From: Arthrobacter globiformis | GTDB lineage: Bacteria > Actinomycetota > Actinomycetes > Actinomycetales > Micrococcaceae | DNA: 64,000 nt | NCBI RefSeq assembly: GCF_030815865.1 | Contig: NZ_JAUSXI010000001.1 | Span: 372,001 to 436,000 of the forward strand | Direction of reading: 5' to 3' | Shown here: positions 1 through 64,000 of the stretch, piece by piece | Layout of the letters: each line of letters opens with the position of its first letter | How positions within the stretch are numbered: position 1 is the stretch's first letter | The notes under the pieces: model-generated | What the model saw: only the letters and a program-made list of their open reading frames with translations | Told to the model about the DNA's origin: nothing | Databases searched by the model: none | Program-made: the position numbers and the translations under genes

Positions 1-171
1 GACCACTCCGGCGGGGCCGACTGCCGCAAACGCGTGTGCGCCGATGCCGGCCCCCACCTGGTTGCTGATTCCACTGGCGGTCATGGTCAGGACGCCGCCC
101 AGGATCCGGCCCTGGGCTGGGGCTGACTGAGTGCGGCCCCGGCCGGTGCCGGGCTCTGTGAACGTCTCCAT
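1..171 (-). CDS. EamA/RhtA-type exporter, N-terminal part only
   Basis: The first 57 codons of a minus-strand gene that leaves the window on the left. After about 20 polar residues it reads ILGGVLTMTASGISNQVGAGIGAHAF and then AVGPAGVV. This resembles the first transmembrane segment of RhtA-like drug/metabolite exporters (EamA family), where a small-residue helix is followed by an F-P/A-x-G-P-x-G turn. It is divergent from the LysR gene that starts 70 bp away, the usual layout of a regulator and its exporter target. Substrate unknown; the family call rests on one segment. Confidence 0.55.
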   Translation of the reverse strand, partial: METFTEPGTGRGRTQSAPAQGRILGGVLTMTASGISNQVGAGIGAHAFAAVGPAGVV

Positions 172-202
172 AGACAGAAGTGTGTGGGCAGACCGGCAAA
201 CC

Positions 203-236
203 TATAAATGTCCCCGCTGCCGGTTCTATACGATAG
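203..236 (+). promoter_or_regulatory. Candidate promoter and LysR operator in the divergent gap
   Basis: TATAAA at 203-208 could be a -10 box for the LysR gene. CTATacgATAG at 226-236 is a perfect short inverted repeat just upstream of the ATG at 241. Its position suggests autorepression together with control of the divergent exporter. Seen in sequence; function inferred. Confidence 0.35.
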
Positions 237-240
237 CCGT

Positions 241-1098
241 ATGAATCTTGAGCTGCGCCATCTCCGGGCACTCGTGGCTGTTGCCGAGCTTCAGACGTTC
301 ACCGACGCGGCCATCGCGCTGGGGACTTCGCAGGCCAGCGTCTCGCGGTCCGTTGCTGCGCTGGAGCGTGCCCTCGGTGTGCGCGTCTTCCAGCGGACGA
401 CGCGCAGCGTCACGCCCACAGCGACGGGCAAACGCATCATTGAGCACGCCCGGCGGGTCCTGGACGAAGCCAGGCTGCTGGAAGACGCAGCCCGCGATGC
501 TTCCGGTGAATTCAGGGTCGGATACGCGTGGTCCGCGGTGGGCAGCCGGACCCTCGCCGTGCAGCGGCGCTGGGAGGATGCGAACCCTGTTGTCCCGCTG
601 GTCTGGGTGCAATCCGGTTCGCCGGCTGCCGGTCTGGCCAACGGAACTGTTGATGTCGCCGTCGTCCGCAAGCAGCTTAACGACCCCCGCTTCGCCGAGA
701 TGCTGATTGGAACGGAACGGCGCTACGCCGCGGTAGCCGCCACGGACCCGCTGGCCCGCCGGCGCTTCCTGCGCATGGCCGACTTTGCCGGGCGGGCGCT
801 CGCCGTGGACAGCCGGACGGGAACCACCTCGGTGGACCTGTGGAGCCCGGAGGCGCAGCCCGCATCCTTCCGCCCGGTCCAGGGAGTTGACGACTGGCTG
901 ACGCTGATCTCCACCGGACAGGCGATGGGGATGTCCTCTGAGGCGACAGCCGCGCAGTACCCGCGGCCCGGCGTGGCCTACAAGGTTGTCCGGGACGCGC
1001 CGCCCATATTTGTGTTCCTCGCGTGCTGGAAGGACGATCCGTCGGTTCTCATCGCAGACTTTGCCCGCCTGGCACGGCAGGCATACGGCGGCGGCTAA
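241..1098 (+). CDS. LysR-family transcriptional regulator
   Basis: A 285-aa protein. The ATG opening MNLELRHLRALVAVAE is preferred over an in-frame ATG 11 codons earlier, because LysR proteins begin with this helix. The winged helix-turn-helix covers about residues 1-60 (TFTDAAIALGTSQASVSRSV, then LGVRVFQRTTRSVTPT), followed by the linker helix (ARRVLDEARLLEDAA) and a periplasmic-binding-like effector domain from about residue 90. Length is near the family norm. It is divergent from the partial EamA exporter at 1-171, which is its most likely target. The inducer cannot be read from sequence. Confidence 0.93.
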   Translation: MNLELRHLRALVAVAELQTFTDAAIALGTSQASVSRSVAALERALGVRVFQRTTRSVTPTATGKRIIEHARRVLDEARLLEDAARDASGEFRVGYAWSAVGSRTLAVQRRWEDANPVVPLVWVQSGSPAAGLANGTVDVAVVRKQLNDPRFAEMLIGTERRYAAVAATDPLARRRFLRMADFAGRALAVDSRTGTTSVDLWSPEAQPASFRPVQGVDDWLTLISTGQAMGMSSEATAAQYPRPGVAYKVVRDAPPIFVFLACWKDDPSVLIADFARLARQAYGGG

Positions 1099-1165
1099 AG
1101 AACGCTCCTTGTCCGGTTCCCTTCGCAGGGGGACACTGGAGAAAACGATGTGAAAGGAGTCTGCC

Positions 1166-1498
1166 GTGCGCAAGAGAACAGCATGGATCATCGGAGCAGC
1201 GGTCGCTGCGGCGGCTTTGGGAGGCGCGTCGGTGGCTGCGGCTTCCGTGAACCCCTTCGATGATGACACAACGGGCAACGGGGGCACCCAGCAGCCGCTG
1301 AACCAGAGCGACCGCGACAAAGCCGTCGACGCCGCAATGGCCAAAGTGGGCCCCGGACAGGTCACCGAGGTCGAACGGGGCGACGACGCCGGTTCCTCCT
1401 ACGAGGTAGAGATCCGCAAGAGCGACGGGTCTGAAGTAGAAGTTAATATCGGCTCCAACTTCCAGGTGCTGAACCAGAGCCAGGACGACAGCGACTAA
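1166..1498 (+). CDS. Secreted PepSY-domain protein
   Basis: A 110-aa protein starting at GTG after a clear ribosome site (AAAGGAG, 1152-1158). A basic N terminus (MRKR) precedes a hydrophobic alanine-rich stretch to about residue 27, which is an export signal or anchor. The rest matches the PepSY pattern: a helix DKAVDAAMAKVGPG, then strands VTEVERGDD, SYEVEIRKSDG and SEVEVNIG, ending in FQVL. PepSY domains are found in peptidase inhibitors and small envelope proteins. It lies 67 bp after the LysR gene and converges on nagA with a 6-bp gap. No partner is apparent. Confidence 0.8.
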   Translation: MRKRTAWIIGAAVAAAALGGASVAAASVNPFDDDTTGNGGTQQPLNQSDRDKAVDAAMAKVGPGQVTEVERGDDAGSSYEVEIRKSDGSEVEVNIGSNFQVLNQSQDDSD

Positions 1499-1504
1499 CG
1501 CCGC

Positions 1505-2638
1505 TCAACCAGCGAGCCATTCGCCTGCCTTCATCACGGCGGCCACCTCAAGATCCGGCGTGAGGACCACCAGGTCCGCCTTCCGTCCGGCTTCGATGCG
1601 TCCGACGTCGGACAGCCCCAGCATGTCCGCCGGGTTCTGGCTCGCCGCGCGGACGGCATCGGCGAGCGGGATGCCGGCGTCGTGGACAGCGTGCCGTACC
1701 GCCGCATCCAGCGTGAGGATGCTGCCGGCGATGGTGCCGTCACTGACCAGGCGGGCTTCGCCGCCGGACACCCGGACGTCCAGCCCGCCCAGCCGGTACC
1801 TGCCCTCCTGCGCGCAGGCCGCCGCCATGGCGTCGGTGACGAAGACGGCACGCGCCGGACTGGCGGCAATGAAGCGGACCAGCGACGGGTGGAGGTGGAC
1901 TCCGTCGGCTATCACTTCGGCAAACACCGCAGGGTCTTCCAGCAGCGCCAGCGCGGGGCCGGGTTCCCGGTGGTGGAGCGGCCGCATCGCGTTGAAGACG
2001 TGCGTCCCGGCAGTGGCTCCGGCCGCGATCGCCTGACGGGCCAGGTCGTAGCCCGCGCCCGTGTGGCCGATGGCCGCGACAGCGCCGTAGCCGGTGACCT
2101 GCCGGATGGCGGCCAGGCCCCCGTCCAGTTCAGGCGCGATCGTGACCATCCGGACGGTGCCCCGCCCGGCCAGCATCAGCCGGTCGATGTCGGCCGGTTC
2201 CGGGGCGAGCAGAAGGTCCTCAGCGTGGGCGCCCCGGTGGTCGGGGCTGAGCCAAGGGCCCTCCAGATGGATCCCGGCCAGAACGCCTTCCTCCACCAGG
2301 GCGGCCAGCGCGGCCACCGCCTTCTCAAGCTGCGTGAGCGGGGCGGTAACCAGGCTGGCCATCAGCGTGGTGGTCCCGTGCGAGCGGTGCACCTCGGCGA
2401 TCCGGACCGCGGCGGCGGCAGGGTCGGCGTCGTTGAAGCTGGAGCCGCCGCCGCCGTGGATGTGGGCGTCCACAAAGCCCGGCGACAGCGTGGCGTCCGG
2501 AAAATCGGCGTCGGGCTCCCGGACGGGCCGCCCGGGACCAGCCGCGGTGATCCGGCCGCCGTCGGTCTCCACCCAGCCGGGCTCCAGCACGGCGTCCGGC
2601 AGGATGACCCGCGAAGCAGAAATGAGCGTCGGACTCAC
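1505..2638 (-). CDS. nagA: N-acetylglucosamine-6-phosphate deacetylase
   Basis: A 377-aa amidohydrolase that converts GlcNAc-6-phosphate to glucosamine-6-phosphate plus acetate in the cytoplasm. Visible: the metal site GFVDAHIHGGGG (His59, His61), the metal/substrate segment HLEGPW, the histidine segments IGHTGAGY and GTHVFNAMRPLHHREPG, and the catalytic aspartate in VFVTDAMAA. The GTG start overlaps the stop of the upstream SIS gene by 4 nt (GTGA), showing translational coupling. The open frame extends much further upstream, but that part is antisense-like and not NagA. Last gene of the GlcNAc operon. Confidence 0.93.
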   Translation of the reverse strand: MSPTLISASRVILPDAVLEPGWVETDGGRITAAGPGRPVREPDADFPDATLSPGFVDAHIHGGGGSSFNDADPAAAAVRIAEVHRSHGTTTLMASLVTAPLTQLEKAVAALAALVEEGVLAGIHLEGPWLSPDHRGAHAEDLLLAPEPADIDRLMLAGRGTVRMVTIAPELDGGLAAIRQVTGYGAVAAIGHTGAGYDLARQAIAAGATAGTHVFNAMRPLHHREPGPALALLEDPAVFAEVIADGVHLHPSLVRFIAASPARAVFVTDAMAAACAQEGRYRLGGLDVRVSGGEARLVSDGTIAGSILTLDAAVRHAVHDAGIPLADAVRAASQNPADMLGLSDVGRIEAGRKADLVVLTPDLEVAAVMKAGEWLAG

Positions 2639-3726
2639 CAGGTTTCCGTGATCTTGCGCAGGCCGCGGGGAGCGTCTGGGTCCAGGTGGCGGGCTGACGC
2701 CATCGCATGTGCCAGCCGCTGCAGGGGCATGATCTCGAGAATGGGTGAGAGCTGCTCGTGGACTGCCGGCAGCGGCACCACGTGGTTCAGCGGGCGGGCG
2801 GCTCCTGCGTCGCCCACCAGGCAGACGTCCGCGCCGCGTTCGGCCAGGCGGTCCAGAACGGGATGCAGGGCGCGGCCGCCGGCGCCGGGCGAGGCGATGG
2901 CAATGACGGGCCGGTCGGCGTCGATCATTGCGAACGGTCCGTGCAGCAGGTCCGCGCCGGAGAAGGCGTGCGCGGCCAGGTAGGACGTTTCCATCAGTTT
3001 CAGTGCCGCCTCCCGTGCGGTGGGATAGGAGAAACCGCGTCCCGTGGTGACGATGTGGTTCACAAAGCGGTAGCGGTCTGCAACCTCCAGTATCTCCGGC
3101 CGGACCAGGACATCGGCAGCGAGACGCGGCAGGTCCGCCGCTTCCGCGCCGTTCCCTCCGGCCCACGCGTCAATCAGCTGCCACAGCGCCAGCAGCTGCG
3201 ACGTGTAGCTCTTTGTTGCGGCCACGGCGCGCTCCGGCCCCGCCAGGATGTCCAGGTGGTGCCGGGCGGCAGCCGCCAGCGGTGAGGAGGGGGCGTTCGT
3301 GACGGCCACGGTGAGGGCGCCGGCCCGAGCGGCAGCGGCGGTGGAGTCCACCAGGTCAGGTGAGCCGCCGGACTGGCTGACCGCCAGCCACAGCACCCCG
3401 TCCATTTTCGGTTCGGCGCCGTACACCGTAAGGCTCGACGGCGACGCCAGCCCGGCCGGCAGCCCCAGCACCGTCTCGATGAGGTACTTCGCGTACAGGG
3501 CAGCGTGGTCGCTGGTGCCGCGCGCGGCCAGGAGCACGTACTTGACGTCTGCGTCCCGGAGGATGGCAGCCAGCCGGGTGATAGCGGGGCGCCCGTCCTC
3601 AAGCTGCCGGGCCAGCGCCTCCGGCTGTTCCAGGATTTCGGCGGCCATCAGGGACCCGGGGAGTGGGGGCGCGGCGACGGCGGTTGGGGCGGTGTTGTTC
3701 GCGATCGTGGTGTGCGGGGCGGTCAT
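2635..3726 (-). CDS. SIS-domain sugar-phosphate isomerase, probable GlcN-6-P deaminase (NagB-II/AgaS type)
   Basis: A 363-aa protein with two SIS domains, like the isomerase half of GlmS without its glutaminase domain. The first SIS domain shows VLLAARGTSDHAALYAKY and LAVSQSGGSPDLVD; the second shows IVTTGRGFSYPTAREAALKLMET. The C terminus DPDAPRGLRKITETW matches the GlmS-type tail. Stand-alone proteins of this kind next to nagA act as glucosamine-6-phosphate deaminases, giving fructose-6-phosphate and ammonia. It lies 58 bp after the kinase gene and overlaps nagA. No classical NagB is present, so this is the expected deaminase. Exact reaction inferred. Confidence 0.85.
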   Translation of the reverse strand: MTAPHTTIANNTAPTAVAAPPLPGSLMAAEILEQPEALARQLEDGRPAITRLAAILRDADVKYVLLAARGTSDHAALYAKYLIETVLGLPAGLASPSSLTVYGAEPKMDGVLWLAVSQSGGSPDLVDSTAAAARAGALTVAVTNAPSSPLAAAARHHLDILAGPERAVAATKSYTSQLLALWQLIDAWAGGNGAEAADLPRLAADVLVRPEILEVADRYRFVNHIVTTGRGFSYPTAREAALKLMETSYLAAHAFSGADLLHGPFAMIDADRPVIAIASPGAGGRALHPVLDRLAERGADVCLVGDAGAARPLNHVVPLPAVHEQLSPILEIMPLQRLAHAMASARHLDPDAPRGLRKITETW

Positions 3727-3784
3727 GGGTCTCCTTGGGGGTGGGTTCAGCGGGTTAGGGATGAAGGGATGGTGCTGGGGACGA

Positions 3785-4741
3785 TCAGGCGGGAATTTTG
3801 GTGGCTGGCCGGTGCGGTTCGCGGGCAAGCTGGCAGGCCAGCTCCACGGCGCCCCAGACGGGGGAGCGGTCCAGCACTCGGACGTCGGTGAGGCCGTTGG
3901 CTGCCAGCAGCCCGCGCACGGTGCCGGCCAGCGACGGCTGGTTGACCAGCATTCCGCCGGCCAGCAGGACCGGCGCATCTTCCGGAATGGTGCCCAGCCT
4001 CCGGTTCACTGTCAGGGCCAGACCGGCGAGCTGCCGTGCGGCGTCGTCGGCTATGGCTGCGCTCGCAGCGTCCGAGGCGGCGAGGCCGAACACGGTGCCG
4101 GCCAGCCCGGCCCAGTACCGGCGCTCAGGCCGGCGGTAGAACAGATCCAGCAGCTCAGCGGATTCCGCGGCTCCTGTCTGCGCCAGCAGCTTGGCAGTCA
4201 ATGGCCCGGCCGGCAGGCCGTGGTCGGATTCCTGCAGGGCGTTGCGGACCGCGCTGCGGGCCACGGCGTAGCCGCTGCCTTCGTCGCCGAGCAGGTAACC
4301 CCAGCCGCCGGCCCGGGCTTCCCGGCCGTCGCCGGCCTTCGCCCACGCGGCGGAGCCGGTGCCGGAGATAAGAACGGTGCCTGCTGTGAAGCCGCCGGCC
4401 GCGAGGATGATGCGGGTGTCGTGATCCACGTGGATCCGGGCTCCGGGGAACCGGCGGGAGAGCAGGCCGGTCAGCCGTTCCCGGGCTGCGGGCGTGTCCG
4501 CTCCCGCGGCGCCGGCAAACACGGCGTTTATTCCGTGGCCTGCAGGATCGCCGATACCGAGCTGCGCGGCGAGGTCGTCCAGCGCCGCGGCGGCTTCGTC
4601 CGGCCCGACGGAGGCTATGTTCGCGCTGCCCACCGTGCACTCAGCGACGCTATGAGCGAGCGGTGCGCCGCCGTCGTCGTCCGCCAGAATGGCGTGCGTC
4701 TTGGAGCCGCCGATGTCCAGGCCGAGGACGTGCCGCATCAC
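3785..4741 (-). CDS. BadF/BadG/BcrA/BcrD-type N-acetylglucosamine kinase
   Basis: A 318-aa ASKHA-fold kinase. The phosphate-1 loop VLGLDIGGSKTHAIL is at the N terminus, the adenosine/phosphate-2 motif is seen in VLISGTGSAAWAKA, and GSGYAVARSAVRNALQE and APVLLAGGMLVNQPS follow. Eukaryotic-type GlcNAc kinases belong to this family, and the operon (porter, deaminase, nagA) points to phosphorylation of imported GlcNAc. The start is GTG at 4741 or ATG at 4738; the former gives a 4-nt GTGA overlap with the porter stop. Substrate is inferred from context. Confidence 0.85.
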   Translation of the reverse strand: MMRHVLGLDIGGSKTHAILADDDGGAPLAHSVAECTVGSANIASVGPDEAAAALDDLAAQLGIGDPAGHGINAVFAGAAGADTPAARERLTGLLSRRFPGARIHVDHDTRIILAAGGFTAGTVLISGTGSAAWAKAGDGREARAGGWGYLLGDEGSGYAVARSAVRNALQESDHGLPAGPLTAKLLAQTGAAESAELLDLFYRRPERRYWAGLAGTVFGLAASDAASAAIADDAARQLAGLALTVNRRLGTIPEDAPVLLAGGMLVNQPSLAGTVRGLLAANGLTDVRVLDRSPVWGAVELACQLAREPHRPATKIPA

Positions 4742-6156
4742 TTGGCCGCCGGCGTGCTGCTGCTGTCATTATTGCCGGTAGCTTCCGGCCAGCGGGCGCC
4801 GTTTTCCCAGTAATGGCGGATCTCCTCGAGGTTCCGGCCCTTGGTTTCGGGGGCCAGCCGGTGGACGAAGACGAATCCGGCGACGGCCAGCGCACCGAAC
4901 ACCGCGAACGTGCCGGCACCGCCGAGCCGCTGCAGCATGGTGAGGAAGAACGCCGCTACGATCACGTTGGCCACGAGGTCCGAGGTGAGCATGGCGCTGG
5001 CACCCAGGGAGCGCAGCCGGGCAGGGAACGACTCGCCGGCGTAAACCCAGACCAGGGCGCCGAAGCCGAATGTGAAGCCCACGGTGAACAGCAGCACCCC
5101 GAGGAAGCCGACCACGGTCAGGATTCCGCCGAAGTCGCGTCCGGCCATGAAGACAGCCACCAGGATGGCGTTGGCCACGATCATCATGCCGATGCCGCCG
5201 AGCAGGATGGGGCGCCGGCCCACCCGGTCCACCAGGGACAGCGAGACGAACACGGCCACCAGCGAAGCGGCCTGAACCAGCGCGGGCAGCAGCAGGAGGG
5301 CGGCGTTGCCCGTGAAACCCATGGCCTCGAAGATCCGGGGGCTGTAATAGACCACGGCGTTGATGCCGGTGATCTGGATGAAGAAGCCTAGCCCGACGAC
5401 GAACACGGTCGCCTTCAGGTATGGCGAGCGGAGCATCTCGCGCAGGCCGCCGCCGCGTTCTTCGCTGATTGCCTGGCGCATGTCCGCCAGTTCGGCGTCC
5501 ACGTCGGCGTCCGGCTCGATCGAGCTGAGCGTGCGGCGGGCCTCTTCGGTGCGTCCGCGCATCATGTACCAGCGGGCGGTGTCCGGGAGGCGCAGGGTGA
5601 CGGCAAGGACCGCGAGTGCCGGGATGGCGGCGAGGCCTAGCATCAGCCGCCAGTTTTCGCTGGCGGACAGGAAGTAGGCGGCAATGTAGCCGATGATTAT
5701 GCCGATGACGGTGGCCACCTGGTAGGCGACGAGCAGGGCGCCGCGCACCTTCGGCGGCGCTGACTCGGCCACGAAGACGGGCACCACCACCACGGAAATG
5801 CCGATGGTCAGGCCCAGGAGCAGCCGCGCAACGAGCAGCATGGGCACGTCAGCCGCGAGGGCGCTGAGCACCGCGAACGCGGCATACGCTCCGGCCACGC
5901 CCACCATGCAGACCTTGCGGCCCAGTTTATTCGCGAGCCAGCCGCCGAGGACGGCGCCGAGGACTTCACCGACGACGACGGCAGTGGTCACCAGCTCCTG
6001 TTGGCTGGTGGAAAGCTGAAACTCCTTGGTGATGAACAGCAGGGCACCGGCGATATTCGAGAGATCGTAGCCGTAGATTATGCCGATGGTGGCGGCGGTG
6101 CCGCCGATCAGAAGGCCGAGGCGGGGCGTCTGGCGCAGGTCTTGCAGGAACGACAT
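4738..6156 (-). CDS. MFS sugar porter, probable GlcNAc importer
   Basis: A 472-aa, 12-helix sugar:proton symporter. Family signatures visible: GYDLSNIAGALLF in helix 1, GGWLANKLGRKVCMVG (loop 2-3), the PESPR-like LRLPDTARWYM, helix-7 QITGINAVVYYSPRIFEAMG, VDRVGRRPILLGG, and the C-terminal PETKGRNLEEI. The start is the ATG at 6156 (MSFLQDLRQT); upstream in-frame codons cover the operator region and are not coding. It leads the GlcNAc operon and is divergent from the GntR gene. GlcNAc specificity is inferred from the operon; a PTS system is the more usual bacterial route. Confidence 0.88.
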   Translation of the reverse strand: MSFLQDLRQTPRLGLLIGGTAATIGIIYGYDLSNIAGALLFITKEFQLSTSQQELVTTAVVVGEVLGAVLGGWLANKLGRKVCMVGVAGAYAAFAVLSALAADVPMLLVARLLLGLTIGISVVVVPVFVAESAPPKVRGALLVAYQVATVIGIIIGYIAAYFLSASENWRLMLGLAAIPALAVLAVTLRLPDTARWYMMRGRTEEARRTLSSIEPDADVDAELADMRQAISEERGGGLREMLRSPYLKATVFVVGLGFFIQITGINAVVYYSPRIFEAMGFTGNAALLLLPALVQAASLVAVFVSLSLVDRVGRRPILLGGIGMMIVANAILVAVFMAGRDFGGILTVVGFLGVLLFTVGFTFGFGALVWVYAGESFPARLRSLGASAMLTSDLVANVIVAAFFLTMLQRLGGAGTFAVFGALAVAGFVFVHRLAPETKGRNLEEIRHYWENGARWPEATGNNDSSSTPAAK

Positions 6157-6214
6157 CTTTGGGTCCTTGGAAGTGGGATGGGATTTCTGGTGGTCTGGAA
6201 CTGAGGCAAACCGC

Positions 6215-6232
6215 AATTGGTGTAAACCAATT
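6215..6232. promoter_or_regulatory. DasR/NagR-type GntR operator 1
   Basis: AATTGGTgtaaACCAATT is a perfect 7+4+7 inverted repeat. It resembles the dre consensus (TGGTnTAnACCA) bound by GlcNAc-sensing GntR/UTRA regulators such as DasR and NagR. It lies 59 bp upstream of the porter start and between the two divergent genes. Confidence 0.7.
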
Positions 6233-6241
6233 TCCATCATT

Positions 6242-6257
6242 TTGGCCTAGACCAATT
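6242..6257. promoter_or_regulatory. DasR/NagR-type GntR operator 2
   Basis: TTGGCCTAGACCAATT contains the near-perfect palindrome TTGGcCTAGaCCAA (6242-6255), close to the dre core TGGTCTAGACCA. Its centre is 25 bp from that of operator 1. It lies 27 bp before the GntR start, so the regulator probably represses itself as well as the operon. Confidence 0.7.
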
Positions 6258-6284
6258 TCCGTGTCAATAGGTACCATCAGATTC

Positions 6285-7001
6285 ATGGAATCCTCCGCGG
6301 CCGCTGCCCTGCCCAAGTACTACGTACTCAAGGAGCAGATCCTCACCCTGATCGAGGACGCAGCGCCCGGAACGCTGATCCCGACCGAGCGGGCGCTTGC
6401 GGAGCAGTACGGAACGTCCCGCACCACCGTCCGGCAGGCCATCGGCGAGCTGGTGTCCGAGGGCCGTCTCGACCGGACACAGGGGAGGGGGACGTATGTG
6501 GCGCCCCCGAAAGTGACCCACGTCCGCCAGCTCACGTCCTTTACCGACGACGCCGCAAGCCAGGGCCTCACGGCTGCGGCCCGGATCGTGGACGTGAGCG
6601 TGCTCCCGGCCGACCCGGCCACGGCACGTCGCCTGGCGGTGGAGCCGGGAACGGACATTCACCGGGTGGAGCGCATCAGGCTGGTTGACGGCGAGCCGCT
6701 TGCGCATGAGGTTGCGTTCCTTGCGGGGCCGCTGCCGGATCTGGCGCGGACCGTGGCGGAGCGCGGCTCCCTATACGCTGCCCTGCGCGAGGACTACGGA
6801 ATCCGCATCGCCGAGGTGGAGGACACCGTGGAGACGAAGCTGGCCGGACCGGCCGAGGTGCAGCTCCTCGACGTCGAAATGGGCGCCCCCATGCTGCTGG
6901 TCCACCGGCACGGCTTCACCCCGGACGGGCAGCCCGTGGAGTGGACCGAGTCGGTGTTCCGGGGGGACAGGTTCCGCTTCGTAGCGCGGATGCACGTCTA
7001 A
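6285..7001 (+). CDS. GntR-family (HutC/DasR-like) regulator of GlcNAc genes
   Basis: A 238-aa regulator. The N-terminal winged helix (residues about 10-75) reads YYVLKEQILTLIE, LIPTERALAEQYGTSRTTVRQAIGELVSEGRL and RTQGRGTYVA. The C-terminal UTRA effector domain follows, with the typical VHRVERIRLVDGEPLAHEV-like and MLLVHRHGFTPDGQPVEWTESVFRGDRFRF segments. The ATG at 6285 is chosen because it begins just before the first helix. Members bind GlcN-6-P or GlcNAc-6-P. The neighbouring operon and the two dre-like sites support this role here. Confidence 0.92.
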   Translation: MESSAAAALPKYYVLKEQILTLIEDAAPGTLIPTERALAEQYGTSRTTVRQAIGELVSEGRLDRTQGRGTYVAPPKVTHVRQLTSFTDDAASQGLTAAARIVDVSVLPADPATARRLAVEPGTDIHRVERIRLVDGEPLAHEVAFLAGPLPDLARTVAERGSLYAALREDYGIRIAEVEDTVETKLAGPAEVQLLDVEMGAPMLLVHRHGFTPDGQPVEWTESVFRGDRFRFVARMHV

Positions 7002-7182
7002 CGAGGGCACGTCCCCTGCGTGCAGCGCTTCTCTTCATTACGCCCAACTGCGGAAGATGAAGCACTGTTGCGTTGCGCGACGGCGGGTGTCGCCAGGCGT
7101 TGTGAAGCAAGTTACCCGGTGGTTGTGTAAGTCCATAATCAGCGACGGGGCGGCGCAACGCCCTCCCTGAATCGAGGGGGAC

Positions 7183-7647
7183 ATGACCACAGCTTTGGTT
7201 CACAGGATCAGGACGCAGTGCAGCGGGGAACTGAACACCTTCCGCAGCCAGATGCACGCACTGGCGCGGCAGGACATCGGTTCCGGCCTGGACGCGGCAG
7301 CCACCACCATGGCCCGCCGGCCGTGCCTTGCCACCCCCGGGGTTTCCTTGGATATCGTCGGCTTCACCTGCCCCCGCTCCGACGGAGGCGGGCCTTCGGT
7401 GCGGGTTGCCGTGTCGCTGAGCCTGCAGCCTGGCCGGATGGCCTCCGCCGTCCACTGGGAGGAGGCCCATGCCTGGGCCGGAGCGGTGGCCGGCGGGGAG
7501 TGGGCTGCCGCCGAATATGTCGGAAGCCAGGAAAGTCCGGCCGGGATGGTCTTTCACTACGCCCTGAAAAATGCGGATGACCCTAACGCCGTGCCCGAGT
7601 ATTCGGCGGTGCCCGAGTATTCGGCGTACTATTCGGCTGTGCTGTAA
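7183..7647 (+). CDS. Uncharacterised protein with a VPEYSA repeat tail
   Basis: A 154-aa protein of unrecognised family. It begins with a helical region (TQCSGELNTFRSQMHALARQ), followed by an alpha/beta-looking core (SLDIVGFTCPR, VRVAVSLSLQPG, AEYVGSQESPAGMVFHYALK). The tail has two exact VPEYSA units and a YYSAVL variant, from an 18-nt tandem duplication at about 7592-7627. No signal peptide or membrane helix. AGGGGG at 7167-7172 may be the ribosome site. Stands alone before a strong terminator. Real gene likely from codon pattern; function unknown. Confidence 0.7.
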   Translation: MTTALVHRIRTQCSGELNTFRSQMHALARQDIGSGLDAAATTMARRPCLATPGVSLDIVGFTCPRSDGGGPSVRVAVSLSLQPGRMASAVHWEEAHAWAGAVAGGEWAAAEYVGSQESPAGMVFHYALKNADDPNAVPEYSAVPEYSAYYSAVL

Positions 7648-7664
7648 GCACTGATTTAAACCAC

Positions 7665-7702
7665 AAAGGATCCGGCGGGAATGCTCCCGCCGGATCCTTT
7701 TT
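7665..7702. terminator. Bidirectional intrinsic terminator
   Basis: A perfect 16-bp stem (AAAGGATCCGGCGGGA at 7665-7680, complement at 7685-7700) with a 4-nt loop and T-rich flanks on one side and A-rich on the other. It separates the convergent 154-aa gene and the sulfonate-type binding protein gene. Confidence 0.9.
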
Positions 7703-7717
7703 GTCCGTCTTGCCGGA

Positions 7718-8881
7718 TTACTCCTTGCCCAGCCCCGCCGTCGAGGTCTTTTCACCGGTGACCTCGTTCAGCTTGGTCAGGTCGAAGATGCCGTTGATGT
7801 CCGCCTGCTTGGTGGTGCCGGCGTCCACGCCGTCCTGGAGCAGCTTCTTGAACGCTCCGGCCAGCGGGTCCACCGTGAAGACGATGTTCTTCAGGGACCG
7901 GTCAATGACTTCCTGCGGGAGTGCCTTGCCAGCAGCTTCCTTCAGGGCGGCGTTCACTTCCGTGGACTTCTCGGCCGCCGGGGTGTCGTTGAGCCACTTC
8001 ACGGCGTCGACGTGGCCCTTGAGCAGGGCTTCCACCGTCTGCGGGTGCTCAGCAGCGAACTTCTTGTTGACGATCAGGATGGTGGTGGGGAACTCGCCGG
8101 GCTTGCCGGTCAGCGACCCGTCCCAGAGGTCCTTCTCGTCCACCAGGACCTTTGCTCCGGCCTGGAGCACCAGACGGGAGGCCCACGGTTCGGGCAGCCA
8201 CGCGCCGTCGAGCTTGCCGTTCTGGAATAGCTTCAGCGTCTGGGCGTTCTCCGTCGGGTTGATCGCAACGTCCCCGCCGCCGTCGGTGTTGGTCTTGTAG
8301 CCCTGCTTGCCCAGCCAGGCGCGTAGCGCCACGTCCTGGGTGCCACCGAGCTGCGGGGAGGCCAGGGTCTTGCCCTTGAGGTCCGCGGCGGTCTTGATTT
8401 CCGGCTTGACCACCAGCTGTGCGCCGCCGGAGGCTGCCCCGGCGATGATGTTGATGGACTCGCCCTTGCTCTTGACGAACGAGTTGATGGCGGGGTTCGG
8501 GCCGATGTACGTGGCGTCGATCGCGCCGGCGTTGAGCGCCTCGATAGCGGCCGGGCCGGCATTGAACACCTGCGTGCTCAGCTTGGTGTCGCCCAGCTCC
8601 TTCGCGATGAAACCCTTCTGGACGCCAATCAGCGCGGTGGCGTGGGTGATGTTCCCGAAGTAGCCCAGCTTCAGCTCAGTGGCGGGGCTGGTGGCGGCGG
8701 CCGCGTTGACGGAATCCGGGGCGGAGCTGTTGGCGGCCGTGGTGGCGACGGCGACGCCGGCACCCAGGACGGCAAGGATGCCGGCGGCGATGCCGATCTT
8801 GAGCCCGCTGGGGCGTTTCCGGCTGGCGGGCTGGCCCGCGGCGATCCGGGTGGAGCCCGGGAACTCGTTCGAAGAAGACAT
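7718..8881 (-). CDS. Sulfonate/nitrate/taurine-type ABC substrate-binding protein
   Basis: A 387-aa SsuA-like binding protein. A basic start and hydrophobic helix (about residues 26-50, LKIGIAAGILAVLGAGVAVATTA) give an uncleaved anchor or signal; no lipobox cysteine is seen. The mature part has LKLGYFGNITHATALIGVQKGF, GAIDATYIGPNPAINSF, LKGKTLASPQLGGTQDVALRAWL and LDGAWLPEPWASRLV, all typical of alkanesulfonate-binding proteins. No permease or ATPase gene follows: a terminator lies 16 bp downstream. It must share a transporter encoded elsewhere, or the rest has been lost. Ligand not determinable. Confidence 0.88.
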   Translation of the reverse strand: MSSSNEFPGSTRIAAGQPASRKRPSGLKIGIAAGILAVLGAGVAVATTAANSSAPDSVNAAAATSPATELKLGYFGNITHATALIGVQKGFIAKELGDTKLSTQVFNAGPAAIEALNAGAIDATYIGPNPAINSFVKSKGESINIIAGAASGGAQLVVKPEIKTAADLKGKTLASPQLGGTQDVALRAWLGKQGYKTNTDGGGDVAINPTENAQTLKLFQNGKLDGAWLPEPWASRLVLQAGAKVLVDEKDLWDGSLTGKPGEFPTTILIVNKKFAAEHPQTVEALLKGHVDAVKWLNDTPAAEKSTEVNAALKEAAGKALPQEVIDRSLKNIVFTVDPLAGAFKKLLQDGVDAGTTKQADINGIFDLTKLNEVTGEKTSTAGLGKE

Positions 8882-8966
8882 GATGTTTTCCTTTTGGATG
8901 ATGGAGCGGAGGGGATGGGGCTGAGCGTTGGATTGAGATTACGGAGGCCCCTCCGGCGGCCACAAT

Positions 8967-9042
8967 GGCAGTCGACGCAGGCGTTCACCCGGCGTCGTAA
9001 TGGTTCATCCTGGCAGTCGTATGGCTTCACCGGGAGTCGCGG
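8967..9042. repeat. Three imperfect direct repeats upstream of the binding-protein gene
   Basis: TTCACCCGGCGTCGTAATGG (8984), TTCATCCTGGCAGTCGTATGG (9004, read to 9023) and TTCACCGGGAGTCGCGG (9026) are spaced 20 and 22 bp, about two helical turns. GGCAGTCG also recurs at 8967 and 9012. This is in the leader of the minus-strand gene at 7718-8881, 86 bp or more before its start. It could be an array of regulator half-sites on one DNA face. No riboswitch class was recognised. Confidence 0.4.
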
Positions 9043-9064
9043 AACGTCAAAATCGGGGGGGGGC

Positions 9065-9679
9065 TTACAGCTCGTCCGGGGCGGACTTCATGGTTTCCAG
9101 GACGGCGGGCAAAAGGTGCTGCTGCCGGCCCCAGACAGGGTCGAGTAGTTCCACGTACCAGGAGTCGGCCAGCAGGAGGGCCAGGGTTTCGTTGCTCTCG
9201 CGAGCCCAGTCCTGGATCTGCTCCGATTCGACCGGATTTTCGCTGCTTCCCAAAACAGTGACCACTTCGCCGTCGTGCTGTGTGACGGGAACGGAGGACT
9301 GGCTGACCTCCCCCGGGGCGTGGACGATGGCAATGAGTTCCGTCTCGGTGGACAGCCGCAGCAGGAGGGCGGCCGACTCCGCGGAGCAGAAGCCGGTGAC
9401 GTACTCGCGCTGGGCGTGCCCGGCGTCGGGGCCGAGGCCGGGCTGGGATTCCTTGGTGAACAGTCCGCTGCGGTTGAGCTCTGCCAGCTGGCCGGCGATG
9501 GGAAGGGTCTCGTCGTCGAAGCGCGGGGCGAGGGTTCCGGGCTGGTATTCGCTGGTGCCCTCAAGCCACCGGGCGGTCAGCTCTCCGGCGGCGGCGAGGG
9601 TGCCCGCCTGCCGCCACACTTCGCGGTCTGCCAGAAGCCTGCCGTAGCTGTCACGTTCGGTGGTGAATTGATCGCTCAT
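9065..9679 (-). CDS. DUF6919-like protein
   Basis: A 204-aa soluble protein. The N-terminal half, with VWRQAGTLAAAGELTARWLEG, a QPG turn, and LAELNRSGLFTKESQPG, resembles the actinobacterial DUF6919 family. The C-terminal half is alpha/beta, with a conserved-looking SAALLLRLSTETELIAIVHAPGE stretch. No signal peptide. It probably has its own promoter in the 9680-9932 gap. Function unknown. Confidence 0.7.
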   Translation of the reverse strand: MSDQFTTERDSYGRLLADREVWRQAGTLAAAGELTARWLEGTSEYQPGTLAPRFDDETLPIAGQLAELNRSGLFTKESQPGLGPDAGHAQREYVTGFCSAESAALLLRLSTETELIAIVHAPGEVSQSSVPVTQHDGEVVTVLGSSENPVESEQIQDWARESNETLALLLADSWYVELLDPVWGRQQHLLPAVLETMKSAPDEL

Positions 9680-9932
9680 ACTCGATGCTAGGCGCCGCTC
9701 GGCGCTGTTGGGCAGGCCGAATGACGCCTTCGTACGCCATATTAATCGTGGTTACGCCGTGTATCTTCCGGTTTCCCGAAGATCGGCTTCGCCAGCTACG
9801 GGACGACAAGCCTGCTATGGCGCGGGTAGCGAGCCCGCGGGCCATGTCCCGGTTCCGATGATGGTGATGTCAGCCATCCTGTTCTTCCTCCCAAGGGGTC
9901 AGGAAAATTCATCTCTAGGTGGCCGACGTTCT
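9680..9932. other. Intergenic region, no gene seen
   Basis: About 250 bp between the DUF6919-like gene and the end of tetR. It probably carries the promoter of the minus-strand gene ending at 9065. No open frame with gene-like codon use or an RNA signature was found. Confidence 0.5.
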
Positions 9933-10538
9933 TTAATCTCCAACAAAATCAATAGGTCGCGCGGCCGCGTCCGTAACGTCCCTGGCGAGCAGTTCTGCGG
10001 TCCGCGCGATCGATGCGCGCCTGCGTGCCCTGTCCTGCGTGCCGGCAATGACGGCGCTGACGTTAGGGCTCGAAGCCCAGGCGTGGCAGAGTGTAACGAT
10101 CGTCAGGAGCAGCTCTTCGGCATCCCGGCGGCCCACCCCCGGGAGTGCGCGCCGGAGTTCATTGACTTTGTCTGCCGCGCGCAGGGCGCGCCGCTCGGCG
10201 TCGACCGGGGTGCCGCGCTCCAGCCCCTCCCAGAATGTCAGCCGCGCAAGAGCGGGCTGGTTATCGGAGACGTCGAAGTACCGGCCCGCGAAGTCCGCAA
10301 CGGCCTCAGGCCCGGACCCGAGTACCGGGAGCTCCTCGAGCGAGGCGGCCAGCTGCCGGGTGAGTGCTGCTTCGAAAAGCTGGGCCTTGCCGCCGAAGTA
10401 AAAGTAGATCCGTTCCCGGTTGGTTCCCGAGGTCTTGGAGATCTGGTTGATCCGGGCCCCCGAAAAGCCGCGTTCGGAAAACTCCCTGATGGCGGCGTCG
10501 AGTAGTCGTTCACGCGTTGCCTCTGTGTCCCATGCCAT
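9933..10538 (-). CDS. TetR-family transcriptional repressor
   Basis: A 201-aa TetR protein. The DNA-binding domain at residues 7-55 shows TRERLLDAAIREFSERGFSGARINQISKTSGTNRERIYFYFGGKAQLFEAAL. The ligand domain resembles the TetR_C groups that carry a YF-x-x-x-x-QPALARLTFWEGLE segment. It is divergent from the 99-aa membrane protein gene, with two matching operator-like sites in the 85-bp gap. Autoregulation and control of the neighbour are inferred. Confidence 0.92.
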   Translation of the reverse strand: MAWDTEATRERLLDAAIREFSERGFSGARINQISKTSGTNRERIYFYFGGKAQLFEAALTRQLAASLEELPVLGSGPEAVADFAGRYFDVSDNQPALARLTFWEGLERGTPVDAERRALRAADKVNELRRALPGVGRRDAEELLLTIVTLCHAWASSPNVSAVIAGTQDRARRRASIARTAELLARDVTDAAARPIDFVGD

Positions 10539-10549
10539 GGACCGATGCT

Positions 10550-10620
10550 ATCTCCAACCGTTCGTTTGCTTTTGCGTGCAGCCGCTGGCTAGCATCAACT
10601 CCAAACAAAGAGTTGGAGAT
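10550..10620. promoter_or_regulatory. Paired TetR operators
   Basis: ATCTCCAACCGTTCGTTTGC (10550-10569) and the reverse complement of 10601-10620, ATCTCCAACTCTTTGTTTGG, agree at 16 of 20 positions and face each other across the gap. Each is itself a degenerate palindrome (CCAAC...GTTTG). CAACTC(N8)GAGTTG at 10596-10615 is a perfect inverted repeat. The pair fits co-repression of both divergent genes. Confidence 0.6.
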
Positions 10621-10623
10621 TTA

Positions 10624-10923
10624 GTGGAACACAACGGAAGGGCCTTCGCCGCGGACGAAACGGACGGCCACCACCATCGGACGGCCGGCCTCGTGTCTGT
10701 CCACGTGCGGGCCGCCATCACGTGGCTGGCGATCTTTCCGCTGGCCGCGATCGGCATGAACTTGATCGCGGCGTTCGCGCCGGGCTGGCCTCCGGTGCTC
10801 CGGGCCTTCGTCCTGACGCTCATCGTGGTGCCGATTGCTGTGTACTTCGCAGTGCCGAGGCTGCTCCTGCTGCAGGGCCTGATCAGGGGCTGGGTGCGAG
10901 GCCGGGCGGGCCGGCACGGCTAG
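10624..10923 (+). CDS. Small two-helix membrane protein
   Basis: A 99-aa protein starting at GTG (GTGGAACAC). After a polar, histidine-containing N terminus (DETDGHHHR) come two transmembrane segments (AAITWLAIFPLAAIGMNLIAAF and VLRAFVLTLIVVPIAVYFAVPRL), then a basic C terminus. The two helices resemble the membrane portion attached to some antibiotic-biosynthesis-monooxygenase-like proteins; no enzymatic part is present. Likely controlled by the divergent TetR. Start set by the position just after the operator and by membrane topology. Function unknown. Confidence 0.7.
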   Translation: MEHNGRAFAADETDGHHHRTAGLVSVHVRAAITWLAIFPLAAIGMNLIAAFAPGWPPVLRAFVLTLIVVPIAVYFAVPRLLLLQGLIRGWVRGRAGRHG

Positions 10924-10933
10924 CGAACGGTCC

Positions 10934-11938
10934 TTACTTCACTGCCGCCTCGGCGAGTCGGGTGCTGCCGCGAACGATCAAGTCGCATGGAAAATTCACC
11001 CTGCGCGGCGGCTCCCCGGGCGCATGTATGCGCTCCAGCAGCATCCGAGCTCCCACGCGTGCCATTTCGCGGCTGGGCTGGCGCACGGTGGTGAGGCTGA
11101 ACGAATCCCAAGCCGCCATGTCGACGTCGTCGTAGCCGATGATCCAGCAATCCTGCGCCGGGATCCGGTTGGCCCGCAGCGCGTCGAGCGCGCCGAAGGC
11201 CATCAGATCGTTGGCGCAGAAGACGGCCTGGGGCCCGTCGGCGCGGGCAAGCAGGCGGTTCATGACCTGCGCGCTGACGTCGTGGGAGAACCCGCCATGG
11301 AAGCGGAAGTGTTCCGGAACGCCGTGGCCCCGCTCGGCCATTCTGTCGAGGAAGCCCTTCGCGCGCTCACGTGACGTGCTGGCGTTTTCGGCACCCCCGA
11401 TGAAGGCCACCCGGGTCCTGCCGTTGTCCAGGAGGAAGTCGGCGACGGCGGCGCCCCCCTCGGTGTTGCTGCTGGTGACCTGGTCACAATGCAGACCCTC
11501 CACCACGCGGTTGATGAGAACGATCGGGCTCTTCTTCTCAATGGCGGCCTGCAGCTCGACGGAGTCTTCCGTCGCCGTCGTGAAGATGACGCCGTCGACC
11601 GCGTGTTCCCGGATGGCTTTCAGCGCGTCGTGGTGGCTGCCGCCGCCGGCGTTCCAGATCACGACGCGGAAACCCGCGGTGTCCAGCTCCCGGCTAAGTT
11701 CATCGAGAACCTCCGGGTAGAACGGGTTGGTCAGGTCAGCGACCACCACACCGATGGTGTTGGTCCGTCTCGTTTTCATGGCCTGCGCGCCGGCGTGGGG
11801 CACATAACCCAGCGTTTCCATGGCCGCCTGGACACGGGCGCGGGTGGCAGGAGACAGCTTTGCGGGGGAGGACATCACCCGGGATACCGTGGCCTGCGAT
11901 ACGCCCGCCAGTTCTGCCACGTCGCGGCTTGTGACCAT
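10934..11938 (-). CDS. LacI-family transcriptional regulator
   Basis: A 334-aa regulator. The N-terminal LacI helix-turn-helix reads VTSRDVAELAGVSQATVSRVM, with the hinge helix PATRARVQAAMETLGYVPHAGAQAM. The periplasmic-binding-like core has TNTIGVVVADLTNPFYPEVLDEL, DGVIFTTATEDS, AVFCANDLMAFGALDALRA and IIGYDDVDMAAWDSFSLTTVRQPSREM. It lies just downstream of the MHS symporter on the same strand and probably controls the divergent symporter and dehydrogenase operons through the GTATACGTATAC sites at 13.5 kb. Inducer unknown. Confidence 0.93.
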   Translation of the reverse strand: MVTSRDVAELAGVSQATVSRVMSSPAKLSPATRARVQAAMETLGYVPHAGAQAMKTRRTNTIGVVVADLTNPFYPEVLDELSRELDTAGFRVVIWNAGGGSHHDALKAIREHAVDGVIFTTATEDSVELQAAIEKKSPIVLINRVVEGLHCDQVTSSNTEGGAAVADFLLDNGRTRVAFIGGAENASTSRERAKGFLDRMAERGHGVPEHFRFHGGFSHDVSAQVMNRLLARADGPQAVFCANDLMAFGALDALRANRIPAQDCWIIGYDDVDMAAWDSFSLTTVRQPSREMARVGARMLLERIHAPGEPPRRVNFPCDLIVRGSTRLAEAAVK

Positions 11939-12033
11939 CGGGCGTTCTCCTTGCTATCTGGTGCGCCTGGCGCCGGCGTGTTGCTGATGCTGCAGTTTTC
12001 TTGTTTCAGACTAGCCAATCTTCCAAGCCTGCA

Positions 12034-12067
12034 CCGCCGGTCCCTGCGGAATGCAGGTGACCGGCGG
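12034..12067 (-). terminator. Hairpin after the MHS symporter gene
   Basis: CCGCCGGTC (12034-12042) pairs with GACCGGCGG (12059-12067). Outer complementary bases (CTTCC/GGAAG) extend the structure. It lies between the symporter stop (12085) and the LacI start. No T-run, so it may only attenuate readthrough into lacI. Confidence 0.5.
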
Positions 12068-12084
12068 CACGGTGGAAGAGGAGG

Positions 12085-13437
12085 CTACCGGCCTGTTGTG
12101 GGATCGTGCTCGGCGCTCAGGCCGCGGCGAAGCCGGACGCGCGGGGCGGTCTCGGGTGACCACAGCGCTCCCACGATTGTGATGACCGAGGTGAACACCA
12201 TGTATAGGGCCACGAGCCAGTACCGGTCGAATTCCGGGCCGATGAGCGCCGTGGCGATCAGGGGAGCGAAGCCGCCGGCGAAGACTGCGGCTACCTGCGG
12301 GCCCACCGATGCACCGGAATAGCGCAGCTTGGGCTCGAAAAGTTCTGTGAAGTAGGCCGGTTCCACGGAGTAGCACAGGTCGCGGCCCACATTGCAGGTC
12401 AGCACCAGCACCAGCAGCACCATCAGGAAGTCGCCCGTCTGGACGCCCCAGAAGAAGGGGAAGGCCATCAGGAGCATGGTGCCTGCACCGGCGATCACGG
12501 TGTATCGGCGGCCCCAACGGTCCGAAACCCAGCCCCAGAACGGGATCGAGAAGATGCCGAGGCCGGCCATGATCATGGTTGCGATCAGAATGCTGTTCTT
12601 TTCCAGCAGGATTGCAGGACCGTAAGCGAGCAGGAAGGTCGTGTAGATGTAGTAGTTGGCGTTCTCCGCGAACCGCATCATGATGACCTTGAGGATGGTC
12701 AGCGGGCGGGTTTTGATGACCTTGACCACCGGCAGCTTCTCGATTTCGCCTTTGCGCTTGATCTCCTCGAAGGCCGGGGACTCGTCCACGTTGCGGCGGA
12801 TGTAGAAGGACAGCACCACCAGCAGGATGGAAATCAGGAACGGGATGCGCCAGCCCCAGGCCATGAAGTCCTCGGGGGAGATCAGGCCGCCCATGATGAA
12901 GAACGCGCCGTTGGCCAGCAGGGTGCCTGCCGGAACGCCGATCTGCGGCCAGGAGCCGAAGAATCCGCGGCGCTTGGCGGGGGCATATTCGGTGGCCATG
13001 AGGGCAGCCCCGCCCCATTCACCGCCGACGCCGATGCCCTGGATGATCCGCAGCAGGACCAGGAGGATGGGCGCCGCGACGCCGATGGTGGCGAAGTTTG
13101 GCAGGCAGCCAATCAGGAAGGTGCCGGCACCCATCAGGCCGAGGGTCATCATGAGCATCTTCTTCCGGCCGAGGCGGTCGCCGAAGTGGGCGAAGATGAT
13201 GCCACCGATCGGACGGGCCGCGAAGCCGATGGCATATGTGCTGAAGGAGAGCAGGATACCGGCGAACGGGCTCACCTGCGGAAAGAACTGGGTGTTGAGG
13301 ATGATGGCCGCCGCAACGCCGTATACGTAGAAGTCGTACCACTCGATGCAGCTGCCGAGTACTGAGGAGATAAGCGCCTTGCGGCGCATCTTGGGATCTA
13401 TTGCGGGGGGAGTGGATATTGTCGCGGGGGCGCTCAT
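12085..13437 (-). CDS. Metabolite:H+ symporter (MHS family MFS)
   Basis: A 450-aa, 12-helix transporter of the MHS branch (ProP, ShiA, KgtP relatives). Visible signatures: SSVLGSCIEWYDFYVYGVAAAIIL in helix 1, IGFAARPIGGIIFAHFGDRLGRKKMLMMTL, RIIQGIGVGGEWGGAALMATEYAPAKRRGFFGSWPQIGVP and FWGWVSDRWGRRYTVIAG. MHS proteins import organic acids and zwitterions with protons. It is divergent from the three-dehydrogenase operon and shares its two operators, so it probably imports that operon's substrate. Confidence 0.92.
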   Translation of the reverse strand: MSAPATISTPPAIDPKMRRKALISSVLGSCIEWYDFYVYGVAAAIILNTQFFPQVSPFAGILLSFSTYAIGFAARPIGGIIFAHFGDRLGRKKMLMMTLGLMGAGTFLIGCLPNFATIGVAAPILLVLLRIIQGIGVGGEWGGAALMATEYAPAKRRGFFGSWPQIGVPAGTLLANGAFFIMGGLISPEDFMAWGWRIPFLISILLVVLSFYIRRNVDESPAFEEIKRKGEIEKLPVVKVIKTRPLTILKVIMMRFAENANYYIYTTFLLAYGPAILLEKNSILIATMIMAGLGIFSIPFWGWVSDRWGRRYTVIAGAGTMLLMAFPFFWGVQTGDFLMVLLVLVLTCNVGRDLCYSVEPAYFTELFEPKLRYSGASVGPQVAAVFAGGFAPLIATALIGPEFDRYWLVALYMVFTSVITIVGALWSPETAPRVRLRRGLSAEHDPTTGR

Positions 13438-13503
13438 TCAGAGACTCCTTTGTCTTCGTCCGGGACAGTGAGCCCAGCCACACTGACTGGTTCGTGTTTA
13501 GGA

Positions 13504-13563
13504 GTGTATACGTATGCAAAACCTAAAAACAAGGTCTTGCGGCAAAAAATGTATACGTATACA
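13504..13563. promoter_or_regulatory. Two LacI-type operators between the symporter and dehydrogenase operons
   Basis: TGTATACGTATACA at 13550-13563 is a perfect 14-bp palindrome. GTGTATACGTATGC at 13504-13517 is a close copy in inverse orientation; both extend to TGyATACGTATACACTC. Centres are 45 bp apart. CpG-centred palindromes of this kind are typical LacI-family sites, and a LacI gene lies at 10934-11938. Position between the divergent starts (13437 and 13645) suggests joint repression. Confidence 0.7.
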
Positions 13564-13644
13564 CTCGGTTTCCAAGCCGGCCTGCGGGCCTGGCTCAGGG
13601 CGTTCCAGAGGTCGCCCATCAACGAAGATGGAAAGGTAATCCTG

Positions 13645-14991
13645 ATGACCGTTACAACTGCAGTCAGCTCCGCCGTGAACTCCACCGTGCTCAAGGAGCC
13701 CGCCCGCAACAGCGTGGCCCGCGGCAGCACCCCCGAAGTCCGCACCACGGTGGAAACCGTCATAGCGGACATCCGCGAACGCGGCGACGAGGCCGTCCGC
13801 GAATACTCACAGAAGTTCGACAAGTACGCCCCGGAATCTTTCCTGCTCAGCCAGGAGCAGCTGGACGAGATCATGGCCCGCGTACCTGAGCAGGTCATTG
13901 AGGACATCAAGTTCGTCCAGGAGCAGGTCCGCACCATGGCGCAGAAGCAGCTTGAATCACTGTCGGACTTTGAAATCGAAACTATGCCAGGGGTCTTCCT
14001 GGGACAGAAGAACGTTCCGGTCCAGGCCGCCGGCGCCTACATCCCCGGCGGAAAGTACCCGCTCCTGGCCAGCGCCCACATGACCATTGTGACCGCGAAG
14101 GTTGCGGGCGTGGAGCGCGTGGCGGCCTGCACCCCACTCATCCAGGGCGAGGTTCCGGACGCCACCGTCGCAGCCATGTATCTGGCAGGCGCCGATGAGA
14201 TCTACCTCCTCGGCGGCATCCAGGCGGTGGCCGCCCTCGCCATCGGCACCGAGACCATCAAGCCCGTCAACATGCTGGCCGGCCCCGGCAACGCCTTCGT
14301 TGCAGAGGCGAAGCGCCAGCTCTTCGGCGAGGTCGGCATCGACCTCTTCGCCGGGCCCACCGAAGTCCTCATTGTGGCCGACGAGCACGCTGACCCGTTC
14401 ATCGTCGCCGTCGACCTCCTCTCCCAGGCGGAGCACGGCCCTGATTCACCCGCCGTCCTGATCACTACCAGCGAGGAGCTGGGCCGCAAGGTCATCGAAC
14501 ACATTGACACGATCCTCGTGGACATGCCGACCCGCGATTATGCCGGTGCCGCCTGGCGCGACTGGGGTGCCGTTCACGTGGTTGATACCCTGGACGACGC
14601 CTACGCCCTGGCCGATGAATACGCTTACGAGCATGTACAGATCCTGACGCAGAACCCGCGTGAGGCACTCGACAAGATGCACGACTACGGCGCCCTTTTC
14701 CTGGGTGAGGGAACCTGTGTCTCCTACGGCGACAAGGTCATCGGCACCAACCACGTCCTGCCCACCCGTGGCGCGGCGCGCTACACCGGCGGCCTCTGGG
14801 TGGGCAAGTACCTTCGCACCGTCACCTACCAGGAGGTGACCAACACCGAATCCAGTGCCTTCTTCGGTGAACTCTGCGGCCGCGCGTCGAGGGTGGAGCG
14901 GTTTGAGGGCCACGCACGGTCCGGAGATGTGCGCGCAGCGAAGTACCGCGGCACGTCATTGCCCTGGTCAGACCACACCTTCGACAGCTAA
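13645..14991 (+). CDS. Histidinol-dehydrogenase-family enzyme, catabolic (HpsN-like?)
   Basis: A 448-aa NAD-dependent four-electron dehydrogenase of the HisD family. The ATG at 13645 follows GGAAAGG at 13630-13636; the open frame further upstream covers the operators. Zinc-site residues are present: Gln261 and His264 (SQAEHG), Asp363 (YGDKVIGTNHVLP) and His423 (EGHAR). The catalytic Glu329-His330 pair (YEHVQI) is intact. No other his gene is nearby. The context (MHS importer, LacI, SDR) instead suggests oxidation of an imported primary alcohol to a carboxylate. HpsN, which oxidises dihydroxypropanesulfonate, is a known catabolic HisD homologue. Substrate unproven. Confidence 0.85.
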   Translation: MTVTTAVSSAVNSTVLKEPARNSVARGSTPEVRTTVETVIADIRERGDEAVREYSQKFDKYAPESFLLSQEQLDEIMARVPEQVIEDIKFVQEQVRTMAQKQLESLSDFEIETMPGVFLGQKNVPVQAAGAYIPGGKYPLLASAHMTIVTAKVAGVERVAACTPLIQGEVPDATVAAMYLAGADEIYLLGGIQAVAALAIGTETIKPVNMLAGPGNAFVAEAKRQLFGEVGIDLFAGPTEVLIVADEHADPFIVAVDLLSQAEHGPDSPAVLITTSEELGRKVIEHIDTILVDMPTRDYAGAAWRDWGAVHVVDTLDDAYALADEYAYEHVQILTQNPREALDKMHDYGALFLGEGTCVSYGDKVIGTNHVLPTRGAARYTGGLWVGKYLRTVTYQEVTNTESSAFFGELCGRASRVERFEGHARSGDVRAAKYRGTSLPWSDHTFDS

Positions 14992-15003
14992 GAGGTCCGG
15001 AAC

Positions 15004-15750
15004 GTGCCGAACTTCCGCCTCGACGGCAAGAAAGCACTGGTCACCGGGGCGGGCCGGGGACTCGGCAAGGCCATCGCAGATGACCTTGCCGAGTCCGGTG
15101 CCACCGTCTACGGAACCAGCCGCGACGCCGCAACCGCCCAGCAGATCAGTGAACGGTACGGGACACCGCCCCTGGCCGTGGACCTGAGCAGCACGGGCAA
15201 CATCAGCGGGTTCGCCGAATCACTCCAGCAGGCCAGCGGCGGCATTGACCTGCTCGTCAACAATGCCGGCGTCAACGTGCCCAAGCCTGCCTTGGAGCTC
15301 ACGGAGGACGACTGGGACACGGTCTTCGACACAAACCTCAAGGGCACCTTCTTCCTGACCACGGCCCTGGCCCGGCACTGGGTAGCCACCGGTACCCCTG
15401 GTGCCATCGTCAACATCGCCTCCCAGGCGGGGATCGTTGCAATTGAGGAACGGGCGGCCTACGGCACCAGCAAGGCCGGAATGATCCACCTCACCAAGAT
15501 CCTGGCCCTGGAATGGGCTGCCGCGCGGATCCGGGTCAACGCCATTGCCCCGACCTTCGTGCGGACGGAACTAACGGCATCGACCCTCAGCAGGCCGGAC
15601 TGGGCAGCAGAACTGCTGTCCCGCATCCCGATTGGCCGCTTCGGCGAACCCGATGACATCGCCGGGGCGGTGACGTTCCTGCTTAGCGACGCGGCGTCGC
15701 TCATCACCGGCCACACGCTCGCCGTCGACGGCGGCTACACCATCCGCTGA
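15004..15750 (+). CDS. SDR-family oxidoreductase
   Basis: A 248-aa classical short-chain dehydrogenase. GTG start 12 bp after the HisD-like stop, with GAGGTCCGGA before it. Visible: coenzyme site ALVTGAGRGLGKAIA, structural NNAG (VNNAGVN), catalytic Ser (IVNIASQAG) and YxxxK (YGTSKAGMIHLTK), and the C-terminal FLLSDAASLITGHTLAVDGGYTI. Resembles gluconate 5-dehydrogenase and 3-oxoacyl reductase-like SDRs. Second gene of the operon; probably interconverts an alcohol and ketone on the same substrate path as the HisD-like enzyme. Confidence 0.9.
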   Translation: MPNFRLDGKKALVTGAGRGLGKAIADDLAESGATVYGTSRDAATAQQISERYGTPPLAVDLSSTGNISGFAESLQQASGGIDLLVNNAGVNVPKPALELTEDDWDTVFDTNLKGTFFLTTALARHWVATGTPGAIVNIASQAGIVAIEERAAYGTSKAGMIHLTKILALEWAAARIRVNAIAPTFVRTELTASTLSRPDWAAELLSRIPIGRFGEPDDIAGAVTFLLSDAASLITGHTLAVDGGYTIR

Positions 15751-15794
15751 ACGGTCCCATTCGTCTTAAGCGGCCCATTTCTAGGAGCAGCAAC

Positions 15795-16760
15795 ATGAAA
15801 ATCACGCAGACCATCTCGAAGACGGCAGTGGTCGGCGCCGGCTATATGGGCGGCGGCATAGCCCAGGTGCTGGCGCTGCACGGCTACCGGGTGGCGCTCG
15901 GCGATGTCGACGGCCGAATCGCCGAGCGTGCCCGCGTCCGCCTCGTAGACCAGGCCAAGGCCTTCGAGGCCCAGGGGTTGCTGCCTGCCGGCGCAGCGGA
16001 CACCATCGCGGACAACCTCACCGCTGCCGCCAGCATCGAGGATGCTGTTGCGACGTCGGACTATGTCGCCGAGGCGGTCCCGGAGGACCCTGTGATTAAG
16101 GCGGACATCCTCCGCCGCATTTCTGCAGCCGCCCCGGCGGATGCAGTCATCGGCACGAACACCTCGGCCATACCCATCGGGGAGTTGGCCGCGTCCGTCA
16201 CCGGCCCCGAGCGGTTCCTCGGCGTCCACTGGATGAACCCGGCGCCCTTCATCCCGGGCGTCGAACTCATCCCGGGGCGGGAGACCTTGCCTTCCGTCGT
16301 GGACCTTGCCGAGGAGCTCATCCGGGCCCTTGGCAAGACGCCCGCGAGGGTTGCTGACACACCGGGATTCGTCGCCAACAGGCTACAGTTTGCGCTGTAC
16401 AAGGAGGCTGCCCGGATCGTTGAAGAGGGCGTGGCAAACCCCGCCCAGATCGACGACGTCGTCAGCAACACCTTCGGGTTCCGCCTTGCGCTGTTCGGCC
16501 CGTTCGCCATCGGAGACATGGCTGGCCTGGATGTCTACGAGTCGTCGTTCCGGACTCTGGAAAAGGCTTACGGTGAACGGTTCGCCCCGCCCGCCGCGCT
16601 GACGGGCACGGTGGAGGAGGGCAACCTGGGCCTGAAATCTGGCCACGGGTTCTTGGACGTGGACCCCGCCAGCAGGGAAAGCCTTGTTGCCTACCGGGAC
16701 AGGGCCTACGCCCGGCTCTCCCAGCTACGCGCCGAGCTGGGCCGGGCCCCGGGACTGTAG
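15795..16760 (+). CDS. 3-hydroxyacyl-CoA dehydrogenase-family protein
   Basis: A 321-aa enzyme with an N-terminal Rossmann fold (TAVVGAGYMGGGIAQVLALHGY), the GTNTSAIPIGELA loop and catalytic histidine in FLGVHWMNPAPF, then a C-terminal 3HCDH helical domain (DTPGFVANRLQFALYKEAARIVEEGVA). Near the normal length for 3-hydroxybutyryl-CoA dehydrogenase, but members also act on free hydroxyacids (L-gulonate, carnitine). GGAGCAGCAAC precedes the ATG. Third gene of the operon. With no CoA ligase or thiolase here, a free hydroxyacid substrate is at least as likely as a CoA ester. Confidence 0.88.
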   Translation: MKITQTISKTAVVGAGYMGGGIAQVLALHGYRVALGDVDGRIAERARVRLVDQAKAFEAQGLLPAGAADTIADNLTAAASIEDAVATSDYVAEAVPEDPVIKADILRRISAAAPADAVIGTNTSAIPIGELAASVTGPERFLGVHWMNPAPFIPGVELIPGRETLPSVVDLAEELIRALGKTPARVADTPGFVANRLQFALYKEAARIVEEGVANPAQIDDVVSNTFGFRLALFGPFAIGDMAGLDVYESSFRTLEKAYGERFAPPAALTGTVEEGNLGLKSGHGFLDVDPASRESLVAYRDRAYARLSQLRAELGRAPGL

Positions 16761-16786
16761 CCCGCTAACCCAAGGCACTGGCCGCC

Positions 16787-17359
16787 TTACGGCAGCCGGC
16801 TCGGCCGCAGCACGCTAGGAATGCCCGCCTGTCCGGGCTCAAGTAGCACCGGGCTGACCAGCACAGCAGGCCCGCGGTGCAGCACGCCGTCGGACAGCGC
16901 CCGGCAGCGAATCCCGCCGCGCCCGCGCATGGCGGCATGCGCGCCGGGCGCGAGCATCCGGTCCATCCACGCGCAGGGGTGGGCGGGCCGCCCGCCTTTG
17001 AACCGCACCACGTCCCTTTGGGATTCCAGCGCGAAGTCCTGGCCCAGGAGCGGGGCAAGATGCGCACCCCTGAGGATTACGTTGCGCCGGGTCAGCAGCG
17101 GGTCGAAGGGGCCGGCGTCCAACTCCGCGGCCATGGCCTCGAGGGCCTCAACCGCGAACAGAGTGACGGCGGCGTCCATGTGGGCCGCCTTGCCGAAGAA
17201 CCTGTCCCCGACGATGCCTTTACCTGCCACGATCTCCACCCGGTCGGCATCCGCCGTCGGCACGTCAGCTGCCCCGTCGCGCGCGCGGCCGAAGTAGGCG
17301 TGCGCCGGCGAGACGAGCAGATGCAGGACGTCCACGTCGTACCGGTAGGTTGCCGTCAT
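16787..17359 (-). CDS. MOSC-domain protein
   Basis: A 190-aa MOSC protein (the molybdenum-cofactor sulfurase C-terminal domain fold). Seen: VLHLLVSPAHAYFGRA, VEIVAGKGIVGDRFFG, VTLFAVEALEAM, RRNVILRGAHLAPLLGQDFAL, HPCAWMDRMLAPGAHAAMRGRGGIRCRAL and GPAVLV. The conserved cysteine of the PC-W motif is present. Stand-alone bacterial MOSC proteins are proposed sulfur or metal-cofactor carriers. It converges with the 3HCDH-family gene and precedes nothing obvious; partner unknown. Confidence 0.88.
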   Translation of the reverse strand: MTATYRYDVDVLHLLVSPAHAYFGRARDGAADVPTADADRVEIVAGKGIVGDRFFGKAAHMDAAVTLFAVEALEAMAAELDAGPFDPLLTRRNVILRGAHLAPLLGQDFALESQRDVVRFKGGRPAHPCAWMDRMLAPGAHAAMRGRGGIRCRALSDGVLHRGPAVLVSPVLLEPGQAGIPSVLRPSRLP

Positions 17360-17391
17360 GCAATAACGCTATACCCGGGTCAGGACCCCGG

Positions 17392-18399
17392 TCAGGCCGG
17401 CCTCGCGAGCAGGGAGCTGGCTTCCTGGCGCGTGGATCCGGAGGACTCGATGTGGGCGAGTTCGGCGGGGATTTCCCAGCCCTTTTTGCGCATGGCGGTG
17501 GCCCAGAGCCGGCCGGCGCGGTAGGAGGAGCGGACCAGGGGGCCGGACATGACGCCGAGGAACCCGATCTCCTCGGCTTCCTGCTGCAGGTCGACGAATT
17601 CCTGCGGCTTGACCCAGCGGTCCACGGGGAGGTGGCGTTCGGAGGGGCGCAGGTACTGGGTGATGGTGATCAGGTCGCAGCCGGCCTGGTGGAGGTCGCG
17701 GAGGGCCTCGGAGATTTCCTCGCGGGTTTCGCCCATGCCCAGGATCAGGTTGGACTTGGTGACCATGCCCAGGTTCCGGCCCTGGCTGATGACGTCCAGG
17801 GAGCGGTCATAGCGGAACGCTGGCCGGATGCGCTTGAAGATCCGCGGCACGGTTTCGACGTTGTGGGCGAACACCTCGGGTTTGGAGTCGCAGATCGCGG
17901 CGATGTGCTCGGGTTTGCCGGAGAAGTCCGGGATGAGCAGTTCGACGCCGGTGCCGGGGTTCAGTTCGTGGATCTTGCGGACCGTTTCGGCGTAGAGCCA
18001 GACGCCTTCGTCCTCGAGGTCGTCCCGGGCGACGCCGGTGACGGTGGCGTAGCGCAGGGCCATGGCCTGGACGGAGCGGGCCACCTTGGTGGGTTCGAAC
18101 CTGTCCACGGGGGAGGGTTTGCCGGTGTCGATCTGGCAGAAGTCGCAGCGGCGGGTGCATTCAGAGCCGCCGATCAGGAAGGTGGCTTCCTTGTCTTCCC
18201 AGCATTCGAAGATGTTGGGGCAGCCGGCCTCTTCACAGACGGTGTGCAGGCCTTCCTTCTTGACCAGGTTCTTGAGCTGGACGAATTCCGGGCCCATCTG
18301 GACCTTGGCCTTGATCCAGTCCGGTTTGCGTTCCACCGGGGTGGCCGCATTGCGCTGCTCGATCCGCAGCATTTTCCGGCCTTCTGGTGCCAGTGTCAT
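17392..18399 (-). CDS. lipA: Lipoyl synthase
   Basis: A 335-aa radical-SAM enzyme that inserts two sulfurs into protein-bound octanoyl groups. The auxiliary cluster motif is Cys55-x4-Cys60-x5-Cys66 ([13 protein letters not shown]), and the radical-SAM motif is Cys81-x3-Cys85-x2-Cys88 (CTRRCDFC). [14 protein letters not shown] and [16 protein letters not shown] also match LipA. It is the last gene of the minus-strand glycine cleavage cluster and would lipoylate GcvH, encoded upstream. Placement next to gcv rather than lipB is notable but sensible. Confidence 0.96.
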
Positions 18400-18422
18400 T
18401 GTTCTCTTTTCCTAGTGCTAAA

Positions 18423-19820
18423 TCAGCAGGCCACGACGTTGACGGCGAGGCCGCCCATCGCGGTTTCCTTGTATTTGGAGCTCATGTCCTTGCCGGTCTC
18501 GCGCATGGTGATGATGACCTCGTCGAGCGAGACCCGGTGCGAGCCGTCGCCCCAGAGGGCCATCTTGGCTGCGTTGATGGCCTTCGCGGCGGCGATGGCG
18601 TTGCGTTCGATGCACGGCACCTGGACCAGCCCGCCGATCGGATCGCACGTGAGCCCAAGGTTGTGTTCCATCGCGATTTCGGCGGCGTTCTCCACCTGCG
18701 CGGGCGTGCCGCCCATGACCTCGGCGAGCCCGGCGGCGGCCATCGACGACGCCGATCCCACCTCGCCCTGGCAGCCCACCTCGGCCCCGGAAATCGAGGC
18801 CTGTTCCTTGTACAGCACCCCGACGGCACCGGCGGCGAGCAGGAAACGCATCACCACGTCGTCGCGGTCTTCCTGCGTCGCCTGGTCCATCCCGGGAGCG
18901 AAGTGCAGGGCGTAGTAAAGCACGGCCGGGATGATGCCGGCGGCGCCGTTCGTCGGCGCGGTCACCACGCGCCCGCCGGAGGCGTTCTCCTCGTTCACCG
19001 CGAGGGCGATCAGGTTCACCCACTCCTGCCAGTACTTGGGGTCCCGGTCCTTGTCCTCCTTCAGGAGGCGTTCGTGCCAGTCGGGAGCACGACGGCGGAC
19101 CTTCAGTCCGCCAGGCAGCAGCCCCTCACGCTTGAGGCTGACCTCGACGCAGCCTTCCATCACGGAATAGATGTGGAGCAGGCCGGCCCGGATGTCCTCC
19201 TCAGACCGGGACGCGCGCTCGTTGACCAGCATGACGTCCCCGATGGACAGGCCCTGGGAGCGGCAGTGCGCCAGCAGCTCCGCGGCAGTCCGGAACGGCA
19301 ACGGCAGCTCCTTCTTGGACTCGGCGAGCTCCTTCAGGGCCGCATCCTCCTCGCCCTCGCGGACAATGAACCCGCCGCCGACGGAGAAGAACGTCGCTTT
19401 GTGCAGGATCCCGCCCTCGGCGTCCGAGACGGTGAAGGTCATGCCGTTGGTGTGCCGCGGCAGGATCGTCAGCGGCCGCAGCACCATGTCTTTGACCCCG
19501 TACGGCAACGGAACGGCCCCGGCCAGCCGCAGCGTGCCCGTTTCGGCGATAGCCGTCAGCCTGTCCTCGACCTCATCGGGCAGGATCAGGTCCGGGTGGT
19601 AGCCCTCCAGGCCCAGCAGGATCGCCGTCATGGTTCCATGCCCATGCCCGGTGGCCGCGAGCGAGCCGTACAGGTCCACCCGCAGCGACGCCACCTGCTC
19701 CAGGACGCCGGAGGACGTCAGCTCCTCGGCAAACACCGCCGCGGCCCGCATGGGGCCCACGGTGTGCGAGGACGAAGGGCCAATGCCGATCGAGAAGAGG
19801 TCAAAGACGCCAACAGCCAT
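18423..19820 (-). CDS. sdaA: L-serine ammonia-lyase, single-chain iron-sulfur type
   Basis: A 465-aa enzyme that converts L-serine to pyruvate and ammonia. The beta-type domain comes first ([23 protein letters not shown]), then the alpha-type catalytic domain with [49 protein letters not shown] and the C-terminal [10 protein letters not shown]. Cysteines in CQGEV, LTCDP, VPC and the terminal Cys are those expected for the [4Fe-4S] site. It lies between gcvH and lipA on the same strand. With gcv it would drain serine made from glycine into pyruvate. Confidence 0.96.
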
Positions 19821-19881
19821 GGTCGGTTCCTAACTGAATAGTGTGGTCGGTTCGGGCTGGGGAGGTGGACTTGCTAGTGGC

Positions 19882-19946
19882 GGAGTTTTTGTACAGATGA
19901 TGGGCGCAAACGGGCCTCGAACTCGTGACATCTGTACAAAAACTCC
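19882..19946. repeat. 65-bp palindromic intergenic element, copy 1
   Basis: Perfect 17-bp arms (GGAGTTTTTGTACAGAT and its complement) enclose a 31-bp centre that includes GCAAACG. A second copy of identical length and arms is at 34550-34614. This copy lies between the end of gcvH and the start of sdaA. It has no T-run after the stem, so it may be an mRNA-stabilising or REP-like element rather than a simple terminator. Confidence 0.85.
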
Positions 19947-19959
19947 AACCTCGGGGGAG

Positions 19960-20343
19960 CTAGAGTTCGCCGCCGTTTGCTGTGGCGTACTCTTCGGCCG
20001 ACATCAGCGGGCCCTCGTCGGTGACGGCCACCTTGAACAGCCAGCCCGCGCCGTAGGGGTCGCTGTTGATCAGTGCCGGATCTGCGACGACGCCGTCGTT
20101 GATCTCGGTCACTTCGCCGGTCACCGGCGCGTACAGGTCGGAGACGGACTTGGTGGATTCCACCTCGCCGCAGGTTTCTCCGGCCGTGACCGTGGAGCCG
20201 ACCTCGGGCAGGTCCACATACACGATGTCACCCAGGGCGTCGGCCGCGACAGCCGAAATCCCGATCCCCACAGGGCCGGCCCCGTCAGCAGCAACCCATT
20301 CGTGCTCAGCCGAGTACTTCAGTTCAGAAACAACTTTGCTCAT
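19960..20343 (-). CDS. gcvH: Glycine cleavage system H protein
   Basis: A 127-aa lipoyl carrier protein that shuttles the aminomethyl group between GcvP, GcvT and dihydrolipoyl dehydrogenase. Start is the ATG at 20343 ([17 protein letters not shown]) with AAAGGAAA just upstream; the longer open frame upstream is not coding. The lipoylated lysine is Lys65 in [40 protein letters not shown] and [15 protein letters not shown] are conserved. Third gene of the riboswitch-led operon after gcvP and gcvT. Confidence 0.97.
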
Positions 20344-20380
20344 GTCATTTTCCTTTACGTTTGAAAGTCTGTTGGTGCTT

Positions 20381-20400
20381 GGTTTCGACAGGCTCAACCA
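20381..20400 (-). repeat. Short REP-like sequence, copy in gcvT-gcvH gap
   Basis: On the minus strand this reads TGGTTGAGCCTGTCGAAACC. It matches 17 of 20 positions of the sequence at 21568-21587 inside gcvP. Sequences of this TTGAG-TTGTCGAAA type are recalled as recurrent intergenic repeats in Micrococcaceae. Confidence 0.6.
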
Positions 20401-20411
20401 GCGGTCCGGGC

Positions 20412-21545
<1,134 letters not shown>

Positions 21546-21550
21546 GCGAA

Positions 21551-24433
<2,883 letters not shown>

Positions 24434-24483
24434 GAGGAACTCCAGGTTTGGCCGGCCAGGTGTGGCACGGCATGGTTTGGGTT

Positions 24484-24675
24484 CCTCCCCGCTCTGTATT
24501 GGACCTGAGAGATTCCGCGGACATGGTTCTCCGCTTGCACCGTCGGTGAGCCAAAAAGGTTTTGGCTGCTTTCCAGAGTTGCCTAGCCGCGGCGGTACGG
24601 GGGCCTGAGAGATTCCTGGGGAGGATTTGCTCCTACGGCGCCTGCCCGGTGAATGACTGGGAGGACTCTCCCGCC
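24484..24675 (-). promoter_or_regulatory. Tandem glycine riboswitch upstream of gcvP
   Basis: Two aptamers in series on the minus strand. The first opens with GGCGGGAGAG and has the conserved GGCGCCGTAGGAGCAA and AATCTCTCAGG; the second has GGCAACTCTGGAAAGC, CACCGACGGTGCAAGC and AATCTCTCAGGTCCAATAC. These are the hallmarks of the cooperative glycine riboswitch (gcvT motif). It ends about 50 nt before gcvP and should switch gcvPTH on when glycine is high. The mirror copy at 24881-25069 is nearly identical. Confidence 0.96.
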
Positions 24676-24880
24676 ACGGTTCGAAAGGCTATGAAGATAT
24701 GGGGTGATTCGGCTCACAAGTTACCGGACAATTCCGTGCAGCACAAATCGGAGGTCCTCGTTTGACAATTCTTCGTGACCGAGACCACACTGAACCCGGC
24801 GACCAGCGGGTCCGGCCGGAAAGACGGCCGCCGCCGGCACGCATAATTTTCTTACATAATTGAAAAAGCTTACGATCTGC
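24676..24880. promoter_or_regulatory. Divergent promoter region between the two glycine riboswitches
   Basis: About 205 bp that must hold both promoters. TTGACA at 24763 and AT-rich stretches (CATAATTTTCTTACATAAT, from about 24842) are candidate elements for the plus-strand transcript. No clear -35/-10 pair was identified for the minus strand. No open frame of note. Confidence 0.4.
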
Positions 24881-25069
24881 GGCGGGAGAGTCCTGCCGGT
24901 ACGTTCAGCAGGCGCCGTAGGAGCAAACCCTCCCCAGGAAACTCTCAGGCCCACGTACCGCCGCGGCGAGGCAACTCTGGAAAGCAGGCAGGCACGTCCT
25001 GTCTCACCGACGGTGCAAGCGGAAGACCATGTCCGCGGAATCTCTCAGGTCCAAGACAGAGCGGGGAGG
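24881..25069 (+). promoter_or_regulatory. Tandem glycine riboswitch upstream of cycA
   Basis: Two aptamers on the plus strand: GGCGGGAGAGTCCTGCC, GGCGCCGTAGGAGCAAAC and AAACTCTCAGG, then GGCAACTCTGGAAAGC, CACCGACGGTGCAAGC and AATCTCTCAGGTCCAAGAC. Nearly identical to the minus-strand copy, differing mainly in variable stem loops. It ends about 47 nt before cycA, so glycine controls a transporter and two folate enzymes as well as the cleavage system. Confidence 0.96.
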
Positions 25070-25115
25070 AACCGAATCAGTGTGGCTGTTCGCCACTTGA
25101 ACGATGGAGTTCCTT

Positions 25116-26618
25116 ATGACGATTCATCCGCCCGCCTCCCCACCCAGTTCCTCAGCCGGTGAGGCTCCCCGCCTGGAGCGGCAGCTGAGCAACCGGCACA
25201 TTCAGCTGATCGCCATCGGCGGCGCCATTGGCACGGGCCTGTTCATGGGCTCGGGCAAGACCATTTCAGCGGCCGGACCGTCCGTGATCTTCGTGTACAT
25301 GATCATCGGTTTCATGCTCTTTTTCGTCATGCGGGCCATGGGCGAGCTGCTGCTGAGCAACCTGAACTACAAGTCCTTTAGCGATTTCGCCGCTGACCTG
25401 CTGGGACCGTGGGCGGGGTTCTTCACTGGATGGACCTACTGGTTCTGCTGGGTGATTACCGGAATCGCGGACGTCATCGCCATCGCAGGTTACTCCCGTG
25501 AGCTCTGGCCGGGATTGCCTCTCTGGATCCCGGGCCTGGCCACCGTCGCCATCCTGCTGCTGCTGAACCTCACCACAGTCAAGGCGTTCGGTGAGACCGA
25601 ATTCTGGTTCGCCCTCATTAAAATCATCGCCATCGCGGCCCTGATCATCGTGGGCATGTTCATGATCTTCAGTGGATTCAAGAGCGACGCCGGACAGGCA
25701 AGCTTCACCAACCTGTGGAGCCATGGCGGCTTCTTCCCCAACGAATTCATGGGCTTTGTGGCCGGTTTCCAGATCGCCGTGTTCGCTTTTGTGGGCATTG
25801 AACTGGTGGGCACCACGGCTGCGGAGGCCAAGAACCCGGAGAGGAACCTTCCCAAGGCCATCAACTCCATCCCGGTCCGCGTGCTGCTCTTCTACGTGGG
25901 CGCCCTCATCATCCTGATGTCCGTCACGCCGTGGACCCAGTTCGCCGCCGGCCACAGCCCGTTCATTGCGATGTTCTCGCTGGCCGGACTCGGAGCCGCC
26001 GCCACGGTGGTCAACCTCGTGGTGCTGACCTCGGCGATGTCCTCGGCCAACTCCGGGATCTACTCCACCTCGCGCATGGTCTACGGACTGGCCCAGGAAG
26101 GCGACGCGCCGTCCGTCTTCAGCAGCCTGTCCCGACGCAAGGTACCCAGCAACGCCCTGTTCCTGTCCTGCGTGCTGCTGCTCTCCGGAGTGGTGCTCAT
26201 GTACGCCGGCCAGGACGTCGGCAAGGCGTTCGACATGGTCACCACCGTTTCCGCCGTCTGCTTCGTCTTCGTCTGGTCGATCATCCTCGCCAGCTACATC
26301 GCATTCCGGCGCCGCCGCCCGCACCTGCACAATGCGTCCAAGTTCAAGATGCCCGGCGGCATTCCCATGGTGTGGGTGGTCTTCGCGTTCTTCGCCTTCG
26401 TGCTATGGACCTTGACCACCCAGCCCGACACCCTGACCGCGCTGCTGGTCACCCCCGTCTGGTTCGTCCTGCTCGGTGCGGCCTGGCTGGTTCTGCGCCG
26501 CCGGCCTGCGCACCTGGCCCGCTACGCGGCCTTCCAGGATGAACTGCAGGCTGAGGAGAGCGCCGCCCGCGAGCATGCGAGCCGGCGTCTCGAAGAGAAG
26601 GAAAGCGTCAAGGGATGA
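25116..26618 (+). CDS. cycA: CycA-type glycine/D-serine/D-alanine permease
   Basis: A 500-aa, 12-helix APC-superfamily permease. The block AIGTGLFMGSGKTISAAGPS, then FMLFFVMRAMGELLLSN, KSFSDFAADLLGPWAGFFTG and WTYWFCWVITG are near-identical to the CycA pattern of enteric bacteria. The start is set at the ATG at 25116 (MTIHPP) because GGAG sits 7 nt upstream, although an in-frame ATG lies at 25104. It follows a glycine riboswitch and is coupled to purU. Glycine import, or export when in excess, fits the control. Confidence 0.94.
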   Translation: MTIHPPASPPSSSAGEAPRLERQLSNRHIQLIAIGGAIGTGLFMGSGKTISAAGPSVIFVYMIIGFMLFFVMRAMGELLLSNLNYKSFSDFAADLLGPWAGFFTGWTYWFCWVITGIADVIAIAGYSRELWPGLPLWIPGLATVAILLLLNLTTVKAFGETEFWFALIKIIAIAALIIVGMFMIFSGFKSDAGQASFTNLWSHGGFFPNEFMGFVAGFQIAVFAFVGIELVGTTAAEAKNPERNLPKAINSIPVRVLLFYVGALIILMSVTPWTQFAAGHSPFIAMFSLAGLGAAATVVNLVVLTSAMSSANSGIYSTSRMVYGLAQEGDAPSVFSSLSRRKVPSNALFLSCVLLLSGVVLMYAGQDVGKAFDMVTTVSAVCFVFVWSIILASYIAFRRRRPHLHNASKFKMPGGIPMVWVVFAFFAFVLWTLTTQPDTLTALLVTPVWFVLLGAAWLVLRRRPAHLARYAAFQDELQAEESAAREHASRRLEEKESVKG

Positions 26619-27574
26619 TCAGTACAGAGGAGAAGCCATCAACTGTTGCCCGTGCGGCGGACCCGACGGCGGAGCGCCAGGCGGAGGACCCGACGACGGC
26701 GGCGGGTCAGGCCCGCGGGGCCGGCGGGGAGTTTGTGCTCACCTTCCATTGCCCGGATTCCCTTGGAATTGTCCAGGCGGTTGCGGATTTCCTGCTCAAG
26801 CAGGCGTGCTACATCGTTGACCTCAAGCAGTTCGGCGACCGGAACGCGGGGCACTTCTTCATGAGGGTCCACTTCGCCTCAACGGGTGACACCGCCGCCG
26901 TCGAACAGCTCCGGGACAGCTTCGCGCCGCTGGCAGGTCAATGGAGCATGGATTGGCGCTTGGAGCGCCACGACCGCAAGCAGCGGATCCTGGTGATGGT
27001 GTCCAAGTACGATCACTGCCTCAACGACCTGCTGGTCCGCGCCCGCAGCGGCGAACTGCCGGTCGAGATCGCGGCGGTGGTGTCCAACCACCCGGACCTC
27101 GAAGGGCTCGCGGCCTGGCACGGGGTCCCGTTCCACCACATCCCCGTGACGCGGGAGACCAAAGCGGAAACGGAGGCCAAGCTCCTGGAACTGGTGGACG
27201 AGTATGACGTTGAACTCGTGGTCCTGGCCCGCTACATGCAGGTCCTCAGCGACTCGGCCACCGCCCGGCTCGCCGGCAAGGCCATCAACATCCATCATTC
27301 ATTCCTACCCAGCTTCAAGGGCGCAAAGCCGTATCACCAGGCCTATGAACGAGGCGTGAAGACGGTCGGCGCCACGGCCCACTACGTCAACTCAGAGCTT
27401 GATGAGGGCCCGATCATCGCGCAGCAGGTGATTGAGGTGGACCACACCTACGCACCCGCGGACCTGGTGTCCGTGGGCAAGGACGCGGAGTGCAAGGCCC
27501 TGACGAATGCTGTTCGCTGGCACGCCGAAGGAAGAATCATCCTGTCCGGGAACCGCACGGTCATCCTCCGCTGA
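26615..27574 (+). CDS. purU: Formyltetrahydrofolate deformylase
   Basis: A 319-aa hydrolase that splits 10-formyl-THF into THF and formate. An N-terminal extension of about 35 low-complexity residues precedes the ACT regulatory domain (FVLTFHCPDSLGIVQAVADFLL), which senses methionine and glycine in known PurU proteins. The formyltransferase-like catalytic domain follows: KQRILVMVSKYDHCLNDLL, VSNHPD, VVLARYMQVLS, INIHHSFLPSFKGAKPYHQAYERGVK and the conserved HYVNSELDEGPIIAQ. It overlaps cycA by ATGA, so it lies in the glycine-riboswitch transcript and would recycle THF during glycine cleavage. Confidence 0.96.
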   Translation: MISTEEKPSTVARAADPTAERQAEDPTTAAGQARGAGGEFVLTFHCPDSLGIVQAVADFLLKQACYIVDLKQFGDRNAGHFFMRVHFASTGDTAAVEQLRDSFAPLAGQWSMDWRLERHDRKQRILVMVSKYDHCLNDLLVRARSGELPVEIAAVVSNHPDLEGLAAWHGVPFHHIPVTRETKAETEAKLLELVDEYDVELVVLARYMQVLSDSATARLAGKAINIHHSFLPSFKGAKPYHQAYERGVKTVGATAHYVNSELDEGPIIAQQVIEVDHTYAPADLVSVGKDAECKALTNAVRWHAEGRIILSGNRTVILR

Positions 27575-27605
27575 CAAGCCCATCGAACCAGACCTGGAGT
27601 TGCTC

Positions 27606-28415
27606 ATGACGAACCAATTGCCTGTGCGCCTGGAGATTATTCCCACGGACGGCATTATTGCCAAAGTCCAGACGCACGTTCCTGCGGGATCAACCCTGAC
27701 CGTGACATGCCTCCCGCACCACGGGGTCGAGACCACCGTGCGGGCCTCGGTTCAACTTGGCCAACTGGGCTACAAGGTGATTCCGCATCTTGCCGCGCGA
27801 AGCCTTGAAAGCCGTGCCCAGCTTGCCGCCATGCTTCGTGACTGCGAGGCTGCGGGAATCACGGAAGTCTTCGCGATCGGAGGGGACGCTCCGGAGGCTG
27901 CCGGGCCCTACGGCAACAGCGGCCGGCTCATGGAAGACATTGCCGACCTGACCGGCGGGAACATGGCCATCGGCGTGGCCGGATACCCGGAAGGCCATCC
28001 GAAGTTCAACGAGCTGCAGATGCTCGATGCGCTGCTGGAGAAGCAGCATCTGGCCTCGAACGTGGTGACGCAGATGTGCTTTTCGGCGCCCAAAATCGGC
28101 TGGTACGCCGAACTGCTGCGCCGCGAGGGTATGGTTCTTCCGATCTGGGCGGGCGTGGCCGGGGCCGTCCCGCGGGCCAAGCTCATCTCGCTGGCCACCA
28201 AGATCGGTGTGGGTCCTTCGTTGAAGTTCCTGAACCGCAAGGGGCCGCTCGCGCGCAGGCTCCTGAATGCCGGCAGCTATTCATCCCGGTCCCTGGTTTC
28301 CGAACTGGACGCCGTGGAACCTGCGCTTGCGGGCATTCACCTCTACACGTTCAACAACGTCGAAACCCAGCCCGTGGTGAACTGGAGCGGCGTGGCAGGC
28401 GCGAGGGCTTCCTGA
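27606..28415 (+). CDS. MetF-family methylenetetrahydrofolate reductase-like protein
   Basis: A 269-aa TIM-barrel protein. GGAG 7 nt before the ATG at 27606 decides the start; the longer frame overlaps purU. Family features: VTCLPHHGVETTVRASVQLGQLGYKVIPHLAARSLESRAQL, EVFAIGGDAPEAAGPYGNSGRLMEDI, GVAGYPEGHPKF, VVTQMCFSAPKIGWYAELL, and LPIWAGVAGAVPRAKL, where canonical MetF has PGI. The typical MetF glutamate segment (EFFPP) is replaced by EIIPTDG. Such divergent MetF proteins often accompany C1-demethylation or glycine genes. Third gene of the glycine-regulated operon. Product direction unknown. Confidence 0.85.
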   Translation: MTNQLPVRLEIIPTDGIIAKVQTHVPAGSTLTVTCLPHHGVETTVRASVQLGQLGYKVIPHLAARSLESRAQLAAMLRDCEAAGITEVFAIGGDAPEAAGPYGNSGRLMEDIADLTGGNMAIGVAGYPEGHPKFNELQMLDALLEKQHLASNVVTQMCFSAPKIGWYAELLRREGMVLPIWAGVAGAVPRAKLISLATKIGVGPSLKFLNRKGPLARRLLNAGSYSSRSLVSELDAVEPALAGIHLYTFNNVETQPVVNWSGVAGARAS

Positions 28416-28459
28416 ACCGGGAGCGCTGAGCGTTCACAAGACAAGACGGATAACCAGCG

Positions 28460-28495
28460 CAGAAGACGCCCGGCCACAAGGCCGGGCGTCTTCTG
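28460..28495 (+). terminator. Intrinsic terminator of the cycA-purU-metF operon
   Basis: A perfect 16-bp stem (CAGAAGACGCCCGGCC and complement) with an ACAA tetraloop, followed by TATTTAAA. It ends the glycine-regulated operon and insulates the gntP promoter. Confidence 0.9.
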
Positions 28496-28507
28496 TATTT
28501 AAAGTTG

Positions 28508-28550
28508 TCCCGCAACATCTTGCATTGTGAGCTGAAACCCATAATATGGG
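28508..28550 (+). promoter_or_regulatory. Candidate promoter and operator before gntP
   Basis: CCCATAaTATGGG at 28538-28550 is a perfect 13-bp palindrome that includes a TATAAT-like stretch. TTGtcccgCAA lies about 30 bp upstream (28506-28516). One or both may bind the IclR regulator encoded at 33697-34515. Sites are seen; binding is inferred. Confidence 0.4.
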
Positions 28551-28631
28551 AACAGCGAATGTGTCGCTCCTCACGACCGACCCCTGCTCCCAAGCCTTCA
28601 GTGCGGAAGGCCCAACGATCGGATTCCCCTC

Positions 28632-30098
28632 ATGTCAGACATCTCTGTCCTGATCAACACAGCCGTCGCGGTGCTCGCCGCCGTGCTGCTCATTGTCCGT
28701 TTCAGAGTCAACCCAGTCATCGCCCTGGTGGTCAGCTCCGTTTACCTCGGCCTCGCCGTCGGCCTCGGCGTCGAAAAGACCGTCAAGACCATCACCGCCG
28801 GATTCGGCGACATTATGGTGGACGTTGGCCTGCTCATCGCCTTCGGCGTCCTGATGGGCTCCATCCTCAACCAGAGCGGTGCCATCCGGCGCCTCGTGGA
28901 GCACCTGCTGAACACGTTCGGGCCCAAGCGCCTCCCGTACACCATGGGCCTGGCCATCGGTACGCTGCTGCAATCCATCTTCCTGGACGTCCTGCTCGTC
29001 ATCTCAGCCCCGCTGGCCCGCAAGCTGGCACCCAAAATCGGCGAACTCGGCACGGCACGCATGGCCACCGCCATGGCCATCGCCCTCGAATGCGGCATTG
29101 TCTTCACGGTCCCAGGCGTCGCATCCCTTGCCCTGGCAGGCCTCCTCAACGTGCCGCTCGGCAAAATGCTGCTGTTCGGCCTGCTGCTGGTCATCCCGAC
29201 CATCATCATCTCCATCGCCATCATGACCTTCCTCTTCCGCCGCGGCTTCTGGAACGAGGCCAAGGATGAGGACCACACCTTCGTCGCCGAGGAGGACCGG
29301 GAGGGTGAAGAGGAAGAGTACGACGGCGGTGCTGGCCGCACCGTTAGTGCCGGCGCCGCCGGCGGCGGGCCGGGCTCCAACGGGACTGCTGCCTCCAATG
29401 GAACCAAGGCACAGGTCGCCGGTAGCGTCGCCGTGGCCGAACGCGAACCCAAGCAGTTCCCGCTGATCGTCCTGTTCGCACCGCTGCTGACGTCGCTGCT
29501 CCTCATCGGGGCAGGAGCCATCCTGCAGATCCTCAAGATCGACCTGCCCTGGCTGCAGCTTCTCGGTGAACCCGTCATCGCCCTGCTGATCGGCCTGATC
29601 GGCACCTGCCTCGTCACCCGCTCCGCCATAGGGCAGAAGCGCGTCGAGGAGGCCATCGCCGTCGGCTTCAAGGAGAGCGGCCAGATCCTGATCCTCACCG
29701 GCGTGGGCGGTTCGCTCGCCGCGACCGTTGCCGCGGCCGGCCTTGGCCACATCCTCGGCGGCTTCTTCTCCGCGAGCACCGTCGCCCCGCTCCTGGTGGT
29801 CTGGGCCATCGCGGCCGTACTGCACATCGCCGTCGGCTCCGTCACCCTGTCCGCCATCACCGCCGCAGGCCTGCTGGCCCCCATCGCACCGGTCATCGGC
29901 CTGGACCCTGTGTTGCTGGCACTGTCGGCCGGCGCCGGATCACTGTTCATGGTCCACGTCACCAGTAACACCTTTTGGCTCCTGCAGTCGCTCCTGGGCC
30001 AGAGCGTACGGGGTGCCCTGAAATCGGTGACAGTCGGGGTCTCGGTGGCCTCCGTCGTCGCAATCCTGCTGATCCTGCCCATGAGCCTGCTGTTCTAG
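28632..30098 (+). CDS. GntP-family organic-acid:H+ symporter
   Basis: A 488-aa permease of the gluconate:H+ symporter family. Typical stretches: INTAVAVLAAVLLIVRFRVNPVIALVVSSVYLGL, GFGDIMVDVGLLIAFGVLMGSILNQSGA, ALECGIVFTVPGVASLALAG, GQILILTGVGGSLAATVAAAGLG and SAGAGSLFMVHVTSNTFWLLQS. A long acidic then Gly/Ala-rich cytoplasmic loop (about residues 210-275) is unusual. First gene of an operon with CoA-transferase and lyase genes. Gluconate, glycerate or a hydroxy-dicarboxylate are possible; the partners favour a dicarboxylate. Confidence 0.9.
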   Translation: MSDISVLINTAVAVLAAVLLIVRFRVNPVIALVVSSVYLGLAVGLGVEKTVKTITAGFGDIMVDVGLLIAFGVLMGSILNQSGAIRRLVEHLLNTFGPKRLPYTMGLAIGTLLQSIFLDVLLVISAPLARKLAPKIGELGTARMATAMAIALECGIVFTVPGVASLALAGLLNVPLGKMLLFGLLLVIPTIIISIAIMTFLFRRGFWNEAKDEDHTFVAEEDREGEEEEYDGGAGRTVSAGAAGGGPGSNGTAASNGTKAQVAGSVAVAEREPKQFPLIVLFAPLLTSLLLIGAGAILQILKIDLPWLQLLGEPVIALLIGLIGTCLVTRSAIGQKRVEEAIAVGFKESGQILILTGVGGSLAATVAAAGLGHILGGFFSASTVAPLLVVWAIAAVLHIAVGSVTLSAITAAGLLAPIAPVIGLDPVLLALSAGAGSLFMVHVTSNTFWLLQSLLGQSVRGALKSVTVGVSVASVVAILLILPMSLLF

Positions 30099-30154
30099 TC
30101 GAACCTGAATACCCCACGCGTTTCCGGCGTACGCCCACGAAAGAAGAAGACACC

Positions 30155-31405
30155 ATGACACCACCACGCATCGCGCCCCTGGAGGGCATCCGCGTCCTGG
30201 AACTCGGAAACTACATCGCCGCTCCCACGGCTGGGCGGCTGCTCGCTGACTTCGGCGCCGAGGTCATCAAAGTCGAGCGGCCCGGCACCGGCGACGAGCT
30301 GCGTAACTGGCGGCTGCACAAGGGCGACACCTCCATGTTGTACCGGACCATCAACCGCAACAAGAAGTCCGTCGTCCTGGATCTGCGGACCGAGGCCGGC
30401 AAGGAGGCGGTCCTGAAGCTCGCCGCCAAGTCGGACATCCTGCTGGAAAACTTCCGCCCGGGCACCCTGGAGAAGTGGGGTCTGGGCCCGGAGGTGCTGA
30501 ACGCGGCCAACCCGGAGCTCATCATCACGCGCATCTCCGCCTTCGGACAGACCGGCCCGCTGTCCGAACGGCCGGGCTTTGCCGCCGTGGCCGAGGCGTA
30601 CGGCGGGTTCCGGAACCTCGTTGGCGATCCCGACCGTCCGCCCGTACGGGTCGGCGTCTCCATTGGGGATTCCATCGCCGGACTGTACGCCGCGTTTGGC
30701 TCCATGATGAGCCTCTACCAGCGGGAAGCCCGACGCCGGGACTCGTCCGGCACCGTGCCGCTCACCGAGCGCATCATTGATGTGGCGCTCAACGAGGCCA
30801 TGTTCTCCATGATGGAATCCCTGATTCCCGATTACCAGGCGTACGGAGTGGACCGGCAGCGCGTGGGCGGCAGGATGGAAGGGATAGCGCCTTCAAACGC
30901 CTACATCTGCAGGGATGGGGCCAGCATTGTGGTCGCCGGCAACGGGGACTCCATCTACCAGCGGTACATGCAGACCATCGGCCGCCCTGACCTTGCCGAA
31001 GACCCCGCCCTGCAGAGCAACGCCGGCCGGTGGGACCGGCGCGAGGAACTCGACCAGGCCATCGGCGCCTGGACCGCGGAACTGGATGCCGCAGATGCGC
31101 TGGCCGCCCTCGACGCAGCCGGCGTTCCGGCCGGACCCATCTACACGGCGGCGGACATCAGCACCGACAGCCAGTACGCTGCCCGCAACATGGTCCAGAA
31201 ATTCGACGTCTCCACCGGCCAGGAGGTCCTGCCCGGCGTCGGCTTCCCGGGTATTGTTCCGGTGATCGGCAGCGAATCGCTCCCCATCCGGAACCTCGGC
31301 CCGGACCTGGGCGAAAACACGGCAGAAATCCTCTCCGGGCTCCTCGGCATGGACCGGGCAGAGATCAATGCGGCGACCGGCCGCGAGGAGGCACTCCGGG
31401 CATGA
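30155..31405 (+). CDS. CaiB/BaiF (class III) CoA-transferase
   Basis: A 416-aa family III CoA-transferase. ATG at 30155 after GAAAGAAGAAG; upstream in-frame sequence lies over gntP. Seen: PLEGIRVLELGNYIAAPTAGRLLADFGAEVIKVERPGTGDELR, RNKKSVVLDLRTEAGKEAVLKLAAKSDILLENFRPG, GQTGPLSERPGF, and GVSIGDSIAGLYAAFG, where the Asp is the expected acyl-anhydride-forming residue. It moves CoA from an acyl-CoA donor to a carboxylic acid. The coupled lyase suggests it activates an imported hydroxy-dicarboxylate. Confidence 0.93.
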   Translation: MTPPRIAPLEGIRVLELGNYIAAPTAGRLLADFGAEVIKVERPGTGDELRNWRLHKGDTSMLYRTINRNKKSVVLDLRTEAGKEAVLKLAAKSDILLENFRPGTLEKWGLGPEVLNAANPELIITRISAFGQTGPLSERPGFAAVAEAYGGFRNLVGDPDRPPVRVGVSIGDSIAGLYAAFGSMMSLYQREARRRDSSGTVPLTERIIDVALNEAMFSMMESLIPDYQAYGVDRQRVGGRMEGIAPSNAYICRDGASIVVAGNGDSIYQRYMQTIGRPDLAEDPALQSNAGRWDRREELDQAIGAWTAELDAADALAALDAAGVPAGPIYTAADISTDSQYAARNMVQKFDVSTGQEVLPGVGFPGIVPVIGSESLPIRNLGPDLGENTAEILSGLLGMDRAEINAATGREEALRA

Positions 31406-32391
31406 ACCAGCACCACGACTCGGCCATCCTGCGGGACGTCACCCTGCGGGACGGGCTGCAGCTCACCGGGAAAGTCCTGTCCACCGAACGGAAGCTGGAG
31501 ACGGTCCGGGAACTGCTCCGCCTCGGCGTGCCGGCCATCGAGCTGGGCTCCATGGCCCGCCCGGACCTCGTCCCCACCATGGCCAACACGCTCGAGGTGG
31601 TCCAGAACCTGACTCCCGAGGAGCTGGAAAGGTGCTGGATCTGGGTGGCCACCCCCCGCCACGTGACCAAGGCCGCGGCCGCCGGCGCGCGCAACTTCCA
31701 GTACTGCCTCTCGGCGTCGGACTCGCACAACAAGGCGAACATCGGGCGCACCACGGAGGAGAGCCTCGCCGCGCTGCCCCAGGCTGTGGAGTACGCACAG
31801 GCGGTCAACGGGCAGATCCAGCTGTGCATCGCGACGTCCTTTACCTGCCCGTTCGAGGGGACCGTGCCCGAGGAGCGGATCCTGGCGATCGCCAACGACC
31901 CCCGTGCGGAAGGAACCACGGACATCGTCCTCTGCGACACCCTGGGCCAGGCCATCCCCGCCCAGGTGACCGGCCTCATCCAGCGCGTCCTGGCGGAATC
32001 CCCGGCGCGCCGGATCGTGTACCACGGGCACGATACCTGGGGCCTGGGCGTGGCCAACACCCTCGCCGCGATCCAGGCCGGTGCCGCCATGGTGGACGGT
32101 GCGCTCGGCGGACTGGGCGGCTGCCCGTTCGCCCCGGGTGCCAGCGGGAACACCTCCAGCGAGGACATCCTGTTCGCCAGCCGGCCCGGCTGGGTGACTC
32201 CCGAAACCTTCGCGGACCTCGTAGTCCTGTCCGAGAAGCTGCTCGCCGAACTGGGCGAGCCCAACCGTTCCAAGGCGGCGCAGGGCGCCAGGTCCAAGGC
32301 CCCGGCGTTCGAATGGGTCATCCCGTCGGACAGTGCTGCTTCCGCGGCGCCGTGCACGACGAGAGGGCCGTGCACGACGAGAGGCGAGTAG
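31402..32391 (+). CDS. Hydroxymethylglutaryl-CoA lyase-like enzyme
   Basis: A 329-aa DRE-TIM metallolyase coupled to the CoA-transferase by ATGA. Catalytic residues of HMG-CoA lyase are all present: Arg16-Asp17 (DVTLRDGLQ), Glu in AIELGSM, His208 and His210 (YHGHDTWGLG) and Cys241 in the signature GGLGGCPFAPGASGN. The reaction is retro-aldol cleavage of a 3-hydroxyacyl-CoA to acetyl-CoA plus a ketone or keto acid. The last residues repeat (PCTTRG twice) from an 18-bp tandem duplication at about 32350-32385. True substrate unknown: HMG-CoA, citramalyl-CoA and hydroxylated analogues fit. Confidence 0.9.
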   Translation: MNQHHDSAILRDVTLRDGLQLTGKVLSTERKLETVRELLRLGVPAIELGSMARPDLVPTMANTLEVVQNLTPEELERCWIWVATPRHVTKAAAAGARNFQYCLSASDSHNKANIGRTTEESLAALPQAVEYAQAVNGQIQLCIATSFTCPFEGTVPEERILAIANDPRAEGTTDIVLCDTLGQAIPAQVTGLIQRVLAESPARRIVYHGHDTWGLGVANTLAAIQAGAAMVDGALGGLGGCPFAPGASGNTSSEDILFASRPGWVTPETFADLVVLSEKLLAELGEPNRSKAAQGARSKAPAFEWVIPSDSAASAAPCTTRGPCTTRGE

Positions 32392-32393
32392 GA

Positions 32394-33183
32394 ATGGGCA
32401 GCAGTTTCCTGGTCACCACGGCGATTCCGGACCCCGGGCTGCAGCTGCTTTCCGACGCCGGCACGGTCACCGTGCTGCCGTCGCCTCCCGACTATGAGAG
32501 GCTGGCGGCGCTGTGCGCCTCGGGCGAGTACGACCTCGTCCTCACCCAGCTGCGCGACGTCATCGACGCCCCACTGCTGGCCGGCGCGCAGGTGAAGGGC
32601 GTGTCCAACTTCGCGGTCGGGTACAACAACATCGACGTGGACGCCGCCACGCGGCACGGCATCCTGGTGGGCAACACCCCCCGGGGTGCTGACGGACGCG
32701 ACTGCGGATATCGCAATGCTGCTCGTCCTCGGCACTGCCCGCCGTGTGGTGTAAGCGGACCGGCTGGTCCGCGACGGCAAGTTCCACGGTTGGGAACCGG
32801 AGCTGCTGTTGGGCCGGGACGTCTCCGGTGCGGTGCTGGGCCTGGCCGGGTTCGGCCGGATTGCCCGCGCCACCGCCCGCCGTGCCCTGGGTTTCGGGAT
32901 GGAGGTGCTCTTCGCGCCGCAGCCCCCGGGTCACCGGCAGGTCGGCGACGAGGAGCTGGGCGAGTTCGCGGGGAAGGTACGGCAGGTTTCCTGGGATGAG
33001 CTGGTGGGACGCAGCGACTTCCTGTCCCTGCACGTGCCCCTCAACGACCAGACCCGGCACCTGGTGGACCGGGCGGTGCTGGAGCGGATGAAGTCCGATG
33101 CCATCCTGATCAACACGGCCCGCGGTCCGGTGGTGGACGAGGCCGCCCTGGTCGGGGCGCTCCGGGAGGGGCTCATTGCCGGC
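32394..33183 (+). pseudogene. Broken D-2-hydroxyacid dehydrogenase (glyoxylate/hydroxypyruvate reductase type)
   Basis: The ATG at 32394 opens a normal N terminus (FLVTTAIPDPGLQLLSDAGTVTVL, VKGVSNFAVGYNNIDVDAATRHGILVGNTP). One extra C in the run at 32677-32682 then shifts the frame; removing it restores GVLTDATADIAMLLVLGTARRVV. TAA at 32752-32754 then stands where Glu is expected (GAA to TAA). Beyond it come ADRLVRDGKFHGW, the Rossmann motif LGLAGFGRIARATARR and LINTARGPVVDEAAL. The last 80 or so residues, with the catalytic His, are missing: the frame runs into a glycerate kinase fragment. Two separate lesions plus a deletion make this a true pseudogene. Confidence 0.92.
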
Positions 33184-33666
33184 GCAGGGCATGGTGGCAG
33201 CGGGCGGCTCCGCCGCCACCGACGGAGGGGCCGGCGCCGTCCAGGCCATCAACGACGGCGGTGGCCTCAGGGGTGCCCGGCTCACCGTGCTCTCCGCTGT
33301 CACTTCGACCTTCCTGGATGCGCCGCGGATTCTTGGGCCGCAGAAGGGCGCCGGCCACGCCGAGATCGAACTGCTGGAACAGCGGCTCGGGCAACTGGCG
33401 GAGTCGTATCCCCGCAACCCCGTTGGCGTGCCGCGCACCGGGGCGGCGGGTGGCCTGTCCGGCGGGCTGTGGGCGCACTTCGGCGCCGAACTCGTCTCCG
33501 GAGCGGACGCTGTCCTGGATGCCGCCAGTTCGACCGGCATCTGGAAGCTGCGGACGCCGTCGTGGTGGGTGAGGGGCGGCTTGATTCGCAGACCGGGGAG
33601 GGCAAGATCATTTCCGCGATCCTGGAACGGGTGCGCCGATCGGGTATTTCCGCTTCGCGACCCTGA
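33184..33666 (+). pseudogene. Glycerate kinase remnant
   Basis: An internal and C-terminal piece of a GlxK/GarK-type glycerate kinase with no start. It reads MVAAGGSAATDGGAGAVQAI, then RLTVLSAVTSTFLDAPRILGPQKGA, NPVGVPRTGAAGGLSGGLWAHFGAEL and ADAVLDA. At about 33523-33532 the frame shifts, and FDRHLEAADAVVVGEGRLDSQTGEGKIISAILERV follows in another frame. The end is also truncated. It is joined directly to the 3'-truncated dehydrogenase, so one deletion probably removed the end of that gene and the first half of this one. Confidence 0.92.
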
Positions 33667-33667
33667 T

Positions 33668-33715
33668 GTTTCCCGGCGGGGCTTCCCTGCGGGGCGCTAA
33701 GCCTCGCCGGGAAAC
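33668..33715. terminator. Hairpin between the kinase remnant and iclR
   Basis: GTTTCCCGGCGGGGCTT pairs with AAGCCTCGCCGGGAAAC around a 14-nt loop (one mismatch bulge). It overlaps the last codons of the convergent iclR gene. Probably the original operon terminator. Confidence 0.55.
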
Positions 33716-34515
33716 CGGCCGCCGATCAGTCGTGTCATGTGCTCGGCCGTTGCAAGCAGCGGCTCAACCCAGCCCTCACAGGTCTCCAGGGGCATCCGCA
33801 ACGTGGGTCCGCTGACGGTCACCGCGCCCACCAGTCCGGCCGCGGAGTCGAAAACCGGGGCGGAAAGCCCGGATGCCCCGTGTTCACGCTCACCCACCGT
33901 AATGGCGAACCCGTCCGTCCGGGTTTGCTTCACCACGCCCTCGAGATCTTCGGAACTGGTGATCGTGGACTCGGTGATCGGCTCCAACGGATCCTTGAGC
34001 ACGGCGTCCATGAGATCGGGATCCCACGCCAGCAGGACCCGGCCCGCCGAGCCGGCGTAGAGCGGAAGCACCTTGCCCAGGTGCATCTCCCGGCGCAGCG
34101 CATGGCGGGTCTCGGCCATGGCGACACACACCCGGTAATGCTGCTCGGCCTTGAAGAAGCAGGCTGTCTCGCCTGTGGTGTCCCGCAGGGTCTTGAGCAA
34201 GGGGCTGATGACGTCGATGACTTCCATCCCCCGCGTGGCAGGGGCAGCCCAGTACGCCATCCGCATTCCGATGCGGTAGGCGTCCTCCTCCCGGTCCAGA
34301 AAGCCCTGGGAGGTGAGGTTGGTGACCAGGCGCTGGACCGTGGAAGTGGGCATCCCGGTGTACTCCCGGATGTCACTCAGCGACAGCACCGGCCGGGAGA
34401 GCGAGAAGGCGTCCAGGATCGACGTGATTTTCCCCAGGACAAGCAGGGGGTTGCTGCTGGATTTCGCTGAAGCATCGGCTGCCGACATAGGACTCACGCT
34501 AGACGGTGGCTTCAC
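33697..34515 (-). CDS. IclR-family transcriptional regulator
   Basis: A 272-aa regulator with an N-terminal winged helix (LVLGKITSILDAFSLSRPVLSLSDIREYTGMPTSTVQRLVTNLTSQGFLDR) and a GAF-like effector domain (VCVAMAETRHALRREMHLGKVLPLYAGSAGRVLLAW, then SSEDLEGVVKQTRTDGFAITVGEREHGASGLSAPVFD). Start may be GTG at 34515, with AAGGA upstream, or ATG at 34488. It converges on the gntP operon, whose control it most likely provides. The effector is likely the imported acid or an intermediate. Confidence 0.92.
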   Translation of the reverse strand: MKPPSSVSPMSAADASAKSSSNPLLVLGKITSILDAFSLSRPVLSLSDIREYTGMPTSTVQRLVTNLTSQGFLDREEDAYRIGMRMAYWAAPATRGMEVIDVISPLLKTLRDTTGETACFFKAEQHYRVCVAMAETRHALRREMHLGKVLPLYAGSAGRVLLAWDPDLMDAVLKDPLEPITESTITSSEDLEGVVKQTRTDGFAITVGEREHGASGLSAPVFDSAAGLVGAVTVSGPTLRMPLETCEGWVEPLLATAEHMTRLIGGRFPGEA

Positions 34516-34549
34516 CCCGGTCCAATCCTTCGGCTCAACCCCGGACCCT

Positions 34550-34614
34550 GGAGTTTTTGTACAGATAACGGCCGCAAACGCCCCTGCAGCCCGCGATATC
34601 TGTACAAAAACTCC
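34550..34614. repeat. 65-bp palindromic intergenic element, copy 2
   Basis: Same 65-bp length and identical 17-bp arms (GGAGTTTTTGTACAGAT) as 19882-19946, with a 31-bp centre that shares GCAAACG but is otherwise diverged. It lies 52 bp after the end of the ammonium transporter gene and before iclR. Both copies sit just downstream of a minus-strand stop codon, ahead of a co-directional gene. Confidence 0.85.
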
Positions 34615-34665
34615 ATCCGCTGCTCCGTAAGTGCCGTTTCCTGTTCTCCTTGAAGATGACCAGGG

Positions 34666-35955
34666 TCAGGACCGGGGCGAGGAGCCGAGGTTCACGGGGT
34701 CTTCGTCGGTCAGGTAGGCGAACTCGGAGTGGGCGGCGAGGTCGATGCCGCGGAGTTCGTCCTCTTCATGGATGCGCAGGCCCATGGCCATGTCCACCAC
34801 CTTGGCGATCACCCAGGTCAGGCCGAAGGAGTAGGCCAGCACGGCAACGGTGGCGAGCGTCTGGATGCCCAGCTGTGTTGGCCCGCCGCCGTACAGCAGG
34901 CCGCTGACTCCGTTGGGCGCGCTGTCCGTGGCGAAGATGCCAATGAGCAGCGTGCCGATGATGCCGCCCACGAGGTGCACGCCCACCACGTCCAGTGAGT
35001 CGTCGAAGCCGAGGCGGAACTTCCATTCGATCGCCAGCGAGCAGACGGCGCCGGCGATCGCGCCGATGGCCACCGCGCCCAGCGGGCTGACAGCTCCGCA
35101 GGCCGGGGTGATGGCCACGAGGGCGGAAACCAGGCCCGAGGCGGCACCCATGCTGGTGGTGGCGCCGTGCCGGATACGTTCCACCAGCGCCCAGGCGAGG
35201 AGCCCGGCAGCGGCTGCCACGGCCGTGTTGAGGAACACCACCGACGCCGAGTGCCCGGCGGTCAGCGCAGATCCGGCGTTGAATCCGAACCAGCCGACCC
35301 AGAGCAGGCCCGCGCCCACCAGCACCAGGGGACGGCTGTGGGGCTTGGAATGTTCCATCTTGGGCCAGCCGGAGCTGCGGCCCAGGACCAGTGCCAGGGC
35401 GAGGGCGGCGGCACCGGCGTTCATGTGCACGGCCGTTCCGCCGGCGAAGTCAATGGCCTTAATGCCGTTGGCGATCCAGCCGCCGGTCACCGAGCCGTCC
35501 GCGGAACTGAACGCGAAGACCCAGTGCGCGATGGGGAAGTAGACCAGCGTGGCCCACACCCCGGCGAACACCATCCAGGCGCCAAACTTCATCCGCCCGG
35601 CGGCCGCGCCGGCAACCAGCGCGGTGGTGACGCAGGCGAAAAACAGTTGGAAGGCTGTGAAAAGCGCCGCCGGCAGGGCGGCGTCGGGGTTGTCCGTCAG
35701 CATCGGCTCGAGGCCTGCGTACTGCGTGATATCCCCGATCAGACCCAGGCCGTTCACGGAATTGCCAAAGGCCATCGAGTATCCGAACAGTGCCCACAGC
35801 ACGGCCACCAGGCTGGCCCCGCCGAAGCACATCATCATCATGTTCAGGATCCGGCGCGATCCCACCATGCCTCCGTAGAAGAGGGCCAGGGCGGGAATCA
35901 TCATGCACACCAGTGCAGAACTTGCGAGGATCCAGGCAACATCTCCAGCGTTCAT
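34666..35955 (-). CDS. amt: Ammonium transporter (Amt/MEP/Rh)
   Basis: A 429-aa, 11-helix ammonium channel. ATG at 35955 (MNAGDVAWILASSALVCMM), with GGAG upstream; the longer frame is leader sequence. Visible: PALALFYGGMVGSRRILNMMMMCFG, GGTAVHMNAGAAALALALVLG, LLWVGWFGFNAGSAL, GASSGLVSALVAITPACG-like ATTSMGAASGLVSALVAITPA, and DDSLDVVGVHLVGGIIGTLLIG, with pore histidines. No glnK or glnD follows, unlike the usual amt-glnK-glnD actinobacterial operon; instead a palindromic repeat ends it. Confidence 0.96.
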   Translation of the reverse strand: MNAGDVAWILASSALVCMMIPALALFYGGMVGSRRILNMMMMCFGGASLVAVLWALFGYSMAFGNSVNGLGLIGDITQYAGLEPMLTDNPDAALPAALFTAFQLFFACVTTALVAGAAAGRMKFGAWMVFAGVWATLVYFPIAHWVFAFSSADGSVTGGWIANGIKAIDFAGGTAVHMNAGAAALALALVLGRSSGWPKMEHSKPHSRPLVLVGAGLLWVGWFGFNAGSALTAGHSASVVFLNTAVAAAAGLLAWALVERIRHGATTSMGAASGLVSALVAITPACGAVSPLGAVAIGAIAGAVCSLAIEWKFRLGFDDSLDVVGVHLVGGIIGTLLIGIFATDSAPNGVSGLLYGGGPTQLGIQTLATVAVLAYSFGLTWVIAKVVDMAMGLRIHEEDELRGIDLAAHSEFAYLTDEDPVNLGSSPRS

Positions 35956-36051
35956 GGGAACTCCACTCAAGAAATCGGTGTGGTGGCATTTTGCTGAGAC
36001 CGGACGAATGCCGTTTGTCCCCACAACATAGAGCGCCGGAATCCGCGGTGG

Positions 36052-36078
36052 GTTTCAGGAAAGTAAATTGCTTGTCAC
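36052..36078 (-). promoter_or_regulatory. Candidate GlnR-type nitrogen-control site
   Basis: On the minus strand: GTGAC-n6-TTTAC-n6-GAAAC, with the 11-bp period of actinobacterial GlnR boxes (GTnAC-n6-GAAAC repeats); the TTTAC/GAAAC pair matches at 9 of 10 positions. It lies about 97-123 bp upstream of amt. More GTGAC copies lie further upstream. Nitrogen control of amt is expected in the group. Confidence 0.4.
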
Positions 36079-36111
36079 CATGGTTGGGTGTCACGTGGTT
36101 TTGTCACGACG

Positions 36112-36151
36112 ACGACGGCGGCTGGCCCCCCATTTAGCCCGCCGCCGTCGT
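36112..36151 (-). terminator. Hairpin after the 390-aa membrane protein gene
   Basis: ACGACGGCGGC (36112-36122) pairs with GCCGCCGTCGT (36141-36151) across an 18-nt loop. Located 35 bp after the stop of the minus-strand gene at 36186. No T-run. Confidence 0.5.
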
Positions 36152-36185
36152 GTCTGTGCTGAGTTAGCCTGTGTTGAAAGCGCTC

Positions 36186-37358
36186 CTAATGCGTGACACT
36201 GTGGGTGGTGTCCCCCGAGCTCGGAAGCTCGCCCAGCCAGCCGGGCACGGCTCCGGCCACGCCCAAAGATCCAATAGCGATTGCCCCCACCACAGCCAGT
36301 GCACGGAAATGGGCCGACGCCGTGGTCCGTTCGTCCGGCTCGCCGGACCCCCTGCGTTTGGCGCCGAGCAGGACGACGGCGATCACCAGCGTTCCCAGCT
36401 CGAGGAGGCTAGCGGCCGAATCGGCCAGGCCCACAGGCTCGGGCACGTTGGCATCAGGGCCGAAGGGGAGCCCCGACGTGCGGGACCACACCCACAGAAC
36501 CAGCGGCACGGCCGAGGCAGCCGCAATAGCAACGAGGACATCCAGGCCGGGCCGTCGCAGCAACAGGACGCCGCCGGCCACCTCTGCCAGCGCCAGGGCA
36601 AGGAAGAAGGCGCTGGCGACCACCCAGTGACTGAAGTGGTCCGGGATGACAGCGAGATGGATGGCGGCGGAACCGAACAGTGCCACCGCCGCCAGCGTCC
36701 GCCGAAGGTCCGTCGTGCCCGTCCGGGCTCGACCGGTCACGGCACGGCGCGGGGTTCGCCGCGGCGTCGCCTTCTGCTGCCGGCTGACGTCCAGCCGCCC
36801 GCCCCGAATCGCCACCGTCCACCCGGTCACCACGAGGTTGGTGACCAGGAGCAGGCCGACGCCATAGCCAAAGGCAGCCAGCTGTAGTCCCAAGGATGCT
36901 TGATCCAGCTGTTCCACGGACTGGACGGACGACGCGTGGTGGAGGGAGCCCATGAGGTCGTGCTGCAGGGCGTAGTCCCAGGCTTCACTGGCGGCCAGTA
37001 TGACGGTCCCGGCGACTGTGCCGGCGGCAGCAACCAGCAGGGCGGTAGTCAGGAAGGCCTTCTTGCCGGCCAGCAACGGCCCGAACCACCGCAGCGCCAG
37101 CGTCACGGCCGCAATGACGGCCAGGACAAACGCCGGGAGCAGCACGGTTGACTCCCGAAGCCAGCTCGCAAACGGCTCCTGCGTGCGCTCGATGGCCCCC
37201 ACGGCGCCCCTGAGCGACACCATCCAGAAGCCATCGGCGTAGGCCATCATCGCCGCCAGCGGGATGATCGTCAGCCAGGGGACGGCGGGGCGGGCCGGCG
37301 CCGGGGCGCCGGTCCCGCTGCTGCTCCAGTTCGCAGTGCCCGCGGGTACCGCTGTCAT
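36186..37358 (-). CDS. Polytopic membrane protein coupled to multicopper oxidase gene
   Basis: A 390-aa protein with about 9 hydrophobic segments. A histidine-rich segment, AAIHLAVIPDHFSHWVVASAFFLALALAEVAGG, follows a basic cytoplasmic loop (RQQKATPRRTPRRAVTGRARTG), and the C terminus has GELPSSGDTTHSVTH. Proteins with the IHxAVxPxHFxxW motif recur in actinobacteria but have no assigned function known to me. The ATG overlaps the oxidase stop by ATGA, so the two are translated together. A role in copper delivery or electron transfer to the oxidase is only a guess. Confidence 0.8.
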   Translation of the reverse strand: MTAVPAGTANWSSSGTGAPAPARPAVPWLTIIPLAAMMAYADGFWMVSLRGAVGAIERTQEPFASWLRESTVLLPAFVLAVIAAVTLALRWFGPLLAGKKAFLTTALLVAAAGTVAGTVILAASEAWDYALQHDLMGSLHHASSVQSVEQLDQASLGLQLAAFGYGVGLLLVTNLVVTGWTVAIRGGRLDVSRQQKATPRRTPRRAVTGRARTGTTDLRRTLAAVALFGSAAIHLAVIPDHFSHWVVASAFFLALALAEVAGGVLLLRRPGLDVLVAIAAASAVPLVLWVWSRTSGLPFGPDANVPEPVGLADSAASLLELGTLVIAVVLLGAKRRGSGEPDERTTASAHFRALAVVGAIAIGSLGVAGAVPGWLGELPSSGDTTHSVTH

Positions 37359-39563
37359 GGCGTGATCTCCCAGCCGAACATCATGGCGTGGTCCTCGTGC
37401 GCCAGGTTGTGGCAGTGCGCCACATACGGCCCCACGAAGTCCCGGAAGCCGCGGTAGATGATCACCGACTCGCCGGGATCCAGGGCCACCAGATCCTCAC
37501 GTGAGACATCGTCAGGATGGGACTTGTCGCCGCCGCGGGTCACGTCCCTGCCATTCCGCATGACCGTCCGGTGTTCCTCCATATGCAGGTGGAAGGGGTG
37601 GACCCAGCCGCCGCCGCCGTTGCGGATCTCCCAGAGGTTGTAGCTGCCCTTCTTCTGCTGGGCCAGCGGGGACCGTCCCGCGCGGTTCTTGAGGCTGGTG
37701 GCAACGGTGTCCGGCACGAACGGCTTGCCGTTGATGAGCCACTCTGTTTCGCCTCCGCCCGAGCCGCGTTCCACCTCGAAGATCAGCCGGTTGTCCAGCA
37801 TGGTCTGCCAGTTGCTCGGCAGTGGCGGCAGGTCGCGCATCTTCACGGGGATCTGGCTGTCATCGGGAGCGTCGTCGCCGATCACGATTTTGATCATCGG
37901 CACCTTGTAAGCGGCGTCAGGGGAGAACCGGGACGAGTTGCTCCACATCCGCCCGTTGGGCATCTTCATGACGTTGGTCAGGTAGATGACGTCGCCCTTG
38001 GTGGTGGGGCGTACCGTCCTGGTACCGGCTGAAGTCCACCACCACTTCACGCCGCTTGGCCGGCCACAGCTCAAAGGAATCGCGCTTGATCGGGAACGGC
38101 AGCAGCCCGCCGTCGGATGCGATCTGGGTGAACTGCATGCATTGCTGGCCGTCCGGGATCCGGTACTGGCCCTCGAGTTCGTCGCCCTTATAGCCGAGCG
38201 ACACGGAGCTCTTAGGGCCTTTCGTGGAGCTCATCAGCTTGAACTCGTAGATCCGGGCGATGGACGCATCGAGGAACCGGAAGCGGTACTTGCGCCGCTT
38301 AACCTCCATCACCGGGTTGGCGGTGCCATTCACGGTGAAGATGTCTCCCACGAAGCCGTGGTTTGGGAAGTGCTTGTAGAACGTCTTGCCCCACCATTCG
38401 GGGTGCTTGGCGGGGTTCTTGGCGGCCGGGAACTCCTTCTGCACGTCGTGGATGTCCTTGTGCATGGTGACGCCGTCATCCAGCCGGCAGTCGTAGAAGG
38501 CCAGCGGAATGTCGTAGTCGACGTCGAAGGACCCGTCCGGGTTGTCCTTGCGGACGCCCGGAAGCCGCAGGCCCTGGCGCTCGTCGCCCATGTCCATGCC
38601 GTTCTTGGGGTCATAGATGGGGTAGAGGCCCACCATGCCCTTGTAGACGTTGGAGCCGGTGTGGTCCATCCGGTGGTCGTGGAACCAGAAGAAGCTCTGC
38701 TTTTCGCGGTCATCGTTGCCCGCCGGCCAGTTGAGGTAGAGGTTGTCGCAGAAGGTCTGCGGCATGTAGCCCTCGTACTTGGGCCCGCTCACCATGGTGT
38801 AGTGCGGGTTGCCGTCGCTCTCGGGTGCGGTGTGCCCGTTGTGCAGGTGGGTCAGGAAGGACCAGTCCGGCGAGCCGAAGTCCTGCCGATCCAGGTTAAG
38901 CGGGTTCTCGTCGAGGTGGTTCTCGAACCGGACCAGCGCGGGCTTGCCGTATTCGGCGTTGATCATCGGGCCGGGGAACTGGCCGTTGAACCCGTAGATG
39001 GTGCTCAGCGGCAGCGTGCGCTTGGTCCCGGCCGGGTACGTCTTGCGCTTCTCGTCGAAGGAGATCGTGGGCCGGCCGTTCGCGTCGATGGGAAGTACCT
39101 GCGATGTAGTGAAGGCGTGCTGCCGCAGGAGCAGGTCGATCTTGTACACCAGGGGATCGGGGGAGCCGATCGTGTTCGGCCAGATCTGGTGCCGCTCATT
39201 CTTGAAGGAACTCTGCTGGCCCTGGCCGGGACCGGGCGGGTCGCTCCACTCGGTGTAGCCCTTCGTGAAGCCGTCGCCCACGGCTGGCGTGGGGGCCAGG
39301 GCCTTGGGAATAGGCAGCTGGTCCTGGAACGGCGTCAGGATCAGCGGGCTGGTTGGGAACGCCTCGATGTAGAACAGCAGATCCCCGAGGGCGGTGGAGG
39401 AGGCAGCGAACGCGCCGTCGGGCGAAAGGAGCCCTTTCTGCGCGAGCAGGGGGCCCGCCCAGCCCTGGGCGGCGACAACGGCCGCGCCGGCACCTCCGGC
39501 CGCGCCCAGCCGCAGGAGATTGCGGCGGGACACATTGTTTGTGGTTGCGGATTCTTCTGACAT
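37355..39563 (-). pseudogene. Tat-exported multicopper oxidase, frameshifted
   Basis: Would encode about 735 aa. ATG at 39563 after AAGGAGG. Twin-arginine signal SRRNLLRLGAAGGAGAAVVAA. Copper ligands: HLHNGHT and FFWFHDHRMDHTGSNVYKG in the first part; HPFHLHMEEH and YVAHCHNLAHEDHAMM near the end. The frame breaks at a run of four C on the coding strand (38006-38009): removing one C joins VDFSRYQDGTP to TTKGDVIYLTNVMKMPNGRMW. The split leaves type-1 and part of the type-3 ligands on the second fragment. Could be a genuine mutation or a homopolymer base-call error; all else is intact. Spore-coat CotA/bilirubin-oxidase-like. Confidence 0.9.
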
Positions 39564-39820
39564 GGAAACGCGCCTCCTTAAACGGGGCAAAAAAGAATGG
39601 CCTGCCGGCCCCGGTAGTGTTTAGCTCTCAGGGCTTTCCCGGCGGTTTCAGCACCGGAAATCCTGGCCTTGCGGAAGCTGGCTGCGCTTGTCGTTGCCCC
39701 GCGCAACCACTGTGCGGGCCGGGGCTTGGGAAAACATTGGACGATTGCAGTGCATACCCCCTCAATGAGATGGGTAGAAGGGGGTGGCCTTTCCAAGGCC
39801 GGGCCCAGGCTCCCGCCGCG
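39564..39820. other. Intergenic region with an inverted repeat
   Basis: About 257 bp between the oxidase start and the end of the GH25-like gene. TACCC(N12)GGGTA at 39755-39776 is an inverted repeat inside ACCCCC...GGGGGT. It could be a metal-responsive operator or part of a terminator. No gene seen. Confidence 0.4.
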
Positions 39821-41434
39821 CTAGAACAGCGGGGCGAGCCCGTTCCACCCGGCGCTGACACGCACCCGGGAGGCGAACTGACCTGTGCCGAGCCCGGGGT
39901 AGAGCCACAGGACGCCGGCGGCATCGCGTGCCAGCAGGTCCGGGTTGCGGTCGCCGTTGAAGTCGCCGGGACTTACGACGGCGGTCATGACGTTCCAGCC
40001 GGCGCCCACCCTGACGCGGGGGAGCCAGCCGCCGGTGCCGCTGCCGCGGTACAGCCACAGGACGCCGGTGGCGCGCTCGCGTGCCAGGACGTCGACGGTG
40101 CCGTCGCCGTTCATGTCGCCTGGGCCTGCCAATGCATTGATGGCGTTCCAGCCGGCGCCCACTTTGACCCGGGGCAGGAACCCGCCCGTGCCGTTGCCGC
40201 GGTACAGCCAGAGGAAACCGGTGGCAGACTCTCGGGCAAGGATGTCCACGCGCTGGTCACCGTTGAAATCACCGGGACCGATGATCGCGCTGAAGGCGTT
40301 CCAGCCGGCGCCGATCCTAATCCGCGGAAGGAACCCCCCGGTGCCGTTGCCGCGGTACAGCCAGAGGATGCCGGTGGCGTCCTCTCGGGCGAGGACGTCC
40401 AGCGGGCCATCGCCATTGAAGTCGCCAGGCGTCTCAAGGGCGCTGTAGCCCCGCCAGCCATTACCGATCCGCACACCGGGGAGCGGACTGCCGCGGCCGT
40501 TCCCCCGGTACAGCCGCAGTTCGGCGGTAGCAGTCACCCGGGCCAGGATGTCCGTGTTCCAGTCCCCGTTGAAGTCGGCCGTCGAGCGGGACAGGGTTGA
40601 CGCCGGAACGGGCAGGGGAGTGAAGGCGTAGGGGTCGCAGGTCAGGTCGTAGTCCCGGACGTCGTCGTACCACTGTGAAAGGTATACGCGGCCGCCGGAG
40701 AAGCTGGGCGAGCGGCAGAGGTTCAAGGCTTCGGCGGGGAAATCCAGCCGGCCGGCGGTGGCCCACACCGGTACGCCGGAGAGCCGCCAGGAACCGGTGA
40801 TGCTTGCCCAGCCCGAGGCAAACGAGTACAGCCCATAGGAATAGCCGGAATCCCGCAGGCCACGCATAAGGCCCTCGACGATATACCGGTTTTCGCGCTG
40901 CTGCGCGGCGCTGGCGGTGGGCCACGGCTGGGCCGGGCGGGGTTCGACGTCGATCCACACCACCCGCGGCGCGAACCGGACGCGCGCCAGGCTTGCAATC
41001 GCAAACCGCGCTTCCGCGTAGCCGACGTTGGAAAGCTGCCCCGCCCGGGTGGCTGCGGACCACGGTCCCGAGGACCGGTGGGTGGTGAGCTGGGTGGCCG
41101 TGGGGAAAGCGGCCATGGTGTAGGCCTGGGCCGGCTTGCGGTTGCTGGACGCCCAGGCAACTTGGCTGGCCAGGCACGGATTCTCCGTGAAGGGCAGTCC
41201 CTTCGTCAGGCCGATCACCACGAACTGGGACGTCGCCGGCGGGAGGGGCAGGCCGAAGCCGCCCATCGACGTCGGGCACTGGGGCCAGGAGATGTCATGG
41301 CCATTGAGTGATACTGCCCGTGCGGGAGTGGCGCCGGGCAGGTATCCAAGGAGGAGGGCAAGCAGGAGCAAAAGGCCCGTCAGCATGTGCCGTGCGGAAA
41401 ATCCGCCCCCCGAATGATGAACTTTGCCGTCCAT
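39821..41434 (-). CDS. Secreted GH25-like protein with FG-GAP/VCBS repeats
   Basis: A 537-aa protein. Signal peptide about residues 1-40 (LTGLLLLLALLLGYLPGATPARA). The N-terminal domain (about 42-270) looks like a GH25/DUF1906-type TIM barrel: GHDISWPQCP, FVVIGLTKGLPFTENPCLASQVAWA, RVVWIDVEPRPAQPW, YGLYSFASGWASI and VYLSQWYDDVRDYDLTCD. Five Ca-binding FG-GAP repeats follow, each with DxNGDxxxDxLAR and LYRGNGxGG, with a period of about 52-53 aa. Probably a cell-wall or polysaccharide-binding hydrolase. Catalytic status is uncertain. Confidence 0.82.
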   Translation of the reverse strand: MDGKVHHSGGGFSARHMLTGLLLLLALLLGYLPGATPARAVSLNGHDISWPQCPTSMGGFGLPLPPATSQFVVIGLTKGLPFTENPCLASQVAWASSNRKPAQAYTMAAFPTATQLTTHRSSGPWSAATRAGQLSNVGYAEARFAIASLARVRFAPRVVWIDVEPRPAQPWPTASAAQQRENRYIVEGLMRGLRDSGYSYGLYSFASGWASITGSWRLSGVPVWATAGRLDFPAEALNLCRSPSFSGGRVYLSQWYDDVRDYDLTCDPYAFTPLPVPASTLSRSTADFNGDWNTDILARVTATAELRLYRGNGRGSPLPGVRIGNGWRGYSALETPGDFNGDGPLDVLAREDATGILWLYRGNGTGGFLPRIRIGAGWNAFSAIIGPGDFNGDQRVDILARESATGFLWLYRGNGTGGFLPRVKVGAGWNAINALAGPGDMNGDGTVDVLARERATGVLWLYRGSGTGGWLPRVRVGAGWNVMTAVVSPGDFNGDRNPDLLARDAAGVLWLYPGLGTGQFASRVRVSAGWNGLAPLF

Positions 41435-41516
41435 CGCCAGTGCTCCTTTGCTCCCATCAGTTTACGTCCCGCGGCGTCCATTCGTGCTTCCGGCTTAGGT
41501 CGCGCACAATTACCCC

Positions 41517-42527
41517 ATGGCAAAAACCAGTGCCCGGATGCCCCGGCTTGAGGATGTGGCGGAGCGCGCGGGAGTCTCGCACCAGACCGTGTCCCGGGTG
41601 ATCAACAACCACCCCAATGTCAGCAAGGCCACCCGTGAGCGGGTGGAGGCAGCGATTGCCGAACTGGGGTACAGGCGCAACACCGCGGCGCGGAGCCTGG
41701 TCACCCGGAAGTCGCAGACCATCGGCGTGCTCGGCAGCGAGCTGTCCCAGTACGGTCCCGCCAACACGTTGCTGGGCGTTGAGCATGCCGCGCGCGATGC
41801 CGGTTACTTCGTCAGCATCGCGGCCCTGCGGGCGGTGAGCCGCGAGGCGATCTTCGATGCCATCCGGCACTTCCTGGATCAGTCGGTGGACGGCATTGTG
41901 GTGATCGTGCCGCATTCCGAGACGCTCCTTGCCCTCGAGGAACTGAAGCCCGGGGTGCCCGTGGTGGCCGTGGGATCACTGGGCAGCGAGTCGGTAAGCG
42001 GCGCCATGGTGGACCAGAAGCGGGGGGCCGAGCTCGCCGTCGGGCATTTGATTGAGCAGGGCCACCGCCGGATTGGCCACATTGCCGGCCCGCAGGACTG
42101 GATCGACGCCGTGGCGCGCGCGGAGGGCTGGAGCGCGGCCCTGCGGGCAGCCGGCCTGGATGACAACCTTGTGGTCGAGGGGGACTGGAGCGCCGGAAGC
42201 GGCTACGAGATCGGGCGGAGGCTGGCTGCGGAGCGGACCGCAACGGCGCTGTTCGTGGGCAATGACCAGATGTCGCTCGGCTTGCTCCGCGCCTTCAATG
42301 AGGCCGGCGTCCGCGTGCCGGAGGACGTCTCCGTGGTGGGCTTCGACGACCAGCCGGAGTCGGGCTATTTCACGCCGCCCCTCACCACCGTGCGGCAGGA
42401 CTTCGAGGAGCTCGGCCGGCGCTGCATGGATCTGATGCTGAGCGCCATCGAGAAAGGGGACACGGTGAGCACCACGGTGGTGGAGCCCGAACTCGTGGTT
42501 CGCGGGAGTACCTCCGCCCCTGCCTGA
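41517..42527 (+). CDS. LacI-family regulator, probable arabinose repressor
   Basis: A 336-aa regulator. HTH RLEDVAERAGVSHQTVSRVINNHPNVS and hinge ATRERVEAAIAELGYRRNTAARSLV, then a sugar-binding core (GPANTLLGVEHAARDAGYFVSIA, DGIVVIVPHSETL, HIAGPQDWIDAVARAEGW, VVGFDDQPESGYFTPPLTTVRQDFEELGRRCMDLML). It is 104 bp before araB and on the same strand. It is a close paralogue of the LacI at 47578-48594, which closes the ara operon. Likely binds TTAGCGCT sites. Confidence 0.93.
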   Translation: MAKTSARMPRLEDVAERAGVSHQTVSRVINNHPNVSKATRERVEAAIAELGYRRNTAARSLVTRKSQTIGVLGSELSQYGPANTLLGVEHAARDAGYFVSIAALRAVSREAIFDAIRHFLDQSVDGIVVIVPHSETLLALEELKPGVPVVAVGSLGSESVSGAMVDQKRGAELAVGHLIEQGHRRIGHIAGPQDWIDAVARAEGWSAALRAAGLDDNLVVEGDWSAGSGYEIGRRLAAERTATALFVGNDQMSLGLLRAFNEAGVRVPEDVSVVGFDDQPESGYFTPPLTTVRQDFEELGRRCMDLMLSAIEKGDTVSTTVVEPELVVRGSTSAPA

Positions 42528-42558
42528 TCCTGCGTTCTCCAGAAATCAAGGTAGGTAC

Positions 42559-42588
42559 TTGACGGAGTAAGTTGTTAGCGCTCACAAT
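42559..42588 (+). promoter_or_regulatory. araB promoter with overlapping LacI-type operator
   Basis: TTGACG at 42559-42564 and CACAAT at 42583-42588 (18-bp spacer) form a plausible promoter. TTGTTAGCGCTCACAA (42572-42587), a palindrome with one mismatched pair, overlaps the spacer and -10. The same core occurs upstream of chvE (53530) and at 59256. Repression by either LacI paralogue is the simplest reading. Confidence 0.7.
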
Positions 42589-42630
42589 AGTTTCAGCCCG
42601 GAAAGCAACGGGCCTTTATCTGGAGGATTC

Positions 42631-44385
42631 ATGGACGTCACAGCAGACGGCAGCGAAAACTATGTCATCGGGGTGGACTATGGCACCCTGTCCGGCCGGG
42701 CCGTGGTTGTGCGGGTCCGGGACGGCAAGGAACTCGGCAGCGGCGTGTTCGATTACCCGCACGCGGTAGTCACCGACGTGCTCCCGGCGGACGTGGCTGT
42801 CGTTGCCGATGAAACAGCCGCCCGCCTTCCCGGGGAATGGGCGCTGCAGGTGCCCAACGACTACCGGGACGTGCTGCGGCACGCTGTTCCCGAAGCGATC
42901 GCGGACGCCGGGATCGACCCGGCCGCCGTCGTCGGCATCGCCACGGACTTCACCGCCTGCACCATGGTGCCAGTCAAGGGAGACGGCACCCCGCTGAACG
43001 AACTGCCGGGTTACGCAAACCGGCCCCATGCGTACGTCAAGCTTTGGCGCCACCACGCCGCGCAGGGCCAGGCGGACCGCATCAACGCGCTGGCCGCGGA
43101 ACTCGGCGAATCCTGGCTGCCGCGGTACGGCGGGCTGATCTCGTCCGAGTGGGAGTTTGCCAAAGGGCTGCAGTTGCTGGAGGAGGATCCCGAGGCCTAC
43201 GCCGAAATGGACCACTGGGTGGAAGCCGCCGACTGGATCGTCTGGCAGCTCTGCGGCAACTACGTCCGCAACGCCTGCACCGCCGGCTACAAGGGCATCT
43301 ACCAGGACGGGCACTACCCGTCCGATGACTTCCTCGCCGCCCTGAACCCGCAGTTCAAGGACTTCGTGAGCGCCAAGCTGGACCATGCCATCGGCCGCCT
43401 GGGCGACGCCGCGGGTTACCTGACCGCCGAGGCCGCCGCCTGGACCGGACTGCCGGAGGGGATCGCCGTGGCCGTCGGCAACGTGGACGCCCACGTCACC
43501 GCCCCGGCCGCGAAGGCAGTGGAGCCGGGCCAGCTCGTGGCCATCATGGGCACCTCCACCTGCCACGTCATGAACGGCGCCGAGCTCCATGAGGTGCCCG
43601 GCATGTGCGGCGTGGTGGACGGCGGCATCGTCGACGGGCTCTGGGGCTACGAGGCCGGACAGTCCGGTGTGGGTGACATCTTCGGCTGGTTCACCAAGTA
43701 CGGTGTCCCGCCCGAATACCACCAGGCCGCAGCCGAGGCCGGGCAGGGCATCCACGAATACCTGACGGACCTGGCCTCCGGGCAGGCGATCGGCCAGCAC
43801 GGCCTAATCGCCCTCGACTGGCACTCGGGCAACCGCTCCGTGCTGGTGGACCACGAGCTTTCCGGCGTGGTTGTCGGCCAGACCCTCGCCACCCGGCCGG
43901 AGGACATCTACCGGGCGCTGCTCGAGGCCACCGCCTTCGGCACCCGCACCATCGTGGACGCCTTCAGGGATTCCGGCGTTCCGGTGAAGGAATTCATCGT
44001 GGCCGGCGGCCTGCTGAAAAACCAGCTCCTCATGCAGATCTACTCCGACGTGACCGGCCTGCAGCTCTCCACCATCGGCTCCACGCAGGGCCCGGCCCTG
44101 GGCTCGGCCATCCACGCGGCCGTTGCCGCCGGGAAGTATGCCGATGTCAGGGCCGCCTCCGAGGCGATGGGTGCTGCCCCGGGCGCGGTCTACACGCCCA
44201 TCCCGGAGAACGTCGCGGCGTACGACGAACTGTTCCGGGAGTACCGGACCCTCCACGACTACTTCGGCAGGGGAACCAACGAGGTCATGCACAGGCTCAA
44301 GGCCATCCAGCGCAACGCTGTCCAATCACCGAACGCCCAGTCCCTGCACGCTGAAACCCTGACCGCTGAGGAGGTTTCGGCGTGA
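42631..44385 (+). CDS. araB: Ribulokinase
   Basis: A 584-aa FGGY kinase that phosphorylates L-ribulose. N-terminal phosphate loop VIGVDYGTLSGRAVVV; WLPRYGGLISSEWEFAKGLQLLEEDPEAY, ADWIVWQLCG, CTAGYKG, MGTSTCHVM and the C-terminal AGGLLKNQLLMQIYSDVTGLQL are typical of AraB. GGAGG precedes the ATG. First gene of araB-araD-araA, controlled by the operator above. Confidence 0.97.
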   Translation: MDVTADGSENYVIGVDYGTLSGRAVVVRVRDGKELGSGVFDYPHAVVTDVLPADVAVVADETAARLPGEWALQVPNDYRDVLRHAVPEAIADAGIDPAAVVGIATDFTACTMVPVKGDGTPLNELPGYANRPHAYVKLWRHHAAQGQADRINALAAELGESWLPRYGGLISSEWEFAKGLQLLEEDPEAYAEMDHWVEAADWIVWQLCGNYVRNACTAGYKGIYQDGHYPSDDFLAALNPQFKDFVSAKLDHAIGRLGDAAGYLTAEAAAWTGLPEGIAVAVGNVDAHVTAPAAKAVEPGQLVAIMGTSTCHVMNGAELHEVPGMCGVVDGGIVDGLWGYEAGQSGVGDIFGWFTKYGVPPEYHQAAAEAGQGIHEYLTDLASGQAIGQHGLIALDWHSGNRSVLVDHELSGVVVGQTLATRPEDIYRALLEATAFGTRTIVDAFRDSGVPVKEFIVAGGLLKNQLLMQIYSDVTGLQLSTIGSTQGPALGSAIHAAVAAGKYADVRAASEAMGAAPGAVYTPIPENVAAYDELFREYRTLHDYFGRGTNEVMHRLKAIQRNAVQSPNAQSLHAETLTAEEVSA

Positions 44386-45092
44386 GCGCACTGCTGGAAA
44401 CCATCGCCCGTATCCGCCGCGAGGTCTGCGAATTGCACGCCGAGCTGACCCGGTACGACCTCGTGGTCTGGACGGCAGGGAACGTCTCCGGCCGGATCCC
44501 CGGCTACGACCTCATGGTCATTAAGCCGTCGGGCGTCTCATATGACGATCTGACCCCGGAACTCATGGTGGTCACCGACCTCTACGGCACCCCGGTAAGC
44601 AGCCTGAGCGCAGACGCCGAAGGCGTTCCGGCCCAGTGGGAGAACCCGGACCTCACGCCGTCGTCGGACACCGCGGCCCACGCCTACGTCTACCGGAACA
44701 TGCCCGACGTCGGCGGCGTGGTCCACACGCACTCCACCTACGCCACGGCCTGGGCAGCGCGCGGCGAGGAGATCCCGTGCGTGCTGACCATGATGGGCGA
44801 CGAGTTCGGTGGCCCCATCCCGGTGGGTCCGTTCGCCCTGATCGGCGACGATTCGATCGGCCGCGGCATCGTGGAAACACTGCGCGGATCCAATTCCCCG
44901 GCGGTGCTCATGCAGAACCACGGCCCGTTCACCATCGGCAAGGACGCCCGTTCCGCAGTCAAGGCCGCCGTGATGTGCGAGGAAGTAGCCCGCACGGTCC
45001 ACGTCTCCCGGCAACTCGGCGAACCGCTGGTCATCGACCCGGCCCAGATCGAGTCGCTCTACGACCGCTACCAGAACGTGTACGGCCGCTAG
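44382..45092 (+). CDS. araD: L-ribulose-5-phosphate 4-epimerase
   Basis: A 236-aa class II aldolase/epimerase, giving D-xylulose-5-phosphate. GTG start overlapping the araB stop (GTGA). Seen: LVVWTAGNVSGRIPGYDLMVIKPSGVSYDDL, the zinc histidines VVHTHSTYATAWAARGEEIPC, and VLMQNHGPFTIGKDARSAVKAAVMCEEVARTV. Normal length. Confidence 0.97.
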   Translation: MSALLETIARIRREVCELHAELTRYDLVVWTAGNVSGRIPGYDLMVIKPSGVSYDDLTPELMVVTDLYGTPVSSLSADAEGVPAQWENPDLTPSSDTAAHAYVYRNMPDVGGVVHTHSTYATAWAARGEEIPCVLTMMGDEFGGPIPVGPFALIGDDSIGRGIVETLRGSNSPAVLMQNHGPFTIGKDARSAVKAAVMCEEVARTVHVSRQLGEPLVIDPAQIESLYDRYQNVYGR

Positions 45093-45134
45093 TTCCGGCC
45101 CCCCGCACACCCAAGACTTTCAAAGGAGACACCA

Positions 45135-46655
45135 ATGTCCAGCGCCAACAACACCTCCCTCGAGCACTACGAGGTCTGGTTCCTCACGGGCAGCCAGCAC
45201 CTCTATGGCGAGGACGTGCTGAAGCAGGTGGCGGCCCAGTCCCAGGAGATCGCGGCCGCCTTGAACGCGTCCTCGGAGGTCCCGGTCAAGCTCGTCTGGA
45301 AGCCCGTGCTGACGGATTCTGACGCGATCCGCCGGACCGCGCTGGAAGCCAACTCGGACGATTCGGTGATCGGCGTGACGGCGTGGATGCACACGTTTTC
45401 CCCGGCCAAGATGTGGATCCAGGGCCTGGACCTGCTCCGCAAGCCGCTGCTGCACCTGCACACCCAGGCCAACGTGGAGCTGCCCTGGGCGGACATCGAC
45501 TTCGACTTCATGAACCTGAACCAGGCCGCGCACGGCGACCGCGAGTTCGGCTATATCCAGTCCCGGCTGGGCGTGCCGCGCAAGACCGTCGTGGGCCACG
45601 TGTCCAACCCGGAGGTGGCCCGCCAGGTGGGAGTCTGGCAGCGCGCCTCCGCCGGCTGGGCAGCCGTCCGGAACCTGAAGCTGACCCGCTTCGGGGACAA
45701 CATGCGCAACGTTGCCGTCACCGAGGGTGACAAGACCGAGGCGGAACTGCGCTTCGGCGTCTCGGTCAACACCTGGTCCGTCAACGAACTCGCCTACGCC
45801 GTGCACGGCGCCGCGGAGTCCGACGTCGACGCCCTGGTGGCCGAGTACGAGCGGCTTTACGACGTGGCGCCGGAGCTCCGCTCCGACGGAGCCCGCCATG
45901 AATCCCTCCGCTACAGCGCCCAGATCGAACTCGGGCTGCGCAGTTTCCTCGAAGCCAACGGCTCCGCCGCCTTCACCACGTCCTTCGAGGACCTCGGCGA
46001 ACTGCGGCAGCTGCCGGGCATGGCCGTCCAGCGGCTCATGGCCGACGGCTACGGCTTCGGTGCCGAGGGCGACTGGAAGACGGCCATCCTGATCCGCGCG
46101 GCCAAGGTCATGGGCGCCGGGCTGCCCGGCGGTGCCTCGCTCATGGAGGACTACACCTACCACCTGGTGCCCGGCCAGGAAAAGATCCTCGGCGCGCACA
46201 TGCTCGAGGTCTGCCCCTCCCTGACCACCGCCAAGCCGCGCGTCGAAGTCCACCCGCTGGGCATCGGCGGCAAGGAGGACCCGGTCCGCATGGTCTTCGA
46301 CACCGACGCCGGCCCCGGTGTGGTCGTCGCCCTGTCCGACATGCGCGACCGGTTCCGCCTCGTGGCGAACGCCGTCGACGTCGTCGACCTCGACGAGCCG
46401 CTGCCCAACCTCCCGGTGGCCCGGGCCCTCTGGGAGCCGAAGCCCGACTTCGCCACCTCCGCCGCCGCCTGGCTGACCGCCGGAGCCGCGCACCACACCG
46501 TCCTCTCCACCCAGGTGGGCGTGGACGTGTTCGAGGACTTCGCCGAGATCGCGCAGACCGAGCTGCTCACCATCGACGAAGGCACCACCCTCAAGCAATT
46601 CAAGAAAGAACTCGCCTGGAACGCCGCCTACTACAGGCTGGCCGGCAGGCTGTGA
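45135..46655 (+). CDS. araA: L-arabinose isomerase
   Basis: A 506-aa isomerase, L-arabinose to L-ribulose. N terminus [49 protein letters not shown], the catalytic region [18 protein letters not shown] with the preceding [36 protein letters not shown] and a C-terminal HHTVLS. AAAGGAGA before the ATG. Third gene of the ara operon, with a 42-bp gap after araD. Confidence 0.98.
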
Positions 46656-47581
46656 CGGAGTCCCGGGCTGCGACCGAGTACAAAATCCGGGCGGGGGATT
46701 ACACCGCTGCCGTCACGGCACAGGCCGGTGCGCTGCGGGAGCTGCGCCACCGGGGACGGAACCTGATTGTTCCGTTCCCGGAGGGCGGGTCCATCCCCGA
46801 CTACCGGGGCATCGTCGCGGCGCCCTGGCCTAACAGGATCGCCGACGGACGGTACACGTTCGACGGTGCCGAGTACGAGGTTCCCGTCAACGAATCCGAC
46901 CGCGGCTGCGCCCTGCACGGGCTGGCGTTTCCCCTGGACTGGGTCATGGAATCGCATGACGAGTCGTCTGTGACGCTGTCCTGCACGCCGCAGCCGACGG
47001 GGGGATACCCGCACTCGGTACGCATCGTCGTCGAATACCGGCTCACGGAGGACGGCCTGCACAGCCAGGTCACGGCGTCGAACCTTGGCGCTTCTGTGGC
47101 GCCGTACGGCGTCTGCCCGCACCCCTACCTGGTGGCTGGGCCCGCACCGCTCGATGAGTGGACCCTTCAGATCCCCGCCGGGCAGTTCCTCGAGGTCACC
47201 CCGGACCGGCTGCTGCCGAAGGAAACGCGCACCGTGGAGGGCCATGAGTTCGACTTCCGCGCGCAGCGCGCCATCGGCGCCACGGAGATCGACCACGCGT
47301 TCACTGGCATAGCGTTCGACGGCGGTACGTCCGACGGCGGCCGGCTGGCCCGCGTGCTGGTCCGGGACCCGGGCGGGACCGGCGTCGGAATGGCCTGGGA
47401 CCGCACCTGCCAGTGGCTGCAGATCCACACCGCCGACAAGCAGTCCCCGGCCCCCAACCGGCTGGGGCTCGCCGTGGAACCCATGACCTGCCCTCCTGAT
47501 GCCTTCAACAGCGGCGTGGACCTGATCCGGCTGGAACCGGGCGCCACGCACGAGGCATCCTGGAGCATCTTCGCCACATGA
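46652..47581 (+). CDS. Aldose 1-epimerase family protein
   Basis: A 309-aa mutarotase. GTG start overlapping araA by 4 nt. Visible: [61 protein letters not shown] (catalytic-site His), [15 protein letters not shown] (catalytic His) and [17 protein letters not shown], with the C-terminal active-site segment. Interconverts anomers of arabinose or other imported aldoses, feeding AraA with the right anomer. Confidence 0.93.
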
Positions 47582-48594
47582 GCGACCAGGCCACGCCACG
47601 TCCTCCCGTCATGGAGGACGTGGCGCGCCTCGCGGGCGTATCCCACCAGACCGTGTCGCGGGTACTCAACACCCATCCGAATGTCAGCGCCCAGACCCGC
47701 AGGCGTGTGGAACGCGCCATCGCCGAGCTGGGATACCGCCGCAACACCGCTGCGCGCAGCCTGGTTACCCGGCGTTCGCAGGCCATCGGGGTCCTGGGCG
47801 CCGGCACGGCGCACTACGGCCCGGCCAACACGCTGCTGGGCGTCCAGCAGGCAGCCCGGAATGAGGGTTATTCCGTCAGCATGGCCAGCCTCAGCGAGGT
47901 GACCACCGCCGGCATCCACGATGCCCTCGAACACTTCCTGCTGCAGTCCGTGGACGGGATCGTAGTGATCGTTCCGCACGAGACGATGCTGAAATCGCTG
48001 CACACCATCGCACTGTCCGTCCCGCTGGTTGCCGTGGGGTTCGGCGCGGATGCGCGCCTGACGGTCGCGGCCGTGAACCAGCGCGTTGGTGCAGGCCTTG
48101 CCGTGCAGCACCTGGTGAACCTCGGGCACACCGCGATTGCCCACGTTTCGGGACCGCAAGACTGGATTGACGCCGCGGCCCGGACCGAGGGCTGGCGGCG
48201 CACACTGGAGCAGGCCGGATTGCCGGAGGGCGTGCTGATTCCGGGCGACTGGAGCGCCGAAAGCGGCTACCGCGCCGGACTGGAGCTGGCAGCGGCAGGC
48301 AACGTCACCGCCCTGTTCGCGGCGAACGACCAGATGGCCCTGGGGGCACTGCGCGCGTTCAACGAGGCAGGCCTGCGCGTGCCGGAGGACATCAGCGTGG
48401 TGGGGTTCGACGATCAGCCGGAGGCCGCTTACTTCGTCCCGCCGCTGACCACGGTGAACCAGGGGTTTAAGGAACTCGGCGCGCGCTGCATCCGGATGCT
48501 GTTGTCCGACATGGCCCATGGCCCCTCGGCAGCGGCTTCGGTGCTCAACCCCAAGCTCGTGGTGCGGAGCTCCACGGCACCGCCGGCCGGCTAA
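47578..48594 (+). CDS. LacI-family regulator, paralogue closing the ara operon
   Basis: A 338-aa regulator coupled by ATGA to the epimerase gene. HTH VMEDVARLAGVSHQTVSRVLNTHPNVS, hinge RRRVERAIAELGYRRNTAARSLV, and core GPANTLLGVQQAARNEGYSVSMA, HVSGPQDWIDAAARTEGW and VVGFDDQPEAAYFVPPLTTVNQGF. The DNA-recognition helix is nearly identical to that at 41517-42527, so both may bind the same TTAGCGCT sites with different effectors or affinities. Confidence 0.93.
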   Translation: MSDQATPRPPVMEDVARLAGVSHQTVSRVLNTHPNVSAQTRRRVERAIAELGYRRNTAARSLVTRRSQAIGVLGAGTAHYGPANTLLGVQQAARNEGYSVSMASLSEVTTAGIHDALEHFLLQSVDGIVVIVPHETMLKSLHTIALSVPLVAVGFGADARLTVAAVNQRVGAGLAVQHLVNLGHTAIAHVSGPQDWIDAAARTEGWRRTLEQAGLPEGVLIPGDWSAESGYRAGLELAAAGNVTALFAANDQMALGALRAFNEAGLRVPEDISVVGFDDQPEAAYFVPPLTTVNQGFKELGARCIRMLLSDMAHGPSAAASVLNPKLVVRSSTAPPAG

Positions 48595-48635
48595 CGGATA
48601 GGGCGGGCTGAGGGGTCCCGTCAGGGCCTCCCACG

Positions 48636-48962
48636 TGCGACAGGTCGTTGCCGACCGCAACAGGAAGACCGGGACGGCATTTTCGGTGACCGGGTGGCGG
48701 GACTGCAGGCCGACGTCGTCATTGATCCGGTCTGCTTTACGTTCGAGTCTGCTACCTCTCTGGTCAACCCGCTCCGCGGCGAGATCGGGTACCTGTCGGG
48801 CCCGGCTGGCATCCCACCGCCGCCTGGTTCGATCAGACGGCGAGGCTGGAAACGGCACTTGGGAACAGTTCCGCGAATCGACCACGCCGGAGTACGCCGA
48901 GTCCAGTTGGGGCCACCTCTACCGCAGCCGTTGCTTCACCATCGAGAAGGCCAAGGCCCTCA
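48636..48962 (+). pseudogene. NAD-dependent epimerase/dehydratase remnant
   Basis: Three pieces of one protein in alternating frames. RQVVADR opens one frame; EDRDGIFGDRVAGLQADVVIDPVCFTFESATSLVNPLRGEIGYLSG follows one base out of frame; the middle is deleted; then EQFRESTTPEYAESSWGHLYRSRCFTIEKAKAL resumes in the first frame. This matches the N-terminal Rossmann part and the C-terminal RS-x-x-x-IEKA helix of SDR-type epimerases. No intact start and no full domain. It probably was part of the arabinose locus. Confidence 0.75.
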
Positions 48963-48974
48963 CTGCCTTAAACG

Positions 48975-49015
48975 CGGAGCCCCTCCCGCGGGTCGTTACC
49001 GGGGGAGGGGCTCCA
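48975..49015. terminator. Hairpin after the epimerase remnant
   Basis: GGAGCCCCTCCC (48976-48987) pairs with GGGAGGGGCTCC (49003-49014), loop 15 nt. It lies between the convergent ara and mmsB operons. No T-run; may serve both strands. Confidence 0.6.
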
Positions 49016-49036
49016 GCTCTGCTGGTCAGTAACGCG

Positions 49037-49246
49037 TCAACGAATGGCTTCGCGGGTCATTCCGAACGGGACCTGGTCAGAAAGCGCGGCCGTGTAATTT
49101 CCGGGCCTGTGGCGCGTGACCAGGATTCCGTGCGTGCCCGTGAGCATCGCGAGTTCCTGGAGGTTCTTCACTGCTGCTTCGAGGTGCTCGTCCAAGGCGT
49201 GCCGGTTGGTGACGTGGATGTCGATGGAATCGAGGAGGCCGGTCAT
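49037..49246 (-). CDS. 69-aa protein at the end of the monosaccharide transporter operon
   Basis: Starts MTGLLDSIDIHVTNRHALDEHLEAAVKNLQELAMLTGTHGILVTRHRPGNYTAAL in short, with AAAGGACA before the ATG. One long amphipathic helix (about residues 14-36), followed by two beta-like stretches. No signal or membrane segment. It lies 45 bp after mmsB on the same strand, so it is co-transcribed with the transporter. Function not recognised; codon use is like its neighbours and it looks genuine. Confidence 0.7.
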   Translation of the reverse strand: MTGLLDSIDIHVTNRHALDEHLEAAVKNLQELAMLTGTHGILVTRHRPGNYTAALSDQVPFGMTREAIR

Positions 49247-49291
49247 GGCGTGTCCTTTCCGCTGGCTGTGGGTTGGTTGGTTATGCGGTTT

Positions 49292-50608
49292 TCAGGCGTT
49301 GCCCGGATCGCGGCTGCCCGCTGCCACGGGCGTGGCGGCCTCGGCCGGTGCGTTTGTTGGTGCCGGTGCCTTCGTTTGTTCTGTGGCGGGCGGCGTGGTT
49401 TTGAGCCTGAAGCGCTTGGCGATGGAGGATCCGCCGCCGGCGCGGTTCTTGTTGAAGATGTCGAAGCCGACGGCAATCAGGAGCACCAGGCCCTTGATCA
49501 GCTGCTGGTAGTCGGTGCCGAGGCCGAGGATCGACATGCCGTTGTTGAGGACGCCCATGATGAGGCCGCCGATCATGGCTCCGGCCACGGTTCCGATGCC
49601 TCCCGTGACTGCTGCTCCGCCGATGAAGGCGGCGGCGATGGAGTCGAGCTCGAAGCCTGTACCGCCAGCGGGCTGGGCCGAGTTCAGGCGGGCCGTGAAG
49701 ATCAGGCCGGCCAGGGCGGCGAGGACGCCCATGTTCACGAAGAGCCGGAAGGTCACAGCCTTCGTCTTGATGCCGGAGAGCTCGGCGGCGTGCAGGTTCC
49801 CGCCGATGGCGTAGGTGTGCCGGCCGAAGATGCTGTTGTTCATCAGCGCGGAGTAGGCGATGACCAGGCCCGCGAGGACGATCAGTACGATCGGGGTGCC
49901 GCGGTAGCTGGCGAGGAGGAACGTGATGACGAGCATCAGCAGGGCAATGAATGCCGTCTTGGTGGCGAACCATGCCATCGGTTCGTTTTCCAGGTTGAAC
50001 CTGCGGCGGACGCGCCGTTCCTTGATGGACTGGAACAGCAGGGCTGCGGTACCGCCGACGCCGAGGATCACGGTGAGCCATTCGAGCACTGAGGTGCCGC
50101 CCGAGATGTCCGGCAGGAATCCGCCGCCCAGGGCACGGAGCTCGTCCGGGAACGGGGTGATCTGCTGGTTCTTGAGGGTGATCAGGGTAAGGCCGCGGAA
50201 GATGAGCATGCCGGCGAGGGTGACGATGAAGGCGGGGATGCCGACGTACGCGATCCAGTACCCCTGCCAGGCGCCTACGAGGGCGCCGACGAGGAGGCAC
50301 GCTGGGATGGCCGCCCACCAGGGCCAGCCCCAGTGGACGATCATGACGCCGGCGACGGCACCGATGAACCCGGCGATCGAGCCGACGGAGAGGTCGATGT
50401 GGCCGGCAATGATGACCATGACCATGCCGATGGCCAGGATGAGGATGTAGCTGTTCTGGACAACGAGGTTGCTGACGTTCTGCGGCTGGAGCAGGATCCC
50501 GTCGGTGAGGACCTGGAACAGCAGGACGATCAGGATCAGGGCGACGAAGATGCCGACCTGGCGGAGGCGGCTTGCCAGGAAGCCGAGGGATTCTCGTAGG
50601 GCGGACAT
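49292..50608 (-). CDS. mmsB: Multiple-monosaccharide ABC transporter permease
   Basis: A 438-aa inner-membrane permease of the BPD_transp_2 family, larger than RbsC because of a central insertion (LEWLTVILGVGGTAALLFQSIKERRVRRRFNLEN) that typifies MmsB/GguB. Seen: GHIDLSVGSIAGFIGAVAGVMIV, GIPAFIVTLAGMLIFRGLTLI, TYAIGGNLHAAELSGIKTK, LNSAQPAGGTGFELDSIAAAFIGGAAVTGG and GADYQQLIKGLVLL-like GLGTDYQQLIKGLVLLIAV. A Pro/Ala-rich tail follows. Five bp after mmsA. Confidence 0.93.
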   Translation of the reverse strand: MSALRESLGFLASRLRQVGIFVALILIVLLFQVLTDGILLQPQNVSNLVVQNSYILILAIGMVMVIIAGHIDLSVGSIAGFIGAVAGVMIVHWGWPWWAAIPACLLVGALVGAWQGYWIAYVGIPAFIVTLAGMLIFRGLTLITLKNQQITPFPDELRALGGGFLPDISGGTSVLEWLTVILGVGGTAALLFQSIKERRVRRRFNLENEPMAWFATKTAFIALLMLVITFLLASYRGTPIVLIVLAGLVIAYSALMNNSIFGRHTYAIGGNLHAAELSGIKTKAVTFRLFVNMGVLAALAGLIFTARLNSAQPAGGTGFELDSIAAAFIGGAAVTGGIGTVAGAMIGGLIMGVLNNGMSILGLGTDYQQLIKGLVLLIAVGFDIFNKNRAGGGSSIAKRFRLKTTPPATEQTKAPAPTNAPAEAATPVAAGSRDPGNA

Positions 50609-50613
50609 GTCCG

Positions 50614-52143
50614 TTATTCCTTCTCTTTTGTCATGTAGTGCATAAGGGTTTCCTGGGACGCCTCGGCGATGGGGACTTCACCCGTGACGTGGCCGGCAGA
50701 CAGGGTGTAGATCCGGTCGCAGATGCCAAGGAGCTCCGGGAGTTCGGAGGAGATCACAATGACGGCTTTGCCCTGGGCGGCGAGCTCGGCGATGATCGTG
50801 TAGATCTCGTACTTGGCTCCGACGTCGATGCCGCGGGTGGGCTCGTCCAGGATCAGCACGTCGGGGTCGGAAAACATCCATTTGCTGAGGACCACTTTTT
50901 GCTGGTTGCCGCCGGAGAGCTTGCCGGTGATGGCCGCAACCGACGGTGCCTTGATGTTCATGCTCTTCCGGTAGCTGTTAGCCACCGTGGTTTCCTTGTT
51001 CGCGTCCACCCAGCCGCGTTTGGCGAGCTTGGGCAGGGCAGCCATGGAGATGTTGCGCTTGATGTCCTCGATCAGGTTCAGGCCGTAGTGCTTGCGGTCC
51101 TCGGTGGCGTAGGCGATGCCGTGGCGGATGGCGTCGGGGACAGTGGAGGTGTTGATTTCCTTGCCGTGCTTGAACACCTTTCCGGAGACGGCACGTCCGT
51201 ACGTCCGGCCGAAGACGCTCATGGCCAGTTCGGTGCGGCCGGCCCCCATGAGGCCGGCGAGTCCCACCACTTCACCCTTGCGGACGTTCAGGCTGGCGTT
51301 GTGGACCACGGTGCGGGTGTGGTCCTGCGGGTGCTGGACCGTCCAGTCTTCGATGCGCAGGACTTCCTCGCCGATCTGCGGTTCACGCTCCGGGTAGAGG
51401 CTGTCCAGGTCGCGGCCCACCATGCCGCGGATGATGCGTTCCTGGGTGATCTGGCCCTGGTCCACGCGCAGGGTCTCGATGGATTTGCCGTCCCGGATGA
51501 TGGTGACGGCGTCCGCGACCTTGCGGATTTCGTTGAGTTTGTGGCTGATGATGATGCTGGTGACGCCCTGGCCCTTCAAATGCAGGATCAGGTCCAGCAG
51601 GTGGTCGGAGTCCTCATCGTTCAGGGCCGCGGTGGGCTCGTCCAGGATCAGCAGCTTCACTTCCTTGGACAGTGCCTTGGCGATTTCGACAAGCTGCTGC
51701 TTGCCCACGCTGATGTGCTGGATGGGGGTGACCGGGTTTTCGCTCAGGCCGACCCGGGCCAGCAGCTTGGTTGCTTCCAGGTTGGTCTTGCGCCAGTCGA
51801 CCCAGCCGCGGGAGGCCAGTTCGTTGCCGAGGAAGATGTTCTCCGCGATGGACAGGTACGGGCTCAGGGCCAGCTCCTGGTGGATGATCACGATGCCGCG
51901 CTTCTCGCTGTCGCTGATGGACGCGAAGTCGCACGGTTCGTTCTCGAAGAGGATGTCCCCCTCGAAGGTGTTGTGGGCGTATACGCCCGAGAGCACCTTC
52001 ATCAGGGTGGACTTGCCGGCCCCGTTTTCGCCGCAGATCGCATGGACCTCGCCGCGGTTCACATCCAGGGTGACATCCTGGAGAGCCTTGACGCCGGGGA
52101 AGGTCTTCGTGATCCCGCGCATCTGAAGAATGGGTACATTCAT
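50614..52143 (-). CDS. mmsA: Multiple-monosaccharide ABC transporter ATPase
   Basis: A 509-aa protein with two fused ABC domains. First domain: Walker [11 protein letters not shown]-loop IIHQELAL, signature [16 protein letters not shown] and Walker [12 protein letters not shown]. Second domain: degenerate P-loop [16 protein letters not shown], signature [15 protein letters not shown], Walker [13 protein letters not shown]. Cytoplasmic engine for MmsB. Follows chvE after an 89-bp gap with repeats and a hairpin. Confidence 0.95.
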
Positions 52144-52155
52144 TGGTTATTTCCC

Positions 52156-52223
52156 GCTGATCTGTTCGATGAGCTGATCTGTTCGAGGGGGGTGTGGGGG
52201 CGCCTGCGGCTGCAGGCGCCCCC
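52156..52223 (-). repeat. Tandem 14-bp repeat and strong hairpin in the chvE-mmsA gap
   Basis: GCTGATCTGTTCGA occurs at 52156-52169 and 52173-52186. Next to it, GGGGGCGCCTGC (52196-52207) pairs with GCAGGCGCCCCC (52212-52223) around GGCT. A strong stem just after a binding-protein gene commonly raises its mRNA level relative to the ATPase and permease. The direct repeat lies in the mmsA leader. Confidence 0.7.
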
Positions 52224-52232
52224 ACCATGCTG

Positions 52233-53357
52233 CTACTTGATGTCGGCGTCCGTGTAGTAACCGGAGTCGATGAGTTCCTGCTTGTAGTTGTCCTTGGTGA
52301 CGATCACGGACTTCAGCAGGAAGGCCGGGACAACCTTGACCTTGTTGTTGTAGGTCTCGGTGTCATTGGTCTCGGGCTGCTGGCCCTTCAGGACGGCGTC
52401 CACCATCTTCACGGCCTGCTCGCCGAGCTTGCGGGTGTCCTTGAAGATCGTGGAGTACTGCTCGCCGGCGACGATGGACTTCACCGAGCCCTTTTCCGCG
52501 TCCTGGCCGGTCACCACCGGGAGGCTGCCCTTGGAGTAGCCGCCGGTGCTGGTCAGTGCCGAGATGATGCCGATGGAGAGGCCGTCATAGGGCGACAACA
52601 CGCCGTCGAGCTTCTTGCCTGAACCGTAAGCGGCGGTGAGGATGTCTTCCATCCGCTTCTGGGCGGTTGCCGCCTGCCAGCGCAGGATGGCGGCCTGTTC
52701 AAACTTGGTCTGGCCGCTGGGGACCTTGAGGGTGCCGGCATCCAGGTAAGGCTTCAGGGTGTCCATGGCGCCGGTCCAGAAGAAGTTGGCGTTGTTGTCG
52801 TCCGGGCTGCCCGCGAACAGCTCCACGTTGAACGGGCCCTTGCCCTCGACCTTCTTGCCGGATGCATCCACCAGGCCCAGGCCGGTCAGCAGGGAGGTTG
52901 CCTGCTGGACGCCTACCTCGTAGTTGTCGAAGGTGGTGTAGTAGTCGACGTTCGGGGTTCCGTTGATCAGCCGGTCATAGGCGATGACCTTGACGTTCTG
53001 CTCCTTGGCCTTCGCCAGGACATCCGTCAGGGTGGTGCCGTCGATGGCGGCGACAATCAGAGACTTCGCGCCCTTGGTCAGCATGTTTTCAATCTGCGAG
53101 ACCTGGGTGGGAATGTCGTCGTTGGCGTACTGGAGGTCCGTCTTGTAGCCGAGCTTGGCCAGGGAATCCGAGACATTCTTGCCGTCCGCGATCCAGCGCT
53201 CCGACGTCTGCGTCGGCATGGAGATTCCTACCAGGGCTCCGGCAGCGTCGGCGCTGCTGGTTCCGGTAGTGGTGCCGGGACGGCTGCCGCAGCCGGTCGC
53301 CCCCACCGTCACGGCCAGGACGACGGCAACGGCGCCCAGCAGTTTCTTAATTCTCAC
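52233..53357 (-). CDS. chvE: Multiple-monosaccharide ABC transporter binding lipoprotein
   Basis: A 374-aa sugar-binding lipoprotein. GTG start with GGAGA 7 nt upstream. Lipobox ending in Cys23 (VGATGC). Core of the Peripla_BP_4 family: [132 protein letters not shown] and [28 protein letters not shown], closely following ChvE. Likely binds arabinose, galactose, glucose or xylose. Confidence 0.94.
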
Positions 53358-53529
53358 GTTATTCTCCTTCCGTGGCCTGGTTGGGCCACGAATCGGTGCT
53401 TGAGCGGAAAGCGTATGTACTTTCCGCCAGTGCCGGCCACTCGTGTCCGGCGTACCGAGGCCGTTCCGCAGGACCGGCACCGGAGGGCTGTCATCACCGG
53501 AGCGGGGACTCCGGCTGCTCCAACATTTC

Positions 53530-53543
53530 TGTTAGCGCTAACA
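53530..53543. promoter_or_regulatory. LacI-type operator upstream of chvE
   Basis: TGTTAGCGCTAACA is a perfect 14-bp palindrome with the same core as the araB operator. It lies 173 bp upstream of chvE. TTGGACAATATTAT next to it (53547-53560) is AT-rich and may be promoter sequence. Links transporter and ara genes in one regulon. Confidence 0.7.
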
Positions 53544-53656
53544 ATCTTGGACAATATTATCCCCGCATGGGCTGTGAAGCAAGACACAAGTTGATGACGG
53601 CGGCCCATCCCGCCGTCGCGCTTTCCTCCCCTCCTTGGGGCGAAAGAGTCAGACGA

Positions 53657-53681
53657 TAGGTAGACTGGTCTACCTACCAGT
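53657..53681. promoter_or_regulatory. Nested TetR operators before tetR-eamA
   Basis: TAGGTAGAC-TG-GTCTACCTA (53657-53676) is a perfect inverted repeat with 9-bp arms. ACTGGT(N6)ACCAGT (53664-53681) overlaps it. They lie 23 bp before the tetR start, in the expected promoter position for an autorepressor. Confidence 0.75.
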
Positions 53682-53703
53682 TCTAACTGTCGGAGGTATA
53701 CCC

Positions 53704-54300
53704 GTGGCTTCATCCGAAGGCCAGCCTGCAAAGAAGCGGCCAGCGCGTTCATTGCTGCTCGAGGCTGCGGCCAGCCTCTTCTACTCCGAGGGCGTGGTGG
53801 CCACGGGCATCGACGCCATCACGGCGGCGGCCGGCGTGGCTAAGAAAAGTCTCTACAACAACTTCGCTTCCAAGGCGGAGCTGGTGGCGGCCTACCTCGC
53901 CGCCCGCCACGAGGAATGGCTCGGCCTGTACCGGGCCCGGGTTACGGCGGCGGCCACTCCGCGGGAACGTGTCCTGGCAGTGTTCGACGCCTACATTGAC
54001 CATGCGAACTTTGCCTATGAACGCGGATTCAGGGGGTGCGGCCTGCTGAATGCGGCCGCGGAACTGCCTGCGGGCGCTCCCGGAAGACTGGCCGTGCGGC
54101 AGCACAAGGAAGAGGTCGAGGGCCTACTGCTCAAGCACGTCGCCGAACTGCTGCCGCAGCAGGACGAGGCGGCCGCCGGGGTGGCCCGGCATCTGGCGTT
54201 CCTGCTCGAGGGCTCCATGGCCAGGGCCGGCCTTGAAGGCGAAGACGGTTGCCTGCAGGAAGCCCGGATGATCGCTGCTCAAATGCTGGAGGGGCTGTGA
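53704..54300 (+). CDS. TetR-family repressor
   Basis: A 198-aa TetR protein. GTG at 53704 preceded by CGGAGG; the upstream in-frame extension covers the operator. HTH: RSLLLEAAASLFYSEGVVATGIDAITAAAGVAKKSLYNNFASKAELVAAYLAAR. The effector domain has the FRGCGLLNAAAELP motif and a C-terminal helix with FLLEGSMARA. Coupled by GTGA to an exporter, a common self-controlled efflux pair. Confidence 0.93.
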   Translation: MASSEGQPAKKRPARSLLLEAAASLFYSEGVVATGIDAITAAAGVAKKSLYNNFASKAELVAAYLAARHEEWLGLYRARVTAAATPRERVLAVFDAYIDHANFAYERGFRGCGLLNAAAELPAGAPGRLAVRQHKEEVEGLLLKHVAELLPQQDEAAAGVARHLAFLLEGSMARAGLEGEDGCLQEARMIAAQMLEGL

Positions 54301-55235
54301 AGGCGGCGCTTGGCCGTATGAACGGGCCCCTTCTAGGCGCCATTTTTGTTGTGGGTGCGTCGGTGCTTTGGGGTACGACGGGCACGGCTGCCACGTTCGC
54401 GCCGTCGGTGAGTCCGCTTGCCATCGGTGCGGTGGCAATGGGTGTGGGCGGGTTGCTCCAGGCGCTGTGCGCGGTGCAGCCGATAGCGAGCCACTGGGTC
54501 AGCCTCCGCGGCCGGTGGCTGCTCGTCATAATGGGGGCGGCCGCCGTCGCGGTCTACCCTCTTGCCTTTTACAGTTCCATGCGCCTTGCTGGCGTGGCGC
54601 TCGGAACGGTGGTCTCGATCGGCTCGGCCCCGCTGGCGTCGGCGGTAATCGAACGGTTGGCGGAGCGGAAGGTGCTGACCCGTCGCTGGATGCTCGGCGC
54701 GTTGCTCGGAGTGGCAGGCGCCGGACTCCTGAGTTTCGCCGGTGGCAGTGCGGAACGGCCGGGCGCCCTTGCCGGATCCTGGGCCGTGCCGGCGGGTACC
54801 GTTTTGGGGCTGGTGGCGGGCGTCACCTACGCGCTGTACTCGTGGGCGGCTCACCGCCTGATCAGCGGGGGAGTGCCGTCCCGGGCCGCCATGGGTGCGG
54901 TGTTCGGGCTGGGCGGATTGCTGCTGATGCCCGTGCTCGCCATGACCGGCCGGCCGCTCCTTGAGTCCTGGACCAATTTCACGGTGGGGGCCTACATGGC
55001 ACTTGTCCCGATGTTCGCAGGGTATGTCCTGTTTGGGTGGGGCTTGGCTCGAGTCCGCCCGAGCACCGCAACGGGCCTTTCCCTCATGGAAACCGTCGTC
55101 GCCGCCGTGCTGGCTGTTGTGGTGGTCGGTGAACGGCTGCCCGCAGCGGGATGGCTCGGCGTCGTTATGGTGCTGGCGAGTTTGTTCGTCCTGACTCCGC
55201 GCGAGCCTGTCCGGCCCGGGCAGGGCATCCGGTGA
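54297..55235 (+). CDS. EamA-family (DMT) exporter
   Basis: A 312-aa protein with about 10 transmembrane helices in two EamA repeats (VGASVLWGTTGTAATFAP, LAGVALGTVVSIGSAPLASAVIERLAERK, then GTVLGLVAGVTYALYSWAAHRLI and ATGLSLMETVVAAVLAVVVVGERLPAAGWLGVVMVLASLFV). GTG start overlaps tetR by 4 nt; an ATG 7 codons in is an alternative. Exports an unknown metabolite or amino acid under TetR control. Confidence 0.92.
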   Translation: MKAALGRMNGPLLGAIFVVGASVLWGTTGTAATFAPSVSPLAIGAVAMGVGGLLQALCAVQPIASHWVSLRGRWLLVIMGAAAVAVYPLAFYSSMRLAGVALGTVVSIGSAPLASAVIERLAERKVLTRRWMLGALLGVAGAGLLSFAGGSAERPGALAGSWAVPAGTVLGLVAGVTYALYSWAAHRLISGGVPSRAAMGAVFGLGGLLLMPVLAMTGRPLLESWTNFTVGAYMALVPMFAGYVLFGWGLARVRPSTATGLSLMETVVAAVLAVVVVGERLPAAGWLGVVMVLASLFVLTPREPVRPGQGIR

Positions 55236-55647
55236 ATCTGCAAATACATCGCATTACGCGTTCTTCCGGATGAGTGCACTTGAGGCACCTTTACCGGGCT
55301 TTTTTGCAGGCGGGGCATATGCGAATCGAAGGTGCGGGTAGTTTCGGGCAAATCCGGCTTGGGCGTGCGGCCTCAACGTGTCGCGCCGAAGGACCGTCAT
55401 AGGCGACTGACTGTCAGGTGGAGATCTGGGACCTTCGCGTGAGCGCATCAGACAAACAGGAAACGGTCCCTATTCTGACGTCTTTCGAGCAGGGCAGCTG
55501 ACGACAGGATTTGGTTGCCCCGTCGGCCGATCTCGCGCCTCAGAAACACGATTAGTTCGATATCGAATATGCACTTTTACCAGTAAGCACGCAGCCGTTG
55601 AACCTTAGCTACCCGCTATACGCGCGTCACTGGCAAACCTTCAGGGG
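55236..55647. other. Gene-free region
   Basis: About 410 bp with no convincing gene on either strand. Base composition looks less GC-rich than the flanks. A 64-codon minus-strand frame is present but has no ribosome site or gene-like codon pattern. Confidence 0.6.
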
Positions 55648-55965
55648 TCAGAAGCTGTAGCCCGATGTTGGAGGCGTGGATGCCTGCCCGGTCCGTGGCT
55701 GCTGCTGACGAACGGGAAGAGCATCAATTTTGACCAGGGCGCGGTGTACCGCAACGAGAATCAGGATGTAGCCGGCCACCGCGAGGAGCACACCAACGCC
55801 CGCGAGGATCGCACCGATCATTAGTCCGCCTCGATTTGAGTTCCCGGTATACAGCGCAGCGATGTTTGGGGCGGCGATAGCTGCTCCAAGTGCACCAAAG
55901 ATTGGGCCGCCAATGGCCATCAGGATTCCGGCTTTGAAGATCCCTGCTGAACGTTGGAATCGCAT
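55648..55965 (-). CDS. Small two-helix membrane protein
   Basis: A 105-aa protein: two hydrophobic segments (about residues 10-36, FKAGILMAIGGPIFGALGAAIAA, and 46-72, GGLMIGAILAGVGVLLAVAGYILILVAVHRAL) and a polar C-terminal tail with QQQPRTGQ and PPTSGYSF. No recognised family. Likely genuine: the topology is coherent and there is no opposing gene. Upstream lies a GGACAG tandem repeat. Confidence 0.65.
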   Translation of the reverse strand: MRFQRSAGIFKAGILMAIGGPIFGALGAAIAAPNIAALYTGNSNRGGLMIGAILAGVGVLLAVAGYILILVAVHRALVKIDALPVRQQQPRTGQASTPPTSGYSF

Positions 55966-56009
55966 ATTTCCCCCATCTGATCGCCGTGGCTAGGGGACAG
56001 ACTACAGCT

Positions 56010-56030
56010 GGACAGGGACAGGGACAGGGA
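56010..56030 (+). repeat. GGACAG hexanucleotide repeat
   Basis: Three and a half copies of GGACAG in tandem (56010-56030), 45 bp upstream of the small membrane protein gene on the minus strand. Short tandem repeats in a promoter can vary in number. Confidence 0.7.
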
Positions 56031-56132
56031 ACCGTATCCGGGACCGTGAGGCAGTGCCGCCCAAGACAGGGCAGCGCCGATAGAACCTCTGCGTCGTATC
56101 GGAAGCAGGACACCGCGCCGGCCGCCCATAGG

Positions 56133-56459
56133 TCATCCGGCCAGGTTCAAGCCGCGCATCGGATCATGACTCGCCGAATAGTTTCGAATCGAATGATGCG
56201 TGTCAGCGGCCAGCATGGCGTCGATCTGGGCCGTCTGGTGCGCCCGAAAGGCCTTGTCGGCGTTGGCGTTCGTGCTGGCGAGGGACGGTATATCGAGGCC
56301 GGCATTGCATCCTCTGCAGCGAATCTCATCGGTGCCCACCCAGCTGTATGCCCGGTGCAGTTTCCGTACTTGTTGCATTGCTGCGGTGGCAGCTTCGGTG
56401 TGGGCTGCAAAGTGCGCTTCGTCCTCTTGACTGAGGATGAGCCCTATGTCGATGGTCAT
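56133..56459 (-). CDS. Uncharacterised small protein
   Basis: A 108-aa protein if it starts at the ATG at 56459 (MTIDIGLILSQEDEAHFAAH), which has AAGAGG upstream; a GTG 26 codons earlier is an alternative. It has an acidic helical N terminus, a CRGC pair (EIRCRGCNAGLDIP) and a further helix (KAFRAHQTAQIDAMLAADTHH). Two cysteines and several histidines could bind a metal. Small His/Cys proteins like this are frequent in actinobacterial phages, so a mobile origin is possible. Not recognised. Confidence 0.5.
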   Translation of the reverse strand: MTIDIGLILSQEDEAHFAAHTEAATAAMQQVRKLHRAYSWVGTDEIRCRGCNAGLDIPSLASTNANADKAFRAHQTAQIDAMLAADTHHSIRNYSASHDPMRGLNLAG

Positions 56460-56744
56460 GGTGCCTCTTACGTCGTTCCCGATGGTGTCATTGACAGTAA
56501 TGGGTGCTGCTTCACCGAGGAACGCCCCGAGGGTCACGGTTGCCTAACCCTTTCTGGGCTACTCGTGGGCGCGACGCAAACAGGAACGGATTGACGGCCT
56601 TTGACTGGCAGCGTTTCGGGCCGCCGATACCCCAACACGCGGTTTTCATTGAGAGATGGGCCAACAAAACTGGAACCAGACAAATGAGGGCTTGCAGGTC
56701 ACTCCCCCAACCAACTTGAACGGCCGATAACGGATTATGTCGAT

Positions 56745-56936
56745 CTAAATGGGTTGATATTGCATCTGATGCATCCACCCGAGGCCGACGTGCCGGTCAG
56801 CCGGGAACGTTCCTGAGTCGTCGCCGTGACTGTTCTTCTCGGCAATCTTGCCGTCCTGGTTCTTGATGACGTGCTCCACCTTGTCGGCCTGGGCAGCGTC
56901 CCGACCTGCAGCTTCTGCCTCATCCTTGGGCCGTAG
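56745..56936 (-). pseudogene. Remnant of a small protein gene
   Basis: An open stretch of 63 codons with no start, reading DEAEAAGRDAAQADKVEHVI and then KNQDGKIAEKNSHGDDSGTFP before GLGWMHQMQYQPI. The hydrophilic, charge-rich sequence looks protein-coding. An in-frame TGA lies just upstream. Family not recognised. Confidence 0.35.
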
Positions 56937-57062
56937 TCAGCACCGAAAGCACGGCCAGTGCCCGCATTATCCAATGGAGACTGCCTGTACCGCGTGAACA
57001 CTGCGACCAAAAGGGAGCTGATAGTGGTGAGGCCAACCCCGCCCCGATAGGGAATCGAGTAC

Positions 57063-57077
57063 TACAGTGGATGCATG
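57063..57077 (+). promoter_or_regulatory. Leaderless-type promoter of the AAA+ gene
   Basis: TACAGT (57063-57068) fits the actinobacterial -10 TAnnnT, and only six bases separate it from the ATG at 57075. No ribosome site is visible. Transcription would start at or next to the A of the ATG. Confidence 0.55.
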
Positions 57078-58115
57078 GCTGCCAGCCGCAATCCGCTCGA
57101 CGACCTCCGCGAAACCATCGGCCATCTGGCCGATCAGCTCAAGCTGCCCGGTTCGGAGCGCGTCGACGACCTGGTCGGCGATCTCATCGGTGCGAGGCCC
57201 GGGCCGGCCCGGCCGCTGTCCGAGGTGCAGGCCGAGCTTGACGCGCTGGTCGGACTGGAGACCGTGAAGGAACAGGTGCGGGCCCTCGTCGCACTGCTCC
57301 AGGTCCAGGCCCGCCGTAAGACGCACGGCCTGCCGGAGGTGGCCACATCACAGCATCTGGTGTTCCTCGGAAACCCGGGCACGGGCAAGACCACCGTGGC
57401 GCGGCTCCTGGCCGAGATGTACCGCGCGGTCGGTCTGCTGCAGAAAGGCCACCTGGTGGAGGTCGACCGTTCGGGCCTGGTGGGGCAGTACGTCGGCGCG
57501 ACCGCCATCAAGACGGACCGGGTGATCCGGCGTGCGCTGGACGGCGTCCTGTTCATCGACGAGGCCTACGCGCTGGCCCCGGAGGACGGCCGGACGGACT
57601 TCGGCCCCGAGGCGATCGAGGTCCTGCTCAAGCGGATGGAGGACCACCGCCACCGCCTGGTCGTGATCGTGGCCGGGTACCCGCGGCTGATGGAGTCCTT
57701 CCTGCTCTCGAACCCCGGACTGCGCTCCCGGTTCGCCCGCGAGATCACGTTCCCCGACTACTCCGTCGACGCACTCCAGGCGATCTTCCATCAGATGCTG
57801 GCCCAGCACGAGTACACGCTGGAGCCGGGTGCGGACCAGATGCTGCGCCGCATCTTCACAGGGCTCCACGCGGGTGAGGACTCCGGCAATGCACGGTTCG
57901 CCCGCACGCTGTTCGAGCAGGCGCTCAACCGCCAGGCGCTGCGGCTGTCGCTCGACGAGGAACAAAGTCTCGACGCGCTCGATCGTGAGGCCGTCATGAC
58001 GCTCACCTCGGACGACATCGTCGAGGCCGCGCTGGCCTTGGGCGAGGAGCCGGAGCCGGAGCCGGAACCGACGCCGGAACCGGAGCGGTCACGCTGGTGG
58101 CGCTGGCTGGTCTGA
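57075..58115 (+). CDS. CbxX/CfxQ-type AAA+ ATPase
   Basis: A 346-aa AAA+ protein. N-terminal helices (about 1-55), then LDALVGLETVKEQVRALVALLQVQARR, Walker A GNPGTGKT (99-106), the pore-like SGLVGQYVGATAIKT, Walker B GVLFIDEAYAL (157-167), sensor VVIVAGYPRLM and arginine finger region NPGLRSRFAREITFPDY. Family members include Rubisco activase CbbX and the EccA ATPases of type VII secretion. No Rubisco, ESX or other partner is nearby. The C terminus is an EPEPEP-type stalk ending in RSRWWRWLV, which is unusual. A remodelling role is likely; the client is unknown. Confidence 0.92.
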   Translation: MAASRNPLDDLRETIGHLADQLKLPGSERVDDLVGDLIGARPGPARPLSEVQAELDALVGLETVKEQVRALVALLQVQARRKTHGLPEVATSQHLVFLGNPGTGKTTVARLLAEMYRAVGLLQKGHLVEVDRSGLVGQYVGATAIKTDRVIRRALDGVLFIDEAYALAPEDGRTDFGPEAIEVLLKRMEDHRHRLVVIVAGYPRLMESFLLSNPGLRSRFAREITFPDYSVDALQAIFHQMLAQHEYTLEPGADQMLRRIFTGLHAGEDSGNARFARTLFEQALNRQALRLSLDEEQSLDALDREAVMTLTSDDIVEAALALGEEPEPEPEPTPEPERSRWWRWLV

Positions 58116-58456
58116 CCGGATCTGCGGCGGCTGTCAGGCGAATGCCCGTCCCGCCCCCGAGCGGGAAAAAGCACAACTATTCCACAAGTATGGACTCCAA
58201 AATGCCTCGAATAAGCGGCTCAAGGGACTGGTTTGCACTGGGCCATCGGACGCTTCCGCCGGCTCTATGGGGGAGAGCCAGTTTCATCACATGCAATAGT
58301 AAGCCTCCTTACTTGACGAAAGGTCAAATATCGGCGTTCCAGAGCCGGTCGAAGGGGCCGGTGGTGCTCCGATGACTTCGACGGGGTGCAGAACGGCAGA
58401 AGACCCAGCGCGGGCTTAGCGCAACGGTCAGCCCGCCGGTTCCAGCGGCGTGGTGC
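58116..58456. other. Gene-free region with short inverted repeats
   Basis: About 340 bp. GGCTCT(N7)AGAGCC at 58261-58279 and TTGAC(N5)GTCAA at 58313-58327 are short inverted repeats of unknown meaning. No gene seen. Confidence 0.5.
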
Positions 58457-59179
58457 CTATTTGTATTCCAGGCTGAGCAGGAGGGCTCTGAGCTGGCGGA
58501 ACTTCCCGGTAGCCATCCACGCTTTGGCCGCGTCGGGGGTTGCGAAGGCGGGCTTCTTCTCGTCGTCGAAGACCACGGAGGCAGACATGACCCCGTTGGC
58601 CAGGAGAACCTGGTTGGTTCCGGAAGAGTCCTGGGACGGCAGAAACTCGTGGGCGAGCCTGACGTCCATGAAATAGTGCGGGCTGCTGGCGATGACGTCG
58701 TAACCGAAGCCGAACTCGGTGGGGTTCCCCGCCTTATCAGTGATCCCGGGCACGGGCGCGTGTTCCAAGACGGTCCGCTTGGCGGGGCCGGCGGCGCCAT
58801 CGCCGTACATGCCGCTGAGGATGCGGGCCACTTCGGACCCAGAGCTGTCCGCCACGACGGCGACCACGGAACCGGCCTTGTCCTTCTCAGTCAAGTACGG
58901 GCCCTGCTCGGTCCTGACTTTCCAGTCGGCTGGGTAAGCGAACGAGATGTGCCCGTCAGGGAAGGTGAAACTTTGCGTTTGCTGGGGCGTCTCCGCGCTC
59001 GGAGCAGTTGCGGACGTGGTTGTTGCCGGCGCCGGTTCAGCCGTGGACGTTGGGGTAACCACTGTGGTTGTGACGGTCTGCTGCGGACTGCCCTGCTGGG
59101 CGGTACAGGCAGTGCTGGAGAGCACCATGCCTGCCAGGGTGGCTGCCGCCAACGAATGGTGCAAGCTGCGTGTCTTCAA
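58457..59179 (-). CDS. Lipoprotein with PsbP/LpqN-like domain
   Basis: A 240-aa protein. Signal peptide with lipobox SSTAC, giving Cys25 as lipidated residue. A Thr/Pro/Ala-rich linker (about 30-68) precedes a globular domain: SFTFPDGHISFAYPADWKVRTEQGPYL, VVAVVADSSGSEV, PTEFGFGYDVIASSPHYFMDVRLAHEF, SASVVFDDEKKPAFATPDAAKAWMATGKFRQLRALLLSLEY. Resembles actinobacterial LpqN/PsbP-like lipoproteins. A TTAGCGCT operator lies 75 bp upstream. Function unknown. Confidence 0.8.
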   Translation of the reverse strand: MKTRSLHHSLAAATLAGMVLSSTACTAQQGSPQQTVTTTVVTPTSTAEPAPATTTSATAPSAETPQQTQSFTFPDGHISFAYPADWKVRTEQGPYLTEKDKAGSVVAVVADSSGSEVARILSGMYGDGAAGPAKRTVLEHAPVPGITDKAGNPTEFGFGYDVIASSPHYFMDVRLAHEFLPSQDSSGTNQVLLANGVMSASVVFDDEKKPAFATPDAAKAWMATGKFRQLRALLLSLEYK

Positions 59180-59253
59180 TTTGTCTCCAAAGGAAGTGCG
59201 CGGACAGGGCGTACAGAGAATACCGCTCCCACTCGCTCCTGAACATGCCCCGA

Positions 59254-59268
59254 TCGTTAGCGCTACAA
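59254..59268. promoter_or_regulatory. Third LacI-type operator
   Basis: TCGTTAGCGCTACAA holds the TTAGCGCTA core of the araB and chvE sites. It lies 75 bp upstream of the lipoprotein gene, which may therefore belong to the arabinose regulon. Confidence 0.5.
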
Positions 59269-59297
59269 GGCAAGGACTGCATGGTTCTTAAACCGAA

Positions 59298-59329
59298 TGC
59301 AGGGCCGGCGGAGAACCGCCGGCCCTGCA
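59298..59329. terminator. Terminator of the ytf-GH43 operon
   Basis: A perfect 14-bp stem, TGCAGGGCCGGCGG and complement, with a 4-nt loop (AGAA), 79 bp after the GH43 stop. T-rich on the plus-strand side (ACTTTTGC), weaker on the minus side. Confidence 0.75.
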
Positions 59330-59407
59330 CTTTTGCAACCACCACATCACCAGTGATTTGCACTCACCCGCACGCCACGCGTGCCGGAGTCTTTAGCAGC
59401 GAAGCCT

Positions 59408-60862
59408 CTAGGACCGCAGGAAGAACGTGGCCGCAGCCCGCTCGTTCTTGCCCACCTTCGCCAAAACGAGGGCACCGTTCCGGAGCACCAGGTAGGAACC
59501 CGGCACGTCGACCGACTCGAAGGACGCCCCGGCAGCATCCGAGAGGCCGCCCCGCTGAAGGAAGGCCGACGACGAACCCTCCGTAGTCGCGATGGCGACC
59601 GATGATCCCTGCACCCGGAGATAGCGGCCCTTGGTCAGAACAGGCTCGATGACCACTGAGTTCTTCTTGGCGTATCCCGGGGCGAGCCGGAACTGGGACG
59701 CTCCCAGCGCGGGGGAGGAAGCGGCGGTGACGGTGACGCCGTCGTGCGCGAGGAAAGTACCGGAAGCAGAGGCGGGTTCCAGGCGGACCGGCAGTTCGCC
59801 GTCGCCCACCGGTACACCGAAGTTCGGCGTGCCGTCCGCGTTCCAGTACAGCCGCTGGACCCGGGCGTGCCGGTTGGGGTCGTACAGCGGATCGCCCACG
59901 ATGTTGCGGTAAGACCGGGCGTGGTACACGAGCACGTCGTTGCCGGCCTCGTCAACGGTGAAGGAGTTGTGGCCGGGGCCGTACTGCTTCGATCCCTCGT
60001 TGGTGGTGAACACCGGAGTGGGTGTCTTGGTCCAGGATGCCGCGTTGAGCAGGTCGGCGCCGGCGTCGGCCGTCAGGAGGCCCATGCAGTAGTTGGCGTC
60101 CGTGGCGCTCGCCGAGAAGGTGACGAAGATGCGGCCGTTCCGCTTGATCACCGCGGCGCCTTCGTTGACCTTGTAGCCGCGGGTCTCCCAGTCCAGCGTC
60201 GGAACGGCAATGCGGACCGGGGTACTGGAGAGCGTCGACGGCGACGACATGGAGGCGATGTACAGGCTGGAGTTCACGCCGGTGTCGCTCTGCGCCCAGA
60301 GCAGATACCGTGTGCCGGCGTGCTCGAAGGTGGTGGCATCCAGCGAGAACGTGTCGGCGTGCGTGTGCACCCGGACCGGTGCACCCCAGACGGCGTTGGC
60401 AGGGTCCGCCGCGTCGGTGGAAATCACGTAGATCCGCACCCGGAACACATCGTTGCTGTCCCCGGCGGCGAAGTAGATGTGCCACTGGCCGTCGAAGTGG
60501 TGCAGCTCGGGTGCCCAGATGTGGCCGCCCATGGTTCCGGACGCGGGCCGGGTCCACACCACGGCCTCCGTGGCACTGCCCAGTCCGGCAATGGTGGGGG
60601 AGGAGCGCACGATGATGCGGTTGTACTCGGGCACGGAGCCGGTGAAGTAGTACTTTCCGTCCGTGTGCTTCAGGAGCCACGGGTCCGCCCGCTGCGGAAC
60701 CACCGGGTTGATCACCGGACCGGAGCTGACGGCGGCAGCGGCGGCGGGGGCAGCCACAAGGGCTCCGCCTCCGGCGCCCGCGACAGCGAAGGCTGCGGCT
60801 ACGGCGGTTCCGGAACCCAGGAAGGTGCGGCGGGAGAACTGGCGGTTGACGGGAACATTCAT
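59408..60862 (-). CDS. Exported GH43-type alpha-L-arabinofuranosidase with AbfB-like domain
   Basis: A 484-aa enzyme. Start is the ATG at 60862 with AAAGGA upstream. Tat signal SRRTFLGSGTAVAAAFAVAG. The five-blade beta-propeller has the catalytic-base Asp in VVPQRADPWLLKHTDGKYYFTGS, the Asp/Glu region GGHIWAPELHHFDGQWHIYF and the acid Glu in YKVNEGAAVIKRNGRIFVTFSAS. The C-terminal 125 residues (LEPASASGTFLAHDG, RYLRVQGSSVAIA, SFESVDVPGSYLVLRNGALVLA) resemble the arabinose-binding AbfB/CBM42 trefoil. It would release arabinose outside the cell for the ara pathway. Last gene after yjfF. Confidence 0.92.
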   Translation of the reverse strand: MNVPVNRQFSRRTFLGSGTAVAAAFAVAGAGGGALVAAPAAAAAVSSGPVINPVVPQRADPWLLKHTDGKYYFTGSVPEYNRIIVRSSPTIAGLGSATEAVVWTRPASGTMGGHIWAPELHHFDGQWHIYFAAGDSNDVFRVRIYVISTDAADPANAVWGAPVRVHTHADTFSLDATTFEHAGTRYLLWAQSDTGVNSSLYIASMSSPSTLSSTPVRIAVPTLDWETRGYKVNEGAAVIKRNGRIFVTFSASATDANYCMGLLTADAGADLLNAASWTKTPTPVFTTNEGSKQYGPGHNSFTVDEAGNDVLVYHARSYRNIVGDPLYDPNRHARVQRLYWNADGTPNFGVPVGDGELPVRLEPASASGTFLAHDGVTVTAASSPALGASQFRLAPGYAKKNSVVIEPVLTKGRYLRVQGSSVAIATTEGSSSAFLQRGGLSDAAGASFESVDVPGSYLVLRNGALVLAKVGKNERAAATFFLRS

Positions 60863-60918
60863 GCTGAAAAACGTCCTTTCGACGTGCGGGAAGTGAAGGA
60901 ACGGGCGAAGCGGAGCAG

Positions 60919-61935
60919 TCAGCGTGCCTTCCGTGCGAAGAGCCGCTGCAGCAGGATGAAAACGAGGAGCAGGCCGCCGATGACGATCTTCGTCCACCAG
61001 GAACTGAGGGTTCCGTCGTAGGCGATGAAGGTCTGGACGATCCCCAGCACCAGCACGCCGACGACGGATCCCAGGACGTAGCCGGTGCCGCCGGTCAGCA
61101 GGGTGCCGCCGATGACCACGGCCGCGATGGCGTCGAGCTCCATGCCCTGGGCCGCGAGGCTGTAGCCGGAGAGGCTGTAGAAGGAGAACAGGATGCCGGC
61201 AATTGCGGAGCAGAGACCGCTCAGGGCATAGACCAGGATTTTGGTGGCCTTCACGGGCAGGCCCATCAGCATCGCGGAGTGTTCGTTGCCGCCGATCGCG
61301 TAGACCGTCCGGCCGAAGCGCGTGTGGTGCAGGACGAAGAAGGCTACGGCCACGATCCCCAGCGCCAGGAGGACGCCCGGCGAGACGAACAGGTCCCCGG
61401 GCAGCGGGATCTGCGCCTGCGCCATGCCGGTGAAGAACGCCTCGTTGACCGGGATCGAATCGAGGCTGATGACGTAGCAGAGGCCGCGGGCCAGGAACAT
61501 GCCTGCCAGCGTGACGATGAAGGGCTGGATGTCGAAGTACTGGATGATCAGCCCCATCAGGAGGCCCAGCCCGCCGCCGATGAGCAGCACCAGGACGATG
61601 ACGGCGCCCGGGTTCCAGCCCTGCTGCAGGAGCGTGGCGCTCACCATCATGGACAGGGCGACGACGGCCCCCACCGAAAGGTCGATGCCGCCGGTGAGGA
61701 TCACGAAGGTCATGCCGACGGCGAGCACGATGAGGAAGGTGTTGTCGATGAAGAGGTTCAGGAAGACCTGGCCGGAGAGGAAGCTGGGGTACATCCCCGC
61801 CCCCACGGCGAACATGGCGATGAACAGGCCCACCGTCGCAAGCGTCGGCGCGTAGCGCGCGCCCCCACGGAGGCGGTTGCGCGCCGGCGAAGGCTTCTTG
61901 ACGGTCAGGGGCGTAAGCGTGGACAGCGGGGACAT
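60919..61935 (-). CDS. yjfF: Galactofuranose-type ABC transporter permease YjfF
   Basis: A 338-aa permease. ATG at 61935 overlaps the ytfT stop (TAATG). Features of YjfF: LFIDNTFLIVLAVGMTFVILTGGIDLSVGAVVALS, DIQPFIVTLAGMFLARGLCYVISLDSIPV, GRTVYAIGGNEHSAMLMGLPV, SGYSLAAQGMELDAIAAVVIGGTLLTGGTGYVLGS and AYDGTLSSWWTKIVIGGLLLVFILLQRL. Pairs with YtfT. In this locus the furanose may be arabinofuranose released by the GH43. Confidence 0.94.
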   Translation of the reverse strand: MSPLSTLTPLTVKKPSPARNRLRGGARYAPTLATVGLFIAMFAVGAGMYPSFLSGQVFLNLFIDNTFLIVLAVGMTFVILTGGIDLSVGAVVALSMMVSATLLQQGWNPGAVIVLVLLIGGGLGLLMGLIIQYFDIQPFIVTLAGMFLARGLCYVISLDSIPVNEAFFTGMAQAQIPLPGDLFVSPGVLLALGIVAVAFFVLHHTRFGRTVYAIGGNEHSAMLMGLPVKATKILVYALSGLCSAIAGILFSFYSLSGYSLAAQGMELDAIAAVVIGGTLLTGGTGYVLGSVVGVLVLGIVQTFIAYDGTLSSWWTKIVIGGLLLVFILLQRLFARKAR

Positions 61936-62978
61936 TAGATGGCGACCTTTTCCTTTGCGGCTTCCTTGGCGGCGGGCTTGGGGGCTGCCTTGAAACGGCT
62001 GAGCAGGTTCCGCGCCTTCGGAGCCTGCAGGAGGCAAACGGTGATGACCACCAGGGCCTTGAACACCAGGGTCACTTCCGGCGGGATGCCGAGGGTGTAG
62101 ACGGTGGTGGTCAGCGTCTGGATGATGAAGGCCCCGACGACGGTTCCCACCAGCGTGTACCGCCCGCCTGCCAGCGAGGTTCCGCCGATCACCACGGCCA
62201 GGATGGCGTCCATTTCGATGTAGAGGCCGGCGTTGTTGGCGTCGGCCGCCGTGACGTTGGAACTGATCATCAGGCCGGCGATCGCGGCACACACGGCGCT
62301 GAAGACGTAGACAATCCAGATGATGTTCCGCGCGCGGAGCCCGGCCAGGCGGCTGGCGACCGGGTTGATGCCGACGGCCTCGATCAGGGTTCCCAGTGCG
62401 GTGCGCCGGGTGAGGACGGCCGCCAGGGCAAAAACCGCCGCGGTGATCAGGATGGAGATCGGAAGGGTGAACAGGTACCCGGCGCCTATCGACTTGTAGG
62501 AGTCGTTGGACACAGAGACGATCTGCCCGCCCGTGATGAGCTGGGCCACGCCGCGGCCCGCCGTCATCAGCACCAGGGTGGCGATGATCGGCTGGACGCC
62601 GATGGTGGACACCAGGAAGCCGTTCCACACACCCAGGGCAAGGCCGGCGACGACGGCGATGAGGACCGCCGTCGCAGCCGTTACCGGGGACCCGGGTTCG
62701 GGTGATGCGGCGATGTAGGCGCATGAGGCCGCGCCGGCGATCGCCACAACTGCCCCCACCGAAAGGTCGATGCCGCGGGTGGCAATGACCAGGGTCATGC
62801 CCAGGGCAATGAGGATGGTGGGTGCGCCGTTGCGCATGATGTCGACCAGGCTGCCGTAGAGGTGCCCGTCCTGCATCCGAAGGCTCATGAAGTCAGGCCT
62901 GAAGACCTGGTTCAGCAGCAGCAGCGCTGCGAGGGCAATCACCGGCCACGCAAGGCGGTGTTTTAGAAGGGATTTCAC
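61935..62978 (-). CDS. ytfT: Galactofuranose-type ABC transporter permease YtfT
   Basis: A 347-aa permease. GTG start overlaps ytfR by 4 nt. Features: YGSLVDIMRNGAPTILIALGMTLVIATRGIDLSVGAVVAIAGA, GVQPIIATLVLMTAGRGVAQLITGGQIV, NPVASRLAGLRARNIIWIVYVFSAVCAAIAGLMISSNVTAADANNAGLYIEMDAILAVVIGGTSLAGG and GVPPEVTLVFKALVVI-like PPEVTLVFKALVVITVCL. Typical YtfT length. Confidence 0.94.
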   Translation of the reverse strand: MKSLLKHRLAWPVIALAALLLLNQVFRPDFMSLRMQDGHLYGSLVDIMRNGAPTILIALGMTLVIATRGIDLSVGAVVAIAGAASCAYIAASPEPGSPVTAATAVLIAVVAGLALGVWNGFLVSTIGVQPIIATLVLMTAGRGVAQLITGGQIVSVSNDSYKSIGAGYLFTLPISILITAAVFALAAVLTRRTALGTLIEAVGINPVASRLAGLRARNIIWIVYVFSAVCAAIAGLMISSNVTAADANNAGLYIEMDAILAVVIGGTSLAGGRYTLVGTVVGAFIIQTLTTTVYTLGIPPEVTLVFKALVVITVCLLQAPKARNLLSRFKAAPKPAAKEAAKEKVAI

Positions 62979-64000
62979 TGGGTGCCTCCGGCGATGACCG
63001 TCATGACGTCTTCCACGGAGACGCCGTCGTTGTTAATTTCGGCGACCATTGCCCTGTCCTTGATGACGGCGATGCGGTCGCTCACGCGCAGCACTTCCTC
63101 GAGCTCGGAGGAGATAAAGAGGATGGACATTCCGTCGGCGGCGAGTTTGTTGACGAGTTTCTGGATCTGGGTCTTGGCGCCGATGTCGATGCCGCGGGTG
63201 GGCTCGTCGAGGATCAGGAGTTCGGGATGGGTCACCAGCCAGCGGGCCAGGAGCACCTTCTGCTGGTTTCCGCCGCTGAGGTTGCGGATGAGGGCGTCGG
63301 GGTTGGCCGGTCGGATGTCGAGGGCCTCGATGTATTCGGCCACCAGTTCGTCCTGGACCCGGCGGGGGATGCGGCGCGCCCAGCCCTTGCTGGCCTGCAT
63401 GGCCAGCACCAGGTTGTCCCGCACGGTGAGGTCTCCGATGAGGCCTTCCTCTTTGCGGTCCTCCGAGCAGAATCCGATGCGCTTGTCGATCGCGGTACGC
63501 GGGGAACGGATCTTCTGGCTGGCGCCCTTGACCTTGATGGTGCCTTCGTCGGCCTTGTCTGCGCCGAAAAAGAGCCGGGCAATCTCTGTCCGCCCGGCAC
63601 CGAGCAGGCCGGCCAGGCCCACCACCTCGCCCGGATAGATGGAGAGGTCCACGTTGGATACCGATCCCTTCCGGCCGAGGCCCTGGGCCTCGATGAACGG
63701 CGTGACGCCGGCGCCGTTGCTGGCCCGCGTCCGGGCGGGGGCCTGGTCCAGTTCGGCGAGGGCTTCCATGTCCTTGCCGATCATCTTGGAGATGAGGCTC
63801 ATCCGGGACAGATCGCGGGTCAGATATTCGCCCACGAGTTTGCCGTTGCGGAGGACGGTCATGCGGTCCGAGATCTCGTAGACCTGCTCCAGGAAGTGGG
63901 AGACAAACAGGATGGCGACGCCGCGGTCGCGCAGGTCCCGGATGACGCGGAAAAGCTGGTTGACCTCGTCGGCGTCCAGGCTCGACGTCGGCTCGTCCAG
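62975..64000 (-). CDS. ytfR: Galactofuranose-type ABC transporter ATPase YtfR, C-terminal part
   Basis: 342 codons of a two-domain sugar ABC ATPase; the 5' end is outside the window on the right. It opens at the first-domain Walker B (LDEPTSSLDADEVNQLFRVIRDLRDRGVAILFVSHFLEQVYEI). The second domain has [88 protein letters not shown]. First-domain Walker A and any ytfQ gene lie beyond the edge. Confidence 0.95.
   Translation of the reverse strand: MDEPTSSLDADEVNQLFRVIRDLRDRGVAILFVSHFLEQVYEISDRMTVLRNGKLVGEYLTRDLSRMSLISKMIGKDMEALAELDQAPARTRASNGAGVTPFIEAQGLGRKGSVSNVDLSIYPGEVVGLAGLLGAGRTEIARLFFGADKADEGTIKVKGASQKIRSPRTAIDKRIGFCSEDRKEEGLIGDLTVRDNLVLAMQASKGWARRIPRRVQDELVAEYIEALDIRPANPDALIRNLSGGNQQKVLLARWLVTHPELLILDEPTRGIDIGAKTQIQKLVNKLAADGMSILFISSELEEVLRVSDRIAVIKDRAMVAEINNDGVSVEDVMTVIAGGTQ

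Follow-up and report, generated by a model that had tools for sequence, protein, structure and literature searches.

A decayed catabolic operon in Arthrobacter globiformis with a possible role in itatartarate breakdown

The itaconate operon of Pseudomonas encodes a lyase of the CitE type. In Chloroflexus aurantiacus, work reportedly due to Friedmann dealt with an enzyme pair for (R)-citramalate, Sct and Ccl, which we take to be members of the CaiB and HMGL families, respectively. By its EC numbers and KEGG entries in PMC8307300, the pair combines a CoA-transferase with a lyase acting on a branched C5 3-hydroxy diacid, and the same pairing is found in the locus analysed here. The Pseudomonas operon, PA0878-0886, converts 2-hydroxyparaconate to itatartarate, which accumulates, partly with 2,4-dihydroxybutyrate, and itatartarate did not support growth of the Pseudomonas strains tested, according to the sections of PMC9875883 that deal with this compound.

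The window, a stretch of 64,000 nucleotides from Arthrobacter globiformis (NZ_JAUSXI010000001.1, positions 372,001 to 436,000), contains a locus in which an operator, gntP, caiB and a lyase gene have been kept and the two end genes are decayed. We propose that this is a decayed copy of a substrate-inducible catabolic operon of Actinomycetes, and that the full operon would convert itatartarate to acetyl-CoA and hydroxypyruvate, a reading to which we give slightly less than an even chance.

Gene content of the locus and its conservation

The first gene, gntP (28632..30098, + strand), encodes a GntP-family permease of 488 aa (PF02447, 3e-67), which exceeds the PF02447 cut-off (227.7 versus 22.5 bits) and does not reach the subfamily model TIGR00791 (202.7 versus 292.75 bits). 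It is followed by caiB (30155..31405, + strand), encoding a class III CoA-transferase of 416 aa (PF02515, 2.9e-109). The top NCBIfam model for CaiB, succinate--glutarate CoA-transferase, was matched at 243 bits and has a cut-off of 750, which is thus missed, and SUGCT is third among the solved relatives, behind two that have no described function in their names. The caiB stop overlaps by 4 nt the start of the gene for an HMGL-like lyase of 329 aa (31402..32391, + strand; PF00682, 1.3e-40). Two pseudogenes follow, one for a D-2-hydroxyacid dehydrogenase of the glyoxylate/hydroxypyruvate type (32394..33190, + strand; PF00389, PF02826) and one for a glycerate kinase (about 33191..33668, + strand; PF02595, 1.7e-15), referred to below as the reductase and kinase remnants. 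The convergent iclR (33697..34515, - strand) encodes an IclR-family regulator of 272 aa (PF01614, PF09339) in which both the HTH_IclR and IclR_C domains were found. These domain matches confirm all six elements that a first-pass annotation, made from the sequence, had named. Relative to six relatives, dN/dS was 0.06-0.12 for gntP, 0.05-0.11 for caiB and 0.06-0.12 for the lyase gene and, judged by these ratios, all three are under purifying selection.

The first-pass annotation had also suggested a search of related actinobacteria for intact versions of the five-gene order. All five genes are intact and in the same order in 13 of the 80 named loci (Arthrobacter, Rhodococcus, Corynebacterium) and in 5 of the 51 loci of a family sample, two sets that have some genomes in common, and the order is present in both Micrococcales and Mycobacteriales. 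A convergent iclR is in range in 11/13 intact named loci and 5/5 intact family loci, and in 52/80 named loci overall. Plasmid carriage was also considered; a 1.35 Mb Arthrobacter record aligned with 59% of the region, at 82%.

In all 80 named loci caiB precedes the lyase gene. The transporter varies, with GntP in place in 49/80 and ABC- or MFS-like transporter genes (named by eye) adjoining the lyase gene in some of the others. This variation would suit some further 3-hydroxyacyl-CoA as the substrate, with the reductase and kinase on a side branch, a reading that we consider quite unlikely; we are aware of no further natural acid that would account for the five genes together.

The tail of the operon varies more widely. 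Among 107 non-identical loci, the reductase is intact in 50 and the kinase in 16; both are intact in 16, 34 have the reductase without an intact kinase, 57 have neither, and the kinase was never found without the reductase. As 57 loci are without an intact reductase and 91 without an intact kinase, the reductase-kinase tail is dispensable. Where the genes are present they are closely packed, the distance from the lyase stop to the reductase match being at most 10 bases in 35/44 named loci, and the reductase stop and the kinase match overlapping in 12/16 loci. Reductase divergence follows lyase divergence (r = 0.935, 38 loci), and a sign test for joint change of the reductase and kinase, using looser labels, gave a median p of 0.06.

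Decay of the reductase and kinase genes

Aligned with the intact reductase of a relative, the reductase remnant occupies two frames, covering residues 1-97 and 94-265 of 329 at 72% and 83% identity, respectively; in addition to this frameshift there is one in-frame stop, at 32752-32754, and the C-terminus is gone. The kinase remnant covers residues 125-237 and 238-274 of 328, again in two frames, with 65% identity, and has lost the N-terminal third and the C-terminus. Compared with four close relatives, the window has one additional base near 32676 (4/4 relatives), a large loss at the reductase/kinase junction, about 33188-33257 (4/4), and another at the kinase end, about 33633 (3/4). The window genome is a single contig of 5.11 Mb. 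Chance or sequencing error as the source of the remnants was rejected, because the intact genes of close relatives match both and the losses are large. The dN/dS value for the reductase remnant was implausible and was discarded; stop characters are presumed to have shifted the alignment. Similar decay is seen in the loci of some relatives.

Among solved structures, the reductase is closest to glyoxylate reductases and to a glycerate dehydrogenase/glyoxylate reductase, and both 2-Hacid dehydrogenase domains were found. The intact reductase of locus L041 (310.9 bits) does not reach NF009714, the glyoxylate reductase model with an equivalog cut-off of 455, and the intact kinase of locus L049 exceeds the cut-off of the glycerate kinase model TIGR00045 (232.6 versus 168.45 bits). 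The L041 kinase is itself N-terminally truncated. With glyoxylate reductases as the best NCBIfam and PDB neighbours, and with 34/107 loci that have an intact reductase without an intact kinase, the enzyme could be a glyoxylate reductase and the substrate one that yields glyoxylate, for example an acid of the malyl-CoA type. We consider this very unlikely, since a glycerate kinase would be superfluous for glycolate and, from general knowledge, simpler routes exist for a malate-type acid. Hydroxypyruvate as the lyase product remains the best reading of a reductase followed by a glycerate kinase.

Elsewhere, the window genome contains intact relatives of the reductase (52%, 49%) and three kinase genes, and the reductase and kinase of the window were probably lost because these paralogs can do their work. 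A glycerate kinase gene is present in all 69 genomes that have none in the cluster (69/69), so glycerate kinase absence is uninformative as a falsifier. Close relatives of the reductase (E up to 1e-55) turned up in 11/32 cluster genomes without a local reductase versus 5/37 cluster-free genomes, a weak difference (Fisher p 0.05) obtained with 32 of the 37 reductase-less cluster genomes and with 37 cluster-free genomes that were hand-picked. Most of these reductase-less genomes therefore lack a close substitute.

Operator sequences upstream of gntP

A palindrome, ACCCATAATATGGGA, lies upstream of gntP at 28537..28551 (no strand assigned) and is the predicted main operator, probably an IclR site. 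The first-pass annotation began its region at 28538, which falls inside this palindrome, and did not name the palindromes there. A weaker second copy, TCTTGCATTGTGAGC (28518..28532, + strand), matches the operator consensus, ACYCAYANTRTGRGT, at 10 of 14 positions and, as judged by eye, overlaps a -35-like element. The consensus is matched at 11 or more of 14 positions in 66/66 distinct gntP upstream regions, and at 12 or more in 65/66. By comparison, scores of at least 12 were reached in about 1.2% of random windows of the same loci and about 0.6% of mono-shuffled upstream regions. The second copy, at the same -19 spacing, scores at least 9 in 57/66 distinct upstream regions.

The operator also stands before operons without a reductase. 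In loci without a full-length gntP, 12/50 caiB upstream regions score at least 12, and the same score was reached by 4/80 iclR upstream regions. Allowing at most one mismatch, CCCATANTATGGG has a single site in the genome of 5.11 Mb. A relaxed pattern with one mismatch, applied in a search for a wider regulon, gave 38 matches versus 24 for a reversed control, with palindromic sites counted on both strands, and a second operator target is therefore not claimed. IclR is the probable regulator of gntP and is predicted to act by binding both operators, which lie 19 bp from each other and overlap the promoter. As the two-site operator is conserved, the inducer is directly testable with a reporter.

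Lyase identity, candidate substrate and known systems

The best NCBIfam model for the window lyase is that for HMG-CoA lyase, NF004283, matched at about 198 bits, below its cut-off of 246; orthologs in loci L152 and L145 also fall below it (190.1 and 194.5 bits), and another lyase of the same genome exceeds it (283.7 bits). HMG-CoA lyases are also its best solved relatives. We take R41, D42, H233, H235, C266 and N275 to be the catalytic residues of human HMG-CoA lyase, and the matching positions are invariant in 13 aligned orthologs, which bears out an earlier statement that the lyase keeps all catalytic residues. The motifs RDGLQLTG, GSMARPD, CWIWVATP and HGHDTWG are conserved, and they are equally invariant in those of the 13 aligned orthologs that come without a reductase. 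Among the matches listed, the orthologs form one block with 65-100% identity and the other rows are at 40% or below; by this measure and by the missed cut-off, the clade stands apart from canonical HMG-CoA lyase. Of the 120 relatives listed (of 4862), nearly all that carry a name are called hydroxymethylglutaryl-CoA lyase, a name against which the family cut-off and the other lyase of the genome speak. The missed cut-off and this second lyase likewise disfavour a canonical HMG-CoA lyase of the leucine pathway.

Catabolism of 3-hydroxy-3-methylglutarate, in which a SUGCT-like CoA-transferase and an HMG-CoA lyase would yield acetyl-CoA and acetoacetate, is in our view the least probable of the readings considered. 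It agrees with the top NCBIfam models of the two enzymes and with their solved relatives, but the scores of the window lyase and of two orthologs fall below the cut-off that the other gene passes, the reductase and kinase are left unexplained, and no gene for acetoacetate was noted among those of the conserved cluster. Catabolism of (R)-citramalate (or D-malate) would have CaiB form citramalyl-CoA and the lyase release acetyl-CoA and pyruvate, with the reductase and kinase as accessories. One record of the lyase clade is named (R)-citramalyl-CoA lyase, the CoA-transferase and lyase are a listed pair (EC 2.8.3.20 and 4.1.3.46, in the entries of PMC8307300), and an intact reductase is missing from 57/107 loci. 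We nevertheless consider this unlikely, as pyruvate needs neither a reductase nor a glycerate kinase, yet operons of several genera contain both, and no kinase was found without a reductase.

From the gene content, order, conservation, operator and decay documented above, a pathway can be put together in which each reaction and the substrate are predicted. GntP would bring in a hydroxylated branched dicarboxylate, onto which CaiB would transfer CoA from an acyl-CoA donor. A retro-Claisen cleavage of the resulting 3-hydroxyacyl-CoA, catalysed by the HMGL-like lyase, would then release acetyl-CoA and a 2-oxoacid. Where the operon is complete, this 2-oxoacid, hydroxypyruvate, would be converted to D-glycerate by the reductase, and the kinase would convert D-glycerate to 2-phosphoglycerate. 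If hydroxypyruvate and acetyl-CoA are the products, itatartaryl-CoA is implied, itatartarate (2-hydroxymethylmalate) being the acid that would give exactly these two. The window genome would thus retain import, activation and cleavage after the loss of the reductase and kinase. That Actinomycetes have a dedicated, IclR-controlled pathway of this kind for itatartarate, a fungal itaconate derivative, is put forward tentatively, with the balance somewhat against it; the lyase would then be an HMGL-type itatartaryl-CoA lyase new to the family, acting after import by GntP and CoA transfer, with reduction and phosphorylation leading on to 2-phosphoglycerate.

Itatartarate could also come from the oxidation of xyloisosaccharinic acid; isosaccharinic acid was not named among the literature matches listed. 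The first-pass annotation had called the route possibly undescribed, and this stands to the extent that our literature searches found no bacterial itatartarate route. It does not stand for the (R)-citramalate part, since a CoA-transferase and lyase are already listed for that acid. The literature and data searched yielded no enzyme assay or growth datum for the proposed route. Also counting against it are the many loci without an intact reductase or kinase, the lyase motifs and the operator kept in reductase-less operons, the scarcity of close reductase substitutes, the sign test and the resemblance to the citramalate pair. If correct, the pathway would close a gap, itatartarate having accumulated in the Pseudomonas cultures described in the relevant sections of PMC9875883; it would also connect the itaconate chemistry of fungi with actinomycetes and add enzymes for C5 diacids.

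The Pseudomonas PA0878-0886 operon, which includes a 2-hydroxyparaconate lactonase, resembles the proposed system in the CoA-dependent use of branched C5 diacids. By recognition rather than sequence search, neither this lactonase nor any other conserved extra enzyme was found among the cluster genes, nor was any gene for itaconate noted next to them. SUGCT (succinate--hydroxymethylglutarate CoA-transferase), which acts on diacids, is a class III CoA-transferase as CaiB is, and the match is distant (6.1e-53 over 397 residues). HMG-CoA lyase (NF004283, EC 4.1.3.4) has PF00682 and the catalytic residues in common with the window lyase, which differs in falling below the curated cut-off and in having its own motifs, and no leucine-pathway genes were noticed in the conserved cluster. 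Compared with the Sct/Ccl pair, to which it is likened by gene pairing and enzyme families, the operon type found in the window adds GntP and a convergent iclR; some of the relatives have the reductase and glycerate kinase as well.

Gene content and decay in the window

The six genes or gene remnants reported by the first-pass annotation, namely gntP (GntP permease), caiB (class III CoA-transferase), a gene for an HMGL-like lyase, a glyoxylate/hydroxypyruvate-type reductase, a glycerate kinase and a convergent iclR, were all found where it had placed them. The start of the lyase gene shares 4 bases with the end of caiB. The reductase and kinase, here called the tail, are both pseudogenes: the reductase is in two frames and lacks its last 64 residues, and the kinase retains residues 125-274 of 328, also in two frames. 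An extra base near 32676 in the reductase is absent from all four close relatives compared. At the reductase/kinase junction, stretches are missing relative to four close relatives, with sizes that are approximate because the aligner splits the junction. One of these relatives (L123) is without the kinase, and no loss was seen at its kinase end.

The window lies at 372001-436000 of a genome that forms a single 5.11-Mb contig; elsewhere this genome carries three further kinase genes and intact relatives of the reductase (52 % and 49 %). Values of dN/dS for gntP, caiB, lyase and iclR were 0.03-0.12 (pairwise, five or six relatives, averaged over both lineages), which speaks for a front half that is probably still working. 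The operon is real and conserved, as is its operator; in this genome the end of the operon has decayed.

The operon adjoins a one-carbon block (window 21551-28415) containing, by eye, a glycine dehydrogenase, together with a D-serine/D-alanine/glycine-type transporter, purU and a metF-like gene that falls far below its family cut-off.

The operon in related genomes

Two sets of loci were compared, with some genomes in both; L047/L124 and L050/L103, for instance, look identical. The 80 named loci are the best 80 of 311 relatives from a scan of genome contigs. In the family sample, any lyase match was found in 227 of 295 genomes, and 51 of the 227, the window's own genome included, had an ortholog at >=65 % identity, two of them only in pieces; among the matches listed, the remainder were <=40 % identical. 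The phylum sample (396) yielded 12 lyase matches at 1e-60, of which five were at <=2.4e-156 and the other seven lay in the range from about 1e-61 to 1e-70. Among plasmid records with a match, 3/169 had >=60 % identity to the lyase.

With intact query sequences, a gene counted as intact if coverage was >=90 %, the match was free of stops and the reading frame stayed open for >=270 residues. The predicted intact five-gene order is indeed present in other genomes (13/80 named and 5/51 family loci). The reductase is intact in 43 named and 13 family loci, and the kinase in 13 and 5, respectively. The named five-gene carriers are Arthrobacter (8), Rhodococcus (4) and Corynebacterium lemuris (1), and a convergent iclR is in range in all but L110 and L119 (11/13). 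No intact kinase was found without the reductase among 107 non-identical loci. Matches failing the intactness test (kinase in eight named loci, reductase in four) are mostly clear remnants, though the L146 kinase is displaced and nearly full. As remnants occur in several named loci, the tail decayed more than once.

Packing is tight: the reductase match begins <=10 bases from the lyase stop in 35/44 named loci (exceptions L089, L103, L124 and six Rhodococcus-group loci), and the reductase stop overlaps the kinase match in 12/16 loci (exceptions L087, L088, L124 and L146). Long or short query starts account for part of these exceptions. Distance correlations over 38 loci were 0.94 for gntP-caiB, 0.935 for lyase-reductase and 0.80-0.84 for other pairs; these are support, not proof, because kinship of sequences inflates them. 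In a quick lyase tree of the 107 non-identical loci (from 125) and three outgroup paralogs, 25/107 inner branches were well supported and 46 were drawn open. The minimum number of changes was 19 for reductase presence and 13 for kinase presence, counts from which gain and loss are indistinguishable.

ABC-transporter-looking genes (clusters 7, 13 and 10; two or three per locus) lie near the lyase in L042, L071, L073, L078 and L080, and GntP is present only in the first of these, so the import step varies. In L235-L239, a glycerate kinase of the same subfamily as that of the operon (58-60 % identity) has as neighbours, by eye, a beta-keto acid cleavage enzyme-like gene, an SDR, an MFS transporter and a LacI-like regulator, possibly representing another glycerate-yielding catabolic route.

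The operator upstream of gntP

A palindrome with the consensus ACYCAYANTRTGRGT precedes gntP. In 66 distinct upstream regions, excluding loci without full-length gntP or too close to a contig end, the best score (of 14) was 14 in 8, 13 in 44, 12 in 13 and 11 in 1. The motif was derived from the sequences it scores, so these scores are not independent; the chance level is given by random and shuffled controls. A weaker second copy lies 19 bases upstream, scoring >=9 in 57/66 regions (mean over spacings about 4.4). In the genome, a single site matches the strict 13-base form. By eye, -35-like and -10-like elements fall on the two sites; a promoter scan gave no site above threshold. Position and co-occurrence suggest that IclR binds here. 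As the operator also precedes operons without reductase and kinase, it is no argument for the tail.

Separately, an inverted repeat (window 34549-34570/34594-34615; 22-nt arms, 95 % complementary) lies between iclR and, by eye, an ammonium-transporter-like gene.

The lyase and its predicted substrate

For HMGL-type lyases, the constant product is usually acetyl-CoA. The protein families predict import, CoA transfer and retro-Claisen cleavage, and the tail would identify the second cleavage product as hydroxypyruvate, passing via D-glycerate to 2-phosphoglycerate. These two products would make the substrate 2-hydroxymethylmalyl-CoA, i.e. itatartaryl-CoA. The itatartarate route proposed in the first-pass annotation is thus coherent as chemistry, with itatartarate a hypothetical substrate. 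A 13-row alignment revealed invariant motifs peculiar to the lyase clade, identical in loci without the tail; therefore, hydroxypyruvate is handled by other genes at those loci, or else the tail plays no central role.

The window lyase falls below the HMG-CoA lyase cut-off; its genome has another lyase that exceeds it. Nearly all named proteins among the 120 matches listed (of 4862) are called hydroxymethylglutaryl-CoA lyase; one is called (R)-citramalyl-CoA lyase. The same genome has a second cluster (L084, C1:3838001-3858000) of CoA-transferase, HMG-CoA-lyase-like, IclR-like and ABC-transporter-looking genes, whose lyase is above the HMG-CoA lyase cut-off.

The accessible parts of PMC11626831 and PMC12290011 contain no bacterial route beyond itatartarate, subscription journals being mostly outside the literature searched. 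According to PMC9875883, itatartarate formed from 2-hydroxyparaconate accumulates, together with some 2,4-dihydroxybutyrate, and the strains tested did not grow on a 2-hydroxyparaconate/itatartarate mixture. Xyloisosaccharinic acid is also named in the literature. An (R)-citramalate enzyme pair is listed in PMC8307300, and the lyase of PMC6689899 belongs to another family, PF03328.
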